In this document: positions 1 to 64,000 of the stretch, piece after piece
Numbering within the stretch: the first letter of the stretch is position 1
Layout: each line of letters opens with the position of its first letter
Origin: Aerococcus sanguinicola
Lineage (GTDB): Bacteria; Bacillota; Bacilli; Lactobacillales; Aerococcaceae
Reading direction: 5' to 3'
NCBI RefSeq assembly: GCF_001543145.1
Contig: NZ_CP014160.1
Location: 1,922,001 to 1,986,000 of the forward strand
Length of the DNA: 64,000 bases
Program-made: the position numbers and the translations under genes
Notes under the pieces: generated by a model
The model's input: the letters and a program-made list of their open reading frames with translations, nothing else
What the model was told of the DNA's origin: nothing
The model's database searches: none

Positions 1-28
1 CTTCAGGACTTAATTCAGATTTTTCCAT
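1..28 (-). CDS. 5' end of an unidentified gene (partial)
   Basis: Only the first nine codons lie in the window (MEKSELSPE, then cut by the edge). The ATG at 28 has a strong AAGGAGG ribosome binding site 7-8 bases upstream. A promoter-like pair (TTGTAT/TATAAA, 15-bp spacing, 62-88) and a Zur-box-like palindrome (43-63) sit just upstream, so this gene probably has its own start and is not simply read from the SirTM operon before it. In related operons a lipoate-protein ligase often follows SirTM, but nine residues cannot show that, and the Zur-like site points instead to a zinc-related gene. Function unknown. Confidence 0.6.
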
Positions 29-42
29 AGCACCGCCTCCTT

Positions 43-63
43 AAATCGTAATCATTCTTATTT
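43..63 (-). promoter_or_regulatory. Zur-box-like operator
   Basis: On the plus strand the halves are AAATCGTAAT and ATTCTTATTT around a central C. This matches the Bacillus Zur consensus (AAATCGTAAT-N-ATTACGATTT) at 17 of 20 positions, one half being perfect. It overlaps the candidate -10 (62-67) and lies before the ribosome binding site of the truncated gene, a repressor-type position. A Zur homologue is encoded at 31034-31468. Confidence 0.5.
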
Positions 64-105
64 TATACGATAAAAGTGATTGATACAATACCTTTTCCCT
101 TCTTC

Positions 106-972
106 TTACATATTGGCGAAAGTTTGGGCCAAGTCATCGGTCAGACGCAGGCTCTGGTCAGCCAGTTCGGACGGGATATGGTAGGGTTTCTGGTTCATCA
201 TCACATAGAGGGCTTGTGGATTATCCAGGGTTTCTTCTTGGAAGGGTTCGCGGATCAATTCGGGAGTGGTATGACCGATACCGATCTCCAAGTATAGCAC
301 CTTTTTCCCTTCATTGGCAGCTAAGAAGTCCGTATAAGCCGCTTCTTGTTCATGCCAATGGGCGTCCTCGACCATGCCTCGGACTGTGTCACGCTTGTTA
401 ATTTCCAGGGGTGCCCCACAATTGGGGCAGTAAGGGATCAGTTCGCTAGGCACTTTCATATCCTCTTGGCGATCAACCATCTCGCGGATCATATCATCGT
501 CGCGGTAGGTCACGTCCTGGCACTGCTTGGAGCATTGGAAGAGGACGTACTTGCCCTGGTAGTAGAAAACCTTGTCCATGTCAAAGCCCGCTGCTTCAAA
601 GGCATTATCCGCATTGGAGGTAATGATATGGTAGTTTTTATCTGCTAGGAGATCTCTTAATTTAAGATAGGAAGCCCCAGCATCTTGGTCCAAGCCGTTA
701 AGTTTAACAAAGCGGCTCTGGAAGGCCCAGTACTCTTCTAAGGACTCAAAATCATTTAAAAAAGCTTGGAGCATGTCAAAGAGCCCGTACTTGGCGATGA
801 AGTCGGGGAAGTTCTCTTTGAAGCGGGGGCCTACATAAGTAAAACCGTCCGCTGCTGACATCCCTGCACCAATTCCGATCACCAGAGCCTCGGCTTCCTT
901 AAAGAGCTCAGCCAGTAATTCTGATTCGGACTTTTCTTCTGCGCTTTGGAGCGCTTTCCAAATTTTATTCAT
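106..972 (-). CDS. sirTM: SirTM-class sirtuin (protein ADP-ribosyltransferase)
   Basis: A Sir2-fold protein of 288 residues: NAD-binding GIGAGMS at residues 33-39, TSNADN near 118-123 where canonical sirtuins have TQNID, and a Cys-x3-Cys...Cys-x2-Cys zinc ribbon (CSKQC near 147, CPNCG later). The usual catalytic His is Gln here (YYQG, Q139), the hallmark of class M sirtuins, which ADP-ribosylate rather than deacetylate; their known target is the lipoylated GcvH-L protein. The start overlaps the macrodomain stop by 8 bp, showing translational coupling. The upstream genes (macrodomain, GcvH-L, flavin oxidoreductase) are the standard SirTM operon partners, linked to oxidative stress. Identification is firm; the substrate is inferred from the family. 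Confidence 0.88.
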   Translation of the reverse strand: MNKIWKALQSAEEKSESELLAELFKEAEALVIGIGAGMSAADGFTYVGPRFKENFPDFIAKYGLFDMLQAFLNDFESLEEYWAFQSRFVKLNGLDQDAGASYLKLRDLLADKNYHIITSNADNAFEAAGFDMDKVFYYQGKYVLFQCSKQCQDVTYRDDDMIREMVDRQEDMKVPSELIPYCPNCGAPLEINKRDTVRGMVEDAHWHEQEAAYTDFLAANEGKKVLYLEIGIGHTTPELIREPFQEETLDNPQALYVMMNQKPYHIPSELADQSLRLTDDLAQTFANM

Positions 973-1738
973 AATTTTCCTCCCCTAATAGTTGACGGTA
1001 AATCTGGGCATCCTCATCGCTAAAAACATTGAAGATGACCTTGAGTCGAGATGGGTGCTCATCTAGGTAAGTAGTCACCGTATGGATGGCAATCTGGGCA
1101 GCTGCTTCTCTTGGGAAGGCAAACTGTCCCGTGGCAATGCAAGGGAAGGCGATACAGTCTAGGCCTTCCCGCTCAGCGACTTCTAAGCAAGACCGGTAGC
1201 ACTGGGCCAGGAGTTGGCGGCGGATAGGCGTCACCCGACCATCCTGGATCACAGGGCCTACCGTATGGATTATGTAGCGACTGGGTAAGTGGTGGGCGGA
1301 CGTTAGCTTGGCCTTGCCGGCAGCTTCTAAGCGCCCCTGTTTAGCCATCAGGTCTTGGCATTCTAAACGCAAGGCAGTTCCAGCATAGCTATGGATGACA
1401 TTATCGATGCAGGCGTGACCAGGAATGAAGCAACCCAAGAGCTGGGAATTGGCGGCATTGACAATTCCATCCACTGCTAACTGGCAAATGTCCCCCTGCC
1501 AGAGAGCTAAGGGGCCCCAAGTCTCTTCCATGTCCGTCCAATCATAGTGCGGCTTGGCCTGGTTAATGGTATCGAGCACCTGGCCTTCTGCTTCGAGGTA
1601 GTCTGAGCTAATGGGTTGGGCTGGCCGGGTATTGACTAAGCTACGGTATTGGTCAAAGGCCGATAAAGCAGGATCTAAATCAAAATCCGGACGTTCGGCC
1701 TGGAGATACTTAATCAAAGCTGGCAAACTAGCTTCCAT
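965..1738 (-). CDS. Zn-dependent macrodomain ADP-ribosyl hydrolase
   Basis: A 257-residue macrodomain of the zinc-containing subclass. Visible marks are NAANSQLLGCF and PGHACIDNVIH (the Cys/His/Cys zinc-binding signature next to the ADP-ribose site) and the IATGQFAFP loop. The ATG at 1738 was chosen because GAGGAGG sits 8 bases upstream; an in-frame ATG at 1798 has no such signal and gives a non-conserved N-terminus. In SirTM operons this protein removes the ADP-ribose that SirTM places on GcvH-L. It is followed directly by sirTM with an 8-bp overlap and preceded by a 197-bp gap with no recognisable signal. Confidence 0.87.
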   Translation of the reverse strand: MEASLPALIKYLQAERPDFDLDPALSAFDQYRSLVNTRPAQPISSDYLEAEGQVLDTINQAKPHYDWTDMEETWGPLALWQGDICQLAVDGIVNAANSQLLGCFIPGHACIDNVIHSYAGTALRLECQDLMAKQGRLEAAGKAKLTSAHHLPSRYIIHTVGPVIQDGRVTPIRRQLLAQCYRSCLEVAEREGLDCIAFPCIATGQFAFPREAAAQIAIHTVTTYLDEHPSRLKVIFNVFSDEDAQIYRQLLGEENYE

Positions 1739-1935
1739 AAAAGTCCCCTCCTCTTCTTCAATCAGTAAAGGGGCAAGGCAAAGGCCCCGCCACCTCATAA
1801 ATCGCTAATCTGCAAAAACTAATCCAAAAGTCAACCCTGGCATCCACTTCCGAAATAGCTAGAAGATTGTCTAAAAGCAATCCGCCAGCATTTCTTCTCG
1901 TAGTCCAGGGTTTAATGACATTTATCATAAGCTAA

Positions 1936-2268
1936 TTAGGCGTTTTCTAATCCCGCAAAGGCTTCTTCATCAACATCTGTTAATTTAACCAACCAATTTT
2001 CTTCTGACTTGGCTGAGTTTAAGAGTTCCGCTTGGTCTTCAGCCGCCGTGTTCTTTTCTACAACCTTACCAGCTAATGGGCTTTGGATTTCCATCACGGT
2101 TTTTGAAGCTTCGATATTGGCGATAGGGTCATCTTTTTCTAAGTGGTCTTCGCTCGTGAATTCAACGAAGCCAACAGTGCCAACATCATCTTGTAGTTCA
2201 GGGGTCATAGAAACGACATAGTTAGCGCCGTCTTTTTCGATAAATAAGAAATTTGCACGTTTTTTCAT
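1936..2268 (-). CDS. gcvH: GcvH-like lipoyl carrier protein (GcvH-L)
   Basis: A 110-residue lipoyl-domain protein. The lipoylation lysine is K56 in the IEASKTV hairpin turn, and the TVGFVEFT and [10 protein letters not shown] strands match the glycine-cleavage H fold. GcvH-L is shorter than true GcvH, and no gcvT or gcvP lies nearby. Its place between the flavin oxidoreductase and the macrodomain/SirTM pair marks it as the carrier that is lipoylated and then reversibly ADP-ribosylated. GGAGGT lies 7 bases before the ATG. Assignment to the GcvH-L subgroup rests mainly on context. Confidence 0.85.
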
Positions 2269-2341
2269 TCTAATACCTCCAAGTTAAAACTTACTCTATC
2301 ATCATAACATATTTTCTCAAATAATGGGACCCCTTGCCTCT

Positions 2342-3352
2342 TTACTTGATCAAGGCGTCAGCCAGGAGTTCTAAGCTCTTAGTCCGGTTATCAAAGCCGG
2401 GCACTAAGGGAATCAAAAGGGCCTCATCGGCGTTTAAGCGGCGGTTCCAATCGGCAATTTCAGCGCTTACCTGGTCGATTCCTCCCGTAATCATGCGCTT
2501 GCGGTTCTCCTCCATGGCCTGGATTTGGTCTGCTGTTGCTTCAAAGGACTGGCTGCTCGCGATGGAGGGGAAACGGTCATAGTAGCGGAAATTATCTTGA
2601 CCCAAGAGCCACCAGTCCAAAGCCTGAGCCAGGTCTTTGGACTGGTCAGGGTCTTCTGCCACGGCGACAAAGGCGGCATACATCACCCGGGGCTCGGCTG
2701 TTGCCTTGGAGGGCTTGAAGTTCTCCCGGTAAGCCGCCACTGCCTCTTCCGCAATTTCTAAGACATTATCCCGGGCGAAGGGGAAGATCCCAAAGCAATA
2801 GGCAAGGCCCAAGCGTCCCGCTAGTTTGGCATTGGCTACACTTGAGGAGAGGATCCACATCTCTAAATCTTCTCCGATGGTCGGATTGGCCTTGAGATCA
2901 TTGAAGCGGTGGTCGGGCTGGTCCTCATCGGTCATATACTTATAGAGGTCCTTGATGGCCTGTTCGTAAGACAGCTCCCCTTCTTGATATTCATTCATCA
3001 CCTTGGCAATTTGGGGCACGCTTTTATTGTTACCGAAACCTAAATCAATCCGCCCTGGATGGTAGGCCGCTAAGACCTTGAAATTTTCCGCAACTTTGTA
3101 GGGACTGTAATGGGGAAGCATCACGCCACCTGACCCAATATGGATGCTTTTGGTCCGATCCGCCAGGCGCATCATAATCACTTCCGGGCTTGAAGAAGCG
3201 AAGGCTGGGATATTATGGTGTTCAGCCACCCAGAAGCGCTGATAGCCCAAGTCTTCAGCCAGCTGGGCCAATTCTTCCGTATGGGCTAAGGCCTCAACCG
3301 CACTCTCCCCTTCATCCATTACTGCATAGTCTAAGATACTATATTCCGTCAT
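2342..3352 (-). CDS. Luciferase-like flavin monooxygenase
   Basis: A 336-residue luciferase-like monooxygenase (bacterial luciferase alpha-type TIM barrel). N-terminal YSILDYAVMDEGESA, the RFWVAEHH strand, IHIGSGGVMLPHYSP and the RIDLGFGNN segment are typical of the MsnO8-like branch that uses FMNH2. The ATG at 3352 follows AAAGGAG by 8 bases; the in-frame ATG at 3379 is less well placed. It is first in the SirTM operon, directly behind a good promoter (3391-3419). In this operon type a flavin oxidoreductase is thought to take part in the redox response. Substrate unknown. Confidence 0.8.
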   Translation of the reverse strand: MTEYSILDYAVMDEGESAVEALAHTEELAQLAEDLGYQRFWVAEHHNIPAFASSSPEVIMMRLADRTKSIHIGSGGVMLPHYSPYKVAENFKVLAAYHPGRIDLGFGNNKSVPQIAKVMNEYQEGELSYEQAIKDLYKYMTDEDQPDHRFNDLKANPTIGEDLEMWILSSSVANAKLAGRLGLAYCFGIFPFARDNVLEIAEEAVAAYRENFKPSKATAEPRVMYAAFVAVAEDPDQSKDLAQALDWWLLGQDNFRYYDRFPSIASSQSFEATADQIQAMEENRKRMITGGIDQVSAEIADWNRRLNADEALLIPLVPGFDNRTKSLELLADALIK

Positions 3353-3390
3353 CTCGGAACTCCTTTCTTTAACCAACATGTCTTTCTTCT

Positions 3391-3419
3391 AATTTATGAC
3401 GAAAGCGAATACATGTCAA
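3391..3419 (-). promoter_or_regulatory. Promoter of the SirTM operon
   Basis: TTGACA (-35, plus-strand 3414-3419) and TAAATT (-10, 3391-3396) are separated by exactly 17 bp, about 40 bp before the oxidoreductase start. It is the only good sigma-A-type promoter upstream of the four-gene operon. Confidence 0.6.
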
Positions 3420-3539
3420 TTTTTGCCAAGGGTCTTTTCTAAAAAAATTCTTTTTTGGGATCAGAAAGCTTGGTATTTATACATTTATTGTTCTTTTAAA
3501 AATACAAAAATTGAATAGTAACCGTTTTCTTTCAATCTA

Positions 3540-3548
3540 TGATAAAAT
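3540..3548 (+). promoter_or_regulatory. Possible extended -10 promoter of nth
   Basis: TGATAAAAT fits an extended -10 (TGn plus TAAAAT) 28 bp before the nth start. No convincing -35 is visible. Confidence 0.35.
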
Positions 3549-3576
3549 AAAAGCAGTTGCTTAAAGGAGGTGTGCT

Positions 3577-4206
3577 ATGTTAACTGACCAATGTGCCCGT
3601 CAGGTGCTTAGAGAGATTATTGCCCTCTACCCTGACGTGGAAACCGCCCTTGATTATCAAAATCCTTTTGAATTATTGGTGGCCGTGATCCTGAGCGCCC
3701 AGACAACAGATGTTCAGGTCAATAAGGTCACCCCTGCCCTCTTTGCGGCCTATCCTGACCCAGAAAGCCTAAGCCAGGCTAAGGAAGAAGATGTGGCGGA
3801 CTATATCAACCGGATTGGTCTCTACCGCAACAAGTCCAAGTACCTGGTCGCCTGCGCCAAGATGCTAGTGGAAGATTTTGATGGGAAGGTGCCGCAGAAC
3901 CGTAAAGACCTGGAGAAACTGCCCGGAGTCGGACGGAAGACTGCCAATGTGGTCTTAAGTATTGCCTTTGATATCCCCGCCTTTGCGGTGGATACCCATG
4001 TGACCCGGGTCTGCAAGCACCATGGGATCGTCGCCCAAGATGCCAGTGTTAGAGAGATTGAGGACCGGGTGACCAGCCTCTTGGACCCAAGTGAGTGGAC
4101 CCAGGCCCACCAAGCTTTGATCTACTTTGGCCGCAATATCTGCCATCCCAAAAACCCTGAATGCCGGGACTATCCCCAACTCTACCAATGCCTAGATGAA
4201 AAATAG
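3577..4206 (+). CDS. nth: Endonuclease III (one Fe-S ligand replaced)
   Basis: A 209-residue DNA glycosylase/AP lyase that removes oxidised pyrimidines. The helix-hairpin-helix LPGVGRKTANV carries the catalytic Lys, and AVDTHVTRV carries the catalytic Asp, so the active site is intact. The C-terminal cluster loop should read C-x6-C-x2-C-x5-C but here is C-HPKNPE-C-RD-Y-PQLYQ-C: the third cysteine is Tyr (TAT where TGT would restore Cys). The protein stops five residues after the last Cys. Strong RBS AAAGGAGG before the ATG. Convergent with comEB. Repair activity is likely; the state of the 4Fe-4S cluster is uncertain. Confidence 0.93.
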   Translation: MLTDQCARQVLREIIALYPDVETALDYQNPFELLVAVILSAQTTDVQVNKVTPALFAAYPDPESLSQAKEEDVADYINRIGLYRNKSKYLVACAKMLVEDFDGKVPQNRKDLEKLPGVGRKTANVVLSIAFDIPAFAVDTHVTRVCKHHGIVAQDASVREIEDRVTSLLDPSEWTQAHQALIYFGRNICHPKNPECRDYPQLYQCLDEK

Positions 4207-4253
4207 CGATGAATGCGTTTAGTCCTGCTCCATTCAGAGACTGAGGTATAAGC

Positions 4254-4284
4254 AGAAAAAAACAGACAGCCTTTAGTCTGTCTG
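4254..4284 (-). terminator. Terminator of comEB, possibly bidirectional
   Basis: Stem CAGACAG (4263-4269) pairs with CTGTCTG (4278-4284), followed on the minus strand by a run of seven T. The stem includes the last codons and stop of comEB. A T-rich stretch also lies on the plus-strand side, so it may end nth transcripts too. Confidence 0.7.
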
Positions 4285-4761
4285 CTTAAGATTTTTTTGG
4301 TGCTGCTGGCCCACTTCCTTAAAGAAGCCCTCTTCGAGCTGGACTTCCTGGTAGGCGATCCCCGCTTGGTCCAGGAGGTGGAGGGCATAGGGATGGTTGT
4401 GGTAGTTATACAAGTAATAGATCTTCGATATACCCGCCTGGATGATGGCCTTGCTGCACTGGAGGCAGGGAAAGTGGGAGACGTAGATTTCCGCCCCAGC
4501 TGTCGGGGCCCCGAATTTGGCACACTGGAGTAAGGCATTCATCTCAGCGTGGATGGTTCGCACACAGTGGCCGTCTTCCATATAACAGCCTTCATCGAGG
4601 CAGTGGACCTCACCGGAAACGGAGCCGTTATAGCCTCCCGAAATAATCCGCTTGTCTCGAACGATAACGGCGCCCACCATTAAACGTTGGCAGGTTGAGC
4701 GCATAGACAGCATTAGGCTCTGCGCCAGGAAGTATTGGTCCCAAGGGATGCGGTTACTCAT
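4273..4761 (-). CDS. comEB: dCMP deaminase (ComEB family)
   Basis: A 162-residue zinc-dependent cytidine/deoxycytidylate deaminase that converts dCMP to dUMP for dTTP synthesis. Zinc and catalytic residues are in TIHAEMNALL (His and Glu) and PCLQC (two Cys). The extended insertion CLDEGCYMEDGHCVRT is typical of dCMP deaminases. The start at 4761 (MSNRIPWDQYF) was chosen for the AAAGGAG 8 bases upstream; an ATG at 4797 lacks one. No other competence genes are adjacent, so a role in nucleotide metabolism is the safer reading. Confidence 0.9.
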   Translation of the reverse strand: MSNRIPWDQYFLAQSLMLSMRSTCQRLMVGAVIVRDKRIISGGYNGSVSGEVHCLDEGCYMEDGHCVRTIHAEMNALLQCAKFGAPTAGAEIYVSHFPCLQCSKAIIQAGISKIYYLYNYHNHPYALHLLDQAGIAYQEVQLEEGFFKEVGQQHQKNLKQTD

Positions 4762-4832
4762 GATTTTTTCTCCTTTTCTATTGTGAACGTGTGACAAAAG
4801 TCGATGAGGCCTGAATCAGCAGAAGTATTTTT

Positions 4833-5117
4833 CTAGACCCCTTCATACCAGTCACAGGCGACGATTTCAATAGGATAGGTCATTTCGACTTCTTCTTTTA
4901 ACTGGAGGAGGCGGTTGCGGCTCTTACTGTAAGTATTAGATACTAAAGCAAAGCCCAGACTCATGAAGAGATGGTCGTCTAAGTGAGCAATTTCAGCAGC
5001 TGATACCCCATAGCGTCGCTGGCAGCGTTGAATGATACTCTTGACCAAACGTCGCTTGTCTTTGAGTGACTGGATGCCGGATAAGCGACAGGTCAATTCA
5101 AAAGCTAGTACGTACAT
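4833..5117 (-). CDS. ylxP: YlxP-like DUF503 protein
   Basis: A 94-residue protein with the DUF503 pattern: a ferredoxin-like alpha/beta fold with SLKDKRRLVKSII, AAEIAHLDDHLFMSLGFALVSN and a C-terminal strand. In many Firmicutes the homologue sits in the nusA-infB-rbfA cluster; here it stands alone. No biochemical role is assigned. Its ATG (AAAGGATCACA before it) is only 35 bp from the divergent cyclo-ligase start, so its promoter probably overlaps that gene. Confidence 0.8.
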   Translation of the reverse strand: MYVLAFELTCRLSGIQSLKDKRRLVKSIIQRCQRRYGVSAAEIAHLDDHLFMSLGFALVSNTYSKSRNRLLQLKEEVEMTYPIEIVACDWYEGV

Positions 5118-5152
5118 TGTGATCCTTTCTAGAATTAACAGGAGGTTATTTT

Positions 5153-5716
5153 ATGTTAAGCAAAAAAGAACTGCGTAAAGCCGTCAAAGCCAAACGTCAA
5201 GAACTGAGCCCCGAATACTATGCATCGGCCAGTCAAAAAATTACGGACCGCCTTCTTAAAAGCGAGGCCTACCAAGAGGCCCAATGCATCTTCACCTTTC
5301 TGACCATGCCCCGGGAATTCGATACCGAAGCGCTCATCCGGCAGGCCTGGCAGGATGGGAAAACCATTGTCGTTCCCCGGGTGGAAAGTATGGGGCAGAT
5401 GAGCCTGCGCCGTTATGACCAAGGTGATGAATTGATCCTCAGTTCTTTAAATATTGAAGAGCCTAGTCCCGAAGCAGAGATTGTTCCTCTTGAAAGCATT
5501 GACTGGGTGACCCTGCCTTGCATGACCTGCAATCCTAAAGGCGAACGCCTGGGCTATGGGGGCGGCTTCTATGATCGCTTCTTGGCCCAATACCAAGGCA
5601 GGATCAGTCTCCCCTATTTCGAGGAATTAATGGTGGACGACATCCCCATGGACCCCCACGACCACCTAGTGCCCCATATCGTTACGGAAAAGGCTGAATA
5701 CTTCCCTGGCCGCTAG
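5153..5716 (+). CDS. fau: 5-formyltetrahydrofolate cyclo-ligase
   Basis: A 187-residue 5-formyl-THF cyclo-ligase, which uses ATP to convert 5-formyl-THF to 5,10-methenyl-THF. Marks are the N-terminal KKELRKAVKAKRQEL helix that binds nucleotide and the signature CNPKGERLGYGGGFYDRFL. AGGAGG lies 7 bases before the ATG. It is divergent from ylxP and convergent with the Nudix gene: the two stop codons share the palindrome CTAG (5713-5716). It connects to fhs (41005-42687) through the folate one-carbon pool. Confidence 0.9.
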   Translation: MLSKKELRKAVKAKRQELSPEYYASASQKITDRLLKSEAYQEAQCIFTFLTMPREFDTEALIRQAWQDGKTIVVPRVESMGQMSLRRYDQGDELILSSLNIEEPSPEAEIVPLESIDWVTLPCMTCNPKGERLGYGGGFYDRFLAQYQGRISLPYFEELMVDDIPMDPHDHLVPHIVTEKAEYFPGR

Positions 5717-6177
5717 TCTCCGTAAGCGTCGAAGTCCACTTCCACATAGGTCTGACCTGTCCTTAGAGCCTCTAAAGCGAGCTTGCGGTCTTTGACCAAG
5801 GGGCTAGGCAGGTCGTCTAGGGGGAACCAGTCTAAAGCGTCATGCTTTTCCGGCTCCAAAATGTGCGGCTGGCCTTGAAAGCGCTGGCTGGTAAAGAAAA
5901 TATTATAATAAGTTGTATCCCGGTTAATGCGATTGTGGCTGAGGAGGACAAAGTCGAGATCATCGACATCTAGTTCGATGCCGATTTCTTCTTTGGCTTC
6001 CCGCACAATGGCTTGGCGGACACTTTCAGCTGCTTCAACATGACCACTGATGAGGTCCCATTGTTGGGGCAGCATTTTTGTATTGGCCCGGTGCTGGAGG
6101 AGAACTTCCCTTTGTCCTTGGCACTCGCGCGTTAGGATAAGGATGCCCGCACTGGGCGTTAGATGATGGTTTGACAT
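5713..6177 (-). CDS. Nudix hydrolase
   Basis: A 154-residue Nudix protein. The complete box G-x5-E-x7-REAKEEIGI runs from GHVEAAE to EEIGI near residues 46-68 and binds the Mg-nucleotide diphosphate. N-terminal SAGILILT and VLLQHRANTKMLPQQWDL resemble the MutT/dNTPase branch or IPP-isomerase-like Nudix proteins; the substrate cannot be read from sequence. The ATG at 6177 was preferred for its AGAGGG upstream and because it clears the upstream ybaK stop by 13 bases. Last gene of the nnrD-ybaK-nudix run. Confidence 0.85.
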   Translation of the reverse strand: MSNHHLTPSAGILILTRECQGQREVLLQHRANTKMLPQQWDLISGHVEAAESVRQAIVREAKEEIGIELDVDDLDFVLLSHNRINRDTTYYNIFFTSQRFQGQPHILEPEKHDALDWFPLDDLPSPLVKDRKLALEALRTGQTYVEVDFDAYGD

Positions 6178-6190
6178 AGTTTCCCTCTTT

Positions 6191-6679
6191 CTATTCATCG
6201 CGGCTAAGCGCATGGAATTCCGCCTGAACTAAGCTGGCCAAGTCCTTGGGCGCAAGGCCCAACTGGAAGCCGCGCTTGCCGGCACTGACATAAATCATAT
6301 CATAAGCTAGACTGGATTGGTCAATATAGGTTGGAAAGAGCTGTTTCATGCCAACGGGCGAACAGCCCCCGCGGACATAACCGGTCACTTTGAGCAGATC
6401 CTGTAAAGGTAAAAGTTCCAATTTCTTGACACCAGCAATCCGGGCACAGTGCTTGAGATCCAACTCTTCTAGAATCGGAAGGACAAAGACATAGTGGTCC
6501 CGGGGATTGGCCTGGCAGACAATCGTCTTATACATCTGCTTAGCTGGCAGGTCAGAATGCTTGGCAGCGTCCCGTCCCGACAGGTGGTTTTCATCGTAGT
6601 CGTATTCATGCTGTTCATAAGTTATCCCCGCTTGTTCGACCATGCGGATAGCATTGGTTTTCTTGTGTTTCTTTCCCAT
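6191..6679 (-). CDS. ybaK: Cys-tRNA(Pro) deacylase YbaK/EbsC
   Basis: A 162-residue trans-editing protein that hydrolyses Cys-tRNA(Pro) made by prolyl-tRNA synthetase errors. The family lysine is in QMYKTIVC near residue 51, and GGCSPVG near residue 107 forms the substrate pocket. Length is normal. The ATG (6679) directly abuts the nnrD stop (6680), so the two are translationally linked. Confidence 0.9.
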   Translation of the reverse strand: MGKKHKKTNAIRMVEQAGITYEQHEYDYDENHLSGRDAAKHSDLPAKQMYKTIVCQANPRDHYVFVLPILEELDLKHCARIAGVKKLELLPLQDLLKVTGYVRGGCSPVGMKQLFPTYIDQSSLAYDMIYVSAGKRGFQLGLAPKDLASLVQAEFHALSRDE

Positions 6680-7546
6680 TTAGACTCCCTTCTTCCGGCT
6701 TAAACCCCGCATAAAGGCTGATAAACCCGCCGCAATGGCGCTGGGCCGGACGACATAATGGTCTTGGTAAATTTGGTCAGCCAGGGCGCTGTGGCAGTAA
6801 AGGGCACTCAAGATAGCCCCTGGCAAGTCGTCCTGACTTTGGCCGATAAAGGCAGCCATCATGCCAGCCAGGGTGTCCCCCGACCCGCCGACCGCCATGC
6901 CAGGATTACCGCAAGTGTTCTGGTAATAGGCAGTCTGGCCCGGCAGGTAGACTTGGCTTGCCTCGCTCTTCTTAACCAGATAGACCTGGTAGCGGTCGCA
7001 CCAAGCCTGGACGCTGGCTGGATCGGACTTGGGCTCAGTAGTTTCATAGAGCCGAGCCCATTCGCCAGGATGAGGGGTTAGAATCAGGTGGTTAAAGTCC
7101 TCTAAGCGAGCGACCTGGTCTTTGATATCTGCTGCCAGCATGGTCAGGGCATCCCCGTCAATAATCAGGGGCTTGGTCCGGGCTTCTTGGTAGAGAAGCT
7201 GGCTGATGCGTCGCCAGCGGTAGAGCGACCGCCCCATACCTGGTCCGACGAGGATAACTTCGCTGCTTTCAAGAGCGGCTTGGACTTGTTTTAAGTCCGA
7301 CCAGTCGACCACCATTAATTCAGGTAGACTGGCATGGATAGCTGGCACATTCACCGGATCAGTGGCTATCGTGATTAGACCTGCGCCCCCGGCTAGGGCC
7401 GCTTGACCCGCCATCTGGATAGCGCCCCCCATATTGGCGTTGCCTCCAATTAAGAGCAGGCGCCCATAAGACCCCTTATAGGACTGACGGGATCGCTGGG
7501 GCAGCCAATCGACCACCCGGTTTTCTGTAATTTTTATGGCTTGCAT
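6680..7546 (-). CDS. nnrD: ADP-dependent NAD(P)H-hydrate dehydratase
   Basis: A 288-residue carbohydrate-kinase-fold enzyme of the YjeF C-terminal family that repairs hydrated NAD(P)H using ADP. Visible motifs are YGRLLLIGGNANMGGAI, the GPGMGRS loop, LTPHPGEWARL and the NPGMAVGGSGDTLAGM phosphate-binding segment. It lacks the N-terminal epimerase half found in fused proteins. The ATG at 7546 lies nine bases after AAGGAGG; the TTG at 7555 is too close to that site. It heads the nnrD-ybaK-nudix operon. Confidence 0.9.
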   Translation of the reverse strand: MQAIKITENRVVDWLPQRSRQSYKGSYGRLLLIGGNANMGGAIQMAGQAALAGGAGLITIATDPVNVPAIHASLPELMVVDWSDLKQVQAALESSEVILVGPGMGRSLYRWRRISQLLYQEARTKPLIIDGDALTMLAADIKDQVARLEDFNHLILTPHPGEWARLYETTEPKSDPASVQAWCDRYQVYLVKKSEASQVYLPGQTAYYQNTCGNPGMAVGGSGDTLAGMMAAFIGQSQDDLPGAILSALYCHSALADQIYQDHYVVRPSAIAAGLSAFMRGLSRKKGV

Positions 7547-7585
7547 TGGCTTCAACCCTCCTTGATTTTTTCTAAAAGCTATATC

Positions 7586-7614
7586 TTGTATCTCCTATGA
7601 TTCTATGATACTAT
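7586..7614 (+). promoter_or_regulatory. Promoter of nrdH-like gene
   Basis: TTGTAT (7586-7591) and TACTAT (7609-7614) with a 17-bp spacer, 43 bp before the start codon. Confidence 0.55.
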
Positions 7615-7656
7615 ATCTAGGCGAAAAGAAAAAGATGGATTGAAAGGATGACGGAA

Positions 7657-7878
7657 ATGGTCAAAGTATATTCTAAACCTAATTGCATGCAATGTAAATT
7701 TACAAAGAAATTTTTAGACGAACATGGGGTAGCCTTCGAAATGATCGATGTCACTGAATCCGAAGCCGCTCTTGAAGAAGTCAAGGCCCTTGGCTTCCAA
7801 GCCCTACCGGTTATCGTAGCGGATGGCCAAGAACCCTTCTACGGCTTCCGCCCAGATATCTTAGCAAAATTTGCCTAA
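7657..7878 (+). CDS. nrdH: NrdH-type glutaredoxin-like protein
   Basis: A 73-residue thioredoxin-fold redoxin. KVYSKPNCMQCKFTKKFL carries the redox pair C-M-Q-C, and ALPVIVADG supplies the cis-proline loop; both match NrdH, the electron donor of class Ib ribonucleotide reductase. The ATG at 7657 was chosen because GAAAGGA sits ~8 bases upstream; the ATG at 7648 abuts that site. No nrdE/nrdF lies in the window, so the partner enzyme must be elsewhere. A single-gene unit with its own promoter and terminator. Confidence 0.82.
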   Translation: MVKVYSKPNCMQCKFTKKFLDEHGVAFEMIDVTESEAALEEVKALGFQALPVIVADGQEPFYGFRPDILAKFA

Positions 7879-7887
7879 AGCCATCAT

Positions 7888-7920
7888 AAAAGCCCTCTGA
7901 CAATTGGTCAGGGGGCTTTT
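7888..7920 (+). terminator. Terminator of nrdH
   Basis: Stem AAAAGCCCTCTGAC pairs with GTCAGGGGGCTTTT around an AATTG loop; its T-rich 3' arm ends ~40 bases past the nrdH stop. Confidence 0.8.
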
Positions 7921-7988
7921 AAAAATTTTTATTTTTCTATTGGTGACTAGTAATTAACTAAGACAAAATTTCCATATTAAGTAGTTTT

Positions 7989-8163
7989 GAGCAGGAGTGG
8001 AGCTCTGAATTTGATCGTTAGCCGTGACTAAGCAAGCGATGTGAATTAGGGATAGTCGGCGTCAGCCGTTACTAGCCCTTTGAAGCTCGCTAGGCGAGGG
8101 ACCTTGGCCCGAGCCGGTGCCACGGCTCTTTAACGATCAAATTCAGAAGTGGAACGGATGCTC
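7989..8163 (+). repeat. 175-bp structured repeat, copy A
   Basis: The same 175-bp sequence occurs at 32700-32874. Conserved folds: ends GAGCA/TGCTC, a perfect 14-bp arm pair (8007-8020 with 8131-8144), then GCCGTG pairing with CACGGC, and inside it hairpins GGG..AGTCGGC/GCCG..ACT..CCC and CTCGC-TAG-GCGAG. An outer 9-bp inverted pair, TATTGGTGA (7938-7946) and TCACCAATA (8162-8170), may mark the true ends of this copy. It fills the convergent gap between nrdH and the trpZ-like gene. No ORF inside. It could be a structured RNA or a small non-autonomous mobile element. Confidence 0.85.
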
Positions 8164-8214
8164 ACCAATACGATTGAGTATAGAATTTCCTTTTTGAATG
8201 ATGTGAAAATTCTT

Positions 8215-8985
8215 TTACTGGTTGATCTCTTCCATCAAACTGTAGAGTTGGGTTGGATTGAGGGCTTCTTTTTCCGCCTGGCTGAAGTCGCGGATGATGT
8301 GCCCGCGGTCCATCAAGATCATCCGGTTACCATATGTTAAGGCGTCTTGTAGGTTGTGGGTGATCATCAGGGCTGTCAAGTTTTCCTGGGAGACTTGTTG
8401 GGCAGTAATCTCTAGGATCCGCCGCGAAGTCTTGGGGTCCAAGGCAGCCGTGTGTTCGTCCAATAAGAGGAGCTTTGGCTTCACGATAGTTGCCATCAAC
8501 AGGGCGACAGATTGGCGTTGGCCTCCTGAGAGCAAGCCAATCTCCGCTTCCAAGCGTTCATCCAAGCCTAGGCCTAATTGTTTGAGGAGTGCCTGATACT
8601 TGCTTTGCTTGTCTTGGTCCAAGGCCAATTGTAAGCCCCGGGTCTGTCCCCGCTTCTCAGCCAAGGCCAGGTTCTCTTCCACTGTCATCCGCGGTGCCGT
8701 CCCCATCTTAGGATCTTGGAAGACCCGGGAAATATAGGCCGCCCGCTCGATGTCCGAAGTGTCCGTGATGTCCTCCCCTTCCAGAAGGATCTGCCCAGCA
8801 TCCAGGTCAAAGGTCCCGGCGATAGCATTAAGGAGGGTGGACTTCCCTGCCCCGTTGCCCCCAATGATCGTGATGAAGTCCCCGGCTTCAATGGTGAGGT
8901 TCAAATCATCCAAGGCATAGAATTCATCCGGTGTATGGGGATTGAAGCGTTTATCTACATTTTTAAGCTCTAATAAGTGCGTCAT
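8215..8985 (-). CDS. trpZ: ABC transporter ATPase (TrpZ-like)
   Basis: A 256-residue ABC ATPase: Walker A GGNGAGKST near residue 43, Q-loop in RVFQDPKMG, signature LSGGQRQ, Walker B LLLLDEH and switch MITHN. It belongs to the family paired with LivH-type permeases and ABC_sub_bind proteins. Its start lies 4 bases from the permease stop, so the three genes form one operon read from the Trp-leader. The Trp assignment rests on similarity to streptococcal TrpXYZ and on the Trp codon in the leader. Confidence 0.8.
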   Translation of the reverse strand: MTHLLELKNVDKRFNPHTPDEFYALDDLNLTIEAGDFITIIGGNGAGKSTLLNAIAGTFDLDAGQILLEGEDITDTSDIERAAYISRVFQDPKMGTAPRMTVEENLALAEKRGQTRGLQLALDQDKQSKYQALLKQLGLGLDERLEAEIGLLSGGQRQSVALLMATIVKPKLLLLDEHTAALDPKTSRRILEITAQQVSQENLTALMITHNLQDALTYGNRMILMDRGHIIRDFSQAEKEALNPTQLYSLMEEINQ

Positions 8986-8989
8986 TGGT

Positions 8990-9877
8990 CTACCCCTTTC
9001 TACTTTGACGGCTGCTGCGGTTAAAGGACTTGCGGAGTTTAGGAATGGCTAGGCAGAGGCCTACAATAATCGCAGAGAAGAGTTTAAAGTCATCTGCATT
9101 AAAGTTAAGCATGAGCACTAGACTTAAAAGTAAGCGGTAGATGATCGAGCCCGCCACAATCGTGATGAAACGGGTAGTCAGGCTGACATTTTTGAAGATG
9201 ACTTCGCCGATAATAATGGAGGCTAGGCCAATCACCACGGTCCCAATCCCCATGGAGATATCCGCATAACCGTTGTCGGTCGCCACCGAGAGGCCGGAAG
9301 CAGCAATCAAACCATTGGCCAGCATGTAGCCTAGCATGGTCATTTCATTGCTATCGATTCCTACGGCACGGGCCATGTGCACATTGTCCCCAGTCGCAAT
9401 CAGCGCCTGGCCCAGGTCAGTCTTGAAGAAGTAAGCCATCAGGGCAATAACGATCGCTACAACGACAGTCCCAATCAGGATGGTATCCACATTTCGAGGG
9501 AGGGCTAACCCACTCAGCATGGTCTTGAAGGTCTCTTGGCCGCTCAAGCTGAGATTAGCCTGGCCCATCATCTTCAGGTTAATAGAATAAAGACCGGTCA
9601 TGGTAATAATCCCTGACAGGAGGGGGTTGATGTCTAGCTTAGTGACGAGAAGGGCTGTAATCGCCCCCGCTGCCATGCCGGCTAGAAAGCCAATCAATAA
9701 GGCAAGAATGGGGTTGAACCCAAAGTGGATCATCTGAACCCCAATGGCTGCCCCTAGGGTAAAGGAACCCTCTGTCGTCATATCAGGCGCGTTCAGGATC
9801 CGGAAACTAATATAGATGCCTAGACCCATAACGGCCCAGATCACGCCTTGTGATAAGGCAGAAATAATCATATCCAT
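8990..9877 (-). CDS. trpY: ABC transporter permease (TrpY-like)
   Basis: A 295-residue integral membrane protein with about eight to nine hydrophobic segments, of the branched-chain amino-acid permease (LivH) superfamily. The N-terminal FRILNAPDMTTEGSFTLGAAIG segment is characteristic of the subgroup that works with ABC_sub_bind receptors. GGAGGG lies 9 bases before the ATG, and only 2 bases separate it from the trpX stop. Strongly basic C-terminus (KLRKSFNRSSRQSRKG). Tryptophan or a related aromatic compound is the inferred substrate. Confidence 0.8.
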   Translation of the reverse strand: MDMIISALSQGVIWAVMGLGIYISFRILNAPDMTTEGSFTLGAAIGVQMIHFGFNPILALLIGFLAGMAAGAITALLVTKLDINPLLSGIITMTGLYSINLKMMGQANLSLSGQETFKTMLSGLALPRNVDTILIGTVVVAIVIALMAYFFKTDLGQALIATGDNVHMARAVGIDSNEMTMLGYMLANGLIAASGLSVATDNGYADISMGIGTVVIGLASIIIGEVIFKNVSLTTRFITIVAGSIIYRLLLSLVLMLNFNADDFKLFSAIIVGLCLAIPKLRKSFNRSSRQSRKG

Positions 9878-9879
9878 GC

Positions 9880-10935
9880 TTAGTGCCCTCCTTCATTAAC
9901 ATCTGTTGCTTTTTCAAGGACGGAATCAGGCAATTTAATCCCTAATTGGTCGGCCTTTTCTTTGTTGATATAGGTATCGGTCTTATCTGTAAAGACAATC
10001 GGATGGTCGGCTGGACTCTGGCCGTCCATTAGGTCAGCGGTGACATTGGCTGTATCGACCCCTAATTGGTATTGGTTGATGCCGACCGTTGCTAGGCCCC
10101 CATCCTTAACCATGGTATCCACAACCGGGAAGACGGGAATGCCCTTGCTGTCGGTAGCAGCGATTAAAGTCGGCATAGACGAAGCAATCGAGTTATCATT
10201 TGGCACCCAGATAGCATCCACATCATTGGCTAACTGTTCGGCCACTTGGGCTAAATCGTTAGTGGAATTGATGGTCGCTTCTTTGACCTCGTAACCCATG
10301 TCTGCAGCGACTTCTTTAGCTAAGGCCACATTGGCGTGGGAGTTGGTTTCGGAAGAATTGTAGATAATGCCGATGGTCTTGGCCTCAGGGAGGATTTCTT
10401 TAATCAGTCTAAATTGTTCTTTAACCGGTGGAATATCGGACACCCCAGTAATATTAGCCCCTGGTTTCTCGTAATTTTCCACTAAACCAGCGGACTTGGG
10501 ATTGGCAACGGCCCCCATAACAACCGGTACATTGCCTTCTGCCGCATTGGCTAGGGCCTGGGCAGCCGGGGTTGCAATCCCTACCAGGTAGTCCGCGTCA
10601 TCGGCAATAAACTTATCCGAAATCATCTTTAAGTTATTTTGGTCCCCCTGGCCATTTTGGTAGTCGATATGGATATTTTCCCCATCAACATAGCCCCGTT
10701 CAGCCAGTTGGTCATAGAAGCCCTGGCGGATCTGGTCGAGGGCGGGATGGTCCATGAGTTGGAGCAGGCCCACCTTCAAGTCTTCGTCCAAGTCCTTGGC
10801 TGTTACGGCTTGGTTGCCTGAATTGGTTTTAGGCGCTTGGGCGGCCTTATTTTTCTCGATAAGCGTTGGCATAGCTAGGAATAATACCATCAAGGCAGCA
10901 ATCAAGAAACTGCCTAAAGCTGTAAATCGTTTCAT
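9880..10935 (-). CDS. trpX: ABC transporter substrate-binding protein (TrpX-like)
   Basis: A 351-residue ABC_sub_bind family receptor (type I periplasmic-binding fold): VGLLQLMDHPALDQIRQGF, then GIATPAAQALANAA and VGAVANPKSAGLV-type loops. The N-terminus is a basic-hydrophobic signal (MKRFTALGSFLIAALMVLFL) without a lipobox Cys, so it is probably kept by an uncleaved membrane anchor. The ATG at 10935 has AAGGAGG eight bases upstream; longer frames would start inside the leader terminator. It is first of trpX-trpY-trpZ, directly behind the tandem terminators of the attenuator. Confidence 0.82.
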   Translation of the reverse strand: MKRFTALGSFLIAALMVLFLAMPTLIEKNKAAQAPKTNSGNQAVTAKDLDEDLKVGLLQLMDHPALDQIRQGFYDQLAERGYVDGENIHIDYQNGQGDQNNLKMISDKFIADDADYLVGIATPAAQALANAAEGNVPVVMGAVANPKSAGLVENYEKPGANITGVSDIPPVKEQFRLIKEILPEAKTIGIIYNSSETNSHANVALAKEVAADMGYEVKEATINSTNDLAQVAEQLANDVDAIWVPNDNSIASSMPTLIAATDSKGIPVFPVVDTMVKDGGLATVGINQYQLGVDTANVTADLMDGQSPADHPIVFTDKTDTYINKEKADQLGIKLPDSVLEKATDVNEGGH

Positions 10936-10960
10936 TTCTTCTTTCCTCCTTATTAAAAAT

Positions 10961-10993
10961 AAAAAACCTCCAGCTAAAGCAGAAGCTGCAGGT
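10961..10993 (-). terminator. Second leader terminator before trpX
   Basis: On the minus strand ACCTGCAGCT pairs with AGCTGGAGGT around an 8-base loop and is followed by TTTTTTATTTTT. It lies between the first leader terminator and the trpX ribosome binding site. Confidence 0.7.
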
Positions 10994-10999
10994 CCATAG

Positions 11000-11046
11000 A
11001 AAAACCCGCACAGACATAAAGTCACTCTTTATGCGTCTATGCGGGT
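11000..11046 (-). terminator. First leader terminator before trpX
   Basis: On the minus strand ACCCGCATAGACGCATAAAG pairs with CTTTATGTCTGTGCGGGT around AGTGA, followed by TTTTT. A ~17-bp stem upstream of the coding region fits an attenuator terminator. Its 3' arm CTGTGCGGG duplicates a segment earlier in the leader (11071-11078), allowing competing pairings. Confidence 0.8.
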
Positions 11047-11197
11047 ACTCAAAATTGTCTTGTTATCACACCGCACAGATACAGCCTCAGTTGTCTGAAG
11101 TTGTATCTATTGCTTCAACAGTAATAAATACAACTAAGCCGTGCGGATTTGCCAAGCTCTAAGTTTTGTATCTAAAACTGACATGTGATAACCTCCC
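11004..11197 (-). promoter_or_regulatory. Trp-leader attenuator of trpXYZ
   Basis: The leader holds mutually exclusive pairings. TGTGATAAC over the peptide start (11184-11192) is complementary to TGTTATCACA (11061-11070). CCGCAC within the last peptide codons (plus-strand GTGCGG, 11141-11146) can pair either with GTGCGG at 11071-11076 or with the 3' arm of the first terminator (11005-11013). GTTGTAT..ATACAAC and AGATACA..TGTATCT are also alternative hairpins. There is no T-box core (GGTGGNACC). The simplest reading is translation-coupled attenuation sensing tryptophan through one Trp codon; the switching direction is not deduced. Confidence 0.6.
11134..11184 (-). CDS. Trp-containing 16-residue leader peptide
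   Basis: A short frame reads MSVLDTKLRAWQIRTA then TAG, with AAAGGGAGG 7 bases before the ATG, among the best ribosome sites in the window. It has one Trp at position 11, five residues before the end. It lies between a good promoter (11215-11243) and two terminators in front of a TrpX-like transporter gene. Its codons overlap the pairing segments of the leader RNA, so translation should change the fold. It could act by Trp starvation stalling or as an arrest peptide. Confidence 0.62.
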   Translation of the reverse strand: MSVLDTKLRAWQIRTA

Positions 11198-11214
11198 TTT
11201 GATTTGTTAGCTTT

Positions 11215-11243
11215 AGGATAGCAGATTAAGTCTGAATTTGCAA
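11215..11243 (-). promoter_or_regulatory. Promoter of the trp-leader/trpXYZ operon
   Basis: TTGCAA (-35, plus-strand 11238-11243) and TATCCT (-10, 11215-11220) with 17-bp spacing, placing transcription start ~15 bp before the leader ribosome site. Confidence 0.55.
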
Positions 11244-11293
11244 TAACTTTATTAAGACTTTATCATAAAAGTCCCTTGCTGTCCTCCTTAGTT

Positions 11294-11321
11294 TTGATAT
11301 TATAGGCTTTTTTGCTATAAT
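11294..11321 (+). promoter_or_regulatory. Promoter of rqcH
   Basis: TTGATA (11294-11299), 16-bp spacer, consensus TATAAT (11316-11321), 25 bp before the start codon. Confidence 0.65.
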
Positions 11322-11346
11322 TAGTGATTGGAAAGAAGGTGTTTGA

Positions 11347-13020
11347 ATGTCATTTGATGGAATGTTTACACACAGCATGACACACGAACTCAAAGAAACA
11401 CTGACACAAGGTAAAATCAACAAGATCCAACAACCTTCTGATTATGAAGTTCTACTTACCATACGCAAACAGGGGCAAAATCATAAGCTCCTCCTGTCTG
11501 CCCATCCGGACTTTGCCCGGGCCCAATTGAGCCAGGTGGACTACCCAATGCCCGATACCCCACCCAATTTTTGTATGGTCCTGCGCAAGTACCTCAAGGG
11601 CGCCCTAGTGCTCGCCGTTGACCAATACGAAAACGACCGGGTGATTCGTTTGGACCTCTTACGGACGGATGAGATTGGCGACCAACAGAAGCTGACTTTA
11701 GTGGTCGAGATGATGGGACGCCATTCCAATATCATCTTAGTCGACCACCAGGGGCAAATTCTGGATGTGATCAAGCGGGTCCCTCTTTACCAGAACCGCT
11801 ACCGGACCCTTTTGCCCGGCGCTAGCTACCAACTCCCTCCCTATCAAAACAAGGCTAACCCTTTCAAAATTGGGAGCGATTGGCAGCCTACCAGCCAACA
11901 GAGCCTGTCCCGGCAAGTCCTCCAGCAAGAACTCATGGGCCTGGGCTGGGAATCAGCGGAGGAAATTATCTTCCGTGCCCAGTCCAATCCAGATAAGGCC
12001 CTGGGGCAGATTATCCAAGAATTCTGCCAGGCCTTCGACCAGCCCCAGCCCTGCCTGACAGGGACCGACAAGAAGTTAGAATTCACGGCCTTCCCCTATC
12101 TCAGCCTGACTGGGGATAAAGAAACTTATGATAGTCTCGGTCAACTCTTGGATGTTTATTATGCCCGCCATACCGAGCGCCAGCAAGTCCAAGAAATCGG
12201 CCAACAGATTGACCAGGTTACCCAGCGGGAACTCAAGCACCAGAGAAAGAAGCAGAAGAACCTCAGGAAGGACCTGGAAAAGAGCCAGAAAGCTGACCAC
12301 TACCAGCTTTTAGGAGAGCTTCTCACTTCCAACCTCTACCAGCTCCAGGGGAACCAGGCTAGTGTGGACCTGCCTAATTATTATGACGATAACCGCCTAG
12401 TCCATATCCCTCTCAAAGCAGAGCTCTCGCCTGCCGAGAATGCCCAAGCCTACTATCAAAAATACAATAAACTCACCAAGTCGCGGTCACATATCCAGGA
12501 ACAATTGGCCAAGAGCCAAGAAGAGATCAACTACTTGGAATCCATCCAAGCCCAAATTGAATGGTCCAATCCTAAAGAATTGGAACTGATCCGCGAAGAG
12601 CTCAAAGAAGAAGGCTATATCAAGGACCGTAAGAAGAAGACCCATAAGCGGATCAAGCCGCTCAAGCCCCGACAGTTCACCAGTTCCTCCGGCTATACCA
12701 TTAAAGTAGGCCGCAATAACAAACAAAATGACCAACTGACCATGCGCCAGGCCAACAAGAACCACTACTGGTTCCACGTCAAGGACGTGCCCGGCAGCCA
12801 TGTCATCTTAGAGACAGACCAGGCTAGTGACGACGATATCCTCGAAGCCGCTAGTATCGCTGCCCACTATTCCAAGTCCCGCCACTCCAACAATGTGCCG
12901 GTTGACTACACCCGGGTCAAGGATGTCAAAAAACCGAATGGGGCCAAGCCGGGCTTTGTCAACTATTTCAACCAAAAAACGGTCTTTGTCAAACCGGCCC
13001 AGATCGCTAATAAAGAATAA
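11347..13020 (+). CDS. rqcH: RqcH (Rqc2/NEMF homologue; FbpA/NFACT family)
   Basis: A 557-residue NFACT protein. N-terminal NFACT-N domain (MSFDGMFTHSMTHEL, PPNFCMVLRKYLKG), a middle helix-hairpin and long charged coiled-coil region (roughly residues 270-420, rich in K/E/Q), then the NFACT-R/DUF814 domain (YTIKVGRNNKQNDQLTM, HYWFHVKDVPGSHVIL). RqcH binds obstructed 50S subunits with peptidyl-tRNA and adds C-terminal alanine tails for degradation. Older annotation calls it fibronectin-binding protein, but no signal peptide is present. Single gene with its own promoter; GAAGG precedes the ATG. Confidence 0.9.
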   Translation: MSFDGMFTHSMTHELKETLTQGKINKIQQPSDYEVLLTIRKQGQNHKLLLSAHPDFARAQLSQVDYPMPDTPPNFCMVLRKYLKGALVLAVDQYENDRVIRLDLLRTDEIGDQQKLTLVVEMMGRHSNIILVDHQGQILDVIKRVPLYQNRYRTLLPGASYQLPPYQNKANPFKIGSDWQPTSQQSLSRQVLQQELMGLGWESAEEIIFRAQSNPDKALGQIIQEFCQAFDQPQPCLTGTDKKLEFTAFPYLSLTGDKETYDSLGQLLDVYYARHTERQQVQEIGQQIDQVTQRELKHQRKKQKNLRKDLEKSQKADHYQLLGELLTSNLYQLQGNQASVDLPNYYDDNRLVHIPLKAELSPAENAQAYYQKYNKLTKSRSHIQEQLAKSQEEINYLESIQAQIEWSNPKELELIREELKEEGYIKDRKKKTHKRIKPLKPRQFTSSSGYTIKVGRNNKQNDQLTMRQANKNHYWFHVKDVPGSHVILETDQASDDDILEAASIAAHYSKSRHSNNVPVDYTRVKDVKKPNGAKPGFVNYFNQKTVFVKPAQIANKE

Positions 13021-13025
13021 AATGA

Positions 13026-13037
13026 GAACGTTTGTTT
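13026..13037 (+). promoter_or_regulatory. LexA (SOS) box
   Basis: GAACGTTTGTTT fits the Firmicutes box GAAC-N4-GTTC with one mismatch at the last base. It overlaps the -35 of the lexA promoter, as expected for autorepression. Confidence 0.55.
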
Positions 13038-13064
13038 GTGTCTGTGATCGATCTATGCTATAAT
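13036..13064 (+). promoter_or_regulatory. Promoter of lexA
   Basis: TTGTGT (13036-13041), 17-bp spacer and perfect TATAAT (13059-13064). The -35 abuts the LexA box. Confidence 0.7.
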
Positions 13065-13094
13065 GAGGGCAAATCATTCGAGGAGGACACAGAG

Positions 13095-13706
13095 ATGAGA
13101 GAACGGCAACTGCAAATCTTACGCTATATCTTTGATTGTGTTGACGACAAGGGCTATCCCCCGACTGTCCGCGAAATATGCGATGCAGTTGGCCTAGCCT
13201 CAACGTCCACAGTCCATGGCCACTTAAACCGTCTAGAAGAAGGGGGCTATCTTTTCAAAGATTCGACCAAGCCCCGGGCCCTAGAAATCACCCAAAAAGG
13301 CCTAGATAAACTGGGCATCAACACCCGTGGTATCCCCATGCTTGGGACGGTTACAGCAGGCCAGCCCATTACTGCTTATGAGGACATCGAAGGTTATTTT
13401 CCCAAGCCACCCCACCTCGCCGAGAGTGATGAAGATCTCTTCATGCTGAAGATTCGCGGGGATTCAATGATTGAAGCTGGCATCCTCAATGGCGACTATG
13501 TTCTCGTTCGCCAGCAGCAGAGCGCTGAGAACGGCGAGATTGTCATTGCGATGACCGATGCCGATGAGGCTACTTGCAAACGTTTCTTTAAAGAAGACGG
13601 TCATATCCGCCTGCAACCCGAAAACCATGAAATGGCCCCGATTATTTTGGACAATTGTACAATCTTAGGAAAGGTTATTTCCCTTTTTAGAGAGCATACC
13701 TTCTAA
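13095..13706 (+). CDS. lexA: LexA SOS repressor
   Basis: A 203-residue LexA. The winged helix ([20 protein letters not shown], with [12 protein letters not shown]) binds SOS boxes; the autocleavage site is the Ala-Gly of [11 protein letters not shown], with catalytic Ser in RGDSMIEAG and Lys in EATCKRFF. The start at 13095 (MRERQLQIL) was chosen because GAGGAGG lies 8 bases upstream; the in-frame ATG at 13032 lies in the promoter. A LexA box overlapping its own promoter indicates autoregulation. Followed by a strong terminator and then three palindromic repeats. Confidence 0.94.
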
Positions 13707-13724
13707 AGTGAAAAGTTTTTATAG

Positions 13725-13760
13725 AAAAAGGAAACTGGATTTTTGCCAGTTTCCTTTTTT
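13725..13760. terminator. Bidirectional terminator after lexA
   Basis: AAAAAGGAAACTGG pairs with CCAGTTTCCTTTTT around ATTTTTG. T-runs on both strands would end lexA transcripts (plus) and read-through from apt (minus). Confidence 0.85.
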
Positions 13761-13790
13761 AGTTTTCTATGGGAAATTGCTTGGAGGCTG

Positions 13791-13908
13791 TAGTTGGGTT
13801 CGACTTGGCAGGCTCGGAGTGATTTCACAAGTCAGAAACGAACGAATGCTTCGCTCTTATTCTGACTTGCTCCAATCATCCGAGTCTAACCGCCAAGTCT
13901 CACACCCT
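13791..13908 (+). repeat. 117-bp palindromic repeat, unit 1a
   Basis: Begins TAGTTGGGTTCG and ends CTCACACCCT, the conserved family ends. Arms pair as ACTTGGC/GCCAAGT, CTCGG/CCGAG and AAGTCAGAA/TTCTGACTT. Its closest relative is unit 3a, where CTCGG/CCGAG has become CTTGG/CCAAG and the inner stem is replaced on both arms. Confidence 0.88.
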
Positions 13909-13912
13909 TTCC

Positions 13913-14031
13913 TAGTCGGGTTCGCAAAGGCAGAAAAGGAGTGACTTCAGCAAAGGGAAACGATCGGCTAAAGCCGCTCTTATCCTCTTTGCCTCCAGTC
14001 ATCCCTTTCTAACCGCCTTTGCTCACACCCT
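13913..14031 (+). repeat. 117-bp palindromic repeat, unit 1b
   Basis: Ends TAGTCGGGTTCG...CTCACACCCT. Arms pair as GCAAAGGC/GCCTTTGC, TGACT/AGTCA and GCAAAG/CTTTGC, with a CGGCT-AA-AGCCG tip. Nearly identical to unit 3c. Four bases from unit 1a. Confidence 0.88.
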
Positions 14032-14147
14032 AGTTGGGCTCGGGCCGGCAGCTTTCCTGTCACTTCACAAGTCCCCGCAGCAGTCTTTCAGACTGCTCTG
14101 GTGACTTGCTCCAGTGAAGGAAAGCTAAACGCCAGCCCTCACACCCT
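14031..14147 (+). repeat. 117-bp palindromic repeat, unit 1c
   Basis: TAGTTGGGCTCG...CTCACACCCT, directly abutting unit 1b (one shared base). Arms pair as GGGC-C-GGC/GCC-A-GCCC, CTTTCC/GGAAAG and TCACTT..AAGTC/GACTT..AGTGA. It ends 4 bases from the apt stop codon. Confidence 0.88.
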
Positions 14148-14150
14148 TTC

Positions 14151-14663
14151 CTAATAAGTCAGTATTTTAAAGATGTCCAGGTTAGGGATTTTTTCTCTGC
14201 CATTGAGGGCTTCTAGTTCGATGATGAAGGCTGCGCCGACGACTTGGCCTCCGAGTTTTTCCACTAATTGGGTGGTGGCTTGGATGGTGCCTCCGGTTGC
14301 TAGGAGGTCATCGACGATAAGGACGCGCTGGCCGGGTTTAACGGCATCTTTATGGAGCTGGAGGGTATTTTCTCCGTATTCTAAACCATAGTCTACGCTA
14401 ATGATATCGCGAGGGAGCTTGCCCTTCTTACGAGCGGGCGCAAAGCCGATCCCTAGTTGATAGGCCACGGGACATCCCACAATAAAGCCCCGCGCTTCTG
14501 GTCCAACAATCATATCGACCTGCTTATCCTTAGCGAACTGGACAATCTGGTCAATGGCAGCATGGAAGGCTTCCCCATCAGCCATCAGAGGGGTAATGTC
14601 GCGGAAAGTCACCCCTTCTTCAGGATAGTTCTCAATACTAGCAATATAGTCTTCAAAATTCAT
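14151..14663 (-). CDS. apt: Adenine phosphoribosyltransferase
   Basis: A 170-residue purine salvage enzyme making AMP from adenine and PRPP. The PRPP-binding motif [13 protein letters not shown] is near residues 120-132, with EARGFI and the N-terminal [15 protein letters not shown] segment. Start at 14663 follows AAGGAGG; a longer frame into recJ (14753) is not supported. Third gene of the rnz-recJ-apt run; recJ ends 10 bases upstream. In many Firmicutes apt also follows recJ. Confidence 0.95.
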
Positions 14664-14673
14664 AATTTCCTCC

Positions 14674-17001
14674 TTATGGTGCACTGGCTGGCTCTGGCGC
14701 AAAAAAGTAGCTCGTGATTGATCCAATATCATTATAAAGCAAAACTTGTTCACTGTTTAATAATTGCTCATACTTGATCAGGTAGGCCTTCAAATCAACC
14801 TTGCCCTGGACCGGCAAAATGTGGAGGGTCTCCCCCTTCCAAGCGACTAGGCCGGCTTCCTCAAGAATATCCGTCATCAGGATGAGCTGTCCTTCAGCGA
14901 GTTTGAGATAAGAAGCTAGGACAGCTGTCTGTCCTTTGAGCGGGAGTTGGGGGTGGCCCAAGAGATAACGGTAGTAGCGTTCAAAATCCTCGCGCTGGGG
15001 CAAGCCATTCAAGTAGACCTGCTTGGGCGAATAGGCAAAGAGATAAAGGTTCTTAATCCCCTGGCCTTGAACAAAGCGACGCACGCCTTCTAGGTCCAAG
15101 GGGCAGTCAAAGAGAACAGCCTGCTGGTAGCTTAGCCCTTGATCCTGGTCCAATTCATCGACCAATATGGCCCGACTCGAGCCAGGAATTTGGTCGCGGT
15201 AGGCTGCCAAGTATTTGGGGTCCTGGAAGAGATAGAAGGCTTCTTCAACCGCAAAGACCTCTTCGCGAGCCCGGGCCTGGCGGAGGTCAATAACACTGGC
15301 CTCATCCACCCTCAAGTCAATCAAAAGGGCCTGGGGCGAGCGCTTGCCCTGCCACTCATTGATATTCAATTCAACAGCAGCCTCTAAATGATTGCCAGGA
15401 GCGAGCTGACGGGCCAAGTCTCCCATGCAAAAACCAATCAGGGCCAGGTCAGGCGCCTTTTCCAAAGCTAATTTCAAAGTCTGCTTGTCGCGGCCAATCT
15501 GCTGGATCCGGTTCAAGGGACCGGCTTCGAGTAAGAAGCTAGGTTTCGGATTATCCGTCCCAAAAGGTTTCAGGCGTTCTAAGGCGTCGAGGCTGGTTAA
15601 GCTAATACTTTCCGGCTGGATGCGGCCATCTAGGACCAAGGGCGCGGGTTTTTGGACCGTCTCATGGATAGTCTGGCCGAGTGCTTGGAGCTGGGACTGC
15701 CAGCTTGCAAAGTTTTCACCTGCAATCGTCAAACCTGCTGCCATGGCATGGCCTCCAAAGGCTTGCATGAGGTCTTCAACTTGGCTCAGTAGGTCAAAGA
15801 GGTTGACGCCCTCAATCGACCGGCCAGATCCCTTGTAGACATCCTGGTCAGTCTTATGGCTAAGGACAAGGCAAGGGCGTTGGTAGCGCTCAACCAAGCG
15901 GCTGGCGACAATGCCTAAGACGCCCTCATGCCAGTCCTCCTGCCAGCAGATTAAGATATCGTCCAAATCATCGCGTTGGTCGATTTGTGACCGGGCTTCT
16001 TTTTCGATTTGGTCGACTAGGCCGCGCCGTTCGACATTGATGGCTTCCATCTCTTGGAGGAGTTGGTCCACTTCATCCGGGTCGAAACTCATCAAGAGTT
16101 TAAGGCCTAGGTTGGCATCGGAAAGCCGGCCCAAAGCATTGAGCCGAGGGGCAATCTTAAAGCCGATGGTCTCCTCATCAATCGTCGACGGGTTAATTTC
16201 CAGCTTCTCAAAGAGCCGGATGAAGGCCAGACGTTGGGTCTGCTTGAGCTCTTGGATGCCCAACTTGACCAAGGACCGGTTTTCATCAGTGAGGCTGACT
16301 AAGTCCGCTACTGTTCCGATTGCGCAGAGGTCTAAGAGGTCGACGGGTAAGTCTCCAGTTAGGGCTTGGACCAACTTCAAGGCCACCCCGGCCCCACTCA
16401 GGTCATCGAAAGGATAGGCCTGGTCGGGATGGCGGGGATGGACAATGGCATAGGCTTCGGGTAAGCTAGCACCGATTTCATGGTGGTCAGTAACAATCAC
16501 ATCCACCCCCTGGGCTTGAGCATGGGCAATCGCTTCATGCCCCTTGACCCCATTGTCACAGGTGAGGATAACTTGGATCCCTTGCTTGATATAGTAGTCA
16601 TAAACCTCGGTATTTGGGCCATAGCCATCCACGAAGCGGTCTGGTAGGTAGCTATGGACATTAGCTCCCATGTTCTCCAGACTCTCAACGAGGATGGTGG
16701 CCGCAGTAATCCCATCGGCATCATAGTCCCCGTAGACTAAGATGGCCTCGCCTGCTTCAATGGCAGCCATCAGTCGGGCCACTGCCCGGTCCATGTCGGA
16801 TAAGAGGAAGGGGTCGTGGATGACAGGCTCTTCGTCCAAGAAGTCATGAATAGCGGCTTCATCTTGGAAGCCCCGCTGGTAGAGCAAGTTCACCATCAAT
16901 TCAGGAAGCTCCACCGCTTCCTTTAACTGGGCGATAGTCTCCTGGTCTTGGTCTGTTAACTGGTCAGATCTTACTTTCCAATCATAGTTTGCTTTAAGCA
17001 A
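14674..17001 (-). CDS. recJ: Single-stranded-DNA exonuclease RecJ
   Basis: A 775-residue DHH-superfamily 5'-3' exonuclease for recombination and mismatch repair. Catalytic motifs: [13 protein letters not shown] (motif I), [14 protein letters not shown] (motif III) and the DHHA1 motif [10 protein letters not shown]. Beyond the core there is an OB-fold and the long C-terminal extension seen in Firmicutes RecJ. The start is TTG at 17001: GGGAG lies just upstream, an in-frame stop blocks any earlier start, and the reading LKANYDWKV matches the family N-terminus. Coupled with rnz (15-base gap) and apt. Confidence 0.93.
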
Positions 17002-17016
17002 GTATCTCCCTACTTT

Positions 17017-17943
17017 CTACTTGATCTGAAACTGGTCAAAATCTTTAACCACCAAGCTTTGAGGGTGGATTTTTTGGGCACCTTGGACCAATTGCTTGAT
17101 CTGGGGCGCCGTGACATAGCGCGAGGAAATATGGGCCAGGTAGAGCTGCTTAACGCCTGCTTCTTTGGCAAGCTTGGCCGCTTGGGCGGCCGTCGAATGG
17201 AAATGACGGTGGGCCATCTTCTCTTCGCCCGCTTCATAGGTAGCCTCATGCACCAAGACGTCCGCATCCTTAGCCAAACTCAGGGCCTGGTCACAAGGCC
17301 TGGTATCGCCAAAAATGGTGACGGTCTTCCCCGCCTGCTTGTCGCCGACAAAGTCATTACCATCGAGCACGCGTCCATCTTCCAAGGTCACCTTTTGCCG
17401 CTGTTTGAGCTTACCTAAGAGGGGCCCATTCGGAACCCCGGCAGCCCGGGCCTTATCAACCAAGAGTTCCCCCTCTTGGTCGGCTTGTTCCACCCGGTAG
17501 CCAAAACATTCAACAGCGTGGTCAAGAGGTCCATAGCTCACCTTGAAGGAAGAATCCTCAAAAGCGAGGCCCTCCCCTTCCAATTCCACAATCTTTAAGG
17601 GATAGTTCAACTTAGACTGGGACACTTTTAGCGCGGTCCAGACATACTGCTTCAAACCCTTAGGACCGTAGACTGTCAAGGGACGCTCTGCCCCACCTTG
17701 GAAGGACCGAGAACTTAAAAAGCCCGGCAATCCATAAAGATGGTCGCCATGGAGATGGGTAATAAAGACCCGACTGACCTTGCCTGGCTTAAGGGTGGTC
17801 TGGAGGATCTGCTGCTGGGTAGCCTCCCCGCAGTCAAAAAGCCACATCTCATTAATTTCATCCAATAGCTTAAGCATTAGAGCGGACACATTGCGTTGAC
17901 GACTCGGCACACCAGCTCCTGTTCCTAAAAAATGTAATTCCAA
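17017..17943 (-). CDS. rnz: Ribonuclease Z
   Basis: A 308-residue metallo-beta-lactamase-fold endonuclease that trims tRNA 3' ends. The zinc motif is FITHLHGDHLYGLPGF near residue 62; later ligands are in FGDTRPCD and the HRHFHSTAAQAA histidines. The start is TTG at 17943, following AAAGG, and gives the conserved N-terminus MELHFLGTGAGVPS. First of rnz-recJ-apt. Confidence 0.93.
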   Translation of the reverse strand: MELHFLGTGAGVPSRQRNVSALMLKLLDEINEMWLFDCGEATQQQILQTTLKPGKVSRVFITHLHGDHLYGLPGFLSSRSFQGGAERPLTVYGPKGLKQYVWTALKVSQSKLNYPLKIVELEGEGLAFEDSSFKVSYGPLDHAVECFGYRVEQADQEGELLVDKARAAGVPNGPLLGKLKQRQKVTLEDGRVLDGNDFVGDKQAGKTVTIFGDTRPCDQALSLAKDADVLVHEATYEAGEEKMAHRHFHSTAAQAAKLAKEAGVKQLYLAHISSRYVTAPQIKQLVQGAQKIHPQSLVVKDFDQFQIK

Positions 17944-17996
17944 TTCAAAAACCTTTCTAAATGCCTCTTGGCACAGCCCAGGATGAGGATAAAAGA

Positions 17997-18053
17997 GGGG
18001 TAGGTCTTAGGACCAAACTGCTTCATCAGCACCCAGTCTCATCGCCCTACCCC
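17997..18053 (-). other. Inverted repeat between obg and rnz
   Basis: GGGGTAGG (17997-18004) and CCTACCCC (18046-18053) form an 8-bp perfect pair 41 bases apart, followed on the minus strand by TCTTTTAT. It might be a weak terminator of obg or a leader structure of rnz. Confidence 0.35.
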
Positions 18054-18072
18054 AGTATTTATCGCATCTTCT

Positions 18073-19410
18073 TTAATCAAAAAACTCAAATTCATAGTCT
18101 CGAATGCGGACGATATCCCCGGCTTGGGCTCCAGCATCAACCAAGGCTTGGTCGACCCCATGATGCTTAAGCTTGCGCGCAAAACGCAGGGCGCTCTCAT
18201 CGTATTCAAGATTGGCCATCAAGAAGTCTTTTTCAATCCGATCGCCAGATAAGACAAACATCTTATCTGCTTGGTCATAGGATAGATTGAAATAGGGTTC
18301 TTCAGCTTCGATTTGGTAAAGCTTGTGTGTTTGGTCGACTTCATCGACTTTTTCAGCTTCGATTTGAGCCAGACGGACTTCTTCTTCTTGAATCAAGCGG
18401 TAAGTTTCTTCCATTAAGTCCTTCAAACCAGACTGGCTAATGGCCGAAATGGGGAAGATTTCCGGCAAGTCACGGCCAGGAAAATGTTCCTCAAAATATG
18501 CGGCTAACTTCTCGCGGAATTCCTCAATATAGAGCTCTGCTTCGGGAATGTCCATCTTGTTAGCGACAATGATAGTCGGCCGTTCTAAGATGGTCTCGTC
18601 ATAAGTCTTCAATTCCTCATTAATGGCCACATAGTCCTCGAAGGGATCGCGGTTCTCAAAGCCTCCCATATCCACGACATGGAGAATCACCTTGGTCCGC
18701 TGCACATGGCGCAAGAACTGAAAACCGAGACCGATCCCTTCCGCAGCTCCTTCAATAAGGCCCGGCAAGTCGGCCAGGACAAAGGAACGTTGGTCGGACA
18801 GATCAACAACTCCTAAGTTTGGTGACAGGGTGGTGAAATGGTAGTCACCAATCTTGGGTTTAGCGGCGCTAACAATGGATAGGATGGTTGATTTCCCCAC
18901 AGAAGGAAAACCTACCAAACCAGCATCAGCTAGGACCCGGAGTTCCAATTGCAGGGTCCGTTCTTGACCAGGTTCCCCATTCTCTGCAATTTCAGGGGCG
19001 GGGTTATTGTGAGTGGCAAACTTCATATTGCCCCGGCCACCCCGGCCACCCTTAGCAACAATGGCTTCCTGACCTTCTTCTACCAGGTCGGCCAAGATTT
19101 GACCTGTATCAAAATCCTTGACAATAGTGCCCGGGGGAACGCCCACAATGAGGTCTTCTGCCCCCCGTCCATAGCGGCCCTTGGTCATGCCGTTTTGGCC
19201 GGCCTTGGCCTTAAAATGGCGGTTGTAGCGGAAGTCGAGCAGGGTTCTTAGCCCCTCGTCCACGCGGAAAATAATATCGCCACCGCGGCCACCATCGCCA
19301 CCCACAGGGCCACCATCAGGCCGGTATTTTTCACGCAGGAAGGCGACGAGGCCGTCGCCACCCTTGCCGGCTTTCACCCAAATTTTAGCATAATCATAAA
19401 AGGTTGACAT
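18073..19410 (-). CDS. obg: Obg/CgtA GTPase
   Basis: A 445-residue Obg GTPase for 50S assembly and stress signalling. The glycine-rich N-terminal Obg fold ([30 protein letters not shown]), the G domain with [18 protein letters not shown] and NKMD, and the C-terminal OCT domain ending EFEFFD are all present. AAAGGAGG precedes the ATG. glyS lies 40 bases upstream in the same direction with no terminator between them. Confidence 0.95.
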
Positions 19411-19449
19411 CTTTTGCCTCCTTTCTCTTCTTTTTCTTTATTTCACTTC

Positions 19450-21531
19450 TTATTTTATTAGGAGTTCCTTGGTATTGGCAAGTACTTTGACTGGCTGACC
19501 AATTTTTTCTAGGAGGGCCAGGCGGTTGTTACGAACCGCTTCATCATCGGTAAAGACCATATTGTCTTCAAAGAATTGCTCAATAAGCGGTGCCAGTTCA
19601 GCCAAGGCTTGGTAGTAGTCAGCTGGCGTATCCCCTAGGTAAAGGCTATCCACAGCCTGGTAGAGGGCCTCTTCGCTCTCGCTTTCTAGAAGGTCTGCTG
19701 AGACTGTGACTTGGTCAATATCAAACTCTTTCATTTTGTCCTTGAGGTTTAGGATCCGGTTCCAAGATTCGATGACAGTCTTGAAGTCTTCATCCTCATG
19801 GTGGTCAGCTAAGGTTTTAGCGGCTGCGCGTTTTTGGTTGATACCGTGACTAGCAGACCCTAATACAGCCTGGATAATGTCCCGGTCATAACCTTCTTGT
19901 TCCAAAATATTCTTCAAGCGTTCTAACATGAAGGCATAGACTGCTTCCGCCAAGGCAACTTGGTCATCGTCGGATGGGTAAACGGCCTCTAAGATGGCTT
20001 TCAGGTCCTTATCCCAATCGAAGGGGAGCTCTTCAGCTGCCATTAGACGAACGATCCCGATCATTTGCCGACGCAGGGCGAAGGGGTCGTTAGAGCCAGA
20101 AGGAATGCGATCAATCTTAAAGAAGCTAATAATCGTATCCAATTTATCGGCAATGGCGAAGAGGATCCCTAGGGCTGATTGGCCTAATGCTGCATCAGAA
20201 GCGATCGGCATGTAGTGTTCCCGGATAGCGACAGCGACTTCTTCAGCCTCGCCAGCTTCTCTGGCATAGTACTCGCCCATAATCCCTTGGAGTTCAGAGA
20301 ATTCATTGACGATATTAGTTAATAAGTCGAACTTATAGATAGCTCCGGTCCGCTCAATCAAGGGCTCAAAGTCAGTGGATAAGTAATCAGCAAAGAGGTT
20401 TTCCATGGTCCAATGGCTGTATAAGAGCTTAGCGATTTGGCTGACCCGGTCCATCTTCTCCTTCATGGTCCCGATTTCAGCGTGGAAGGTCACATGGCTG
20501 AGACGCTTAGCGAAGTCATCAATCGATTCTTGCTTATCTTCTTCCACAAAGAACAAGCCATCTTCTAGCCGAGCCACTAAGACCTTCTCATTCCCGTGGC
20601 GAACATTTTCTAGCCCTTCTTCATTACCGTTGCGGACGGCCACAAATTTAGGCAGCAAGTTACCTTCTTGGTCGGACACATAGAAGTAACGTTGGTGTTC
20701 GGCCATCGAGGTAATAAGCACAGGATCTGGCAAGGCTAGGTACTTATCATCGAAGCTGCCGATAAAGGCCGTTGGGTATTCCACAATTTGAGTGACTTCT
20801 TCTAGGAGGGCCTCATCTTGGCTGACTTGGACGCCTTCCGCTTGAGCGAGGTCTTTAATTTGTTGGACAATGACTTCCTTACGCTTATCCTGGTCAGCAA
20901 TGACAAAGTCTCGTTCCAGGAGTTTCTCGTAATTTGAAGCCTTGTCGATCGTTAATTGGTCATGGCCGAGGAAGCGGTGACCGCGGGTATAGCGGTCGGC
21001 TTGGATGCCCAATATTTCAAAGGGTAGGACCTCATCATCTAAGAGAGAGAGGAACCAGTGGATGGGCCGGATATACTTAAAATTACGGTGGTTAGACCAG
21101 TACATGGATACAGGGAAAGTCATCTGCGTGATGCATTGGCTGATTTGAGGCAGAATTTCCCGGCTGGGCTTCCCCTCTTCCTTGATTTCCGCATAGATAT
21201 AGCCATCTTCCACATAGAGGTCGTCAGTCGACAAGCCCTTACCCCGGGCAAAACCTTGGGCAGCCTTGGTCCATTCCCCTTGGTCATCCTTGGCAATCTT
21301 TTCTGAAGGGCCTTTAGCCGTTTCGACAAAGTCAGCTTGCTTATCGGCTAAACCATCCACTAAAACCGCAAAACGGCGAGGAGTGGCAAAGGCCTTAATG
21401 GCGTCATAAGTCAATCGCTCTTCGGTTAAGAAGTTAGCGACCCGGTCTTGGAATTGTTGGCTGATTTGACGCACGTATTTGGCGGGCATTTCTTCTAAAC
21501 CAACTTCTAATAAATACTGTTGCTTACTCAT
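19450..21531 (-). CDS. glyS: Glycyl-tRNA synthetase beta subunit
   Basis: A 693-residue beta chain of the bacterial alpha2beta2 glycyl-tRNA synthetase. N-terminal [14 protein letters not shown] and the central [17 protein letters not shown] stretch are typical; the C-terminal half holds the HD-like and tRNA-binding domains. Start overlaps the glyQ stop by 8 bp (21524-21531), giving translational coupling. Expression is probably set by the Gly T-box upstream of glyQ. Confidence 0.95.
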
Positions 21532-22450
21532 TAGCTGCGTCCTCCTCTAATAATTTTTCCGCTTCTTCCCGGCTCAATAAAGGATATTTCAGGGCCTTGC
21601 GGTTGGCGACAAATTGTTTGGCCACTTGCCGGGCCATGTTACGGATCCGGCTCAGATAGGCTTGGCGGTCGGTTGTCGAAATCACCCCGCGCGCATCCAG
21701 AAGGTTGAAGGTATGGGAACACTTCAAAATATAGTCATAGGCTGGATGAACCAGCTTGTTGTCAATTTGCTTGAGGGCTTCTTCTTCATAGAAGTTAAAC
21801 ATCTTGAAGAGTTCATCATAATTTGATTCTTCAAAGGTGTACTTGGAGTGTTCATATTCCGGTTGCTTGAAGATTTCACCGTATTTCACGCCACCGCCCC
21901 ATTCCAGGTCGTAGACAGTATCGACACCTTGGATGTAGGAAGCTAGGCGCTCGAGTCCGTAGGTAATTTCGCAGGTGGTTGGGTGGCAATCTAAGCCCCC
22001 GACTTGTTGGAAGTAGGTAAATTGGGTGATTTCCATCCCATCGATCCACACTTCCCAGCCTAGACCGGCACAGCCCATGGAAGGATTCTCCCAGTTGTCC
22101 TCAACAAAGCGGATATCGTGGTCCTTGGCATCAAGGCCCAAACGTTCCAGACTCTGGATGTAGAGCTCTTGGATGTTATCGGGATGGGGCTTCATCACCA
22201 CTTGGTATTGGTGGTGTTGGTAAAGCCGGTTAGGGTTTTCCCCATAGCGGCCATCGTCGGGCCGGCGGGAGGGTTCCACATAGCTAGCATTCCATGGCTC
22301 CGGCCCAATTGCCCGGAGAATCGTATAAGGACTCATGGTCCCTGCCCCCTTCTCCGTATCATATGCATTCAGAATGAGGCAGCCTTGCTCGGACCAGAAC
22401 TGGTGCAAGGTTAAAATCATCCCTTGTAAGGTATTGGCTGCTTGGTTCAT
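21524..22450 (-). CDS. glyQ: Glycyl-tRNA synthetase alpha subunit
   Basis: A 308-residue catalytic chain. [37 protein letters not shown] and [22 protein letters not shown] are class II core segments of bacterial GlyQ. GAGGAG precedes the ATG. Preceded by a T-box leader whose specifier triplet reads GGC (Gly), consistent with control by uncharged tRNA-Gly. Confidence 0.96.
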
Positions 22451-22488
22451 CTTGTCTTCTCCTCTTTTCTTTTATTTAAATTAACAAA

Positions 22489-22665
22489 CAAAAAAGCCCC
22501 ATACACTAAAAAAATAGTGCATAGGGACGATTCAATCGCGGTTCCACCCTATTTCCGGCAAAGCGCCGGCACTCTTTAACAGGACATGCTCTAACCTGCC
22601 TTAGAATTCGTTGCCTACTTTCACTAACTAGGCTCGCTAAAAAGGGAATTCCTTATTCGGTTATC
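22489..22665 (-). promoter_or_regulatory. Gly T-box riboswitch of glyQS
   Basis: The minus strand has the T-box core AGGGTGGAACCGCG (about 22541-22554) and then a terminator hairpin, CCCTATGCACTA/TAGTGTATGGGG plus T-run. In stem I, AACC/GGTT and GAATTC/GAATTC stems bracket an internal loop whose 3' side is TAAGGCA; GGC followed by A (plus-strand GCC at 22598-22600) is in specifier position and is a Gly codon. The core is unmistakable; the specifier was read from hand pairing. Confidence 0.9.
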
Positions 22666-22687
22666 TTTGCATGCAATATATACGTTT

Positions 22688-22717
22688 ACTATACTCGATT
22701 TTCCTCCTTACCGTCAA
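22688..22717 (-). promoter_or_regulatory. Promoter of glyQS
   Basis: TTGACG (plus-strand 22712-22717), 18-bp spacer, TATAGT (22688-22693). It lies within the last codons of recO, just before the T-box stem I. Confidence 0.6.
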
Positions 22718-23471
22718 GAGGATTTATCATTTTTTCCAACTGGTCGATAAAGGACCGACTCTTCAAATGAATGCCCACATATTCCTCGTAGAGGTCATCG
22801 ATGGCTGAGCGGAGGGCCCGCTTATTAGCTTCTCCCAAGCTGACAGACCCCAGGCGGCTGAGATCGACTTGGCTCAAATGTTGGACCAGATAAGCCGTTC
22901 GCGGCGTCCAATGCAAGCGGCGGGGATCCTTATCGAAATGCTTTTGGCACAAAAAACCCGCATACTTCATGGAATAGTCCAAGGCCGTATCTGCCTGGCC
23001 ACAGAAGACACAGGCCTTGAGATTAGGAACCACCCCAAATTGGGGCAGGAGCTGGAGCTCAAAGATATTGGCAACGACGGCCGGATCCTTGCTTGCTTCA
23101 AGCTGGCCGAGAGCCTGCCAGAGCGAATCAAAGAGAATCGTATTGACTTCCCCATCCTCCAGAGCAGCGTCCAGGAGCCCCGTCATGTAGCTGGCATAGG
23201 CATTAACGCTGATATCCGCTGTCGTCAAGCGGGGAAAGAGGCTGTCCCGGACATCATTGAGGAAACTCAAGCCCGAGGCATTAATCTGACCGATAAAGTG
23301 GCCACGGACAAAGGCAAAGGCAGCTGGTCGCAGAGGATTCTTAGCCCTTTGGATATTGCGTAGGAAAAACATCCGCTTGCCGTATTCGCGGGTGAAGATC
23401 TTGACCAGCATGTCCTTCTCTCGGTGCTTGCGCGTAAATAGAATAATTCCTGCAAATTCTTCCGCCTGCAA
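22689..23471 (-). CDS. recO: DNA repair protein RecO
   Basis: A 260-residue RecO, which loads RecA with RecR. N-terminal OB-fold (FAGIILFTRKHREKDMLVKIFT) and a C-terminal zinc finger with CVFCGQ near residue 157 and a later FLCQKH. The start is TTG at 23471 after AGAGGGG; the next Met (residue 21) would cut the OB-fold. 17 bases after era, in the phoH-ybeY-dgkA-era-recO operon common in Firmicutes. Confidence 0.9.
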   Translation of the reverse strand: MQAEEFAGIILFTRKHREKDMLVKIFTREYGKRMFFLRNIQRAKNPLRPAAFAFVRGHFIGQINASGLSFLNDVRDSLFPRLTTADISVNAYASYMTGLLDAALEDGEVNTILFDSLWQALGQLEASKDPAVVANIFELQLLPQFGVVPNLKACVFCGQADTALDYSMKYAGFLCQKHFDKDPRRLHWTPRTAYLVQHLSQVDLSRLGSVSLGEANKRALRSAIDDLYEEYVGIHLKSRSFIDQLEKMINPLDGKEENRV

Positions 23472-23488
23472 AAAATCCCCTCTAGCTT

Positions 23489-24406
23489 CTAATAGTCCTG
23501 CTTGGTGTTATAGCCAAATTCCTTGAGCAGGGACTTCTTGTCCCGCCATTTCTTCTCAACCTTGACCCAGAGTTCCAAGAAGACCTTGGACCCTAGCAAG
23601 TTTTCAATTTCCTTACGAGCCCCTGTCCCGATCGACTTGATCATCTTGCCACCCTTGCCGATAATTATCCCTTTTTGGGACTTGCGTTCGACAATGATAT
23701 TGGCATAGACATGGACCCGGTCCAGTTCGTCCTTTTGCATCTTATCCACAGTGACGGCCACCGAATGAGGAATCTCTTCCCGGGTCTTCTGTAGGATTTG
23801 TTCCCGGATCAATTCACTGACCACAAAGTATTCAGGGTGGTCAGTCAGCTGGTCTTCGGGATAATACTGGGGGCCCTCAGGTAATAAGTCTTCCAGCTTA
23901 GCGATTAAGCCCTCCACCTGGCCAGAATTCAGGGCAGACATGGGGATAATTTGCTCAAAGGCTTCTGGATTAGGAATATCGGCCATATAAGCAGCCAAAT
24001 CTTCCTCAGAGACTTTATCGGTCTTATTGACGATCAGGAAAGCGGGGCTCTCCCGGTCCTTGACCTTGTCCATGATAAAGCGGTCACCCGGGCCGATCTT
24101 TTCGTCCGCACTGACCAGCATGAGGATAGCTTCCACCTCGTCTAAAGCCTGGTAGGCACTCTGGAGCATGTAATCATCCAGCTCATTCTTGGGCTTATGG
24201 ATGCCCGGTGTATCAATAAAGATCATCTGGCTGTTGGAACTGGTGTAGATAGCCTGGATCTTATTGCGGGTGGTCTGGGCTTTGTCGCTCATGATGGCGA
24301 CTTTTTGGCCGACAATTTGATTCATCAGGGTCGACTTGCCCACATTAGGTCGACCGACAATGGCAATAAAGCCTGATTTAAACGTATCGTGTGTATTTTC
24401 CTTCAA
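23489..24406 (-). CDS. era: Era GTPase
   Basis: A 305-residue GTPase for 16S rRNA maturation and 30S assembly. G motifs GRPNVGKST, DTPGIHKP and NKTD; C-terminal KH domain with GIIIGKGGKMIKSIG. The start is TTG at 24406 (LKENTHDTFKSGF before the G domain) with GAGGAAA upstream; no ATG lies near. In the operon with dgkA (upstream) and recO (downstream). Confidence 0.95.
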   Translation of the reverse strand: MKENTHDTFKSGFIAIVGRPNVGKSTLMNQIVGQKVAIMSDKAQTTRNKIQAIYTSSNSQMIFIDTPGIHKPKNELDDYMLQSAYQALDEVEAILMLVSADEKIGPGDRFIMDKVKDRESPAFLIVNKTDKVSEEDLAAYMADIPNPEAFEQIIPMSALNSGQVEGLIAKLEDLLPEGPQYYPEDQLTDHPEYFVVSELIREQILQKTREEIPHSVAVTVDKMQKDELDRVHVYANIIVERKSQKGIIIGKGGKMIKSIGTGARKEIENLLGSKVFLELWVKVEKKWRDKKSLLKEFGYNTKQDY

Positions 24407-24423
24407 AATTTTTCCTCACTTTA

Positions 24424-24813
24424 TTAAAGAATATAGGAACCAAAAATAACAAAACCGACAAATATAGCCACCAGGGTCATCAAGAGGACGGTCCCTGCCG
24501 CGACATCTTTGATGGTCTTGACCAAGGGGTGGAAGTGGTCTCCCACTACCAGGTCACAGAGCCATTCCACACTGGTATTGAAAAGTTCAGCCAAAAGGAC
24601 CAGGCCGCAAGCTAGAGCGAGCAAGGCCCATTCCGTAGGCTTTAAGCCGAGGTATAGGCCCAAAGCTCCCAGCAAGGGAACCATGGCCAGTTGGAAGCGA
24701 AAATTTCGTTCATGGTGGAGGGCAAAGCGCAGGCCGTCATGGGCATGCCCCAAGGCCCCTAGGAAGTGGCGGTTCTTGCCGACTTGTTCCTTATTCTGAT
24801 CGTTTGAGTCCAT
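24424..24813 (-). CDS. dgkA: Diacylglycerol/undecaprenol kinase
   Basis: A 129-residue membrane kinase with three hydrophobic helices. The catalytic/metal motif ELFNTSVEWLCD matches the ELxNTAIE signature, and IKDVAAGTVLL is the second conserved patch. Gram-positive members phosphorylate undecaprenol for cell-wall synthesis. The ATG at 24813 overlaps the end of ybeY by 23 bp. The N-terminal ~30 residues are soluble and charged. Confidence 0.88.
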   Translation of the reverse strand: MDSNDQNKEQVGKNRHFLGALGHAHDGLRFALHHERNFRFQLAMVPLLGALGLYLGLKPTEWALLALACGLVLLAELFNTSVEWLCDLVVGDHFHPLVKTIKDVAAGTVLLMTLVAIFVGFVIFGSYIL

Positions 24814-25270
24814 AATTATCTAGAATCTCTCTTTGTAAAGTAAACATTTCTTTCTCGTCCTCTTCCGTCATATGGTCATAGCCATTGAGGTGGAGGAAGC
24901 CATGGACGGTCAAGAAACCAAGCTCGCGTTCAAAGCTGTGACCGTATTCTTCAGCTTGGGCCTTGACCCGATCTATAGAAATAAAGAGGTCCCCTAGTTC
25001 ATAAGGCATGCCTTCAGGAAGCTCTAAGATTTCAAATTCATCCGCCACTTCATCATTGATGGCAAAGCTGATCACATCAGTCGGCCGGTCCACCCCGCGG
25101 TAGGTCTTATTGATCTGGTGGATCTCTTCATCATCTACGATAGTCACCGACATCTCGGTCTGATCAGCTAAGTCCAGGTAGTCGCTGGCATAGGCCAAGA
25201 GCTCTTGGACCATTTGGCAGTGCTCGGGCTTAAGGGCTTGGGTTTTATCCGTAAATTCAATTGTTAACAT
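24791..25270 (-). CDS. ybeY: Endoribonuclease YbeY
   Basis: A 159-residue zinc-dependent endoRNase for 16S rRNA 3'-end processing. The metal motif HGFLHLNGYDH (H-x3-H-x5-H pattern) is near residue 128, and the central VDRPTDVISFAI strand is typical. ATG at 25270 follows AGGTGA. Between phoH and dgkA, as in most Firmicutes. Confidence 0.93.
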   Translation of the reverse strand: MLTIEFTDKTQALKPEHCQMVQELLAYASDYLDLADQTEMSVTIVDDEEIHQINKTYRGVDRPTDVISFAINDEVADEFEILELPEGMPYELGDLFISIDRVKAQAEEYGHSFERELGFLTVHGFLHLNGYDHMTEEDEKEMFTLQREILDNYGLKRSE

Positions 25271-25295
25271 GGCGTCACCTGCTTTTTATTTAATC

Positions 25296-26243
25296 TTAGT
25301 TTTCATAGGCTTGGATAATGGCAGCCACGACGGGATGGCGGACCACATCCGACGTATCAAAGGAGACAAAAGCAATATCGGAGAGATCTTGCAGCTTGTG
25401 CTGGGCATCGATCAGACCAGACTTTACCCCGCGCGGCAGGTCAATCTGAGTCCGGTCCCCGTTGACAATCATTTTGGACCCAAAGCCGAGACGAGTTAAA
25501 AACATCTTCATCTGGGCAATGGTTGTATTTTGCGCCTCATCGAGGATAACAAAGGCGTCATCCAAGGTCCGTCCCCGCATGTAAGCCAGGGGTGCAATTT
25601 CAATGACGCCGCGCTCGATTAAGCGCTCCGTCTGCTCCAAGCCGTAGATAGCATAGAGGGCATCATAGATCGGCCGGAGATAAGGGTCGACCTTCTCCTT
25701 CAAGTCGCCGGGCAAGAAGCCCAGGCTCTCTCCCGCTTCCACGGCGGGACGAGTGAGGACGAGACGCTTGACCTCACCTTTTCTCAGGGCGGAGACAGCT
25801 AGAACCACGGCCAGATAGGTCTTCCCGGTCCCAGCCGGTCCAATCCCGAAAGTCACTGGATGCTTCTTCACGGCCTCGACATAGCGTTTCTGTCCGGCAG
25901 ACTTAGCTCGGATCTCCTTACCGTCGTAGGTTTTCCCAATCGCTTCATCGTAGAGGTTGACAAAGTAGGAGAGGGTCCCCTTCTTAGCCATCTTAATGGC
26001 GGTTACGATATCGGCTTCTTCCAGGACTTGTCCCTTGAGGAGTAAGCCTTCCAAGGTCTTGATCAAGTCAATGATCTGCGGGCCTTCCTCCCCCTTCACC
26101 ACGACCTCATTTCCGCGGGCAAAGACTTCTGCCTCAAAGCTTCGCTCCAAGAAATCCAAATGGCGGTCCTGGCTGCCAAAAATTTGTTGGGCAATATCTG
26201 GATGATCAATCTGGTAAGTGTATGTCGCATCTGCTGCTGTCAA
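25296..26243 (-). CDS. phoH: PhoH-like ATPase
   Basis: A 315-residue PhoH family protein: N-terminal KH-like region, then a P-loop ATPase with FGIGPAGTGKTYLA, LTRPAVEAGESLGFLPGD, FVILDEAQNTT and a sensor in MIVNGDRTQIDL. Usually linked to YbeY and RNA metabolism, although its exact role is unknown. The start is TTG at 26243, ten bases after AGGAGG, and no other start fits. Heads the operon after the rpsU-yqeY terminator. Confidence 0.92.
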   Translation of the reverse strand: MTAADATYTYQIDHPDIAQQIFGSQDRHLDFLERSFEAEVFARGNEVVVKGEEGPQIIDLIKTLEGLLLKGQVLEEADIVTAIKMAKKGTLSYFVNLYDEAIGKTYDGKEIRAKSAGQKRYVEAVKKHPVTFGIGPAGTGKTYLAVVLAVSALRKGEVKRLVLTRPAVEAGESLGFLPGDLKEKVDPYLRPIYDALYAIYGLEQTERLIERGVIEIAPLAYMRGRTLDDAFVILDEAQNTTIAQMKMFLTRLGFGSKMIVNGDRTQIDLPRGVKSGLIDAQHKLQDLSDIAFVSFDTSDVVRHPVVAAIIQAYEN

Positions 26244-26276
26244 ATGTGCACGGCCTCCTTCTTCTATTTACTTCAA

Positions 26277-26285
26277 AGTATACCA
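26277..26285 (-). promoter_or_regulatory. Extended -10 promoter of the phoH operon
   Basis: TGG plus TATACT on the minus strand, 34-42 bp before the phoH start and just downstream of the yqeY terminator. No clear -35. Confidence 0.45.
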
Positions 26286-26330
26286 AATATCCGCCTAAAA
26301 TACGAATGAAATTAAGTCAGGGGTCTGTCC

Positions 26331-26368
26331 AAAGAAAAAAGCTGGAACACGAGCTCCAGCTTTCTTTT
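26331..26368 (-). terminator. Terminator of rpsU-yqeY
   Basis: GCTGGA pairs with TCCAGC; the stem is extended by A-rich/T-rich flanks (AAAGAAAAAA and TTTCTTTT). It separates yqeY from phoH. Confidence 0.8.
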
Positions 26369-26390
26369 GGCAGTTGACCTGCCTTTGGAA

Positions 26391-26834
26391 TTATTTTAAT
26401 AATTCTTTGACGACTTGTTGAATTTCTGACCCCGCAGCCTGCCCTTTCATGCGAGCAACTGCCTGGCCCATTACCTTACCAAAGTCAGCTTTGGATTGGG
26501 CATTGGTGTCTTGGATAACATCCTTAACCACTGCTTCAATCTCATCGCGGCTTAATTGCTTAGGTAAATACTTTTCAACATAGCCTAGTTCAGCTTCAGT
26601 CTTCTCAGCCAAGTCTTCGCGACCGGCTGCCCGAAATTCCGAAATCGAGTCCTTGCGTTGCTTCAACTCACGAGAAAGCACGGTCATTTCCTGGTCCTCA
26701 GTTAAAGTCCCGCCTTCGTTGATTTCTTCATTCTGAACTGAACCCTTAAGCATTCTCAAGACAGATAAGGCTGTCTTATCTTTAGCTTTCATGGCTTGTT
26801 TGATATCTTGATTTAATTCATCAATAAGTGCCAT
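26391..26834 (-). CDS. yqeY: YqeY (GatB/Yqey domain) protein
   Basis: A 147-residue YqeY protein, homologous to the C-terminal tail domain of GatB that recognises tRNA. Conserved SVLRMLKGSVQNEEI, the LSRELKQRKDSI region, LPKQLSRDEI and the GKVMGQAVARMKGQAAGSEI motif are present. Its function on its own is not established. GGAGG precedes the ATG; it follows rpsU by 30 bases. Confidence 0.9.
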   Translation of the reverse strand: MALIDELNQDIKQAMKAKDKTALSVLRMLKGSVQNEEINEGGTLTEDQEMTVLSRELKQRKDSISEFRAAGREDLAEKTEAELGYVEKYLPKQLSRDEIEAVVKDVIQDTNAQSKADFGKVMGQAVARMKGQAAGSEIQQVVKELLK

Positions 26835-26864
26835 GAATTCGCCTCCTATCAGCTCATATATAAA

Positions 26865-27038
26865 TTAGTATTTACGTTTACGAGCAGCTTCCGATTTTTT
26901 CTTACGACGAACTGATGGTTTTTCGTAATATTCACGTTTGCGTGCTTCTTGTAAAGTACCTGACTTAGAAACCGTGCGTTTGAAGCGACGAAGAGCATCA
27001 TCAAGAGATTCGTTTTTACGAACTACAGTTTTTGACAT
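26865..27038 (-). CDS. rpsU: 30S ribosomal protein S21
   Basis: A 57-residue S21: [18 protein letters not shown], then the basic tail [14 protein letters not shown]. The ATG at 27038 has GAGGGGAGG nearby; longer frames run into the promoter. First of rpsU-yqeY, a common Firmicutes pair, behind a near-consensus promoter. Confidence 0.97.
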
Positions 27039-27096
27039 GAACAATACCTCCCCTCGTTTCAACCTGTCATTTTCCCATTGAAAATGTACATCGTTC

Positions 27097-27125
27097 ATTA
27101 TAGCTTTTTTCTTCCCTGCCGTCAA
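27097..27125 (-). promoter_or_regulatory. Promoter of rpsU
   Basis: TTGACG (plus-strand 27120-27125), 17-bp spacer and perfect TATAAT (27097-27102). One of the strongest promoters in the window. Confidence 0.75.
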
Positions 27126-27191
27126 TTTTTACTTGAAGTTTTTTTCAAAACAGCGATTATCCCTTTTATTACAACAATTTTGAAGGCATTA

Positions 27192-27200
27192 TGTTATAAT
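27192..27200 (+). promoter_or_regulatory. Extended -10 promoter of the first kdgT-like gene
   Basis: TGTTATAAT: TG one base before a perfect TATAAT, 37 bp upstream of the start; no good -35. Confidence 0.45.
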
Positions 27201-27236
27201 TAATTAAAAATATAGTGATAGAAATGAGAGATGGAC

Positions 27237-28202
27237 ATGTTTAAATTGATGAAAAAGGTGCCGGGCGGCCTGCTCCTAGTCCCGATGCTGATCAGCGCTC
27301 TTTTTTGTACCTTCTTCCCCGGTCTTTTTGAAATCGGTGGGGCGACAGAGGCCCTCTTTACCTCGAAAGGTTTGAACTATATTATCGGTTTTGCCTGCTT
27401 GTGTTCCGGCACTACCCTCAAGCTCAATACCATCCGGGTGGTCCTCAAAAAAGAAGGAATTTTGATCCTCTGTAAAATTATTCTGAATGTTCTACTGGGC
27501 TTCCTCTTCTTCAAGTTCTTTGCTTTGCCAGGTATCTTCGGTATCTCTGCCATTGCCTATATTACAACCATCGCATCGACCAACCCCTCCCTCTTCTTAG
27601 CCTTAGAAGAAGAATATGGGACGGAAAGCGACTCAGCTGCCTTTGGTTTACTGGCTGTCCTCTGTACGCCAGCCTATCCCATGTTAGTTTTCTCTGTTTC
27701 CCAGGCAACCCCTATTAACTGGATGCCGATTATTTCAACCCTGATTCCAGTTATCCTCGGGGTCATTATCGGTAATACCGACCAGAAATTGGCCGACTTC
27801 CTCAAACCTGGGGCGGCCCTCTCCCTTCCTTTCATGGGTTGGGCTTTCGGAGCTAATATTAACCTGGTCAATGCCCTCAAAGCAGGCGGGCAAGGGATCC
27901 TTCTTACCCTCCTCTTCTATATTCCTATGGTTGTGATCTTAGTCCTCATTGAACGTTATGTCTTAAAGAAGGATGGCGTGACTTCTCTCGCCATGTCAAC
28001 CATCGCCGGGATGTCGGTGTCTGTTCCAGCCTTAATTGGGGCGACCAATCCGGCCTACCAAGCCTATGTGGATGCAGCAACCGCCCAAATTGCCTTCGGG
28101 GTTGTGATCTCAAGTATCCTCACCCCAATTATTGCCAAATGGCTCTTTGGCCATCCCGGTCAAGATCAACATACAGAGCTCAAAGAAGCTAAAAAAGTCT
28201 AA
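27237..28202 (+). CDS. KdgT-family permease (first copy)
   Basis: A 321-residue membrane protein with about ten hydrophobic helices, of the 2-keto-3-deoxygluconate permease family (proton symport). Family marks are KKVPGGLLLVPMLISAL at the start, FACLCSGTTLKL, TNPSLFLALEEEYG and MSTIAGMSVSVPALIGATNP near the end. The ATG at 27237 is 6 bases after GAGAG; the ATG at 27231 is in frame and possible. No KDG kinase or aldolase is adjacent, so the substrate may differ. A GH3 glycosidase lies convergently downstream. A second homologue is at 48156. Confidence 0.82.
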   Translation: MFKLMKKVPGGLLLVPMLISALFCTFFPGLFEIGGATEALFTSKGLNYIIGFACLCSGTTLKLNTIRVVLKKEGILILCKIILNVLLGFLFFKFFALPGIFGISAIAYITTIASTNPSLFLALEEEYGTESDSAAFGLLAVLCTPAYPMLVFSVSQATPINWMPIISTLIPVILGVIIGNTDQKLADFLKPGAALSLPFMGWAFGANINLVNALKAGGQGILLTLLFYIPMVVILVLIERYVLKKDGVTSLAMSTIAGMSVSVPALIGATNPAYQAYVDAATAQIAFGVVISSILTPIIAKWLFGHPGQDQHTELKEAKKV

Positions 28203-28212
28203 ATGAAATAAG

Positions 28213-28251
28213 AAAAGGCTCCCCGTCAATTGAGTGACGGGGAGCCTTTTT
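28213..28251 (+). terminator. Terminator of the first kdgT-like gene
   Basis: AAAAGGCTCCCCGTCA pairs perfectly with TGACGGGGAGCCTTTT around ATTGAG, followed by T. Nothing else is seen in the rest of the gap to 28403 beyond a GCATGC-TGG-GCATGC repeat. Confidence 0.9.
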
Positions 28252-28403
28252 GTTATCGATTATTAGTTTCTTATCAGCATGCTGGGCATGCATTGCTCTT
28301 TTGAATCTACTTATTAAAGATTTATAGAATTAAGAACAAGTCTAGCCCTCTGCCAGCCTATGCCTTAGGCGCTTGATTCCTATAGTAGCCACCAGGCACA
28401 CGC

Positions 28404-30554
28404 TTAATCTTCAATGGTGAAGTTAAAGCTAGCGCTATTGTCTTCACTAGAAGTGCCGACGTAGAGGGTAAAGTCACCATTAGGGATGACAAAGTCGTGG
28501 GCGCCACGGTCCCATACGGATAGTGGATGGTGGGTCGCCTGCGGATCGATGGTGATGGAGATGGCCTTGGAATGGCCAGCTTCTAGCTGAACCTTTTGGA
28601 AGGCGATCAAGCGCTTAGGTGGCTGTTGGTCTTGAGGGATGCCGACGTAAACTTGGACCACTTCGGCTCCGTCACGGTCACCCGTATTGCTGACGGTAGC
28701 TGTGACTTCAAAAGGCGCATCCTTAGCTTGGTCTTCTGTCCGCTTCAGCTCGACATCTGTCACTTCAAAGTCGGTATAGGACAAACCGTAGCCGAAGGGG
28801 AAAAGGGATTCGATGTCATTGGCTTGGTACCAGCGATAGCCCATTTCAAGCCCTTCTGAGTAACGAATGACAGGATAACCGTCTCCTTCATCCACACCCG
28901 GATGCCGTTCAGGATGGTCATAGTAGACCAGGTCTTCTTCTCGCTTAGCGTAAGTGGTTGGTACCTTACCTGAAGGATTGGCTAAACCAAAGATCAGGTC
29001 AGCTGCCACATGGCCATCTTCTGTTCCCTGGTTCCAGGTTTCAAGGACGGTGTGGGCGTCATCAATCCAGGGCATGAGGACGGGCGTCGAATCTTTTAGG
29101 ACTAAGATACTTTGGGAGTTAACAGCCAGGAGCTGTTCTACCATAATATCTTGTTGGTTAGGTAGACTCGGTTTGGCCAAGTCAAAGCCTTCAGAAGCCA
29201 CAATCCCTGCCATAATAATGACCAAGTCAGCCGCTTTAGCCTTAGCTAGAGCCGCTTCAATATTCGAGAGATTATCTTCTACAATTACGGTCTCGAGCTC
29301 AGTCTTAGCACCCAGGTCTCCTAGGACATCCTTCAAACCGTCTTCAGGTTTGACGGTATAGATTGGTTCAACCTTGGAAGAGCCCCCACCCCCATTGCAG
29401 GCTTGGCCAGCGAATTTTTCTTGACCGACCAGGAGGATATGGTCGTAGTCAGCAGGGTCCACAGGTAACAGCTTCTTATCGTTCTTGAGTAAGACGGCTG
29501 AAGCTTGGCCAATCTTGCGGGCACGTTCCCCATGGCCCTTAGCGTCAATTTCACCCGGATTGTATTCCCAATCGAACTGGTTGAAGCGGAACATTTGGGT
29601 GAAGCGACGGATGAGGGCCCGGTCAATCGTCTTCTCTTCCAGACTTTGGTCTTCAAGGGCCGCTTTGATATTGTCTTCATTGAACCACTTGGCATCAGGC
29701 ATCTCTAAGTCTAATCCAGCATTGAGCGAAGGGGCAGCCGACCGGGTAGACCAGAAGTCGGACTGAACATAGCCCTCGAAGCCCCATTCATGGCGAAGAA
29801 TTTCGGTCAGAGTTTCCCGGTATTCCGTTCCGTAAACGCCGCGGATCCGGTTGTAAGAGCTCATAATCGAAGAAATCTTCCCGTCCTTCACTAGCATTTC
29901 AAAGGGCAGCAAGTACAGTTCCCGCATCACTTGGTCTGAAGCTTCCACGCTGTGGCGGAAGCGTTCATCTTCCTGGTCGTTGAGGACGAAGTGTTTACCC
30001 ATAGCGATCACATCATGGCTCTGGATAGCCTTGGTCACTTCTACCCCCATCCGACCACTCAGGTAAGGGTCCTCGGAGAAGTATTCAAAGTTCCGGCCTG
30101 AAATGGGCAGGCGGTGGAGGCAAACAGCGGGACCTTCCAGGGCATGTTGGCCCAGCGTCCGAGTCTCGCACCCGATAATATCCCCGTATTCATAGGCTAA
30201 GAGGGGATCGAAGGAAGCTGCCACCCCGATGGTCATGGGCAGGGCAGTCGCCTTGGGGCTCGGATAGCCATCCCCCATACCCACGCCTACTGGGCCATTG
30301 GTCACCCGCATGCGGGGAATCGAAAACTCTTCATTCTCTTTAACATGGCGTTCCACCCGCAATTGGGCCATCTGTTCTTCATATTCTTCTTCGGATAAAT
30401 TCTGGATGGCTTCCATATCAATGTTGTAAATATTGATGGTCTTCATGCCACCGTGCAATTGCCCAATCTTATCTTCTAAAGGCATAGCAGCGACCAGGGC
30501 TTCTGCTCGCTCCTTAGGCGACTTGGAGTCGTCTAACCAAACTTGTTCTGTCAT
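28404..30554 (-). CDS. Glycoside hydrolase family 3 beta-glucosidase
   Basis: A 716-residue GH3 enzyme: N-terminal TIM-like barrel with RNFEYFSEDPYLSG, KHFVLNDQEDERF, and nucleophile Asp in GYVQSDFWSTRSA; then the alpha/beta sandwich (NGGGGSSKV, DLVIIMAGIVASEG), and a C-terminal fibronectin-III-like domain (GAEVVQVYVGIP). No signal peptide, so it should act in the cytoplasm on imported beta-glucosides or similar sugars. Start at 30554 follows AAGGAG. Standing alone with no sugar PTS beside it; the exact substrate is open. Confidence 0.88.
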   Translation of the reverse strand: MTEQVWLDDSKSPKERAEALVAAMPLEDKIGQLHGGMKTINIYNIDMEAIQNLSEEEYEEQMAQLRVERHVKENEEFSIPRMRVTNGPVGVGMGDGYPSPKATALPMTIGVAASFDPLLAYEYGDIIGCETRTLGQHALEGPAVCLHRLPISGRNFEYFSEDPYLSGRMGVEVTKAIQSHDVIAMGKHFVLNDQEDERFRHSVEASDQVMRELYLLPFEMLVKDGKISSIMSSYNRIRGVYGTEYRETLTEILRHEWGFEGYVQSDFWSTRSAAPSLNAGLDLEMPDAKWFNEDNIKAALEDQSLEEKTIDRALIRRFTQMFRFNQFDWEYNPGEIDAKGHGERARKIGQASAVLLKNDKKLLPVDPADYDHILLVGQEKFAGQACNGGGGSSKVEPIYTVKPEDGLKDVLGDLGAKTELETVIVEDNLSNIEAALAKAKAADLVIIMAGIVASEGFDLAKPSLPNQQDIMVEQLLAVNSQSILVLKDSTPVLMPWIDDAHTVLETWNQGTEDGHVAADLIFGLANPSGKVPTTYAKREEDLVYYDHPERHPGVDEGDGYPVIRYSEGLEMGYRWYQANDIESLFPFGYGLSYTDFEVTDVELKRTEDQAKDAPFEVTATVSNTGDRDGAEVVQVYVGIPQDQQPPKRLIAFQKVQLEAGHSKAISITIDPQATHHPLSVWDRGAHDFVIPNGDFTLYVGTSSEDNSASFNFTIED

Positions 30555-30587
30555 TTTCGCATCTCCTTTTCCAATTATGGTAGTTTC

Positions 30588-30596
30588 ATTATAACA
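30588..30596 (-). promoter_or_regulatory. Extended -10 promoter of the GH3 gene
   Basis: TGTTATAAT on the minus strand, 34-42 bp before the start codon; -35 weak. No cre-like site was seen here. Confidence 0.45.
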
Positions 30597-30651
30597 CTCA
30601 AGGGGCACAAATTAACAAAGAAAGCCATTTCCTGACAGAATCTTAAGCTGT

Positions 30652-30686
30652 TAAAAAAGTCCGACTGCTTCCTACAGTCGGACTTT
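30652..30686 (-). terminator. Terminator of the small membrane protein gene
   Basis: AAAGTCCGACTG (30656-30667) pairs perfectly with CAGTCGGACTTT (30675-30686); the minus-strand product continues into a run of T. Confidence 0.8.
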
Positions 30687-30774
30687 AAATTTCTTAAACG
30701 AAAAGACGGTCTAAATTTAAGTTCTAAATGAGATTTGCTGTTATGAACTAAAGGGCAAAAGCAATGGCCGTTAA

Positions 30775-30954
30775 TTAATTTTTCCTGTTAGTGTTTCGGA
30801 TATCGCCTTCTGCTAGGATCATCAGACCCCCACTAGCCAAGATAACAATTAGTCCAAAGATAAAATTGACGATTTTATCTTGAAAAAAGGGGGATCCAAA
30901 AATCAAAAGCCCCAATACAATCACAAGCACAAAGGCATGGTATTTATTTTTCAT
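30775..30954 (-). CDS. Small two-helix membrane protein, unknown
   Basis: A 59-residue protein starting MKNKYHAFVLVIVLGLL, with two hydrophobic helices (about residues 8-22 and 30-48), a short FFQDK linker and a charged tail (GDIRNTNRKN). AGCAGG lies 8 bases before the ATG at 30954 and a good terminator follows, which supports a real gene. No family recognised. Its neighbours (GH3, zur) suggest nothing specific. Confidence 0.55.
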   Translation of the reverse strand: MKNKYHAFVLVIVLGLLIFGSPFFQDKIVNFIFGLIVILASGGLMILAEGDIRNTNRKN

Positions 30955-31033
30955 GTCAATCACCTGCTGGATTTTTATGGCTTCTATTAACTACACTTTC
31001 ATTTCAGCAAAATACTAAACCACAATAAACATC

Positions 31034-31468
31034 CTATTTCCCCTGCTTACTGCAGTCTGCACACAGGCCCATAATTTTGAAGTCATGGCTATGGATTTCA
31101 GCACCGGGCACCTGGTCGGAGAAGAAATCCAAGGGGCACATTTCCAGCGGGAAGGCGCGACCGCAGTTCTCACAGATGAAGTGGTGGTGGTGGCCGATTT
31201 CAGGGTCGCAGTGCTTGCGGAATAACATTTCCCCATTCACATCAGTTTCTTCTAAGAAATGAAAGTCACTGAAGAGCTTCAGGTTGCGGTAGATGGTGTC
31301 GAAGCTCATCCCCGGATGCTTGTCTTCCATGGTCTGTTGGACTTCTTTAGCGGTCAAATACTGGCCCTCTGCCTGGTCGAAGGCCGCTAGGAGGTCGGCC
31401 CGTCTTTGGGTATACTTGTAGCCCGCGTCTTTGAGTTCATCCATGGACTCCGTCACAAAATTTGTCAT
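31034..31468 (-). CDS. zur: Zur zinc-uptake repressor (Fur family)
   Basis: A 144-residue Fur-family regulator. It tracks Bacillus Zur closely: GYKYTQRRADLL, YLTAKEV, HPGMSFDTIYRNL (recognition helix), HHHHFICENCGRAFPLEMCPLDF (regulatory metal residues and first CxxC) and GLCADC (second CxxC, structural zinc). A Fur or PerR identity is less likely given these stretches. ATG at 31468 lies 7 bases after AAGGGGG; an ATG one codon earlier is possible. A candidate Zur box lies at 43-63. Divergent from the PPDK-regulator gene. Confidence 0.82.
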   Translation of the reverse strand: MTNFVTESMDELKDAGYKYTQRRADLLAAFDQAEGQYLTAKEVQQTMEDKHPGMSFDTIYRNLKLFSDFHFLEETDVNGEMLFRKHCDPEIGHHHHFICENCGRAFPLEMCPLDFFSDQVPGAEIHSHDFKIMGLCADCSKQGK

Positions 31469-31492
31469 CATTAAGCCCCCTTTTGTGACCTG

Positions 31493-31522
31493 ATTATAAC
31501 ACAGGAAGGGTCAGATGACTAA
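31493..31522 (-). promoter_or_regulatory. Promoter of zur
   Basis: TTAGTC (plus-strand 31517-31522), 18-bp spacer and TATAAT (31493-31498) with an upstream TG (extended -10). Confidence 0.5.
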
Positions 31523-31561
31523 TAATTCATTTGTCTTGGACTGGGCCCGGGTCCTCAGCTA

Positions 31562-31570
31562 TGCTATAAT
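31562..31570 (+). promoter_or_regulatory. Extended -10 promoter of the PPDK-regulator gene
   Basis: TGCTATAAT: TG one base before consensus TATAAT, 30 bp upstream of the start codon. Confidence 0.5.
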
Positions 31571-31599
31571 GGGGCCACTATTAATGGAGGGTGACGTCT

Positions 31600-32430
31600 A
31601 TGAGTGAAGACCAAACAAAAATTTTTTATGTCCTATCCGATGCGGTAGGAACCATTGCTAAGGATGCCTTGAACAACGCCTTTGTCCAGTTTCCAAATAT
31701 CGAATACAAGGTGCGCATCTTTCCCTTTGTCCATTATACGGACTATCTCAAACGGATTCTGAAGTCGGCCAAAGACTGCCAGGCCTCTATTATTTCCACA
31801 TTTATTAAGGAAGAATTAGAGGAGGTGGCCAAGGACTACTGTGAGGCTAATGACCTCTTCTACTACAACTTAATCGATCCCCTCGTCCAACATATCGCTA
31901 AGGAAGCGGACCAGGCCCCCCGGCAGAAACCAGGTAACAAGAAAGCCTTGGACAAGGACTACTACCGGCGGATCGAAGCCATTGAATTCGCGGTCAAAAA
32001 CGATGATGGCAAACATCCCGCTGACTTCAAGAAGGCGGATATTGTTCTCTTAGGGATCTCACGTACCTCGAAGACCCCGCTCAGTCTCTTTCTCGCCAAC
32101 CAGGGATACAAGGTCACCAACCTCCCCCTGGTTCCCGAAGCCCACTTACCTGAAGAGCTCTATGAGGTTGACCCTGAAAAAATTATCGGACTAACCAATG
32201 ATGTCAATGTCCTCAACAAGTTTCGAAGGGAACGCCTCCGCTCTTACGGCATCCAGGAACTAGGCCGCTATAGCGACGACCAGCGTATCCAAAAAGAACT
32301 GGACTATGCGGATCAGATTTACGCTGAACTCGGCTGTCCAGTCATCAATGTCGCTGACCGAAGCATCGAAGAAACCGCCACCCTCATCCTCATGTTCCTC
32401 AATTTCCAGGAAAAAGAAGCTGAAGAATGA
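31600..32430 (+). CDS. PPDK regulatory protein homologue (DUF299)
   Basis: A 276-residue member of the kinase/pyrophosphorylase family that controls pyruvate phosphate dikinase or, in other bacteria, PEP synthase. N-terminal FYVLSDAVGTIAKDAL, the P-loop-like GISRTSKTPLSLFLANQGYKV and the C-terminal VINVADRSIEETA are diagnostic. ATG at 31600 is 8 bases after GGAGGG; a GTG three codons earlier lies on that site. No PPDK gene is in the window, so the target is elsewhere or different. Confidence 0.85.
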   Translation: MSEDQTKIFYVLSDAVGTIAKDALNNAFVQFPNIEYKVRIFPFVHYTDYLKRILKSAKDCQASIISTFIKEELEEVAKDYCEANDLFYYNLIDPLVQHIAKEADQAPRQKPGNKKALDKDYYRRIEAIEFAVKNDDGKHPADFKKADIVLLGISRTSKTPLSLFLANQGYKVTNLPLVPEAHLPEELYEVDPEKIIGLTNDVNVLNKFRRERLRSYGIQELGRYSDDQRIQKELDYADQIYAELGCPVINVADRSIEETATLILMFLNFQEKEAEE

Positions 32431-32470
32431 GACTCTGATAACAGTCGCTAAGGAGTGGATGGCTGAAGCG

Positions 32471-32507
32471 AACTATGAAAAATTGTTGACAATATTTTTT
32501 CATAGTT
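32471..32507 (+). repeat. AT-rich hairpin
   Basis: AACTATGAAAAATTG and CAATATTTTTTCATAGTT pair around TTGA with one bulged base. It is the first strong stem after the PPDK-regulator gene but has no following T-run, so it is not a classic terminator. It directly precedes a palindromic-repeat fragment. Confidence 0.5.
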
Positions 32508-32509
32508 CA

Positions 32510-32549
32510 TAGTTGGGTTCGCAAGTCTAAATGCCAAGTCTCATACCCT
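32510..32549 (+). repeat. Internally deleted palindromic repeat
   Basis: TAGTTGGGTTCG at the left and CTCATACCCT at the right are the family ends, but only 18 bases (with CCAAGT as in units 1a/3a) remain between them instead of ~95. Confidence 0.65.
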
Positions 32550-32699
32550 GTATATGAAGTGGATGTCAGATCTGACTTTGGAAACATTTTTTTGAAAGAA
32601 GTTCGTTATTAGAAAAAACAGTGGATCTTTTTATCCCAGTCTCTTTTCTGCTAATTTTGATGATTAGTAACTAATAATTGATTTCTACCAATTATTTTT

Positions 32700-32874
32700 G
32701 AGCAGGAGTGGAGCTTTGAATTTGATCGTTAGCCATGAATAAGCAAGCGATGTGAATTAGGGATAGTTGGCTTTAGCCTTACTAGCCCTTTGAAGCTCGC
32801 TAGGCGAGAGACCTTGGCTCGAGCCGATGCCATGGCTTTTTAACGATCAAATTCAAAAAACGTAACGGATGCTC
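32700..32874 (+). repeat. 175-bp structured repeat, copy B
   Basis: About 85-90% identical by eye to copy A (7989-8163) and in the same orientation. The 14-bp arms are unchanged (32718-32731 and 32841-32854). The adjoining stem reads GCCATG/CATGGC here against GCCGTG/CACGGC in copy A, a compensatory change that keeps pairing. CTCGC-TAG-GCGAG is conserved. It lies in the convergent gap between the PPDK-regulator and RDD genes. The rest of 32550-32699 shows no gene. Confidence 0.85.
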
Positions 32875-32904
32875 AGTACTACCATGTGCATCATCTAAAA
32901 TTGA

Positions 32905-32954
32905 AGACCGCCAAGTCACACTTAATTGTAGTAACTTGGCGGCCTTTTGTTTTT
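32905..32954 (+). terminator. Terminator-like hairpin, plus strand
   Basis: CCGCCAAGT (32908-32916) pairs with ACTTGGCGG (32934-32942), followed by CCTTTTGTTTTT. The left arm plus CACAC resembles the right end of palindromic units 1a/3a, so it may derive from one. Confidence 0.6.
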
Positions 32955-32959
32955 AGTGC

Positions 32960-33601
32960 TTAAATCCGATTTTCTTCATAGAGGAAACGGAATTGGTCGA
33001 GGGCGACGACATTGGTGTCGGTAAAGAAGTCCATGAAATTCTGACGCTTAGGCGTAACGACCACAAAGAGGCCGAGAATGGGCAAATTCGTCAGGATCAG
33101 CTTACCTAAACCTTCGCGGACAAAACAGGTGCCGAAATTCAGGCGGTACTGGTCTGCCTTAACGACCTGGAGCTTGAAGAGGGCCTTGCCCAGAGTCTGA
33201 CCGTTTAATAGATATGAGGCCAGGCTAAAGTAGATCACTAAGACCAGCTGACCTGCTAAATAAGTCACTAAGGGCCACTGGACTAGGTAGGCATCAGGCA
33301 GGAAGGTCAGGACGCAGGCCAGGAGGATGGCTTGGAGGGCCCCCACAAAGATGAGGTCCACGAGAAAGGCCCAGAGCCGGATCCAAAAGCCAGCATAGAG
33401 TTTGCGGCTAAAGCCGTTGACCAGGTTGCGGTCGACATGGCGGCGGTAGGACATGAGCAGGTCTTGGCCCGATAGTTTCTGAGCCTTCTTTTGCTTATCA
33501 TGTCGGACGGCCTCTGCCTCCCCTTCTAAACGGCCGTGGTAGAGCTGGTCATTGAGTTGGGGCAGAGGTCCTTGGAGCTTGTCATCTCTTTCCTTGGCCA
33601 T
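32960..33601 (-). CDS. RDD-family membrane protein
   Basis: A 213-residue protein with a ~60-residue charged cytoplasmic N-terminus and then an RDD domain: AGFWIRLWAFLVDLIFVGA in the first helix (R and D), a second helix pair, and GQTLGKALFKLQVVKAD before the last helix. RDD proteins are poorly understood and some act in ion or small-molecule transport. It starts two bases after the sppA stop, so the two are cotranscribed; its membrane neighbour role with SppA is unknown. Confidence 0.82.
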   Translation of the reverse strand: MAKERDDKLQGPLPQLNDQLYHGRLEGEAEAVRHDKQKKAQKLSGQDLLMSYRRHVDRNLVNGFSRKLYAGFWIRLWAFLVDLIFVGALQAILLACVLTFLPDAYLVQWPLVTYLAGQLVLVIYFSLASYLLNGQTLGKALFKLQVVKADQYRLNFGTCFVREGLGKLILTNLPILGLFVVVTPKRQNFMDFFTDTNVVALDQFRFLYEENRI

Positions 33602-33603
33602 CT

Positions 33604-34611
33604 TTAAACACCTCCGTAGAGATAGTAGGCTTGAGGGGTGTTTTGGTGGAGGGCCTGGCCTTGGATACTTTCCCAGTTAGGGATGACGCTTTTGAGATCC
33701 AAGGATTTGGAGAAGAGACCGAGGATGGAGTCCATTTCGGAAGCCTTAGGTGTCACATCGACGACTTCAGCTTCTTCTAAGGATTGGTCTTTTTTGAGGG
33801 CAGCTAGGGCATCGGCCTGGTAGCCCATCTCATCGATGAGGCCATTATCTTTCGCCTGCTTGCCGGAATAAACCCGCCCATCCGCTAACTTGCGGACTTG
33901 GTCTTCTTCCATGCCACGACCATCTGCGACGATGCGCACGAATTCATCGTAGGATTCCTTGATCAGGCCATCAAAGATCTTCTTCTCTTCGTCAGAGGCA
34001 TCCTTGAAGGGACTGCCCATATCCTTCTGGTCACCAGACTTGTAGACTTCCATCTTGAAGCCGTGTTCGTCCATGAAGTCCTTGACATTGAGCGAGGACA
34101 TGATGACCCCAATAGAGCCGGTGGTTGTATTGTTATCAGCAAAGATCTTATCCCCTGCCATGGAGATCATATAGCCCCCGCTGGCTGCCATTGAACCCAT
34201 GCTGACATAGATCGGCAACTGGCGGTCGTCTTTTAAGTCTTTAAGGGCGCGGTACAGTTCCTGGCTATGGTAGGTCGTCCCACCTGGGGAATCAACAACT
34301 AGGAGCAAGGCCTTGACGCTGTCGTCTTCCTTGAGGTCAGCAATCTGGTCCAGGACTTCCTGGTGGCGGTAGCCGGGCCCTTGCAAGCTAGAGCTATTGC
34401 CTGTATCCGCTATGGTCCCTTCCACCTTGAGGACGGCAATCCGTTGACTCGGATTCCCGCTCTCAAGCACCTCTTCCTTACCCGCAAAGGGCTTGCTCAA
34501 TTCCTCCCAATTGACTTCTTTGAGCCGTTCTTGGCTTTGTCGGTGGCTAGCAAGTCCGAGAATCAAGAGTAAAGCAGCCACAATGACCAAAATCCATGAT
34601 TTGGCTTTCAT
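33604..34611 (-). CDS. sppA: Signal peptide peptidase SppA
   Basis: A 335-residue SppA of the short Gram-positive type: N-terminal membrane anchor (KSWILVIVAALLLILGLAS), then one ClpP-fold domain with VDSPGGTTYHS, catalytic Ser in SMGSMAASGGYMISMAGD, TGSIGVIMSSLNV, and the partner Lys probably in MEVYKSGDQKDMGSPF. It degrades leftover signal peptides in the membrane. GGAGAG before the ATG. Followed directly by the RDD gene. Confidence 0.92.
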   Translation of the reverse strand: MKAKSWILVIVAALLLILGLASHRQSQERLKEVNWEELSKPFAGKEEVLESGNPSQRIAVLKVEGTIADTGNSSSLQGPGYRHQEVLDQIADLKEDDSVKALLLVVDSPGGTTYHSQELYRALKDLKDDRQLPIYVSMGSMAASGGYMISMAGDKIFADNNTTTGSIGVIMSSLNVKDFMDEHGFKMEVYKSGDQKDMGSPFKDASDEEKKIFDGLIKESYDEFVRIVADGRGMEEDQVRKLADGRVYSGKQAKDNGLIDEMGYQADALAALKKDQSLEEAEVVDVTPKASEMDSILGLFSKSLDLKSVIPNWESIQGQALHQNTPQAYYLYGGV

Positions 34612-34648
34612 TTACAAGCTCTCCTTCCTTTGACGCTTAAATTGTAGC

Positions 34649-36418
34649 TTAGTCCACATCGATGCGAGTCACTTCAAGACTCAAGTCGTTTAATTGCTCT
34701 TGGGAAACTTCACTAGGCGCATTTGTCAATGGATCGAAGGCGCGGCCATTCTTAGGGAAGGCCATGACTTCACGGATATTATCTTCACCGGCTAAAAGCA
34801 TCACTAAACGGTCGAGACCAATTGCTAAGCCGCCGTGTGGTGGGAAGCCGTATTCCAAAGCGTCCAGTAAGAAGCCGAATTGCTCATTGGCGCTCTCTTC
34901 GCTGAAGCCTAATGCTTCTAACATTTGCAATTGGATATCTTTTTGGTGGATACGGATGGACCCGCCCCCGATTTCATAGCCGTTGAGGACGATGTCATAG
35001 GCTTGAGCATAGACCTCTTCAGGTTGGCTGCTTAACTTGTCGAGATCTTCTTCATTAGGCATGGTGAAGGGGTGGTGCATGGCATTATAGCGGCCTTCTT
35101 GTTCATCATACTCGAGCAATGGCCAATTCACGACCCAGAGGAAGTTGAATTGATTCTTGTCCATCAAGCCTAGTTCACGGGCAAATTTCAGGCGAATTTC
35201 GGACAGAGATTGGTGGACCACACTGGCCTTGTCAGCTAAGAAGAGGAGGATATCCCCTGCTTCTGCTTGGAGACGGTCCACAAGTGGTTCTGGGTTTTCC
35301 TTGAAGAATTTACCAATCGGACCAGTCAAGCCGTCTTCACTCACCTTGATCCAAGCGACCCCTTTAGCGCCGTAAGTGCTGGCGAAGTCAGTTAAGCCGT
35401 CTAAGTCCTTACGAGAGTACTGGTCAGCTGCACCTTTGACATTGATCGCTTTAACCATACCCCCGTTTTCGATGGCTTGGTTGAAGACCTTCAATTCATA
35501 CTGACTCACCACGTCTGAAACATCCACTAACTTCATGCCGAAACGGGTGTCGGGTTTGTCTGTCCCGTAATAATTCATGGCGTCATCATAGGAAATAATC
35601 GGGAAGTCTTCGGTAATTTCAATGCCCCGGGTTGCTTTCATGACATCTTTAAGCATGGCTTCGACGATCTCACGAATTTCTTCCTGGCTGAGGAAGCTGG
35701 TTTCCAAGTCCACTTGGGTAAATTCTGGTTGGCGGTCCCCCCGCAAGTCTTCATCACGGAAGCAACGAACGATTTGGTAGTAGCGGTCCATACCTGAAGC
35801 CATCAGCAATTGTTTGAAGAGCTGAGGTGACTGAGGTAGGGCATAGAATTCACCAGGGTGGACACGGGAAGGAACTAAGTAGTCGCGGGCGCCTTCTGGT
35901 GTTGACTTGGTCAGGTAAGGCGTTTCAATGTCCAAGAAGCCTTCTTTTTCAAGGAAGCGACGGATGGCTTGGGTGACCTTCGCACGTAGGACAATATTAG
36001 CGTTCATTTCAGGACGACGGAGGTCCACATAGCGGTATTTCAAGCGGATATCATCGTTCACATCGATGTCGTCCTCTACCATAAATGGTGGGGTCTTAGC
36101 CTTATTTAAGATGGTCAGGTCTTTGACCATGACTTCGATGTCCCCATTCTTAATCTTAGGGTTGACCATGTCTTCGTCCCGGTTGATAACATCGCCGGTC
36201 ACTTCAATAACATATTCAGACCGCAATTTCTCCGCTTGGTCGAAGTGGTCCCCTAAGTTTTCTACGTTGAAAACCACTTGAACGAAGCCTTCACGGTCTC
36301 TCAAGTCAACGAAGATTACCCCACCAAGGTCCCGGCGTTTTTGTACCCAGCCCTTGAGTGTGACCGTCTGGCCGACTAATTCTTTAGATACGTTTCCACA
36401 ATATATTGTACGTTTCAT
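34649..36418 (-). CDS. aspS: Aspartyl-tRNA synthetase
   Basis: A 589-residue class IIb synthetase: N-terminal OB-fold anticodon domain ([23 protein letters not shown]), motif 2 ([24 protein letters not shown]), the bacterial GAD insertion, and motif 3 ([16 protein letters not shown]). AAGGAGG precedes the ATG; it follows hisS by 11 bases. Under the T-box upstream of hisS. Confidence 0.97.
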
Positions 36419-36429
36419 CTTATTCCTCC

Positions 36430-37725
36430 TTATGCATTAGCATGAAAACTTGCAATAACATCTGAAAATTGTTCTTTAATTTGGTCAATGGCGAATTTTT
36501 TCTCCTCGCCTGAAGCCATGTCTTTAACATTGAGGGCCCCTTCTTCTAATTCGCTCTCACCCAGAGTCATCACGAACTTAGCGCCCAACTTATCGGCATC
36601 CCGGAATTGCTTGCCCGGCTTGCGGTGCTTGTAATCGAGCTGGCAGGAATAGCCCTGTTGGCGGATGGCCTCAATTAAAGGCAGGCTGTTTTCAACCTGG
36701 ATCCCTGGAATAGTCACCAAGTAGACATCTAAAGGATCCGTGTCAGGCAAGGCCACTTCTTGGGCTTCCAAGAGGAGCATGAGCCGCTCTAAACCGATCG
36801 CAAAGCCAAAGCCAGGCACATCCTGCTTCCCATCAGAGAGTTCCTTGACAAGTCCCGAATAAGACCCGCCCCCGCAGATAGTGGTTTCTGCTCCGAAAAC
36901 TTCATTCTTGGTCATGATCTCAAAGATGGTATCTTGGTAGTAGTCCAAGCCCCGGACCATATTGGCATCGATCCGGTAAGGAATCACTAATTGATCGAGA
37001 AGGCTTTGGACTAGGTCAAAGCGTTCCTTAGACTCTTCGGATAAGAAGTCCAGAATACTTGGTGCGTCCTTAACAATTTCCTTGTCCTTAGGGTCCTTAC
37101 TATCGAGGACGCGCAGAGGATTCTTGTGGAGCCGGGTCTTAGAGTCCTCGCTCAATTGGCCTTCAAAGGGTTCCAGGTAATCAATGAGAGCCTGGCGGTA
37201 GGCTATACGTGAATCGATATCGCCCAGTGAGTTAATCACTAATTCCAGGTCAGAAATCCCTAAGCCTGTGAGAATTTCCCAAGCCAGGGCGATGGTTTCC
37301 ACATCAATGAGGGCCTGGGAATCGCCGAAGACTTCCACTCCTAATTGGTTGAACTGGCGCTGGCGCCCACCCTGGGGCCGCTCATAGCGGAACATGGGGC
37401 TCAGATAGTAGACCTTGTAAGGATGATGGTGTTCGGGGCCATAGAGTTTGTTTTCAATATAGGCCCGAACAACCGGTGCCGTCCCTTCTGGCTTGAGGGC
37501 AATATGGCGGTCGCCCTTATCTTTAAAGTCATACATTTCCTTAGAAACCACGTCTGAGGTCTCCCCTACTCCCCGTGCGAAGAGTTCATAGTGCTCAAAC
37601 ATCGGTGTTCGAATTTCACGGAAGCGGTAGCGGCTCAGGATATCCCTGGCCTTGTCTTCTACATAATGCCACTTGGCAATTTCTTCAGGTAAAATATCCA
37701 CCGTTCCTTTTGGTCGCTGAATCAT
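36430..37725 (-). CDS. hisS: Histidyl-tRNA synthetase
   Basis: A 431-residue class IIa synthetase. [10 protein letters not shown] at the N-terminus, motif 2 ([21 protein letters not shown]), the HisA signature near [17 protein letters not shown], and motif 3 ([17 protein letters not shown]). AAGGGGG lies 6 bases before the ATG. hisS-aspS with a leading T-box is a common Firmicutes arrangement. Confidence 0.97.
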
Positions 37726-37748
37726 TCACATCCCCCTTAATCATTCCA

Positions 37749-37965
37749 TAAAAAAATCCCTATCCTGAAAAACAGGATAAGGACGAAAGTTTCGTGGTAC
37801 CACCTTAATTATTCTAGCTATCGACTAGAAATCTCTAGCGCGTAACGTGCGCAACGGAGTCTTCACTCACCTCCAGAGTGTCCAACTTAAGACAAGAATA
37901 AATGCTTGCACCCTCCGCATTCTCTCTAAGGATTCTCTCCTTAAGTCATTCTCTTTCAACGGTTT
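37749..37965 (-). promoter_or_regulatory. T-box riboswitch of hisS-aspS (Asp-type specifier)
   Basis: The minus strand has the T-box core AAGGTGGTACCACG followed by a terminator (TATCCTG/CAGGATA plus T-run, 37749-37779). In stem I the ACTTAAG/CTTAAGT upper stem and AGAG/CTCT lower stem bracket an internal loop whose 3' side holds GGACA. GAC (Asp) followed by A sits in specifier position (plus-strand GTC, 37880-37882). Overlapping CAC (His) one base pair further cannot be fully excluded. Core certain, specifier by hand pairing. Confidence 0.88.
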
Positions 37966-37976
37966 TATCAGTAACT

Positions 37977-38005
37977 AGCTTAACCAATCTTTAGACAAAA
38001 GTCAA
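37977..38005 (-). promoter_or_regulatory. Possible promoter of hisS-aspS
   Basis: TTGACT (plus-strand 38000-38005), 17-bp spacer, TAAGCT (37977-37982), just before the T-box stem I. The -10 is weak. The rest of the gap up to 38188 shows nothing else definite. Confidence 0.45.
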
Positions 38006-38188
38006 TTTAAAAATCTTCCCCAACTGGGACTTTTTATTTCGTAGTGAGAGATAGAAGCTAGCTTTGGTCCAGAGCCAAGTAACAGCTGACTTCAGGATCA
38101 GCCCCTATCTTTTTTATCTTTTGAATTGCGCTCTTTTTAATTAAAGGGTAAACTTATAGAAAGAAGTCATTCAGAAAGGGGGTTGAAT

Positions 38189-39625
38189 ATGAACTGGAAA
38201 GACCACTGGGAAGCCAGGCGGGGGCATTATTTTATCTACAGCTTAGTGGTCGTCCTGGTCTTGTTGGGGGCTTTTTTAACGATTTTTCATCTAAGCCAAA
38301 ACCAGCAGAAGAAGACCCAGGCTGACCTGATCAACCTCCGCCAAGGGCCCGGTATTACCTATGACATCAAGGAACAGGTCAAGAAGGGAACGGGCTACCA
38401 AGTGATGCGGGAGGCCAATGACTGGCTCTATGTCCGCCTAGCCAATGGACAGACGGGTTGGCTGCCTAGCTGGCTTATGCCCCAGGGCCAAGATGACAAG
38501 GACCGGGGCTTTATCGCAACCGTGATCAACGACCAGGTCCCTATCCTCTCTAAGGCCAAAGATGGCGACAAGGTCGGCGAAGCTAAGCAAGGTGATAAGT
38601 TTACCATCCTTTACCAAGACAAGGGGTGGATCCAAGTCCAATTCCAAAATGAAACCGCCTGGATCGACCAGAGCGCCATTGACATCACGCCCGGGACCAT
38701 TGCTAACGAGTACATTGCCAGCCTATCTGAAGACGAACAGGCAGCCGTCGATAACTTACTCAAAGATTATCCGGCTAAAGTCGTCGCTACCGCAGCTGGC
38801 GTCAATATCCGGGAGGCACCGACCAATGAGTCTGATGTCATCTACAAGGGCAAGATGAACGAAGGCTTCGCCTATCTGGGCCAAGAGGACGTCTACTATA
38901 AGGTCAAGACCAAAGACGGCCAGGAAGGTTACCTGGCCAACTGGCTGGCCAAGTCCGATGCCACGGAAATGGCCAAGAAAGCTCAAGAAGCAGAAACCAC
39001 GACCAGCCTCAGTCAAAAAACTATCGTGCTCGACCCAGGCCACGGGGGTAAGGACCCGGGCGCTATTTCCGATGATGAAAAAGTCTATGAAAAAGACGTT
39101 GCCCTAGCCTCGGCCCAGATCCTCAAGGAAAAACTGGAAGCGGCCGGTGCCAAGGTCATCATGACCCGGGAGGACGACCAATTCATCGAACTGGCTGACC
39201 GGGGTCGACTCTACAATGAAGTCAACGGCGACCTCTTCCTCAGCCTCCACTACGATTCGGCAGCTGAAGCGACCGTCAGCGGTAATACCATTTACTATTA
39301 CGATGAAGCCTCGATTCCAGTAGCCCAAGAGCTCCAAAGTCAGCTCATCGAACAGATGAATGTGCCCAATAATGGGATCGAATTCGGGAACTTCCAGGTC
39401 ATCCGGGACTCCCACCCACCTGCCCTTCTCTTAGAGCTCGGTTACATGTCCAACCCTAATGATGTGCAGAAATTTAGCCAAAAAGACTACCACGAGCGGG
39501 TCGCCCAAGCCGTCTACAACGGCCTGGTCTGCTACTTCCAAGAAGATGGCAATAGCCAGGGCCAGAGCGTCCCAACCTCTAGCGATCAAAAGCAAGCAAA
39601 TGAAAACGCCTCAGCAGCTCCATAA
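38189..39625 (+). CDS. N-acetylmuramoyl-L-alanine amidase with SH3 domains
   Basis: A 478-residue cell-wall hydrolase. A signal anchor (about residues 15-38) is followed by three bacterial SH3 regions: about 43-100 (LINLRQGPGITYDIKEQV, GWLPSWL), 105-165, and 195-260 (GVNIREAPTNESDVIYKG, GYLANWL). The C-terminal amidase_3 domain has VLDPGHGGKDPGAIS and EKDVALASA, LSLHYDSAA and LLLELGYMSNPNDV, giving the zinc His/Glu/His and catalytic Glu. The tail is polar and low-complexity. ATG at 38189 follows AAGGGGG. Likely acts at the outer membrane face on peptidoglycan. Confidence 0.92.
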   Translation: MNWKDHWEARRGHYFIYSLVVVLVLLGAFLTIFHLSQNQQKKTQADLINLRQGPGITYDIKEQVKKGTGYQVMREANDWLYVRLANGQTGWLPSWLMPQGQDDKDRGFIATVINDQVPILSKAKDGDKVGEAKQGDKFTILYQDKGWIQVQFQNETAWIDQSAIDITPGTIANEYIASLSEDEQAAVDNLLKDYPAKVVATAAGVNIREAPTNESDVIYKGKMNEGFAYLGQEDVYYKVKTKDGQEGYLANWLAKSDATEMAKKAQEAETTTSLSQKTIVLDPGHGGKDPGAISDDEKVYEKDVALASAQILKEKLEAAGAKVIMTREDDQFIELADRGRLYNEVNGDLFLSLHYDSAAEATVSGNTIYYYDEASIPVAQELQSQLIEQMNVPNNGIEFGNFQVIRDSHPPALLLELGYMSNPNDVQKFSQKDYHERVAQAVYNGLVCYFQEDGNSQGQSVPTSSDQKQANENASAAP

Positions 39626-39647
39626 AAAGCTGCTAAGGCGTTTTTTT
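39607..39647 (+). terminator. Terminator of the amidase gene
   Basis: CGCCTCAGCAGCT pairs with AGCTGCTAAGGCG around CCATAAAA, followed by TTTTTTT. The stem includes the amidase stop codon. Confidence 0.9.
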
Positions 39648-39650
39648 ATT

Positions 39651-40109
39651 TTAAGCTTTAGGAGGACGTTGGTCCAGGTTGCGGATCAAGCGGCCCCGTT
39701 CGTCATAGACATGGTCGCGGGCTTTTTGGCTGCTGGCCATGCTCAAGATCAGGCGGTCGCGGTAGGGTTCAGCTAATTCGTCAAAGAGAAATTCCTCATC
39801 GTGGAGGTTGTATTTCTTGCGGTTGGCTTCATTTTCACCTTCAGAACGGAGTTTGTACTGGCGGCTAGGAAGTTCTTGGTCGCTTTCTTCCTTTTCCACC
39901 CGGTAGACATAGTTGTCGTCATCGTAGGTGATCTCTAAGGCGCCGGTATTGGTGCGCTCGTAGTTAACATTGTCGTACTTGTCCTTCTGCAGCTCCCACC
40001 AGGCCTTGATACCCTCGATAGCTTCTTCTTCGCTCTTGTAAGAACCGTGTTGTTTACGGACGCCGTGGCGTTTGTTTTCCCAGTAAACCGTGTAAATTGT
40101 TTGTGTCAT
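39651..40109 (-). CDS. Conserved-looking hypothetical protein
   Basis: A 152-residue soluble, highly charged protein; no family recognised. The N-terminal half (MTQTIYTVYWENKRHGVRKQ..., EEEAIEGIKAWWELQ) looks like an alpha/beta fold with many aromatic residues, followed by TNTGALEITYDDDNYVYRVEK and an acidic-basic C-terminal half. No signal peptide or membrane helix. Its ATG overlaps the rsuA stop in ATGA, so it is translated with the pseudouridine synthase. Coupling to an rRNA-modifying enzyme hints at, but does not show, a translation-related role. Confidence 0.75.
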   Translation of the reverse strand: MTQTIYTVYWENKRHGVRKQHGSYKSEEEAIEGIKAWWELQKDKYDNVNYERTNTGALEITYDDDNYVYRVEKEESDQELPSRQYKLRSEGENEANRKKYNLHDEEFLFDELAEPYRDRLILSMASSQKARDHVYDERGRLIRNLDQRPPKA

Positions 40110-40873
40110 TTCTGGTCTTCCTTTCTTTGCGAGGCCGTGGCCTCAGTTTCATCTAAGTGGAGTAAAGCGAGGAGGCTGGCCTTGTCCACTTCCTGGTAGT
40201 CTCCCCGGTCCAGATTAGGGTCTAAGCGCAAGCCGCCCATGCGGAGTCGCTTGAGATAGGTCACTTCCTTACCGACCGCTTGGAACATCCGCTTGACCTG
40301 GTGGAACTTCCCTTCGTGGAGGATGAGACGAATCTGGCTCCTCCCAGAATCCAGGTCGACCTGGTCAATAAAGAGTTCCGCGGGCAGGCAAGTTTCTCCT
40401 TGGTCGATGGCCAAACCGGAAGCAAAAGCCTCCTGGTCGTCAGCAGTCACGATACCTGCAATTTCCGCATAGTATTCCTTGTCCACCTTCTTGCGTGGGG
40501 ACAGGAGGTCATGGCTGAGCTGGCCATCATTCGTGATCAAAAGCAGGCCTTCCGTGTCCTTATCCAAGCGCCCCACAGGAAAGGGATCGTAGATTTGGAC
40601 CAGGTCTTGGGGCAGAAGATCGGTAACAATGGCTGTCTGCCCGTCCTTAGTCGTGGACAAATAACCGCCTGGCTTGTGCAAGATAAAATAAATGAAGGGT
40701 TGGTAGCGGACGCTCTCCCCATCCAAGCTGACCTGGTCCCGGTCTGGATCCAAATGTTGGTCAACTTTTTTAAGCGTCTGACCGTTCACTTGGACGCGCC
40801 CTTTTTTGATGGCTTGCTTGGCCTCCTTGCGGCTCAAGAGCGTGTAATTAGCAATTAATTTATCTAAGCGCAT
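40106..40873 (-). CDS. rsuA: 16S rRNA pseudouridine synthase (RsuA family)
   Basis: A 255-residue RsuA/RluB-type enzyme: S4 RNA-binding domain (MRLDKLIANYTLLSRKEAKQ, GRVQVNG) and a catalytic domain with the Asp motif VGRLDKDTEGLLLITNDG, plus KVDKEYYAEI and EGKFHQVKRMF. RsuA makes pseudouridine 516 in 16S rRNA; RluB/RluE act on 23S rRNA, and sequence alone favours RsuA moderately. GGAGGAGG precedes the ATG. Confidence 0.85.
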   Translation of the reverse strand: MRLDKLIANYTLLSRKEAKQAIKKGRVQVNGQTLKKVDQHLDPDRDQVSLDGESVRYQPFIYFILHKPGGYLSTTKDGQTAIVTDLLPQDLVQIYDPFPVGRLDKDTEGLLLITNDGQLSHDLLSPRKKVDKEYYAEIAGIVTADDQEAFASGLAIDQGETCLPAELFIDQVDLDSGRSQIRLILHEGKFHQVKRMFQAVGKEVTYLKRLRMGGLRLDPNLDRGDYQEVDKASLLALLHLDETEATASQRKEDQK

Positions 40874-40948
40874 AGCTGGCCTCCTCCACTTTTTTGATCT
40901 TATTCTATTTTAACATAAGTCTAAATAAAAAGCCTGGCCTAGCCCAGT

Positions 40949-40978
40949 AAAAAAGGAGACAGGACAAAAACTGTCTCC
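40949..40978 (-). terminator. Terminator of fhs
   Basis: GGAGACAG (40955-40962) pairs with CTGTCTCC (40971-40978); on the minus strand the stem is followed by TTTTTT. Confidence 0.8.
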
Positions 40979-41004
40979 CTATTTTTTATCAAATGAGTAA
41001 AGGA

Positions 41005-42687
41005 TTAGAAGAGCCCTTCAATAGTACCGTCTTCTTTAATATCCATCTTCATAGCAGCTGGTTCTTTTGGTAAACCTGGCATAGTCATCACGTCCCCAGT
41101 CAGGGCAACAATAAAGCCGGCCCCAATCTTAGGTACAAATTCGCGGATATGGATATCGAAGTCTGTTGGACGGGCCACCTTACTTGGGTCATCACTCAGC
41201 GAATACTGGGTCTTAGCCATACAGATTGGTAAATGCCCCCAACCATTCTTCTCGAAATCAGCAATTTGTTTTTCAGCCTTGGATTCATAAACGACGCCGC
41301 GTCCCCCATAAACCTTAGTTACAATGGCATCGAGTTTTTCTTTAATGCTGGTATTTTCAGCATCGTATAGAGGCTTGAATTCTGGTTGACCGGATTGGTC
41401 GATCAGTTCAACGACTTCCTTGGCTAGGTCAACGCCACCTTCGCCACCATTTTCCCAGACAGATGCTTTGACGAATGGCACATTGAGTTGGTCACAAGCT
41501 TCTTGAACTGCTGCGATTTCTGCGTCGGTATCGGCAACGAATTCATTTAAAGCCACAACAACTGGAACATTGTAGCCTTGCATGGTTTCGATGTGTTTTT
41601 CTAAGTTAACCACACCGGCTTTTACAGCTTCCACGTCTTCACCGGCATCCTTCAATTCTTTCTTCGGAATGCCCCCGTGCATCTTCATCGAACGGATGGT
41701 GGTTACAATAACCACAGCATCAGGTGTCTTACCGAGGTTAGGCGTTACAATGTCCATGAATTTTTCCCCACCTAGGTCGGCACCGAAACCAGCCTCTGTT
41801 ACCGCATAGTCAGCTAACTTCAAGGCTGCCTTGGTCGCGATAATGGAGTTACAACCATGGGCGATATTAGCAAATGGTCCCCCGTGAACTAAGGCCGGCG
41901 TATGTTCTAGGGTTTGCACCAAGTTAGGTTCGATCGCATCTTTCATAATTAAGGTCATGGCACCCGCACACCCTAATTGTTCAACCGTTACAGGTTCCTT
42001 GTCCCGGGTTTCTCCAATAACGATCCGGTTGAAGCGGTCTCTCAGGTCACTTAAGTCAGTAGCTAAGCAGAGGGCTGCCATCACTTCGGAAGCCACCGTG
42101 ATATCAAAACCATCCTCGCGTGGGTAACCGTTCCCTGGGCCACCTAGCCCCACGACCACATGGCGTAAGTTCCGGTCATTCATGTCAACGACACGCTTCC
42201 AAGTAATCCGGCGGTTGTCAATGTTTAATTTATTGCCTTGGTGGATGTGGTTATCAATCACAGCTGATAGTAGGTTGTTGGCAGTTGTAATGGCATGCAT
42301 GTCGCCGGTAAAGTGCATATTGATATCTTCCATCGGCACAACTTGGGCATAACCCCCACCGGCAGCGCCGCCCTTCAAGCCAAAAGTCGGTCCAAATGAA
42401 GGTTCACGAAGAGCCACCATGGATTTCTTCCCAATTTTTTGTAGGGCATCCCCTAGACCAACTGTAATGGTGGTCTTCCCTTCACCAGCTGCCGTTGGAT
42501 TGATAGCGGTGACAAGGATTAACTTACCATCTTCTCGATCTTGGATTTGATCCAGGGTTCTTTGAGGGATTTTGGCCTTATAGAGTCCGTATTGGTCTAA
42601 ATCGCTTTCCTTAAAGCCGAGGCCTTCAGCAATTTCAGTGATTCGCTTCGGTTCATTTTGTTGGGCAATTTGAATATCCGTTAACAT
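41005..42687 (-). CDS. fhs: Formate-tetrahydrofolate ligase
   Basis: A 560-residue ATP-dependent enzyme making 10-formyl-THF from formate. Marks are [20 protein letters not shown] (P-loop-like), [23 protein letters not shown], and [19 protein letters not shown] typical lone gene in Lactobacillales, supplying formyl groups for purines and fMet. AAAGGAGG precedes the ATG; a promoter at 42721-42748 carries an overlapping cre site, suggesting carbon catabolite control. Confidence 0.97.
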
Positions 42688-42720
42688 ATAATGACTCCTC
42701 CTTTAAAATTAACTATACAC

Positions 42721-42748
42721 ATTATATCATTTTTAAGCGCTTTCACAA
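42721..42748 (-). promoter_or_regulatory. Promoter of fhs
   Basis: TTGTGA (plus-strand 42743-42748), 16-bp spacer, perfect TATAAT (42721-42726). Confidence 0.65.
42732..42745 (-). promoter_or_regulatory. CcpA cre site at the fhs promoter
   Basis: TGAAAGCGCTTAAA matches TGWAARCGYTWNCW at 13 of 14 positions. It covers the spacer and the edge of the -35, a position where CcpA would block RNA polymerase. Confidence 0.5.
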
Positions 42749-42917
42749 GTAGATTGCTTCTTTTTGCTGAAAGTCCGAAAACCATCTTAAGAAGCAAGCC
42801 AAAAAAAATCGAGAAATTAAAGCCTTTTAGACTTTAAGTGCACTCCTACTTTCTTAACAAAAACAATTATTGTATAATTCCTTTCAACTGGACTCTCAGG
42901 CTTTTCTAGGGAGTTTT

Positions 42918-42926
42918 TGCTATAAT
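42918..42926 (+). promoter_or_regulatory. Extended -10 promoter of the ArAE-like gene
   Basis: TGCTATAAT (TG one base before perfect TATAAT), 37 bp before the start codon. Confidence 0.5.
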
Positions 42927-42962
42927 AAGTTTATTAGAATTAAAGGAGGACTGTTCGAACCG

Positions 42963-43892
42963 ATGACCTTGCATTTAATTAAAGCCCTCAAGTACGGGGT
43001 GGCGACCTTCTTTGCCATCTTCCTGGCCCAGTGGCTCCATTTAGACTATGCGGTTTCGGCTGGCATTATCGCCATCCTGACCTTAGCTGACACTAACCAA
43101 CAGACCGTCCACTACATCGGAAATATTAGTCTGGCCATGGTCTTAAGCTTGACTGTTGCCAGCCTGCTTTTTTATTACCTAGGATTTACCGTTTGGGTCT
43201 TTGCCCTCTATCTTTTGATCACTTATCCACTGGCCGCCTGGATGAAGTCGGGGAATGCCATTGCCCCTTGTGCGGTATCGGTCTCCCACTTGCTTTTGGA
43301 CCAGACCGTAGCTTTTCCCGACTTGATGAACGAGTTTCTACTTCTCATCATCGGGACTGGGATCGCCCTCTTGGTTAACTTTCTCCAGCCTTCCCACCAA
43401 AAGGAAATGGCCCAGTTAAAAGAGGCGATTGAAGACCGAATGCGGACGGTGCTCTGCTCCTATGCTGATCAATTGGACCGAGGCACTTTCTTTGAGCAGG
43501 ATCACTTTGTTTTGGCCCTCCACGAACTCAGCCAGCTCATCCAAGATGGGCAGGGTCTGGCTGCCCGGGAGAATGCCAACCGGATGAACCAGGATACCCT
43601 ATACTTTAAGCAATATTTTGCCATGCGCCAGGCCCAAAGCAATGTCCTCTACCAGATAGCGGAGAGCTTGCAGCGGCTCGACCAGAAGACCTCCCAGCAC
43701 CAGGATTTGGCCCAGTTCCTCATCAACGTCTCCGAACAGCTGAACGAGCGCAATCCCGCTTTGGGACTAAGCGCAGAATTGGACCAGCTCATTAAGACTT
43801 ACCGGGAGAGCGAACTGCCCCAGACCCGCAAAGAATTTGAGCTCCGGGCTACCCTTTTTGCGATCTTGACAGATTGCAAAAAATTCTTATAA
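42963..43892 (+). CDS. Aromatic acid exporter family protein (YqjA-like)
   Basis: A 309-residue protein: an N-terminal half with about five hydrophobic helices (LIKALKYGVATFFAIFLAQ, YAVSAGIIAILTLADTNQQT) and a soluble, helical C-terminal half (residues ~155-309, QLKEAIEDRMRTVLCSYADQL onward). This matches the ArAE_1/DUF939 architecture of Gram-positive membrane proteins. The transport role is named from distant relatives and is unproven. The ATG at 42963 is 13 bases from GGAGG, unusually far, but no closer start is available. Confidence 0.8.
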   Translation: MTLHLIKALKYGVATFFAIFLAQWLHLDYAVSAGIIAILTLADTNQQTVHYIGNISLAMVLSLTVASLLFYYLGFTVWVFALYLLITYPLAAWMKSGNAIAPCAVSVSHLLLDQTVAFPDLMNEFLLLIIGTGIALLVNFLQPSHQKEMAQLKEAIEDRMRTVLCSYADQLDRGTFFEQDHFVLALHELSQLIQDGQGLAARENANRMNQDTLYFKQYFAMRQAQSNVLYQIAESLQRLDQKTSQHQDLAQFLINVSEQLNERNPALGLSAELDQLIKTYRESELPQTRKEFELRATLFAILTDCKKFL

Positions 43893-43955
43893 TTAAAGAA
43901 AAACTTCTACTATGAAAGCAATTTTATCTATTCACATTAAAAGGAGAATCTCACC

Positions 43956-44507
43956 ATGAAAGAAGCCTTGATCAACATTGACTATACCAACGATTTTGTC
44001 GCGGATGATGGCAGTCTAACCTGTGGCCAACCCGGACAAGACATCGAAGACACGATCTGCGACTTGACGAAAGACTTTATCCAAAGCCAAGAATTTGTGG
44101 TCTTTGCCATCGATAGCCACCAAAAAGATGACCCCTACCATCCCGAGAGCAGGCTCTTCCCTAGCCATAATATCCAAGGCAGCCAGGGACAAGAGCTCTA
44201 CGGACGCCTGGCTGACATCTACCAAGAGGCCAAGGACCTGGCCCATGTCTACTATATGGAAAAGACCCGCTACTCCGCCTTTGCGGGGACCAATCTCGAT
44301 ATGAAACTGCGGGAGCGCCATATCCAAACCCTCCACTTAGTTGGGGTCTGCACCGATATTTGTATCCTCCATACCGCTGTGGACGCCTATAATCTGGGCT
44401 ATCAATTAGTGATCCACCCCACAGCCGTAGCAAGCTTCAACCAGGCAGGCCACGATTGGGCCCTAACCCACTTCGAGACCTGCCTAGACGCTAAAATTGT
44501 CGACTAG
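43956..44507 (+). CDS. Isochorismatase-fold hydrolase, nicotinamidase-like
   Basis: A 183-residue cysteine hydrolase. The catalytic triad is visible: Asp in LINIDYTNDFV, Lys in YYMEKTRYSAF and Cys in VGVCTDICILHTA. IDSHQKDDPYHPES supplies Asp and His positions that bind metal in nicotinamidases, so PncA (nicotinamide to nicotinate) is the likely activity; other amides are possible. AAAAGGAG before the ATG. It lies 40 bases upstream of birA in the same direction, perhaps an operon. Confidence 0.82.
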   Translation: MKEALINIDYTNDFVADDGSLTCGQPGQDIEDTICDLTKDFIQSQEFVVFAIDSHQKDDPYHPESRLFPSHNIQGSQGQELYGRLADIYQEAKDLAHVYYMEKTRYSAFAGTNLDMKLRERHIQTLHLVGVCTDICILHTAVDAYNLGYQLVIHPTAVASFNQAGHDWALTHFETCLDAKIVD

Positions 44508-44546
44508 GCATGGCAGTTAAATCATTTACAACAAAGGAGTCTTATT

Positions 44547-45551
44547 ATGAATTCACAGCAAAAAGTCCTCGATCATCTCTTAAAAGCGGATGGTGCTTAC
44601 CTGTCTGGACAGAAGCTGGCTGAAATATTAGGGGTTTCTCGCAATGCCATCTGGAAGGCTATCCAAGCTCTCAAAGACCAGGGCTATCAAATTTCTTCGA
44701 CCCCCAACAAGGGCTACCGGCTAGAAAGCCTGAGCGATGATTTGGACCCCCAACAAATCGATTACTTCCTCAAGCAGGCAGTCGGCCCGTTCGACATAGC
44801 CTATGAGATCCGCCCCAGCATGAGCTCGACTAACGACTTGATGAAAGAGGCCCTAGCCCATAGCCAGGCGGATTATCTCTTGTACGCCACCCAACAGCAG
44901 ACCAAGGGCCGAGGACGGCGAGGCAAGGCCTATTATTGCGACCTGGCAGAAGGCCTCTACTTTACCCTGGCCCTCCGCCCCCAAAAGGTGAAACTCCAGG
45001 ACGTACCTATGTACACCATCCTGGCAGCGACTGCTGTTGTCGAGACCATTGAAAGCTATGTCAACGACCAGTGCGAGATCAAGTGGGTTAACGACATCTT
45101 CTACCACAAGCGCAAGGTAACTGGCATCTTGAGCGAAATGATTAGCTCTATTGAAGCGGCCGATACCTCCGCAGTCATGATTGGAATTGGGATCAACCTA
45201 GCGGGTTCCTTTGAAAATTCAGACCCCGCTGTCCAAGACGTCGCAGGAACTATTTTTGGTCAAGAAACGCCAGAAAACTTCAATATCAACCAATTTTTAG
45301 CACAAATTGTGAGCCGAATCTTGACCTACCATGCCAACTTCGATGACAAGGCCTTCTTCCCCTTATACAAGGACCGGCTCATGGGCGTAGGCAAGGAGGT
45401 TTCCTACCAGTACAATGGCGACTGGCAGTCCGGTGTCATCGTCGGCGTCAACCCCGAAGGCCAGCTAATCATTGCCAAAGCCAATGGCAAAAAAGAAATC
45501 CTCTATGGCCAGGATATCCATTTCTCTAGCCAGCAATTCCGCGATTTGTAA
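44547..45551 (+). CDS. birA: BirA biotin-protein ligase and repressor
   Basis: A 334-residue bifunctional BirA: N-terminal winged helix (LSGQKLAEILGVSRNAIWKAIQALKDQGY), central ligase domain (SSTNDLMKEAL, QTKGRGRRGKAYY with the biotinyl-AMP loop, IKWVNDIFYHKRKVTGIL) and the C-terminal SH3-like cap. It biotinylates AccB (61136-61621) and may repress biotin uptake genes. AAAGGAG before the ATG. Followed by palindromic repeats 2a-2c. Confidence 0.93.
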   Translation: MNSQQKVLDHLLKADGAYLSGQKLAEILGVSRNAIWKAIQALKDQGYQISSTPNKGYRLESLSDDLDPQQIDYFLKQAVGPFDIAYEIRPSMSSTNDLMKEALAHSQADYLLYATQQQTKGRGRRGKAYYCDLAEGLYFTLALRPQKVKLQDVPMYTILAATAVVETIESYVNDQCEIKWVNDIFYHKRKVTGILSEMISSIEAADTSAVMIGIGINLAGSFENSDPAVQDVAGTIFGQETPENFNINQFLAQIVSRILTYHANFDDKAFFPLYKDRLMGVGKEVSYQYNGDWQSGVIVGVNPEGQLIIAKANGKKEILYGQDIHFSSQQFRDL

Positions 45552-45553
45552 AG

Positions 45554-45669
45554 AGGGTGTGAGAGGATGCGGGAGAAAGGGACCTCTGGAGTAAAAGGCC
45601 TGAGAAGGCTGAAAGCCTTCGACGGACTTTTGCGAAGAGGAGCCCTTTCTGCATCCTCGAACCCGACTA
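45554..45669 (-). repeat. 117-bp palindromic repeat, unit 2a
   Basis: Family ends in reverse: AGGGTGTGAG at the left and CGAACCCGACTA at the right. Arms pair as AGGATGC/GCATCCT, AGAAAGGG/CCCTTTCT and CCTCT/AAGAGG. Unit 3d carries nearly the same body. Confidence 0.88.
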
Positions 45670-45671
45670 GG

Positions 45672-45788
45672 AGGGTGTGAGGGAGCGCGGGTAGAAGTGG
45701 ACCTCTGGAGCAAAGCGACAGAGAAGAGTGAAAGTCTTCGGCGGCGCTTTGTGAAGAGGAGCCACTTCTGCGCGACCGAACCTGACTG
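45672..45788 (-). repeat. 117-bp palindromic repeat, unit 2b
   Basis: AGGGTGTGAG...CGAACCTGACTG, two bases after unit 2a. Arms pair as GCGC..AGAAGTGG/CCACTTCTGCGC, CCTCT/AAGAGG, AAAGCG/GCGCTTT and AAGA..AAGTCTT. Confidence 0.88.
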
Positions 45789-45789
45789 C

Positions 45790-45842
45790 AGGGTGTGAGA
45801 CTTGGCGGTTAGACTCGGATGTTTGGAGTAAGTCAATCGAAC
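45790..45842 (-). repeat. Truncated palindromic repeat, unit 2c
   Basis: AGGGTGTGAGACTTGGCGGT and then CTCGGATG..TTGGAG..AAGTC match one arm of unit 1a in reverse; the other arm is missing except for a CGAAC remnant. Confidence 0.7.
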
Positions 45843-45875
45843 AGCTAGGCCACCAATCGATTACTAAAGATAACT

Positions 45876-45915
45876 AAAAAGCAGCTGGACCTAATACAGG
45901 AGCCAGCTGCTTTTT
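45876..45915. terminator. Bidirectional terminator
   Basis: AAAAAGCAGCTGG pairs perfectly with CCAGCTGCTTTTT around a 14-base loop. It can end both birA (plus) and the ADP-ribosylglycohydrolase gene (minus). Confidence 0.88.
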
Positions 45916-45986
45916 AATCGCTCTCAGTGGTCAATCGACCTAATAAACGAGTCTTATCCAATTGATCAAGTGCAAATCCCCCCTAG

Positions 45987-46814
45987 TTAAGCCTGGTAGT
46001 TCTGACAAAAATTTTGCCAGGCTTGGTAAAGGGCGGCTTGGTCGTCGTCAAGATAGGCGAGGGCCTGGTCCGCAATAGCCTGAGGAATGGGATAGAGGTA
46101 AGAAGCTAAGGCACCGGCCATGGAAGCGATGGTGTCGCTGTCCCCACCCAGGGAAACGGCTAGGCGCAAGCAGTCTTCGAAATCCTCGCCATCCCTTACG
46201 GCCACTAGGGCTTGGGGGATAGAGTCAGCACAATTAGCATGGAAGCTGTAATGCGGACGTAAGTCTTCAATGGTGAAGTTTAAGTCATAAGCCTGGTCAG
46301 CCACTTGCTTGAAGATTTCATCCTGACTAGTCCCCCTCTTGGCCTGGTAGATGGCAAGTGATAAGGTGCGAGCCCCCAGGAAGGCTTCCTCACTGTCATG
46401 ACTAATCCCAGTCACCACTGATCCCCAAGCGAGAACTTCTTCTTCGCTTCTCGCTAGGTCAGCGACGGGACTGATCCGCATGCCTGCCCCATTGCCGATA
46501 CTCTGATAGGGCTGGGGAGTCCGACTATAGATCCAGCGGAAAAAGTTCTTCCCATAACCCGCCGTCGGATATTTTCGCCCCCAAGCCTGCATAGACCGCA
46601 CCGTTTCCTCCTCCAGCAAGGCTAAAAAGTCATCATCCTTAGCCAAGCCCCCTGCTTTTTCTGCAGTCTGCATCAAGGCCTGGCCCACCGCTAGGGTCAT
46701 GATCGAATCATCCGTTAGATGACAGTCTGGGTGGAAAAGTTCAAAGTCCTTTCCTCGGTAATTATTTAATTCAAAACGTGAGCCTACAATATCTCCAATG
46801 ATTGCACCTAGCAT
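45987..46814 (-). CDS. ADP-ribosylglycohydrolase family protein
   Basis: A 275-residue DraG/ARH-fold protein. Both metal-binding patches are present: LTDDSIMTLAVGQAL near residue 32 and SLGGDSDTIASMAGALA near residue 240, together holding the two Mg ions that remove ADP-ribose. The start at 46814 (MLGAIIGDIVGSRFE, the family N-terminus) follows GAGGGG. Substrate unknown: protein-Arg-ADP-ribose, ADP-ribosylated nucleic acid or a small molecule are possible. No partner transferase is adjacent. Confidence 0.88.
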   Translation of the reverse strand: MLGAIIGDIVGSRFELNNYRGKDFELFHPDCHLTDDSIMTLAVGQALMQTAEKAGGLAKDDDFLALLEEETVRSMQAWGRKYPTAGYGKNFFRWIYSRTPQPYQSIGNGAGMRISPVADLARSEEEVLAWGSVVTGISHDSEEAFLGARTLSLAIYQAKRGTSQDEIFKQVADQAYDLNFTIEDLRPHYSFHANCADSIPQALVAVRDGEDFEDCLRLAVSLGGDSDTIASMAGALASYLYPIPQAIADQALAYLDDDQAALYQAWQNFCQNYQA

Positions 46815-46842
46815 ATCTTTCCCCTCTCTAAAACTTTTCAAT

Positions 46843-46871
46843 TTGTAACTTACTAATTTTAAGTGCATAAT
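46843..46871 (+). promoter_or_regulatory. Promoter of the M20 peptidase gene
   Basis: TTGTAA (46843-46848), 17-bp spacer, CATAAT (46866-46871), 18 bp before the start codon region. Confidence 0.5.
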
Positions 46872-46889
46872 AAGGTGGAGGTGATCATA

Positions 46890-48038
46890 ATGAATAATGA
46901 ACAAGCACTCCAATTGCTTCAAGATGTCTTAAAAGTAAACTCAACCAATGGCAATGAAACTGCCGTGGCCGACCTTATAGAACCTATTTTACAGGAGGCT
47001 GGCCTAGAAACCAAACGCTATTCCTATAAGAAGGACCGGACCCAGCTTATAGCAACATTAGATAGTGGCGTAGAAGGCCCGACACTTGGCTTAACCGGCC
47101 ATATGGATGTCGTTCCAATCGGCGATAACCCTTGGGAGCACGAGCCCTTCGCCGCAGAAATTGAAAACGGGGTTATCTATGGACGAGGCGCCTGCGATAT
47201 GAAGGGTGGCCTAATTGCCCTAGTCGCAGCAGCCCTTCGACTGAAAGCCGAAAATCTACTTAAAAAGGGAAAAATTATTTTAGTCTTTACGGCGGATGAA
47301 GAGATGGGCGGCAAGGGCGCCAAGGATTTAGTCGACCAAGACCTCCTCCCCTATGTCGATGCCCTCATCTGTGCCGAACCAACTAATCTCCAAGTGGCGC
47401 GGGCCCACAAAGGCGTCTTCTGGCTGTCGCTTGAAACTCAAGGTCGGACTGCCCACGGATCGACCCCTAAAAAAGGTGTCAATGCCGTAGAAAAAATGAT
47501 CAAGTGGCTGGACCGGATCGCTCAGACCTACCATGCTGACGACCATGAAGACGATCTCCTCGGCAAGTCGACCATGTCCTTCAACCAAATTTCGGGCGGC
47601 AGCGTGGTCAATGTGGTCCCAGACCGTGCCCAAGCCCAGGTGGATATCCGCACCGTGCCTGGCCAAGACCACCCCGAACTCTACGCTAGTTTTGAACAAA
47701 TCATCAAAGACTTAGAAGCTGAAGATCCTGACTTTAAGGGAGAGATGGACCTCTTCACCAACCTCTACCCCTTGCGGACCGACGACCAAGACCCACTCGT
47801 CCAAATTGCGCTCGAGACATCTAAAGAGACCCTCGACCAAGCAGCCGGGCTAGCGGCCTTCAGCGGGGGAACCGACTGCGCAGAATTCATTCGCCATCAA
47901 GCCGGTATACCAACCATTATTATTGGCCCCGGCCAAAGCTTACATGAACCCGACGAACACATCACCGTCAGTGAATTCTACCAAAGCATCGCCTGGTACC
48001 AAGCCATTATCCGCCAATGGTTTGAACAAAAAGATTAA
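46890..48038 (+). CDS. M20 metallopeptidase (ArgE/DapE family)
   Basis: A 382-residue dizinc hydrolase. LTGHMDVVP (His and Asp), YGRGACDMKGG (bridging Asp), TADEEMGG (catalytic Glu), ICAEPT and the final LHEPDEHITV (His) fit the M20 active site; the middle GVFWLSLETQGRTAHGS lid is present. ArgE/DapE/desuccinylase-type members are hard to tell apart; no lysine or arginine synthesis genes are nearby, so a peptidase/deacylase of broad type is safest. GGAGGTG precedes the ATG at 46890. Confidence 0.85.
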   Translation: MNNEQALQLLQDVLKVNSTNGNETAVADLIEPILQEAGLETKRYSYKKDRTQLIATLDSGVEGPTLGLTGHMDVVPIGDNPWEHEPFAAEIENGVIYGRGACDMKGGLIALVAAALRLKAENLLKKGKIILVFTADEEMGGKGAKDLVDQDLLPYVDALICAEPTNLQVARAHKGVFWLSLETQGRTAHGSTPKKGVNAVEKMIKWLDRIAQTYHADDHEDDLLGKSTMSFNQISGGSVVNVVPDRAQAQVDIRTVPGQDHPELYASFEQIIKDLEAEDPDFKGEMDLFTNLYPLRTDDQDPLVQIALETSKETLDQAAGLAAFSGGTDCAEFIRHQAGIPTIIIGPGQSLHEPDEHITVSEFYQSIAWYQAIIRQWFEQKD

Positions 48039-48050
48039 CCATGTCAAATG

Positions 48051-48087
48051 AAAGAGAGTATGGCCTTTTGCCGTACTCTCTTTTATT
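48051..48087 (+). terminator. Terminator of the M20 gene
   Basis: AAAGAGAGTATGGC pairs with GCCGTACTCTCTTT (one G-T pair) around CTTTT, followed by TTTATT. Confidence 0.85.
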
Positions 48088-48090
48088 AGC

Positions 48091-48119
48091 TTGACTTTAA
48101 TAAAGGCTTTCTTTAAACT
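48091..48119 (+). promoter_or_regulatory. Promoter of the second kdgT-like gene
   Basis: TTGACT (48091-48096), 17-bp spacer, TAAACT (48114-48119), directly after the M20 terminator. Confidence 0.55.
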
Positions 48120-48155
48120 TATAAGCTAGTTAATTTTAAAAGAAAAGAGGTTCTT

Positions 48156-49115
48156 ATGTTAAAGAAAATCAACCAATTACCTGCTGGCATGTTCCTAGTT
48201 CCCATGGTCATCAGCATGGTCTTAATTTCTATTTTCCCCAATATGTACGACCGTTTTGGCGGCACCAGTCAGGCTAGCTTCCAGATGGGGACGCCGGTTG
48301 TCATTGGCCTTTTGGTCTTTGCGGCAGGAACGAGTCTCGACCTCAAGCAGATTGTTCCTTTGCTGAAGCGCCACCTGCCCATGATCTTATTTAAATTATT
48401 TTGGTCAAGCCTCCTGATCTACTTCTACTATCAGGCTTTTGGGACCCAGGGGATCTTCGGTATTTCGCTTTTGAGCTTTGCTTGTGTGATCTATTCTCTC
48501 AATCCAGCTGTAGCCCTAGCCATCCATTCCTCATACGGCGACCAGCATTTTGGAGCGGTTTACGGGATTTTTGGTATCCTGGGTATGTCCTTTACCCCGC
48601 TTATCCTCCTGAGCCTGCTTACCGCTGATGGAGGAGCTGGCGGCATTGACTGGAACCCCATTATTTCGATCTTTATCCCTCTTCTTGTAGGAATGGCCCT
48701 AGGCAACTTGGATCCTGACTTTGCAGACTTCTTTACGCCAATGATCGGCCGCCTCCTGCCCTTCCTCGGTTGGAACTTGGGTGCCGGCATGCGGATCCAA
48801 GACGCCCTGGCCTCTGGTGGCTCGGGCCTCTTGATGACAGTCGCCTTCTTTATTTTGATGCTCCCGCTCATCTTCTTTGACCGCTACGTCACCAAGCAGA
48901 ATGCGGGCATTGATGGAGCAGCAATTTGGAATGTGGCTGGCATGTCTGTCGCCAACCCAGCGCTCATCGGCCTGACCCTACCCGAAACTTTCGGCGATGA
49001 TGTGGTAGCCGCGACCGCCATCGTGATGATGGTCTGCATCGCCAGCTCCCTCCTCTCCCCTCTCGTCGCCCAAAAGCTCTACCAAAGAAAAGAGCCTGTA
49101 ACGAAAGTCGGTTAG
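48156..49115 (+). CDS. KdgT-family permease (second copy)
   Basis: A 319-residue membrane protein with about ten helices, homologous along its full length to the permease at 27237: INQLPAGMFLVPMVISMVL, LLVFAAGTSLDL, SLNPAVALAIHSSYG, and WNVAGMSVANPALIGL align with the first copy. The two copies are diverged (well under half identical by eye), so they probably have different substrates. AAGAGG precedes the ATG. Own promoter and terminator; no sugar-acid enzymes adjacent. Confidence 0.8.
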   Translation: MLKKINQLPAGMFLVPMVISMVLISIFPNMYDRFGGTSQASFQMGTPVVIGLLVFAAGTSLDLKQIVPLLKRHLPMILFKLFWSSLLIYFYYQAFGTQGIFGISLLSFACVIYSLNPAVALAIHSSYGDQHFGAVYGIFGILGMSFTPLILLSLLTADGGAGGIDWNPIISIFIPLLVGMALGNLDPDFADFFTPMIGRLLPFLGWNLGAGMRIQDALASGGSGLLMTVAFFILMLPLIFFDRYVTKQNAGIDGAAIWNVAGMSVANPALIGLTLPETFGDDVVAATAIVMMVCIASSLLSPLVAQKLYQRKEPVTKVG

Positions 49116-49192
49116 GCCTGACTTTTGGAGCAAGTTTTAAAAAAATTCATTAATAAAAAAAGACCGGCCATCATTAGGCCAGTCCACTGATC

Positions 49193-49223
49193 AAAGGCTA
49201 GGATTAGATTCCTGGCCTTTTTT
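49193..49223 (+). terminator. Terminator of the second kdgT-like gene
   Basis: AAAGGCTAGGA pairs with TTCCTGGCCTTT (one T-G pair), followed by TTT. A smaller GGCC-centred hairpin lies just before it (49161-49183). Confidence 0.75.
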
Positions 49224-49239
49224 GAAGGGGAATTTTTTG

Positions 49240-49265
49240 GGCTAAGCGCTCTTGCTCACACCCCT
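49240..49265 (+). repeat. Right-end fragment of a palindromic repeat
   Basis: Only the family right end (GCTCACACCCCT) and ~15 bases of arm remain; the left half is missing. It directly precedes unit 3a. Confidence 0.5.
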
Positions 49266-49383
49266 CAGTCGGGTTCGACTTGGCAGGCTTGGAGTGATTT
49301 CACAATTAAGGAACAAGCGAATGCTTCGCTCTTATCCTTAATTGCTCCAATCATCCAAGCCTAATCGCCAAGTCTCACACCCT
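49266..49383 (+). repeat. 117-bp palindromic repeat, unit 3a
   Basis: CAGTCGGGTTCG...CTCACACCCT. Arms pair as ACTTGGC/GCCAAGT, GCTTGG/CCAAGC and AATTAAGGA/TCCTTAATT. Outer parts match unit 1a, but two paired segments differ on both arms at once. Confidence 0.88.
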
Positions 49384-49386
49384 GCT

Positions 49387-49502
49387 TAGTCGGGTTCAGG
49401 CTAGCAGAAATAGCTCCTCTTCGCAAAAATCCGCCAAAGTCCTTCAGACTTCTCTGGCTTTTGGTTCCAGAGTTCTATTTCTCCCGCTAGCCTTCACACC
49501 CT
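49387..49502 (+). repeat. 117-bp palindromic repeat, unit 3b
   Basis: TAGTCGGGTTC...TTCACACCCT. Arms pair as GGCTAGC/GCTAGCC, AGAAATAG/CTATTTCT, CTCT/AGAG and AAGTC/GACTT. Body subtype resembles 2a/3d (TCCTCTTCGCAAAA). Confidence 0.88.
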
Positions 49503-49505
49503 ACA

Positions 49506-49624
49506 CAGTCGGGGTCGCAAAGGCAGAGAGGGAGTGACTTCAGCAAAGTGGAATGACCGGCTAAAGCCGCTCTTATCCTCTTTGCCTCCAGTCAACCCTT
49601 TCTAACCGCCTTTGCTCACACCCT
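49506..49624 (+). repeat. 117-bp palindromic repeat, unit 3c
   Basis: CAGTCGGGGTCG...CTCACACCCT. Nearly identical to unit 1b (13913-14031), with the same GCAAAGGC/GCCTTTGC arms and CGGCT-AA-AGCCG tip. Confidence 0.88.
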
Positions 49625-49628
49625 TAGC

Positions 49629-49745
49629 TAGTCGGGTTCGAGGATGCAGAAAGGGCTCCTCTTCGCAAAAGTTCGTCGAAGGCTTTCAGCCTTCTCAGGC
49701 CTTTTACTCCAGAGCTCCCTTTCTAACCGCCTTTGCTCACACCCT
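49629..49745 (+). repeat. 117-bp palindromic repeat, unit 3d (chimeric)
   Basis: The left arm and body match unit 2a in reverse (GAGGATGCAGAAAGGG...), but after CCCTTTCT the right end is that of unit 3c (AACCGCCTTTGCTCACACCC). The terminal arms therefore no longer pair. It ends on the first base of the dtd stop codon. Confidence 0.85.
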
Positions 49746-50191
49746 TATTCTTCAGAGTCTAAGATGATGGTTACTGGGCCATCGTTAGTTAGGCTAACCT
49801 GCATGTCGGCCCCGAATTGGCCTTCTTCAACGTCGAGGTCATAGGCTTCGCGCAGTTTTTGATTGAGGGCCAAGTAGATTTTTTCGCCGTGGTCAGGTTG
49901 GGCGGCGTCGACAAAGGAAGGTCGGTTGCCCTTGCGTGTCCGGGCGTAGAGGGTGAACTGGGAGATGGAGAGGATCTTACCGCCTACCTGTTTAATATCC
50001 AGGTTGAGCTTGCCCTCTTCATCAGCGAAAATCCGCATTTTAGCAATCTTCCTTGCCATATAGTCCACTGTTTCCTCGTTGTCGTCATCATGGACACCTA
50101 CTAGGAGCATGAAACCTTCTTGAATAGCGCCCAAAGTCTGGTCGTCAACACTTACAGAGGCTTGGCTAACACGTTGAATAATTACTCGCAC
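49745..50191 (-). CDS. dtd: D-aminoacyl-tRNA deacylase
   Basis: A 148-residue Dtd that clears D-amino acids from tRNA. N-terminal RVIIQRVSQASVSVDD, the catalytic SQFTLYA segment and the cross-subunit NDGPVTIILDS loop are all present. The start is GTG at 50191, giving the family length and N-terminus, after AAGGAAGAG; longer frames run into rel. 19 bases after rel, a common pair in Firmicutes. Confidence 0.93.
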   Translation of the reverse strand: MRVIIQRVSQASVSVDDQTLGAIQEGFMLLVGVHDDDNEETVDYMARKIAKMRIFADEEGKLNLDIKQVGGKILSISQFTLYARTRKGNRPSFVDAAQPDHGEKIYLALNQKLREAYDLDVEEGQFGADMQVSLTNDGPVTIILDSEE

Positions 50192-50210
50192 AGTCACTCT
50201 TCCTTTCTTT

Positions 50211-52439
50211 TTACTGGGTGGAGGCCCGCTCCACCACATAGACGTCAGGGATATCCTTCACCTTATCAATGATCTTATCTAACTGGTCAATGTTTTGGAT
50301 AGCCAGGCGGAGGCGGATCTTGGCCATGTTGGTCTTGTGGTCCACATTCCCATTAATATTAGATATCGACTTGGTCAAGGGACTGACCACCTGGATGATT
50401 TCATTCAAGAGCCCACTCCGCTCAAAAGCTTCGATGACCAGTTCCACTTCAAAGCTGATATCCGCATCATCCTGGGTATTCTCCCACTCGACTTCAATCA
50501 GGCGGTCAGAGAGTTCATCATCCAAGTCGACATTTTTACAGTCGCGACGGTGGACAGAAATGCCCCGTCCCTTGGTAATATAACCAACAATATCATCCCC
50601 AGGCACCGGTGTACAACAGTGGGCCAGGCGGAAGAGAAGGTTGTCAGCCCCCTCCACGAAGACACCATCATTATGACGGACCGTCATGGCGGGCTTGCGG
50701 TCCTTCTCTTCTTCATCATGGATGACTTCTTCCAGATCCTTCTTATGCAACTCTTCCCGGCGCTTGGCCCGAGCCTTCTCCGTTAAACGATTGGCCACAG
50801 CCGAAGCCGAAAGTTCACCAAAACCAACTGCCGCAAAGAGGTCGTCTAAGGAAGAAAAGTTAAAGCGTTCCAAGAGGTCAGCCTGCTTGGTCTTGGTATA
50901 GAGGTCCTTGAAGGCAAAGCCGCTCTCGTTGACCGCATCTTCGACTGCTTGTCGACCTTTTTCTAGGTTCTCTTCCCGGTCTAAGAGCTTGAAGAAACGC
51001 TTAATCTTGTTCTTGGCCCGGTTGGTTGCCACTAGGTTGACCCAGTCTCGACTAGGACCAGCGGAATTCTTCGAGGTTAGGATTTCCACAATATCGCCAT
51101 TCTCTAGCTTATAGTTGAGCGGGACAATTTTAGAATTGACCTTAGCTCCGATGGTTTTATTCCCTACCTCTGTGTGGATCTGGTAGGCAAAGTCCAGCGG
51201 TCCTGCCCCTGACGGTAACTCTTGGACGTCGCCTTGGGGGGTGAAGACGTAAACCTTGTCCTTGAAAATGTCTTCCTTGACGCTTTCTACAAAGTTTTCT
51301 GCGTCAACCGAATCATCTTGGAGGTCTTGGATTTGTTGGAACCAGGCGATCTGGTCGTCTAAGTCATCCTTTTCTACTTCACCGGTAACGCCCTTCTTAT
51401 AGGCCCAGTGCGCAGCCACCCCGTATTCGGCAACTTCATGCATCTGGTAGGTGCGGATCTGAATTTCAACCGGGACTCCCTTATCCCCTAATACCGTGGT
51501 ATGGAGGGACTGGTACATGTTGGCCTTGGGCATGGCGATATAGTCCTTGAAGCGGTTAGGCAGGGGCTTCCAGTTGGTGTGGACAACCCCCAGGACGGCA
51601 TAACAATCCTTGACCGTATCGACCAGAACCCGGATAGCTAGGAGGTCGTAAATTTCCGAGAACTCCTTCTTCTGCTTCTTCATCTTCCGGTAGATGGAAT
51701 AGATATGCTTAGGCCGCCCATAGATTTCGAAGGGTTCCGCAATGACCCCTTCCATCTGGGCTTGGAGTTTTTCAATAGTTTCATTGATGTAGTTCTCCCG
51801 CTCATCCCGCTTGGCATTCATTAAGTGAACAATTTGATAGTAGGCTTCCGGATTAATATAACGCAAGCAGGTATCTTCTAATTCCCACTTGATCTGGCTC
51901 ATCCCTAAGCGGTCAGCCAGCGGGGCATAGATCTCCAGCGTTTCTCTGGAAATACTGACTTGCTTTTCGGGCTTATGCCACTTGAGGGTCCGCATATTGT
52001 GGAGCCGGTCAGCTAATTTTACCATAATTACGCGGAGGTCATTGGCCATGGCGAGGAGCATTTTTTGGTGGTTTTCCGCCTGCTGCTGCTCCTGGGACCG
52101 GTATTTCAGCTTCCCTAATTTGGTTACCCCGTCCACCAGAGTCGCCACTGTATCGGAGAAGAAATAGGCAATATCATCCAAGGAAATGCCCGTGTCTTCC
52201 ACCACATCATGGAGAAAACCGGTCGCCACCGTGTCAGGATCCATGTGCAGTTCCGCTAGAATCGAAGCCACCTGGATAGGATGGGTAAAGTAAGGCTCTC
52301 CCGATTTGCGAACTTGGTCACGATGGGCCCGCTCAGCAAAATCAGCCGCCTTAGAGACAAAGGCCAGCTTATCTTCTGGCATATAGGACTTGCAGAGGTC
52401 CAATACTTCTTCTTTAGTATAATTTTGTTTTTCAGACAT
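50211..52439 (-). CDS. rel: Bifunctional (p)ppGpp synthetase/hydrolase Rel
   Basis: A 742-residue long RSH enzyme. N-terminal HD hydrolase (SGEPYFTHPIQVA, TGFLHDVVEDTG), synthetase (YDLLAIRVLVDT, PKANMYQSLHTTV, VEIQIRTYQMHEVAEYGVAAHW), TGS (VYVFTPQGDVQELPSGAGPLDFAY), the conserved-Cys region (LAHCCTPVPGDDIVGYIT) and C-terminal ACT. Both active sites look intact. The ATG at 52439 was preferred over the TTG one codon earlier, with AAAGGGG 8 bases upstream. Confidence 0.96.
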   Translation of the reverse strand: MSEKQNYTKEEVLDLCKSYMPEDKLAFVSKAADFAERAHRDQVRKSGEPYFTHPIQVASILAELHMDPDTVATGFLHDVVEDTGISLDDIAYFFSDTVATLVDGVTKLGKLKYRSQEQQQAENHQKMLLAMANDLRVIMVKLADRLHNMRTLKWHKPEKQVSISRETLEIYAPLADRLGMSQIKWELEDTCLRYINPEAYYQIVHLMNAKRDERENYINETIEKLQAQMEGVIAEPFEIYGRPKHIYSIYRKMKKQKKEFSEIYDLLAIRVLVDTVKDCYAVLGVVHTNWKPLPNRFKDYIAMPKANMYQSLHTTVLGDKGVPVEIQIRTYQMHEVAEYGVAAHWAYKKGVTGEVEKDDLDDQIAWFQQIQDLQDDSVDAENFVESVKEDIFKDKVYVFTPQGDVQELPSGAGPLDFAYQIHTEVGNKTIGAKVNSKIVPLNYKLENGDIVEILTSKNSAGPSRDWVNLVATNRAKNKIKRFFKLLDREENLEKGRQAVEDAVNESGFAFKDLYTKTKQADLLERFNFSSLDDLFAAVGFGELSASAVANRLTEKARAKRREELHKKDLEEVIHDEEEKDRKPAMTVRHNDGVFVEGADNLLFRLAHCCTPVPGDDIVGYITKGRGISVHRRDCKNVDLDDELSDRLIEVEWENTQDDADISFEVELVIEAFERSGLLNEIIQVVSPLTKSISNINGNVDHKTNMAKIRLRLAIQNIDQLDKIIDKVKDIPDVYVVERASTQ

Positions 52440-52572
52440 CAAACCTACCCCTTTCTAATTACATCTCAATACCGCGGACAGTCTTAGGTAAGCTATGGCA
52501 GTTTAGATGTCTTTTGATGAATGGTTTAACTCATATTTTACCATATCTGAGAGGATAATGAGAAGTATTCCT

Positions 52573-53523
52573 TTAAATGGAATCCTTAGTCGCTTCCGCC
52601 CGCCCCTTAATGGCATAGATACCAAACCAGTCGCCCCGGCGGACGATCTCTTCGATACGGAAATCTGCTTGGATCAGGGCCGCCTTGACCGCTTCAAATT
52701 CCTTATAGTAGATGCCCGAGAGGATGAACTTCCCTTGAGGCTCAAGGCAGTCATAGGCTTGGGGGATGAGCGGGATCAAAATATCAGCCAAGATATTAGC
52801 CGTGATCAGGTCGACGGGGTCAGCAATCCCGCTTAGCTTATCATTAGCCCGAGCCGAACACCGGTCGGCCACCTGGTTGACTTCAAAATTTTTCTGGGCA
52901 ATGGGAATGACTTGCTCATCATAGTCAAAGGCCTGGACGGACCGGGCCCCCAGCTTAGCTGCTGCAATGGCAAGGATCCCTGAACCGGTGCCCACATCAT
53001 AGACCCGGTCCTCTGCTTCAAGATAGCTTTCCAGAAGTTGGAGGGAGAGCTGGGTAGTGGCATGGTCCCCGGTCCCAAAAGCCATTTCTGGGTCCATATA
53101 GATAGGAATCAAGGCCTGGCTCTCTTCTTCTTGCCAAGAAGGAATAATATGAATAAAACGACTGATCACTGTGGGCTGGTAGTAACGCTTCCATTCTTCC
53201 TCCCAGTTGGTCTCCGCCAATTGACCAATCGCGATCTCTTCTTCGCTATAGGCTGGGTCTAAATCCCTCATAGCTGCTAGGAGGGCCTGGCCCAGATCTT
53301 CTTTGGACCAAGCCGTATCAGAAAAATAGCCCACCACCTGGGGAAAGCACGGATAAGCCTGGCGCTTGGCCTCTAACTTAACCACTGATCCTTCCTCTTC
53401 TAGCGCATCAAAATCCTTGACATCTTGGATCAGAGCCCCCTGTGAGCCCAGTGCCAGCAAGCTATCCGACATCTGGTCGGAATCTCCGTATTTGACGTCG
53501 ATTGTCACTTCATAGAATCCCAT
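52573..53523 (-). CDS. prmA: Ribosomal protein L11 methyltransferase
   Basis: A 316-residue SAM-dependent enzyme that trimethylates L11. N-terminal substrate-binding region, then DPEMAFGTGDHATTQL, the SAM motif VYDVGTGSGILAIAA and the NPPY-like ITANILADILIPL. Its ATG shares a base with the stop of the DUF3013 gene (TAATG). 133 bases separate it from rel with no terminator seen. Confidence 0.94.
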   Translation of the reverse strand: MGFYEVTIDVKYGDSDQMSDSLLALGSQGALIQDVKDFDALEEEGSVVKLEAKRQAYPCFPQVVGYFSDTAWSKEDLGQALLAAMRDLDPAYSEEEIAIGQLAETNWEEEWKRYYQPTVISRFIHIIPSWQEEESQALIPIYMDPEMAFGTGDHATTQLSLQLLESYLEAEDRVYDVGTGSGILAIAAAKLGARSVQAFDYDEQVIPIAQKNFEVNQVADRCSARANDKLSGIADPVDLITANILADILIPLIPQAYDCLEPQGKFILSGIYYKEFEAVKAALIQADFRIEEIVRRGDWFGIYAIKGRAEATKDSI

Positions 53524-54017
53524 TAATATACCTCCAATGAATAGCGTTCTTTGTTTCCATAGCGGTTGACTGCCTGACGCTGGGCAACATCTTGCCTCAC
53601 TGCCTCATGAGGCCAGGTCAAATCGAGCGTCTCCCGCTCACCCCGGTCCAGTTCGCGCAACTGTTGGTCAGCTTGGCGGAGGGTATAGCGCATCCATTTG
53701 AGAAGCACTTGGACATAGTCGCCCGTATAAGTCCCATTGCCTAGGTTAGGTGCCAGAATAAAAATCCCCGGCTGCAAACTAATATCTTTGCTATAATAAC
53801 CAAAACGAAAAGTTAAACTTAAATATGCAAATTCATTACTTTGCTTATTTAAAGCATCTCGCATCATATGATCCGAAGCCGGGCCCTGCCGACTGGGCAG
53901 GTGGACCTGGAGAATAATCCCTGTACTCCTCTCATCATAGGTTAATTGCCAGGGAAACTGGAAGCGTATGCCCTGCCACTCCTGGTATAAGTATTCAAAT
54001 AAGCTCTTTTCGGTCAT
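53523..54017 (-). CDS. DUF3013-like protein
   Basis: A 164-residue soluble protein resembling the Lactobacillales DUF3013 family, often found directly before prmA. Aromatic-rich N-terminal half (FEYLYQEWQGIRFQFPWQLTYDE), FRFGYYSKDISL in the middle and LTWPHEAVRQDVA near the end. No catalytic motif recognised. Translationally coupled to prmA through TAATG. AAAGGAG before the ATG. Confidence 0.75.
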   Translation of the reverse strand: MTEKSLFEYLYQEWQGIRFQFPWQLTYDERSTGIILQVHLPSRQGPASDHMMRDALNKQSNEFAYLSLTFRFGYYSKDISLQPGIFILAPNLGNGTYTGDYVQVLLKWMRYTLRQADQQLRELDRGERETLDLTWPHEAVRQDVAQRQAVNRYGNKERYSLEVY

Positions 54018-54074
54018 CTGTCCACACTCCTTTTGGTCATTGCTTGCCCTATCTTGGGGCCTTCACTTCTCTCT

Positions 54075-54080
54075 ATTATA
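54075..54080 (-). promoter_or_regulatory. Possible -10 of the DUF3013-prmA operon
   Basis: A perfect TATAAT on the minus strand 58 bp before the DUF3013 start; the -35 is poor. Confidence 0.4.
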
Positions 54081-54158
54081 GCCCATCCATCCTTGTTCTC
54101 CTAATTTATTAAAAGTTCTCTAAAGCCCTCTTTTCACTGACCTTGACGAAAGAAGATA

Positions 54159-54167
54159 TGCTATACT
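54159..54167 (+). promoter_or_regulatory. Extended -10 promoter of gpsB
   Basis: TGCTATACT, 34 bp before gpsB, with TTGACG upstream at a short 13-bp spacing. Confidence 0.45.
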
Positions 54168-54200
54168 ATTGGAAGACAGTGATAAAAATGGGGTGTAAGG

Positions 54201-54557
54201 ATGTCCGAACGTAATCTGACAACAAAAGATATTTTACAAAAAGAATTTAAACCAGCCATCCGCGGCTTTAACATGCAAGAAGTGGATGAATTTCTAGATA
54301 TCATCATGCGGGACTATGAGTCCTATGAAAAAGAAATTGCCTACTTACAAGCTGAATTGGAGAAAGCCAAGCGGCAGACTGGCGACGATAAGAGCCGGCA
54401 AAGCCGGTCCAAGGCTACCGGAACTAACAAAACCGGTGCAACTACCAATTATGATATTCTCCGCCGCCTATCCAAATTAGAGAAGGCGGTCTTTGGTTCC
54501 CAAAGCTATGATGAAGAGGACCATATGGACGATACCATTATTCGCCAAAATTATTAG
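54201..54557 (+). CDS. gpsB: Cell-division protein GpsB
   Basis: A 118-residue DivIVA-family protein: N-terminal membrane-binding and coiled-coil domain (LTTKDILQKEFKPAIRGFNMQEVDEFLD, then YESYEKEIAYLQAELEKAK), a low-complexity linker rich in K/T/S, and the C-terminal trimer helix (NYDILRRLSKLEKAVFG). GpsB coordinates peptidoglycan synthesis with division. gpsB-rnpB-RlmL-like is a widely kept Lactobacillales order. Confidence 0.94.
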   Translation: MSERNLTTKDILQKEFKPAIRGFNMQEVDEFLDIIMRDYESYEKEIAYLQAELEKAKRQTGDDKSRQSRSKATGTNKTGATTNYDILRRLSKLEKAVFGSQSYDEEDHMDDTIIRQNY

Positions 54558-54583
54558 CATTTTACGCCGACATGCGTTATAAT
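54554..54583 (+). promoter_or_regulatory. Promoter of rnpB
   Basis: TTAGCA (54554-54559), 18-bp spacer, perfect TATAAT (54578-54583), 12 bp before the RNA 5' stem. It overlaps the gpsB stop codon. Confidence 0.55.
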
Positions 54584-54594
54584 GAGTTATCATA

Positions 54595-54956
54595 TGTAAA
54601 TTTCGGGTAATCGCGGGTAGTCATACCTGAGGAAAGTCCATGCTCACACTGACTGAGAGGTCAGTAGTGTTCGTGCTTAGCGAAAGCATAAGCTAAGGCA
54701 GAGACGGCGGGAAAAACGGCTTCAGCCCTAGGGCTATGCCCCAGTATCCCTGAAAAGTGCCACAGTGACGAAGTTAGTTGGGAAACCAGCTAAGTGGAAC
54801 GAGGTAAACCCCTCGAGTGAGCAACCCAAATTCGGTAGGGGCACTTGGCAAGCAGAAATGAATGTGAGCCGAGGCAGCAATGCAGATAGATGATTACCGA
54901 ACTTGCAAACAACCTGGGATGCAAGGGAACAGAACATGGCTTATAGAAATTTACAT
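54595..54956 (+). ncRNA. rnpB: RNase P RNA (type B)
   Basis: The catalytic RNA that trims tRNA 5' leaders. TGTAAATTTC at the 5' end pairs with GAAATTTACA at the 3' end (P1). Conserved cores are GAGGAAAGTCCATGCTC (P4 5' half, J3/4), CAGAGACGG, GAAACCCCTCG-like and the 3' ACAGAAC..GGCTTATAG stretch. About 362 nt, the normal size for the Bacillus-type RNA. Position between gpsB and an RlmL-like gene agrees. Confidence 0.95.
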
Positions 54957-54968
54957 CAGGTTTGTAAA

Positions 54969-55011
54969 GAATCCAAGCTTGTGTGGTCTATCCCCAGGCT
55001 TGGATTTTTTA
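54969..55011 (+). terminator. Terminator of rnpB
   Basis: AATCCAAGCTTG pairs with CAGGCTTGGATT around a 13-base loop, followed by TTTT. Confidence 0.85.
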
Positions 55012-55034
55012 TATTGTATATGGATTATTTTTGT

Positions 55035-55061
55035 GTTGGTGACTAGACAATGACTACCAAC
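55035..55061 (+). repeat. Small palindrome sharing motifs with the 175-bp element flanks
   Basis: GTTGGTGACTAG...ACTACCAAC: GTTGGT and ACCAAC pair. TTGGTGACTAG also lies left of copy A (7940-7950, TTGATGATTAG near copy B) and ACTACCA right of copy B (32878-32884). It may be a solo end or relic. Confidence 0.4.
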
Positions 55062-55093
55062 ATAATAACTAAAAAAATTATAAGGAGGATTCC

Positions 55094-56230
55094 ATGAAGA
55101 CGTATCAGTTAATGGCCAGCTGCGCGAGCGGGATCGAGGCCCTGGTGAAGAATGAATTAAAGGCCCTGGGCTATGACTGCCAGGTCGAGAACGGCCGGGT
55201 CCGCTTTGAAGGGGGGCCCCAAGACATCGCCCGGACCAATATCCAATTGCGGACAGCTGACCGGGTTAAAATTATCGTCGGTGAATTTGAAGCCAAAACT
55301 TTCGAGGCTCTCTTCGACCAAGTCAAGGCCCTCAATTGGTCGGATCTCCTGCCCTTCGACGCCAACTTCCCTGTCTCCGGCAAGTCCGTCAAGTCCCAGC
55401 TCCACTCCGTCCCCACCTGCCAAAAGATGGTCAAAAAAGCTATTGTAGACCACTTAAAAGAAGCTTATTTCCGGCGCGGACAGCTGCCCGAAACCGGTGC
55501 CCGCTACCCCATTGAGGTCAGCATCCACAAAGACCAAGCCCTCCTAACCCTGGATACGACGGGAGATAGCTTGTTCAAGCGGGGCTACCGCCAGGCTAAA
55601 GGAGGCGCACCACTCAAGGAAAACTTCGCAGCTTCCCTGGTTAAACTAACGACCTGGTTCCCCGACCGGCCCTTGGTGGACCCTACCTGTGGCTCAGGGA
55701 CTATCGCCATTGAAGCAGCTATGATTGGGATGAATATCGCACCGGGAATGCGCCGGCACTTTGTCTGCGAGGACTGGGATATCTTCCGGGACCAGGAGTT
55801 CGACAAGGAGCGGGCTGCTGCTAAAGCGGCCATTGACCATGACATCCAACTGGACATCCAGGCTTCGGATATTGACCACCGCATGGTTGAAATTGCCAAA
55901 GCCAATGCCCAAGCGGCAGGAGTTGCCCATCAAATTACCTTTAAGCAGATGCAAGTGGCTGACTTTACAACGAATAAAGACTTCGGCATTATGATCAGCA
56001 ACCCGCCTTATGGGGAGCGGCTCAATGATGAAGACAGTGTCCACAAACTCTACCAAGAAATGGGCGAGGTCTTCCGTCCCCTCGAGACCTGGAGCAAGTA
56101 TATCCTGACTTCAGACTTGGCCTTTGAAGACTATTACGGTGAGAAGGCCACCAAGAAGCGCAAGCTTTACAACGGCGCTTTGCGGACCGACTTCTTCCAA
56201 TTCTGGGGCAAGAAGAAGAAATCACATTAA
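55094..56230 (+). CDS. THUMP-domain rRNA methyltransferase (RlmL-like)
   Basis: A 378-residue class I RNA methyltransferase. N-terminal THUMP domain (YQLMASCASGIEALVKNEL, QLRTADRVKIIVGEF) and a C-terminal UPF0020 SAM domain (RPLVDPTCGSGTIAIEAAMIG, MISNPPYGERL). It corresponds to B. subtilis YpsC and to the m2G half of E. coli RlmL; likely target is 23S rRNA. AAGGAGG before the ATG. Its stop is one base from the convergent RNase HI-like gene stop. Confidence 0.9.
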   Translation: MKTYQLMASCASGIEALVKNELKALGYDCQVENGRVRFEGGPQDIARTNIQLRTADRVKIIVGEFEAKTFEALFDQVKALNWSDLLPFDANFPVSGKSVKSQLHSVPTCQKMVKKAIVDHLKEAYFRRGQLPETGARYPIEVSIHKDQALLTLDTTGDSLFKRGYRQAKGGAPLKENFAASLVKLTTWFPDRPLVDPTCGSGTIAIEAAMIGMNIAPGMRRHFVCEDWDIFRDQEFDKERAAAKAAIDHDIQLDIQASDIDHRMVEIAKANAQAAGVAHQITFKQMQVADFTTNKDFGIMISNPPYGERLNDEDSVHKLYQEMGEVFRPLETWSKYILTSDLAFEDYYGEKATKKRKLYNGALRTDFFQFWGKKKKSH

Positions 56231-56231
56231 G

Positions 56232-56633
56232 CTAAAGCGGGGCCTGGCGCATGGCCTGCTTGGCGAGCTGGTCAGCCCCCCGGTTGTCAGCTTCCGGCAC
56301 CCAGTTCAAATGAAATTGAGGAAATTTAGCAAGAGCAAGTAAGATAGCCTGGATGGCCTGGCTATAGGGACTGTTCTTGCTTTTTTTCTTGCGTATGGCG
56401 TCATAAACGGCCCGGCTGTCCGTTTGGCAGATGATCAGGTCATGCGTACGCCCTTGGTCCTCGAGCAGCTCTAAGGCGATTTTAAGGGCAGAGAATTCAG
56501 CTAAGTGGTTGTCCATTTTTTGAGGCAGGGAGAATTTGAGGGGGTGCTGCTTGCCCCCTTCCAGCCAGAGAATTCCGACCCCCACCCGGCCGTCCTTGAC
56601 ATTGACCGAAGCATCGATGGCGAGACGTATCAC
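56232..56633 (-). CDS. RNase HI-like protein
   Basis: A 133-residue RNase H fold with catalytic acids in RLAIDASVN (Asp), DNHLAEFSAL (Glu), CQTDSRAV (Asp) and ADNRGADQLAK (Asp). It lacks an N-terminal hybrid-binding domain and is shorter than classic RNase HI. The start is GTG at 56633, directly after the TAG stop of the preceding gene, with AAAGGAG eight bases upstream. It could be a genuine RNase HI or a YpeP-type relative. Confidence 0.85.
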   Translation of the reverse strand: MIRLAIDASVNVKDGRVGVGILWLEGGKQHPLKFSLPQKMDNHLAEFSALKIALELLEDQGRTHDLIICQTDSRAVYDAIRKKKSKNSPYSQAIQAILLALAKFPQFHLNWVPEADNRGADQLAKQAMRQAPL

Positions 56634-57536
56634 CTAGATCACTCCTTTCATAATTTTTTTAAGTAGACGGTAAAGGTCGTCTTCTGGGTCAGCTGCCGCT
56701 AGAGCAGTCAATAAGTCAGCGGGTGACTGGTCGAGGTCTCCTTCGAAGGGATAGAGCAAGCCCGTCAAAAGCACCCACTCCTCCTCCAGATAGGCCTTAA
56801 CCAAGGGCTCCTTAAAGAAACAAGCCTCCAAGTAGTCTTGGCCAGCCTGGAAGAAAGACCGGTCCTGGGGCTGGTCTAAAGTAGCTAAATGGAGCTCATG
56901 ACGCTTACCAAAAGGCCCCTCTAGAACTAAGTGGCCTTGGTCTCCAGCCTCCAACAAGCGCACCAGGAAATCCGTCCGTACCAGACTAGGTCCAGGATGT
57001 CTAGTCAGATAGGCTCGGATGAAAGCTTGAACCTGGTCAGCTGCTAAGCTGTCTAAGACCTGGTAGCAGGCCATAGCCTGGCTCGGATCCGAGCCTAGGT
57101 CGCTATCTAAGTAAGCGGTCAGCGCCTTTTGACTAGCAGCCGCTTCTTTAGCAGCTGTCTGATCGGGATAGAAGATAAAATCGATCCAATCCTGGTCGAT
57201 AGCTGGTCCCTGACGCACAAAAAGCCCCAGCTCTGAAAACTCTTTCAAAGTACTTGGGGCAGTCTGAGCCAATAGGGACATGGCGCTTTCATATAAGAGG
57301 AGGGCTTGGTCTTGGTCAAGCTCCTCTAAAACTTGCTGGGTCAAAGCCAGAGCTCGATCAGCCTGGTCCTGGTCCAGCAAAACCTGGATTAAGTCCAGGA
57401 AAAACTTGGAAAAATTTCCGGCCTGTCGCTGAGCCTGGCGGATAGCGGCCAGGCCCTGACTGAGGCCCCCTGCTGCCTTAAGCGCTAGGGCTTCTTCGAT
57501 CAGGGACCGGCAGTCAGCATTTCTTTCCATTGACAT
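56634..57536 (-). CDS. Unknown protein with repeat-like helices
   Basis: A 300-residue, strongly acidic, Ala/Leu/Gln/Asp-rich soluble protein; no family recognised. The first ~100 residues (CRSLIEEALALKAAGGLSQG, AIRQAQRQAGNFSKFFLDL, LLDQDQADRALALTQQVL) look like three TPR-like helical hairpins. The rest is alpha-helical with no catalytic motif. Its ATG follows GGGAGG by 8 bases, 32 bases after accA, and its TAG abuts the RNase HI-like start. It may be a scaffold or adaptor. Confidence 0.7.
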   Translation of the reverse strand: MSMERNADCRSLIEEALALKAAGGLSQGLAAIRQAQRQAGNFSKFFLDLIQVLLDQDQADRALALTQQVLEELDQDQALLLYESAMSLLAQTAPSTLKEFSELGLFVRQGPAIDQDWIDFIFYPDQTAAKEAAASQKALTAYLDSDLGSDPSQAMACYQVLDSLAADQVQAFIRAYLTRHPGPSLVRTDFLVRLLEAGDQGHLVLEGPFGKRHELHLATLDQPQDRSFFQAGQDYLEACFFKEPLVKAYLEEEWVLLTGLLYPFEGDLDQSPADLLTALAAADPEDDLYRLLKKIMKGVI

Positions 57537-57568
57537 GGCGCATGCCTCCCTTTGTTGTCACATTCTCC

Positions 57569-58381
57569 TTAAAATTGACGAAAACGCGCTTCGCGGGCTA
57601 GGCGGATGGCTTCAGCTGACTTACCATCCCAGTCCTCTAATTCCTTGATGAGCATGGTTTTGATATTATCAGCTAAGTGTTCCTTGGTGATCGCCTCTCC
57701 CCGTTGGCGGACGGGAATAATTTCATCCACTACACCCAATTCATAGAGGTCTTTAGCGGTGAACTTCATCAGTTCCGCTGCCTCATTGGCCCGGTTAACA
57801 TCCTTCCACAGAATAGTCGCAAAGCCTTCTGGGGAAAGAATGGAATACATGGCGTCTTCTAGGATCCAAACCCGGTTGGTCACTGCCAGGGCTAGGGCCC
57901 CACCGCTCCCTCCTTCCCCAATTAAGACGGAGATATTAGGAGCAGATAAACGCCCCAAAGCCTGCATGGACCGGGCAATAGCTTCACCAACCCCCCGGTC
58001 TTCCGCTTCCATATCGCAAAAGGCACCGGAAGTATTGATAAAGCTAATGACTGGACGCTTAAATTTATCAGCTTGTTCCACTAGGCGGATGGCCTTGCGG
58101 TAACCCTCCGCATGGGGAGAGCCAAAGTTACGTTCCACATTTTCTTTAGTGGTGTGACCCTTTTCTGTCCCGATAATGGTCACCGGCCGGCCATCTAAAC
58201 GACCGACCCCACCATAAATCGCGGCATCGTCCCCATAGGCCCGGTCGCCGTGGAGTTCATAGAAATCGTCACAGATGTAATTGGCCAGTTCCGAAGTAGT
58301 CAGCCGCTGGGTATCCCGAGCAGCTTTTACAACCTCACTTGGATGGAGAGAAGGTCGCTTTTTTGAATGACTTTCTAGCAT
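57569..58381 (-). CDS. accA: Acetyl-CoA carboxylase carboxyltransferase alpha
   Basis: A 270-residue alpha subunit: ICDDFYELHGDRAYGDD, GRLDGRPVTIIGTEKGHTT, FINTSGAFCDMEAEDRGVGEAIA and SVLIGEGGSGGALAL are the crotonase-fold CT motifs. It pairs with AccD to carboxylate acetyl-CoA from carboxybiotin. AAGGAG before the ATG. Last of the fatty-acid genes in this operon. Confidence 0.96.
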   Translation of the reverse strand: MLESHSKKRPSLHPSEVVKAARDTQRLTTSELANYICDDFYELHGDRAYGDDAAIYGGVGRLDGRPVTIIGTEKGHTTKENVERNFGSPHAEGYRKAIRLVEQADKFKRPVISFINTSGAFCDMEAEDRGVGEAIARSMQALGRLSAPNISVLIGEGGSGGALALAVTNRVWILEDAMYSILSPEGFATILWKDVNRANEAAELMKFTAKDLYELGVVDEIIPVRQRGEAITKEHLADNIKTMLIKELEDWDGKSAEAIRLAREARFRQF

Positions 58382-58391
58382 AATACACTCC

Positions 58392-59255
58392 TTAAGCTTG
58401 GCAATGGATGGACAGCAAGGCAGATAGTTCCTCTCTTAATTGCTGGCGGGGGATGATCCGGTCAACGAAACCATGGGCCAATTGGTGCTCGGCACTCTGG
58501 AAGCTGTCAGGCACAGCCTGGTGGATAGTTTGTTCAATCACCCGCTTGCCGGCAAAACCGATTAAAGCGCCCGGTTCGGCACAGATAATATCAGCCTGCA
58601 TGGCAAAACTAGCCGTTACCCCACCCGTTGTTGGATCAGTCAAAACAGCCAGGTAGAAGAGGCCAGCCTCGCTGTGTCGTTCCACAGCCAGCGAAATCTT
58701 GGCCATCTGCATCAGGGAGACAATCCCTTCTTGCATCCGAGCCCCCCCACTCGCTGTAAAGACCACAACTGGCAGGCTTTCTTTAAGAGCTAACTCGAAG
58801 AGGGAAGTTAACTTCTCCCCCACCCGGGCGCCCATGGACCCCATCATGAAGAAGGGATTCATACAGGCAAAGGCAAGTTTCTGTCCATTGAGCTTACCTA
58901 GGCCCGTGGTGATGGCTTCATCCGTCTGAGCCCGTTCTTGGGCCTTGGCCCGCTTCTCCTCATAGCCTGGAAAGTCCAGGGGATTAGCATGTCCTCCGTC
59001 TTCAAAGAGAGGCTCAAAAGAATCTTGATCCAAGATCAAACGAATCCGCTCCTGGGCTGAAATCCGGAAATGATAGTCACAATTGCTGCAAACATAGGCC
59101 GGTTTCATATCCTGGGTCAGGATGGTTTGCTGGCACTGGGGACACTTCTGCCACATGCCGTCAGGAATATAGGGCTTGTGGTTAGGATCAACGACGTCCA
59201 CCTGGCTGGCCTGGGGCACATGAATATAAGATTTCTTTTTCCGCTTGAAAGCCAT
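58392..59255 (-). CDS. accD: Acetyl-CoA carboxylase carboxyltransferase beta
   Basis: A 287-residue beta subunit with an N-terminal zinc ribbon (CPQCQQTILTQDMKPAYVC, then SNCDYHF) and the CT domain (FMMGSMGARVGEKLT, VVFTASGGARMQEGI, VLTDPTTGGVTASFAMQAD, GFAGKRVIEQTI). GGGAGC before the ATG. Ten bases before accA. Confidence 0.96.
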   Translation of the reverse strand: MAFKRKKKSYIHVPQASQVDVVDPNHKPYIPDGMWQKCPQCQQTILTQDMKPAYVCSNCDYHFRISAQERIRLILDQDSFEPLFEDGGHANPLDFPGYEEKRAKAQERAQTDEAITTGLGKLNGQKLAFACMNPFFMMGSMGARVGEKLTSLFELALKESLPVVVFTASGGARMQEGIVSLMQMAKISLAVERHSEAGLFYLAVLTDPTTGGVTASFAMQADIICAEPGALIGFAGKRVIEQTIHQAVPDSFQSAEHQLAHGFVDRIIPRQQLREELSALLSIHCQA

Positions 59256-59271
59256 CAGCTCAGCTCCCTTC

Positions 59272-60642
59272 TCAGTTTGATTGTGCGGCTAGCCAGGCAG
59301 GTAGGAGGCTGGCTTCAAGGTAGTCATTGCTGTAATCCCCAGAAAGAAAGCCTTTATCCTCAAGAATGGCTTGGAGGAGGGCCTGGTTAGAGGCAATGCC
59401 TTCAATCCGCAGCTCGCCTAGGGCCCGCTTCATCCGTTGCACAGCTTCTTCTCGGTCCGCCCCATAAGCAATCAATTTAGCAAACATATTATCATAGTAT
59501 GGCGGCATTTGATAGCCATTATAGACACTTGATTCTAGTCGCAAGCCCAAATTGCCTGCCGGAAAATGAATAAAGTCAAAGGATCCGGTTGAAGGATAGA
59601 AGTGCTGCTCTGGGCGCTCCGCATTCAAGCGGACCTCAATGGCATGGCCTTCAAAGTGAATATCCTCCTGGTCCAAGCTCAGGGGTTGCCCCGCCGCAAT
59701 TTCAATTTGCTTTTTGACCAAGTCGACGCCAGTAACCATTTCCGTGATCGGATGTTCGACCTGGATCCGGGTATTCATCTCCATAAAATAGAAGTTCTGG
59801 TCCTCGTCCACCAAAAATTCTATGGTCCCAGCCCCAGTATAGTTAACTTCTTCGCCCGCTTGGACTGCTGCTGCACAGATCTTCTCGCGAATCGCTTGGC
59901 TGATAAAGGGACTTGGACTCTCTTCGAGCACTTTTTGGTGGTTGCGCTGGAGGGAGCATTCCCGCTCCCCTAGGTGGATCACTTTACCATAGTTATCACC
60001 GAGGATTTGAACTTCAATGTGGTGGGCAGGATGGATGACCTTCTCCATGTAGAGCTGGTCATTTTGGAAGTTCTGTTGGGCTTCCAAGCGGGCCTCATCG
60101 AAGGCCGACTGCAATTGACTAGCCTCCTTGACTAGGCGCATGCCCTTGCCCCCACCTCCAGCTGTGGCTTTGAAGAGGACCGGATAACCCACTTCTTCAG
60201 CGATAGCTAGGGCTTCCTCGGCGCTATTAACGGAGTCTTCGCTCCCAGGAATAACTGGAACCTTAGCGGCCTGCATGGTTTCCCGGGCATGTTGCTTGTC
60301 CCCCATCTGGTCAATCACATCCGCTTCCGGTCCGATAAAGACAATATTCATCTCCCGGCAGAGGCGGGCAAATTTACTATTTTCCGATAAGAAGCCAAAA
60401 CCGGGATGGATGGCCTGGGCCCCAGTAACGACAGCTGCGCTGAGGATAGAGGGCATGTTTAAATAGGAGTCAGCTGCGGATGCTTTCCCAATACAGACTG
60501 CCTCATCAGCTAAGGAGACATGCATTGCATCGGCATCCGCTTCGGAGTATACAGCCACTGTTTGGATGCCCATCTCCTTACAAGTTCGAATGATTCGAAC
60601 GGCGATTTCGCCACGGTTGGCAATAAGTATTTTCTTAAACAT
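59272..60642 (-). CDS. accC: Biotin carboxylase
   Basis: A 456-residue ATP-grasp enzyme that carboxylates AccB-biotin. KILIANRGEIAVRIIRTC at the N-terminus, the glycine loop FKATAGGGGKGMR, MEMNTRIQVEHPITE (metal and bicarbonate residues) and the C-terminal lid are complete. Part of fabZ-accC-accD-accA. Confidence 0.97.
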   Translation of the reverse strand: MFKKILIANRGEIAVRIIRTCKEMGIQTVAVYSEADADAMHVSLADEAVCIGKASAADSYLNMPSILSAAVVTGAQAIHPGFGFLSENSKFARLCREMNIVFIGPEADVIDQMGDKQHARETMQAAKVPVIPGSEDSVNSAEEALAIAEEVGYPVLFKATAGGGGKGMRLVKEASQLQSAFDEARLEAQQNFQNDQLYMEKVIHPAHHIEVQILGDNYGKVIHLGERECSLQRNHQKVLEESPSPFISQAIREKICAAAVQAGEEVNYTGAGTIEFLVDEDQNFYFMEMNTRIQVEHPITEMVTGVDLVKKQIEIAAGQPLSLDQEDIHFEGHAIEVRLNAERPEQHFYPSTGSFDFIHFPAGNLGLRLESSVYNGYQMPPYYDNMFAKLIAYGADREEAVQRMKRALGELRIEGIASNQALLQAILEDKGFLSGDYSNDYLEASLLPAWLAAQSN

Positions 60643-60662
60643 TTGACCACTTTCTTTATTAC

Positions 60663-61124
60663 TTAAATATCGCGTTCAACATCTGATACGGCGAAGGTCA
60701 TTTGGCATTCACTGCATAGAACGCCATCTTCACGGTGGATAGTAGCCTTAGCCAAGCCAATATTCCGCTTAATCTTTAAGATATCAACGGTCACGGTAAG
60801 GACGTCGCCTGGAACAACCTTCTGGCGGAATTTAACCTTGTCCACCCCTGCTAAGTAACCGGTCCGCTTGGTGAGGCCGTCCGTCATCAAGAGCGGAATC
60901 GAACCAGCCTGGGCCATGGTTTCAATTTGAAGGACACCTGGCATGACTGGTTCGCCAGGGAAGTGGCCGACAAAATAAGGTTCGTTAATGGTCACGTTCT
61001 TGCGTGCCACCACGCGTTTGCCAACCTCTAATTCCGTTACCCGGTCGATAAAACAAATTGGATAGCGGTTAGGAATGATGTCCATAATCTCTTGGGCATC
61101 TAAGATAATTTCATTATTTTCCAC
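60663..61124 (-). CDS. fabZ: 3-hydroxyacyl-ACP dehydratase FabZ
   Basis: A 153-residue hot-dog-fold dehydratase. Catalytic His in FVGHFPGEPVMPG and Glu in VLQIETMAQAG; IIPNRYPICFIDRV is the typical start. The start codon is GTG at 61124 after AAGGAG. Whether it also isomerises (FabN-like) cannot be told. Between accB and accC, the normal Firmicutes order. Confidence 0.95.
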   Translation of the reverse strand: MENNEIILDAQEIMDIIPNRYPICFIDRVTELEVGKRVVARKNVTINEPYFVGHFPGEPVMPGVLQIETMAQAGSIPLLMTDGLTKRTGYLAGVDKVKFRQKVVPGDVLTVTVDILKIKRNIGLAKATIHREDGVLCSECQMTFAVSDVERDI

Positions 61125-61135
61125 AAGATCTCTCC

Positions 61136-61621
61136 TTAACTAATCTCAAATAGAGGCTGGCCGTATTCAACGACTTCGCCGTCCTTGACTAAAATCTGAC
61201 TGATGGTCCCTGAGTATTCAGCTGGGATTTCATTCATAATCTTCATGGCTTCCACGATACATACCGTTTCCCCCGCCTGGATGGTCTGACCCAAGCTCAC
61301 ATAAGGGTCACGGTCAGGACCTGGCGCCAGGTAGACCACACCCACAATAGGACTGGTCACAACTTGGCCAGTCAAGCTTTCTTCTTCCTTACTTGCTTCT
61401 TCTGCCGCTGGCGCAGGAGCAGGCGAAGCCTCTTCTTGACCTGCTTTTTCAGCAGCCAAGGCGTCGACGGAAGTGGCCGCTTGGTCAGTCAATTTGGCAT
61501 TCAGGGCATCAGTTTCCAACTTGGACATGACAATCTCTAGGTCTTCATTCTTGAAGACAAATTGCTGCAAGCTGGATGCATCTACGGCTTGGATAAGCGC
61601 CTTAATTTCTTTTGTTTCCAT
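61136..61621 (-). CDS. accB: Biotin carboxyl carrier protein
   Basis: A 161-residue BCCP. N-terminal helix (IKALIQAVDASSLQQFVF), an Ala/Pro/Glu-rich linker (about residues 55-80), and a C-terminal biotinyl domain with the biotin lysine in CIVEAMKIMNEI. BirA at 44547 is the likely modifier. The ATG shares a base with the fabF stop (TAATG). Confidence 0.95.
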   Translation of the reverse strand: METKEIKALIQAVDASSLQQFVFKNEDLEIVMSKLETDALNAKLTDQAATSVDALAAEKAGQEEASPAPAPAAEEASKEEESLTGQVVTSPIVGVVYLAPGPDRDPYVSLGQTIQAGETVCIVEAMKIMNEIPAEYSGTISQILVKDGEVVEYGQPLFEIS

Positions 61622-62862
61622 TAGTCTTGAGTCACCTTCTTAAAGCAAATCACCGTATTGTGGCCACCGAAACCAAGGGCATTAGAAACTAAAGCATCAA
61701 TTTGGCGGTCTTCCCCTTGGCCAGTTACCAAGTGGAGGTCACAGTCTTCATCTGGCACTTGGTAGCCGACCATGCCTGGGATAAAGCTTTCTTCCATGGC
61801 TTTCAGACTGGCGATGGCTTCAACAGCACCAGCAGCCCCTAAGAGATGGCCGACTGCTGCCTTGGTTGAGGTCACTGCGACGTCTTGACTATAATCGCCA
61901 AAAGCCGTTTTGATAACATGGCTTTCTACTCGGTCATTAGTTGGCGTAGACGTTCCATGGGCGTTGACATATTGCACGTCGCCTTGGCCGAGGCCAGCTT
62001 CTTTAAGGGCAAGTTCAATAGCCTTGACAGCTTCTTGACCTTCTGCATGAGGAGCTGTCAGGTGGTAGGCATCGGAAGTTGCTCCGTAGCCAGCCACTTC
62101 AGCGTAAATCTTAGCACCCCGGGCTTGGGCAGATTCTAAGCTTTCAAGAAGCAAGATGCCAGCCCCTTCGCCCATAATGAAGCCTGCCCGTTCCTTATCG
62201 AAAGGAATGGAGGCACGGTCAGGGTCTGAAGTGGTGTTCATCGCGGTGAGGTTTTCAAAGCCGGACATGGCAATCTCACAGATGGATGATTCGCCCCCAC
62301 CAGCTAGCATATAGTCGGCGTAGCCGTGCTTGATATAGCGGAAGGCTTCACCAATAGCATTGTTAGCTGAAGCACAGGCTGTTGATACGGTTTGGGCTGG
62401 GCCATGGATACCAAAATGCATAGAGATATTGGCCCCACCCATGTTGGAGATGGCCATCGGAACGAATAAAGGATTCACCCGTTTTGGCCCCTTAGCAATC
62501 ATCTTGCGGATCCCTGATTCCATTTCTTGAACCCCGCCGATACCGGTCCCAAAATAAATACCGACCCGATCGCGGTCCACTTGGTCAAGGTCTAAGCCAG
62601 CGTCTTTGAGAGCTTCGCTTGACGCTGCAATCGCGTATTGGGCGTAAGGTTCCATCCGTTTGGCTGACTTGCGGTCCATATAATCCTTGGGCTCGAAGTC
62701 TTTAACTTCAGCTACTAACTGGGTATCCAGGCCGCTAGCATCGAACTTGGTAATCGGTCCAATGCCATGCTTGCCTGCTTTTAAATTGGTCCAAAATTCT
62801 TCGACTGAATTTCCTAAGGGGGTCACAGCCCCTAGACCTGTCACTACAACTCTTCTCGTCAT
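61621..62862 (-). CDS. fabF: 3-oxoacyl-ACP synthase II
   Basis: A 413-residue elongating condensing enzyme. Catalytic Cys in VSTACASANNAIGEA, His in YVNAHGTSTPTND and His in AAVGHLLGAAG; N-terminal RRVVVTGLGAVTPLGNS. AGGAGG precedes the ATG. Complete active site. Confidence 0.96.
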   Translation of the reverse strand: MTRRVVVTGLGAVTPLGNSVEEFWTNLKAGKHGIGPITKFDASGLDTQLVAEVKDFEPKDYMDRKSAKRMEPYAQYAIAASSEALKDAGLDLDQVDRDRVGIYFGTGIGGVQEMESGIRKMIAKGPKRVNPLFVPMAISNMGGANISMHFGIHGPAQTVSTACASANNAIGEAFRYIKHGYADYMLAGGGESSICEIAMSGFENLTAMNTTSDPDRASIPFDKERAGFIMGEGAGILLLESLESAQARGAKIYAEVAGYGATSDAYHLTAPHAEGQEAVKAIELALKEAGLGQGDVQYVNAHGTSTPTNDRVESHVIKTAFGDYSQDVAVTSTKAAVGHLLGAAGAVEAIASLKAMEESFIPGMVGYQVPDEDCDLHLVTGQGEDRQIDALVSNALGFGGHNTVICFKKVTQD

Positions 62863-62871
62863 AAGAACCTC

Positions 62872-63603
62872 CTAGTTCATATTGAGACCACCGTTAATTT
62901 CAAGGGTGGTTCCGGTAATATACTTACTATTTGCTAGGAATAAGATCGCTTCTGCTACTTCCTCTTGCTCGCCGAAGCGCTTGAGCGGAATTTCATCTAG
63001 CATGGCTTCTTTTGTTTTGTCTGATAATTTATCGGTCATGTCGCTAGAAATAAAACCAGGTGCCACGGCATTAACGGTGATCTGGCGGCTGGCTAGCTCG
63101 CGGGCTGCCGATCGGGTCAGGCCGATCAAACCAGCCTTGGAAGCCGAGTAATTAGCCTGGCCGATATTTCCAATAATACCGGATAAACTCGATACATTTA
63201 TGATAGCACCTCTACGTTGTTTTAGCATTATTTTTGACACATGACGGATCAAATTAAAGCTTCCCTTAAGGTTCACGTCAATGACTTGGTCGAAATCTTC
63301 TTCAGACATGCGGATCAAGAGGCTGTCCTTGGTAATCCCGGCATTGTTGACTAGGACATCGACTTGACCAAAGTCCTTGTGAATGGCTTTAACCACCTGG
63401 CTAGTCAGGTCAAAATCTGAAACATCAGCCAGGTACTCTCTCACTTCTACCCCATAATCCCGGATGGCTTCCAAGAGCGATTCATCCGCTTGGGACCGGT
63501 TGACCATGGCAATGCGGTAGCCAGCCTTGGCAAAGGCGAGCGCCGTCGCAGTGCCGATACCGCGATTAGCGCCCGTAATAATAAGGGTTTCTTCTTTAGA
63601 CAT
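62872..63603 (-). CDS. fabG: 3-oxoacyl-ACP reductase
   Basis: A 243-residue short-chain dehydrogenase: NADPH loop IITGANRGIGTATA, NNAGITKD, catalytic Ser in INVSSLSGI, Tyr and Lys in ANYSASKAGL, C-terminal EINGGLNMN. ATG at 63603 is 9 bases after AGGAG; an in-frame ATG at 63627 would overlap fabD. Confidence 0.95.
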   Translation of the reverse strand: MSKEETLIITGANRGIGTATALAFAKAGYRIAMVNRSQADESLLEAIRDYGVEVREYLADVSDFDLTSQVVKAIHKDFGQVDVLVNNAGITKDSLLIRMSEEDFDQVIDVNLKGSFNLIRHVSKIMLKQRRGAIINVSSLSGIIGNIGQANYSASKAGLIGLTRSAARELASRQITVNAVAPGFISSDMTDKLSDKTKEAMLDEIPLKRFGEQEEVAEAILFLANSKYITGTTLEINGGLNMN

Positions 63604-63607
63604 ATGC

Positions 63608-64000
63608 TTATTCTCCTGATAATTCATTAATGGTTTTCTGTAAGTTATCGAGGTCCCCCACCCGGTAGCAAGCTACCGAGCGGTCAATCTGCTTCATAAA
63701 GGAAGACAGGGTCTTACCTGGACCGATTTCAATAAAACAATCCACGCCTTGGTCTAAGAGATAACGGATCGAATCCTCCCAGCGAACGGGGCGGTACATC
63801 TGCTTGGCCAAGTTTTCTTTCAAATGCGCCATATCATGGGCTTGGGCTGTGGTATTAGAAATGACGGGATACTGCATGTGGTCAAAATCAACCGCCTCCA
63901 GGGCCTGCTTAAAGTCCGCACTAGCAGGCTCCATCAAGGCCGTATGGAAGGGCCCAGAGACCTTGAGAGGGATTAGCTTCTTGCTCCCACGTGCCTTGAG
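63608..64000 (-). CDS. fabD: Malonyl-CoA-ACP transacylase (partial)
   Basis: The C-terminal 130 residues of FabD, continuing past the window edge. VSGPFHTALM contains the catalytic His; YPVISNTTAQ, YRPVRWEDSIRYLLDQGV and FIEIGPGKTLSSFM are typical. The Ser nucleophile half is outside. Its stop is 4 bases from the fabG start. First gene seen of this operon; the upstream genes are not in the window. Confidence 0.94.
   Translation of the reverse strand, partial: LKARGSKKLIPLKVSGPFHTALMEPASADFKQALEAVDFDHMQYPVISNTTAQAHDMAHLKENLAKQMYRPVRWEDSIRYLLDQGVDCFIEIGPGKTLSSFMKQIDRSVACYRVGDLDNLQKTINELSGE

Follow-up and report, generated by a model that had tools for sequence, protein, structure and literature searches.

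Several families of small repeats offer points of comparison for the hairpin units described here. REP and BIME sequences are reported to lie often no more than 20 bp from the 3' end of a gene and to supply its TAG stop codon (PMC3733652); the same paper names EFAR among the MITEs. Efa-1 of Enterococcus faecalis is 163 nt long, occurs in 65 copies and forms a pair of adjacent stem-loops (PMC2267715). In Streptococcus pneumoniae, the small repeats RUP, BOX and SPRITE occur in clusters and are found inserted in each other (PMC10969869), and IS630-Spn1 has been suggested to mobilise the 107 bp RUP (PMC2229807).

We analysed a stretch of 64,000 nt (the window; bases 1922001-1986000) from a one-contig Aerococcus genome of 2033849 bases (2.03 Mb; G000), for which a preliminary description had reported a family of ~117-bp palindromes with conserved ends and co-varying arms. 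The observation is real, and larger than first described: its relation to stop codons, the gene-sense orientation of the units, their assembly one by one and their wide distribution had been overlooked. The units of the window are one hairpin each, of 115-118 nt.

Results

Hairpin units of the window

A scan of the window with the end pattern recovered all nine complete units that had been reported, at positions that agreed within 1 nt (Table 1). Strands in the table are gene-sense, the scan having labelled the same units with the opposite sign; read in this sense, a unit runs AGGGTGTGAG...CGAACCCGACT. Two of the fragments, of which there were said to be at least three, were confirmed, and a third was not found. 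The scan also returned single-mismatch end matches at 32540 and 41965, and a length-matched pair of ends at 40217-40339 (-) was dropped as a chance match with poor ends. In unit 3d, the final A of the TAA stop codon of the dtd-like gene is also the first A of AGGG. An alignment of the nine units spans 118 columns, of which 38 are invariant.

Table 1. Hairpin units and associated features of the window.
Feature	Position	Strand	Basis
Intrinsic-terminator-like inverted repeat, 3' of lexA-like gene, distal to apt array	13725..13759	.	inverted repeat
Unit 1a, gene-sense AGGGTGTGAG...ACCCAACT, distal in apt array	13792..13908	-	end scan, alignment, fold
Unit 1b, apt array	13914..14031	-	end scan, alignment, fold
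Unit 1c, adjoins TAG stop of apt-like gene (TAG-GAA-AGGGTGTGAG)	14032..14147	-	end scan, flank reading
Unit 2b, adjoins TAA stop of birA-like gene (TAA-AG-AGGGTGTGAG)	45554..45668	+	end scan, flank reading
Unit 2a	45672..45787	+	end scan, alignment
Truncated distal unit; first arm and part of loop retained	45790..45860	+	profile search
Short truncated distal unit, limits approximate	49240..49264	-	end scan, flank reading
Unit 3a	49267..49383	-	end scan, alignment, fold
Unit 3b	49388..49502	-	end scan, alignment, fold
Unit 3c	49507..49624	-	end scan, alignment, fold
Unit 3d, adjoins TAA stop of dtd-like gene; chimeric outer stem	49630..49745	-	end scan, fold, stem typing

No family of Rfam 15 covered the units at its gathering threshold, and below it there were only implausible matches, on one array and four relatives. 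The sole Rfam match in the window at that threshold was a bacterial RNase P class B RNA at 54599-54948 (296 bits). Among the titles listed by literature searches, none describes the repeat in Aerococcus.

Copies and arrays throughout the genome

The sequence CTCACACCCT occurs 199 times in the genome, and its reversed control does not occur. A covariance model built from the nine window units (R1) detected at least 150 units in G000, with 150 of 536 candidates scored. A profile search yielded 221 near-full units of ~117 nt and 23 partial ones, grouped in 103 arrays; these numbers are lower bounds because they come from 98 stretches chosen around known matches plus the window. Arrays contain one to six full units, separated in 128 of 140 cases by spacers of 2-5 nt, and only one of the 103 mixes orientations; at G000:1052672, one unit lies inside the loop of another. 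Eight outer-stem types are common among the units, and nine clusters hold six or more units each.

Paired changes maintain the fold

Eight of the nine window units folded far beyond dinucleotide shuffles (z -5.2 to -9.3). The remaining one, at 49630-49745, did so weakly (z -2.1), because its outer arms come from two subfamilies. RNAalifold placed 36 pairs on the nine units, 25 of them with double-sided changes, and the paired arm changes that had been quoted for units 1a and 3a are present in the alignment. We extended the comparison to 145 distinct units, obtained from the best 150 of 239 matches by counting identical rows once, as this set included overlap duplicates. The inner sequences vary, yet pairing is kept, and paired changes are far above both the shuffled and the slid controls: pairing cells reached 93.3% (67.7% in shuffles), double-sided changed cells 1253 (393 in shuffles), and the covariation score 0.618, whereas shuffles gave 0.161 and slid structures no more than 0.165. 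Across genera, 56 sequences contained 577 double-changed cells versus 173 in shuffles.

The ends of the hairpin pair over 4 bp, followed by a loop and then 8 bp, and a long terminal inverted repeat is absent; asymmetric internal loops (in sense, GTGA/GA, a GNTT bulge and GGA/GA) recur among the units, and the same loop motifs are found again in other genera. A T.C mismatch is present in 36 of the 145 units. Among the 221 units, 29 have outer stems with at least three mismatches out of eight, and in 17 of these the two arms exactly match different common subfamilies, a number that rises to 20 when a variant base is tolerated; these chimeric stems indicate that units recombine, without immediate correction. 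Omitting three poor columns (48/74, 54/67 and 57/64), Watson-Crick pairs account for 4581 of 4784 cells (95.8%), the remainder being sense G.U (56), sense A.C (28) and other mismatches (119). Wobble, at about 1% of cells, is rare, and this proportion is low for RNA helices.

The preliminary description had proposed that the fold is either selected or copied by a hairpin-templated process; that it is kept by paired changes holds, whereas templated copying was not established. If one arm were corrected from the other during replication, the arms would match irrespective of selection, and the predominance of Watson-Crick cells and the scarcity of wobble would fit, as would the comparison of nearest-neighbour units, which differ by 77 double-sided along with 189 one-sided pair differences, a few units differing solely by one compensated pair. 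However, such correction is hard to reconcile with the persistence of the asymmetric loops, the chimeric stems and the inherited T.C mismatch, and at the smallest distances one-sided changes outnumber double-sided ones by 21 to 3. We regard templated correction as an unlikely origin of the matched arms. That loops and chimeric stems persist and a mismatch is inherited favours selection for pairing as the principal cause of the coupling.

Arrays lie mostly at stop codons and gene ends

With frames called mechanically, without a gene finder, 56 of the 103 arrays start between -3 and +8 nt from the stop codon of a frame of at least 90 codons. A further 13 long frames enter the element: its own TGA (AGG GTG TGA) terminates seven of these, a TAG 21-23 nt inside terminates three, and three end elsewhere. 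A T-run precedes seven of the 47 arrays outside the -3 to +8 class. Arrays occupy convergent intergenic settings in 40 cases, co-directional ones in the sense of the units in 38, other co-directional ones in 16 and divergent ones in eight, with one undetermined.

Stop codons at the 56 arrays were TAA in 47 cases, TAG in eight and TGA in one, as compared with 150, 57 and 25, respectively, at 232 stops elsewhere (P 0.006). Nevertheless, the TAA excess depends on the tally used: it disappeared when we counted long-frame stops within 40 nt of any array (TAA 35, TAG 13, TGA 11; 35/59).

The orthologous apt and dtd sites are mostly empty. R1 found units at the apt locus in two of 21 genomes (G000 and G001) and at the dtd locus in two of 20 (the same genomes), leaving 19 and 18, respectively, without units, although for G009 and G008 the absence at apt rests on the R1 search, which may miss diverged units. 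Where the flank was read, the apt and dtd genes were usually followed, by eye, by a short 3' UTR with a terminator-like hairpin. Separate terminator-like repeats also stand beside two of the three window arrays, and a role of the element as intrinsic terminator in the window was rejected on this ground. As the apt array lies between the stop codon and a terminator-like repeat, it would be expected to be transcribed as strong 3' UTR hairpins; from their position, the same may be true of the arrays in general.

Arrays are assembled from single units and turn over

The flank that precedes the first unit tends to agree with the first spacer. Their last 2 nt matched in 26 of 69 cases (11.1 expected) and their last 4 nt in six of 48 (1.1 expected by permutation); the second spacer also matched the flank in six of 29 cases (0.9 expected). 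Two-unit blocks were not shared beyond chance, with none found against 3.7 in shuffles at a Hamming distance of up to 8, and 17 against 20.5 at up to 12, indicating that units are added singly; copying of multi-unit blocks was rejected.

Adjacent units of the same subfamily are lacking in G000 (0 of 117 pairs; 12.4 expected). At lag 2 they occurred in two of 49 cases (5.1 expected, P 0.10), at lag 3 in two of 16 (1.7 expected), and stretches of the sister genome G001 contained one pair of like neighbours out of 26 (about 2.4 expected). This lack is not general: in other genera, adjacent units of equal score and GC do occur. L379 and L380, from genomes G342 and G291, carry such units side by side, unlike the window genome. 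Their absence is most simply explained by recombination that deletes like neighbours, and collapse of identical neighbours during assembly may contribute to it.

A truncated unit closes 72 of 101 arrays, the two further arrays with a partial proximal unit being omitted from this tally. Of these truncated units, 71 keep 7-69 nt and one keeps 106, with none between 75 and 105, which indicates that the loss extends to or past the loop. The same pattern would arise by retro-copying, if reverse transcription of antisense unit RNA took place at a nick close to the stop codon and copying stalled in the first arm but ran freely once past the loop. A similar pattern would result, though, if the hairpin loop were cleaved and the distal part then deleted, and very short remnants may be products of decay. 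Moreover, multi-unit copying is not seen, and RVT_1 had no match in five element-bearing genomes (G009, G010, G012, G013 and G032), G000 having one; a reverse transcriptase was accordingly rejected as a requirement, and retro-copying appears highly improbable. Scores likewise gave no sign that the units nearest the stop codon are younger, and we rejected this idea: among full units, the first scored higher in 33 arrays and the last in 37 (44 versus 33 when partial units were included).

Comparison with G001, whose flanks are in most cases approximately 94-96% identical to those of G000, showed that array sites are mostly common to both genomes and that their contents turn over. In the fetched stretches, for which 20 of the 29 sister-genome arrays were paired by hand, only six of 31 full units had a same-site counterpart of at least 90% identity, and for only seven of the 31 was the same-site unit the best match. 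Near-clean empty partner sites were found in G001 for two of the 22 arrays mapped by both flanks, seven further arrays being placed by one flank only. The clearest of them, opposite G000:331031, lies inside another palindromic repeat and shows no visible target duplication.

A second palindromic repeat family, of about 170 bp with 17-nt perfect arms, is present in the window at 7979-8148 and 32690-32858. From flank reading, its copies at G000:185245, 331031, 363126, 519175 and 1414644 carry a hairpin unit at a similar internal place. A partial unit of the sister genome (L178:8540-8644) lies at the place that corresponds to window positions ~30600-31030.

Turnover bears on the possibility that the units are kept mainly as 3' UTR RNA elements, protecting mRNA ends, slowing terminating ribosomes or buffering transcription, with mobility old or secondary. 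Such a role would suit the placement next to stop codons, the sites mostly common to the sister genome and the loop motifs that recur across genera; additionally, the gene-sense strand is the more stable one in 217 of 221 units with RNA parameters and in 215 of 221 with DNA parameters, and sense G.U cells are twice as numerous as sense A.C. This last bias could also reflect mutation bias on the transcribed strand, however, and the low wobble content, the change in unit identity and the orthologous apt and dtd genes that mostly lack units all tell against an RNA role, which we consider unlikely as the primary one.

Distribution across Lactobacillales and plasmids

R1 matched 20 of 60 genomes, its own included. 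A second covariance model (R2), built from 56 sequences of several genera, matched nine of nine Lactobacillales loci and none of 15 unrelated loci. With strict filters and nine candidates scored per genome, it found the repeat in 106 of the 395 Lactobacillales genomes sampled and in 35 of 80 genera, and gave seven to 73 matches in each of ten chosen genomes. Carriers include Trichococcus ilyis, Desemzia incerta, Atopococcus tabaci, Aerococcus sp. HMSC062A02 and Aerococcus tenax, whereas the Aerococcus genomes G003, G004, G007 and G011 gave no match in the genome searches with R1 and R2. With structural relatives in many lactic-acid-type bacteria, the units appear to belong to a large class of mobile hairpin repeats.

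By eye, a terminator-like second hairpin lies 3' of the unit in at least one copy from each of four genomes (G025, G029, G018 and G058), whose comparison gave pairwise homology of 108-216 nt, and likewise in Atopococcus, Desemzia, A. tenax and one of two Trichococcus copies. Several relatives carry a lone unit with this second hairpin behind it.

A unit of family f3 matched 119 plasmid records, from Enterococcus (109), Lactiplantibacillus (6), Lactococcus (3) and Lacticaseibacillus (1). Two plasmid copies scored 24.6 and 23.2 bits with R2, the latter (E 5e-4) from an E. faecium plasmid; a unit of family f8 matched no plasmid record. For the window units, matches were limited to one A. tenax record, with a unit at 87% identity, and no phage matched; a plasmid or phage origin was rejected. 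The 591-kb A. tenax record CP127381.1 (L343), labelled as a plasmid, carries rpsR and a gene for a DHH-family phosphoesterase, and may be a piece of chromosome under the wrong label.

Discussion

We consider it probable, though well short of certain, that the units are MITE-like, non-autonomous hairpin insertion elements, added singly at gene ends and growing into arrays. Each unit is a single imperfect hairpin of ~117 nt whose ends and asymmetric internal loops are constant, and an enzyme, probably acting on one folded strand, would insert it into AT-rich sequence at the end of a gene. Insertion would take place in gene-sense orientation and mostly next to the stop codon; terminators and hairpin loops would be rarer targets, with the unit placed behind the former or within the latter. 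Arrays grow unit by unit, as later units would enter the same spot, and old units are lost or lose their distal arm; where a unit lands, its own stop codons end the frames that run into it. The absence of a target duplication at the clearest empty site and the dependence of the TAA excess on the tally both weaken this interpretation. The lack of a long terminal inverted repeat and the array sites mostly common to the sister genome also count against it, and a longer, autonomous copy was not encountered.

We searched for two candidate mover families, Y1_Tnp (PF01797) and RVT_1. Y1_Tnp had no match in six element-bearing Aerococcus genomes (G000, G001, G009, G012, G013 and G014) and is present in some others; with this family missing from several element-bearing genomes, a RAYT/IS200-type transposase was rejected as a requirement for mobility.

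A bolder proposal, which we put forward tentatively and hold to be rather doubtful, is that Lactobacillales possess a transposition system that homes to gene ends through the stop-codon context and the folded strand, repeatedly adds single units at the same address, and rejects or eliminates neighbours that belong to its own subfamily. Arrays would then stay mixed and addresses would persist, and the diversification of arms under full pairing would be an outcome of this exclusion.

With 106 carriers among 395 sampled genomes and no Rfam match in the copies tested, this structured repeat class would represent a gap in annotation. The arrays also provide hundreds of natural gene-end hairpins whose composition differs between near-identical genomes, which makes it possible to test how elements settle at stop codons without gene disruption, and to distinguish selection from arm-to-arm copying as the source of paired arm changes in DNA palindromes. 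Exclusion of like neighbours is an unusual and measurable property.

The units share with RAYT-associated REP and BIME repeats the occurrence of many copies downstream of genes. REPs measure 20-40 bp, carry a GTAG or CGTC tag and are in many families oppositely oriented, whereas the Aerococcus units are ~117 nt long, have the ends AGGGTGTGAG and CGAACCCGACT and keep the same orientation; the Y1 transposase of the REP/RAYT system had no counterpart among Y1_Tnp matches in G000. MITEs are related to an IS and have terminal inverted repeats of 15-30 bp, in place of which the units pair over 4 bp, a loop and 8 bp. As to the target-site duplication of MITEs, flank and first spacer agree at 4 nt in six of 48 cases (1.1 expected), and the clearest empty site lacks a duplication. 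RUP, BOX and SPRITE of S. pneumoniae, compared by description, are small clustering repeats like the Aerococcus units.

The likeliest known relative, again by description, is perhaps EFAR/Efa-1 of Enterococcus, and the earlier statement that no named family has these ends, which agrees with the Rfam result, may therefore be too strong. EFAR/Efa-1 and the Aerococcus units are alike in being intergenic, based on hairpins and present in tens of copies in hosts of the same order. The f3 unit, moreover, finds most of its plasmid matches in Enterococcus, but R2 gives the E. faecium plasmid copy only 23.2 bits. They are set apart by description, in that Efa-1 has two adjacent stem-loops over ~163 nt and the window units are single hairpins of 115-118 nt, in head-to-tail arrays at stop codons. 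EFAR, too, is reportedly assembled from many sequence types, and its target is said to be a stem-loop that is partly deleted on insertion. From flank reading, Aerococcus units are seen in another palindromic repeat, in the loop of a unit and, for seven arrays, after a T-run, although most are at stop codons. Finally, the two-stem-loop plan reported for Efa-1 resembles that of the relatives in which a unit is followed by a terminator-like second hairpin.
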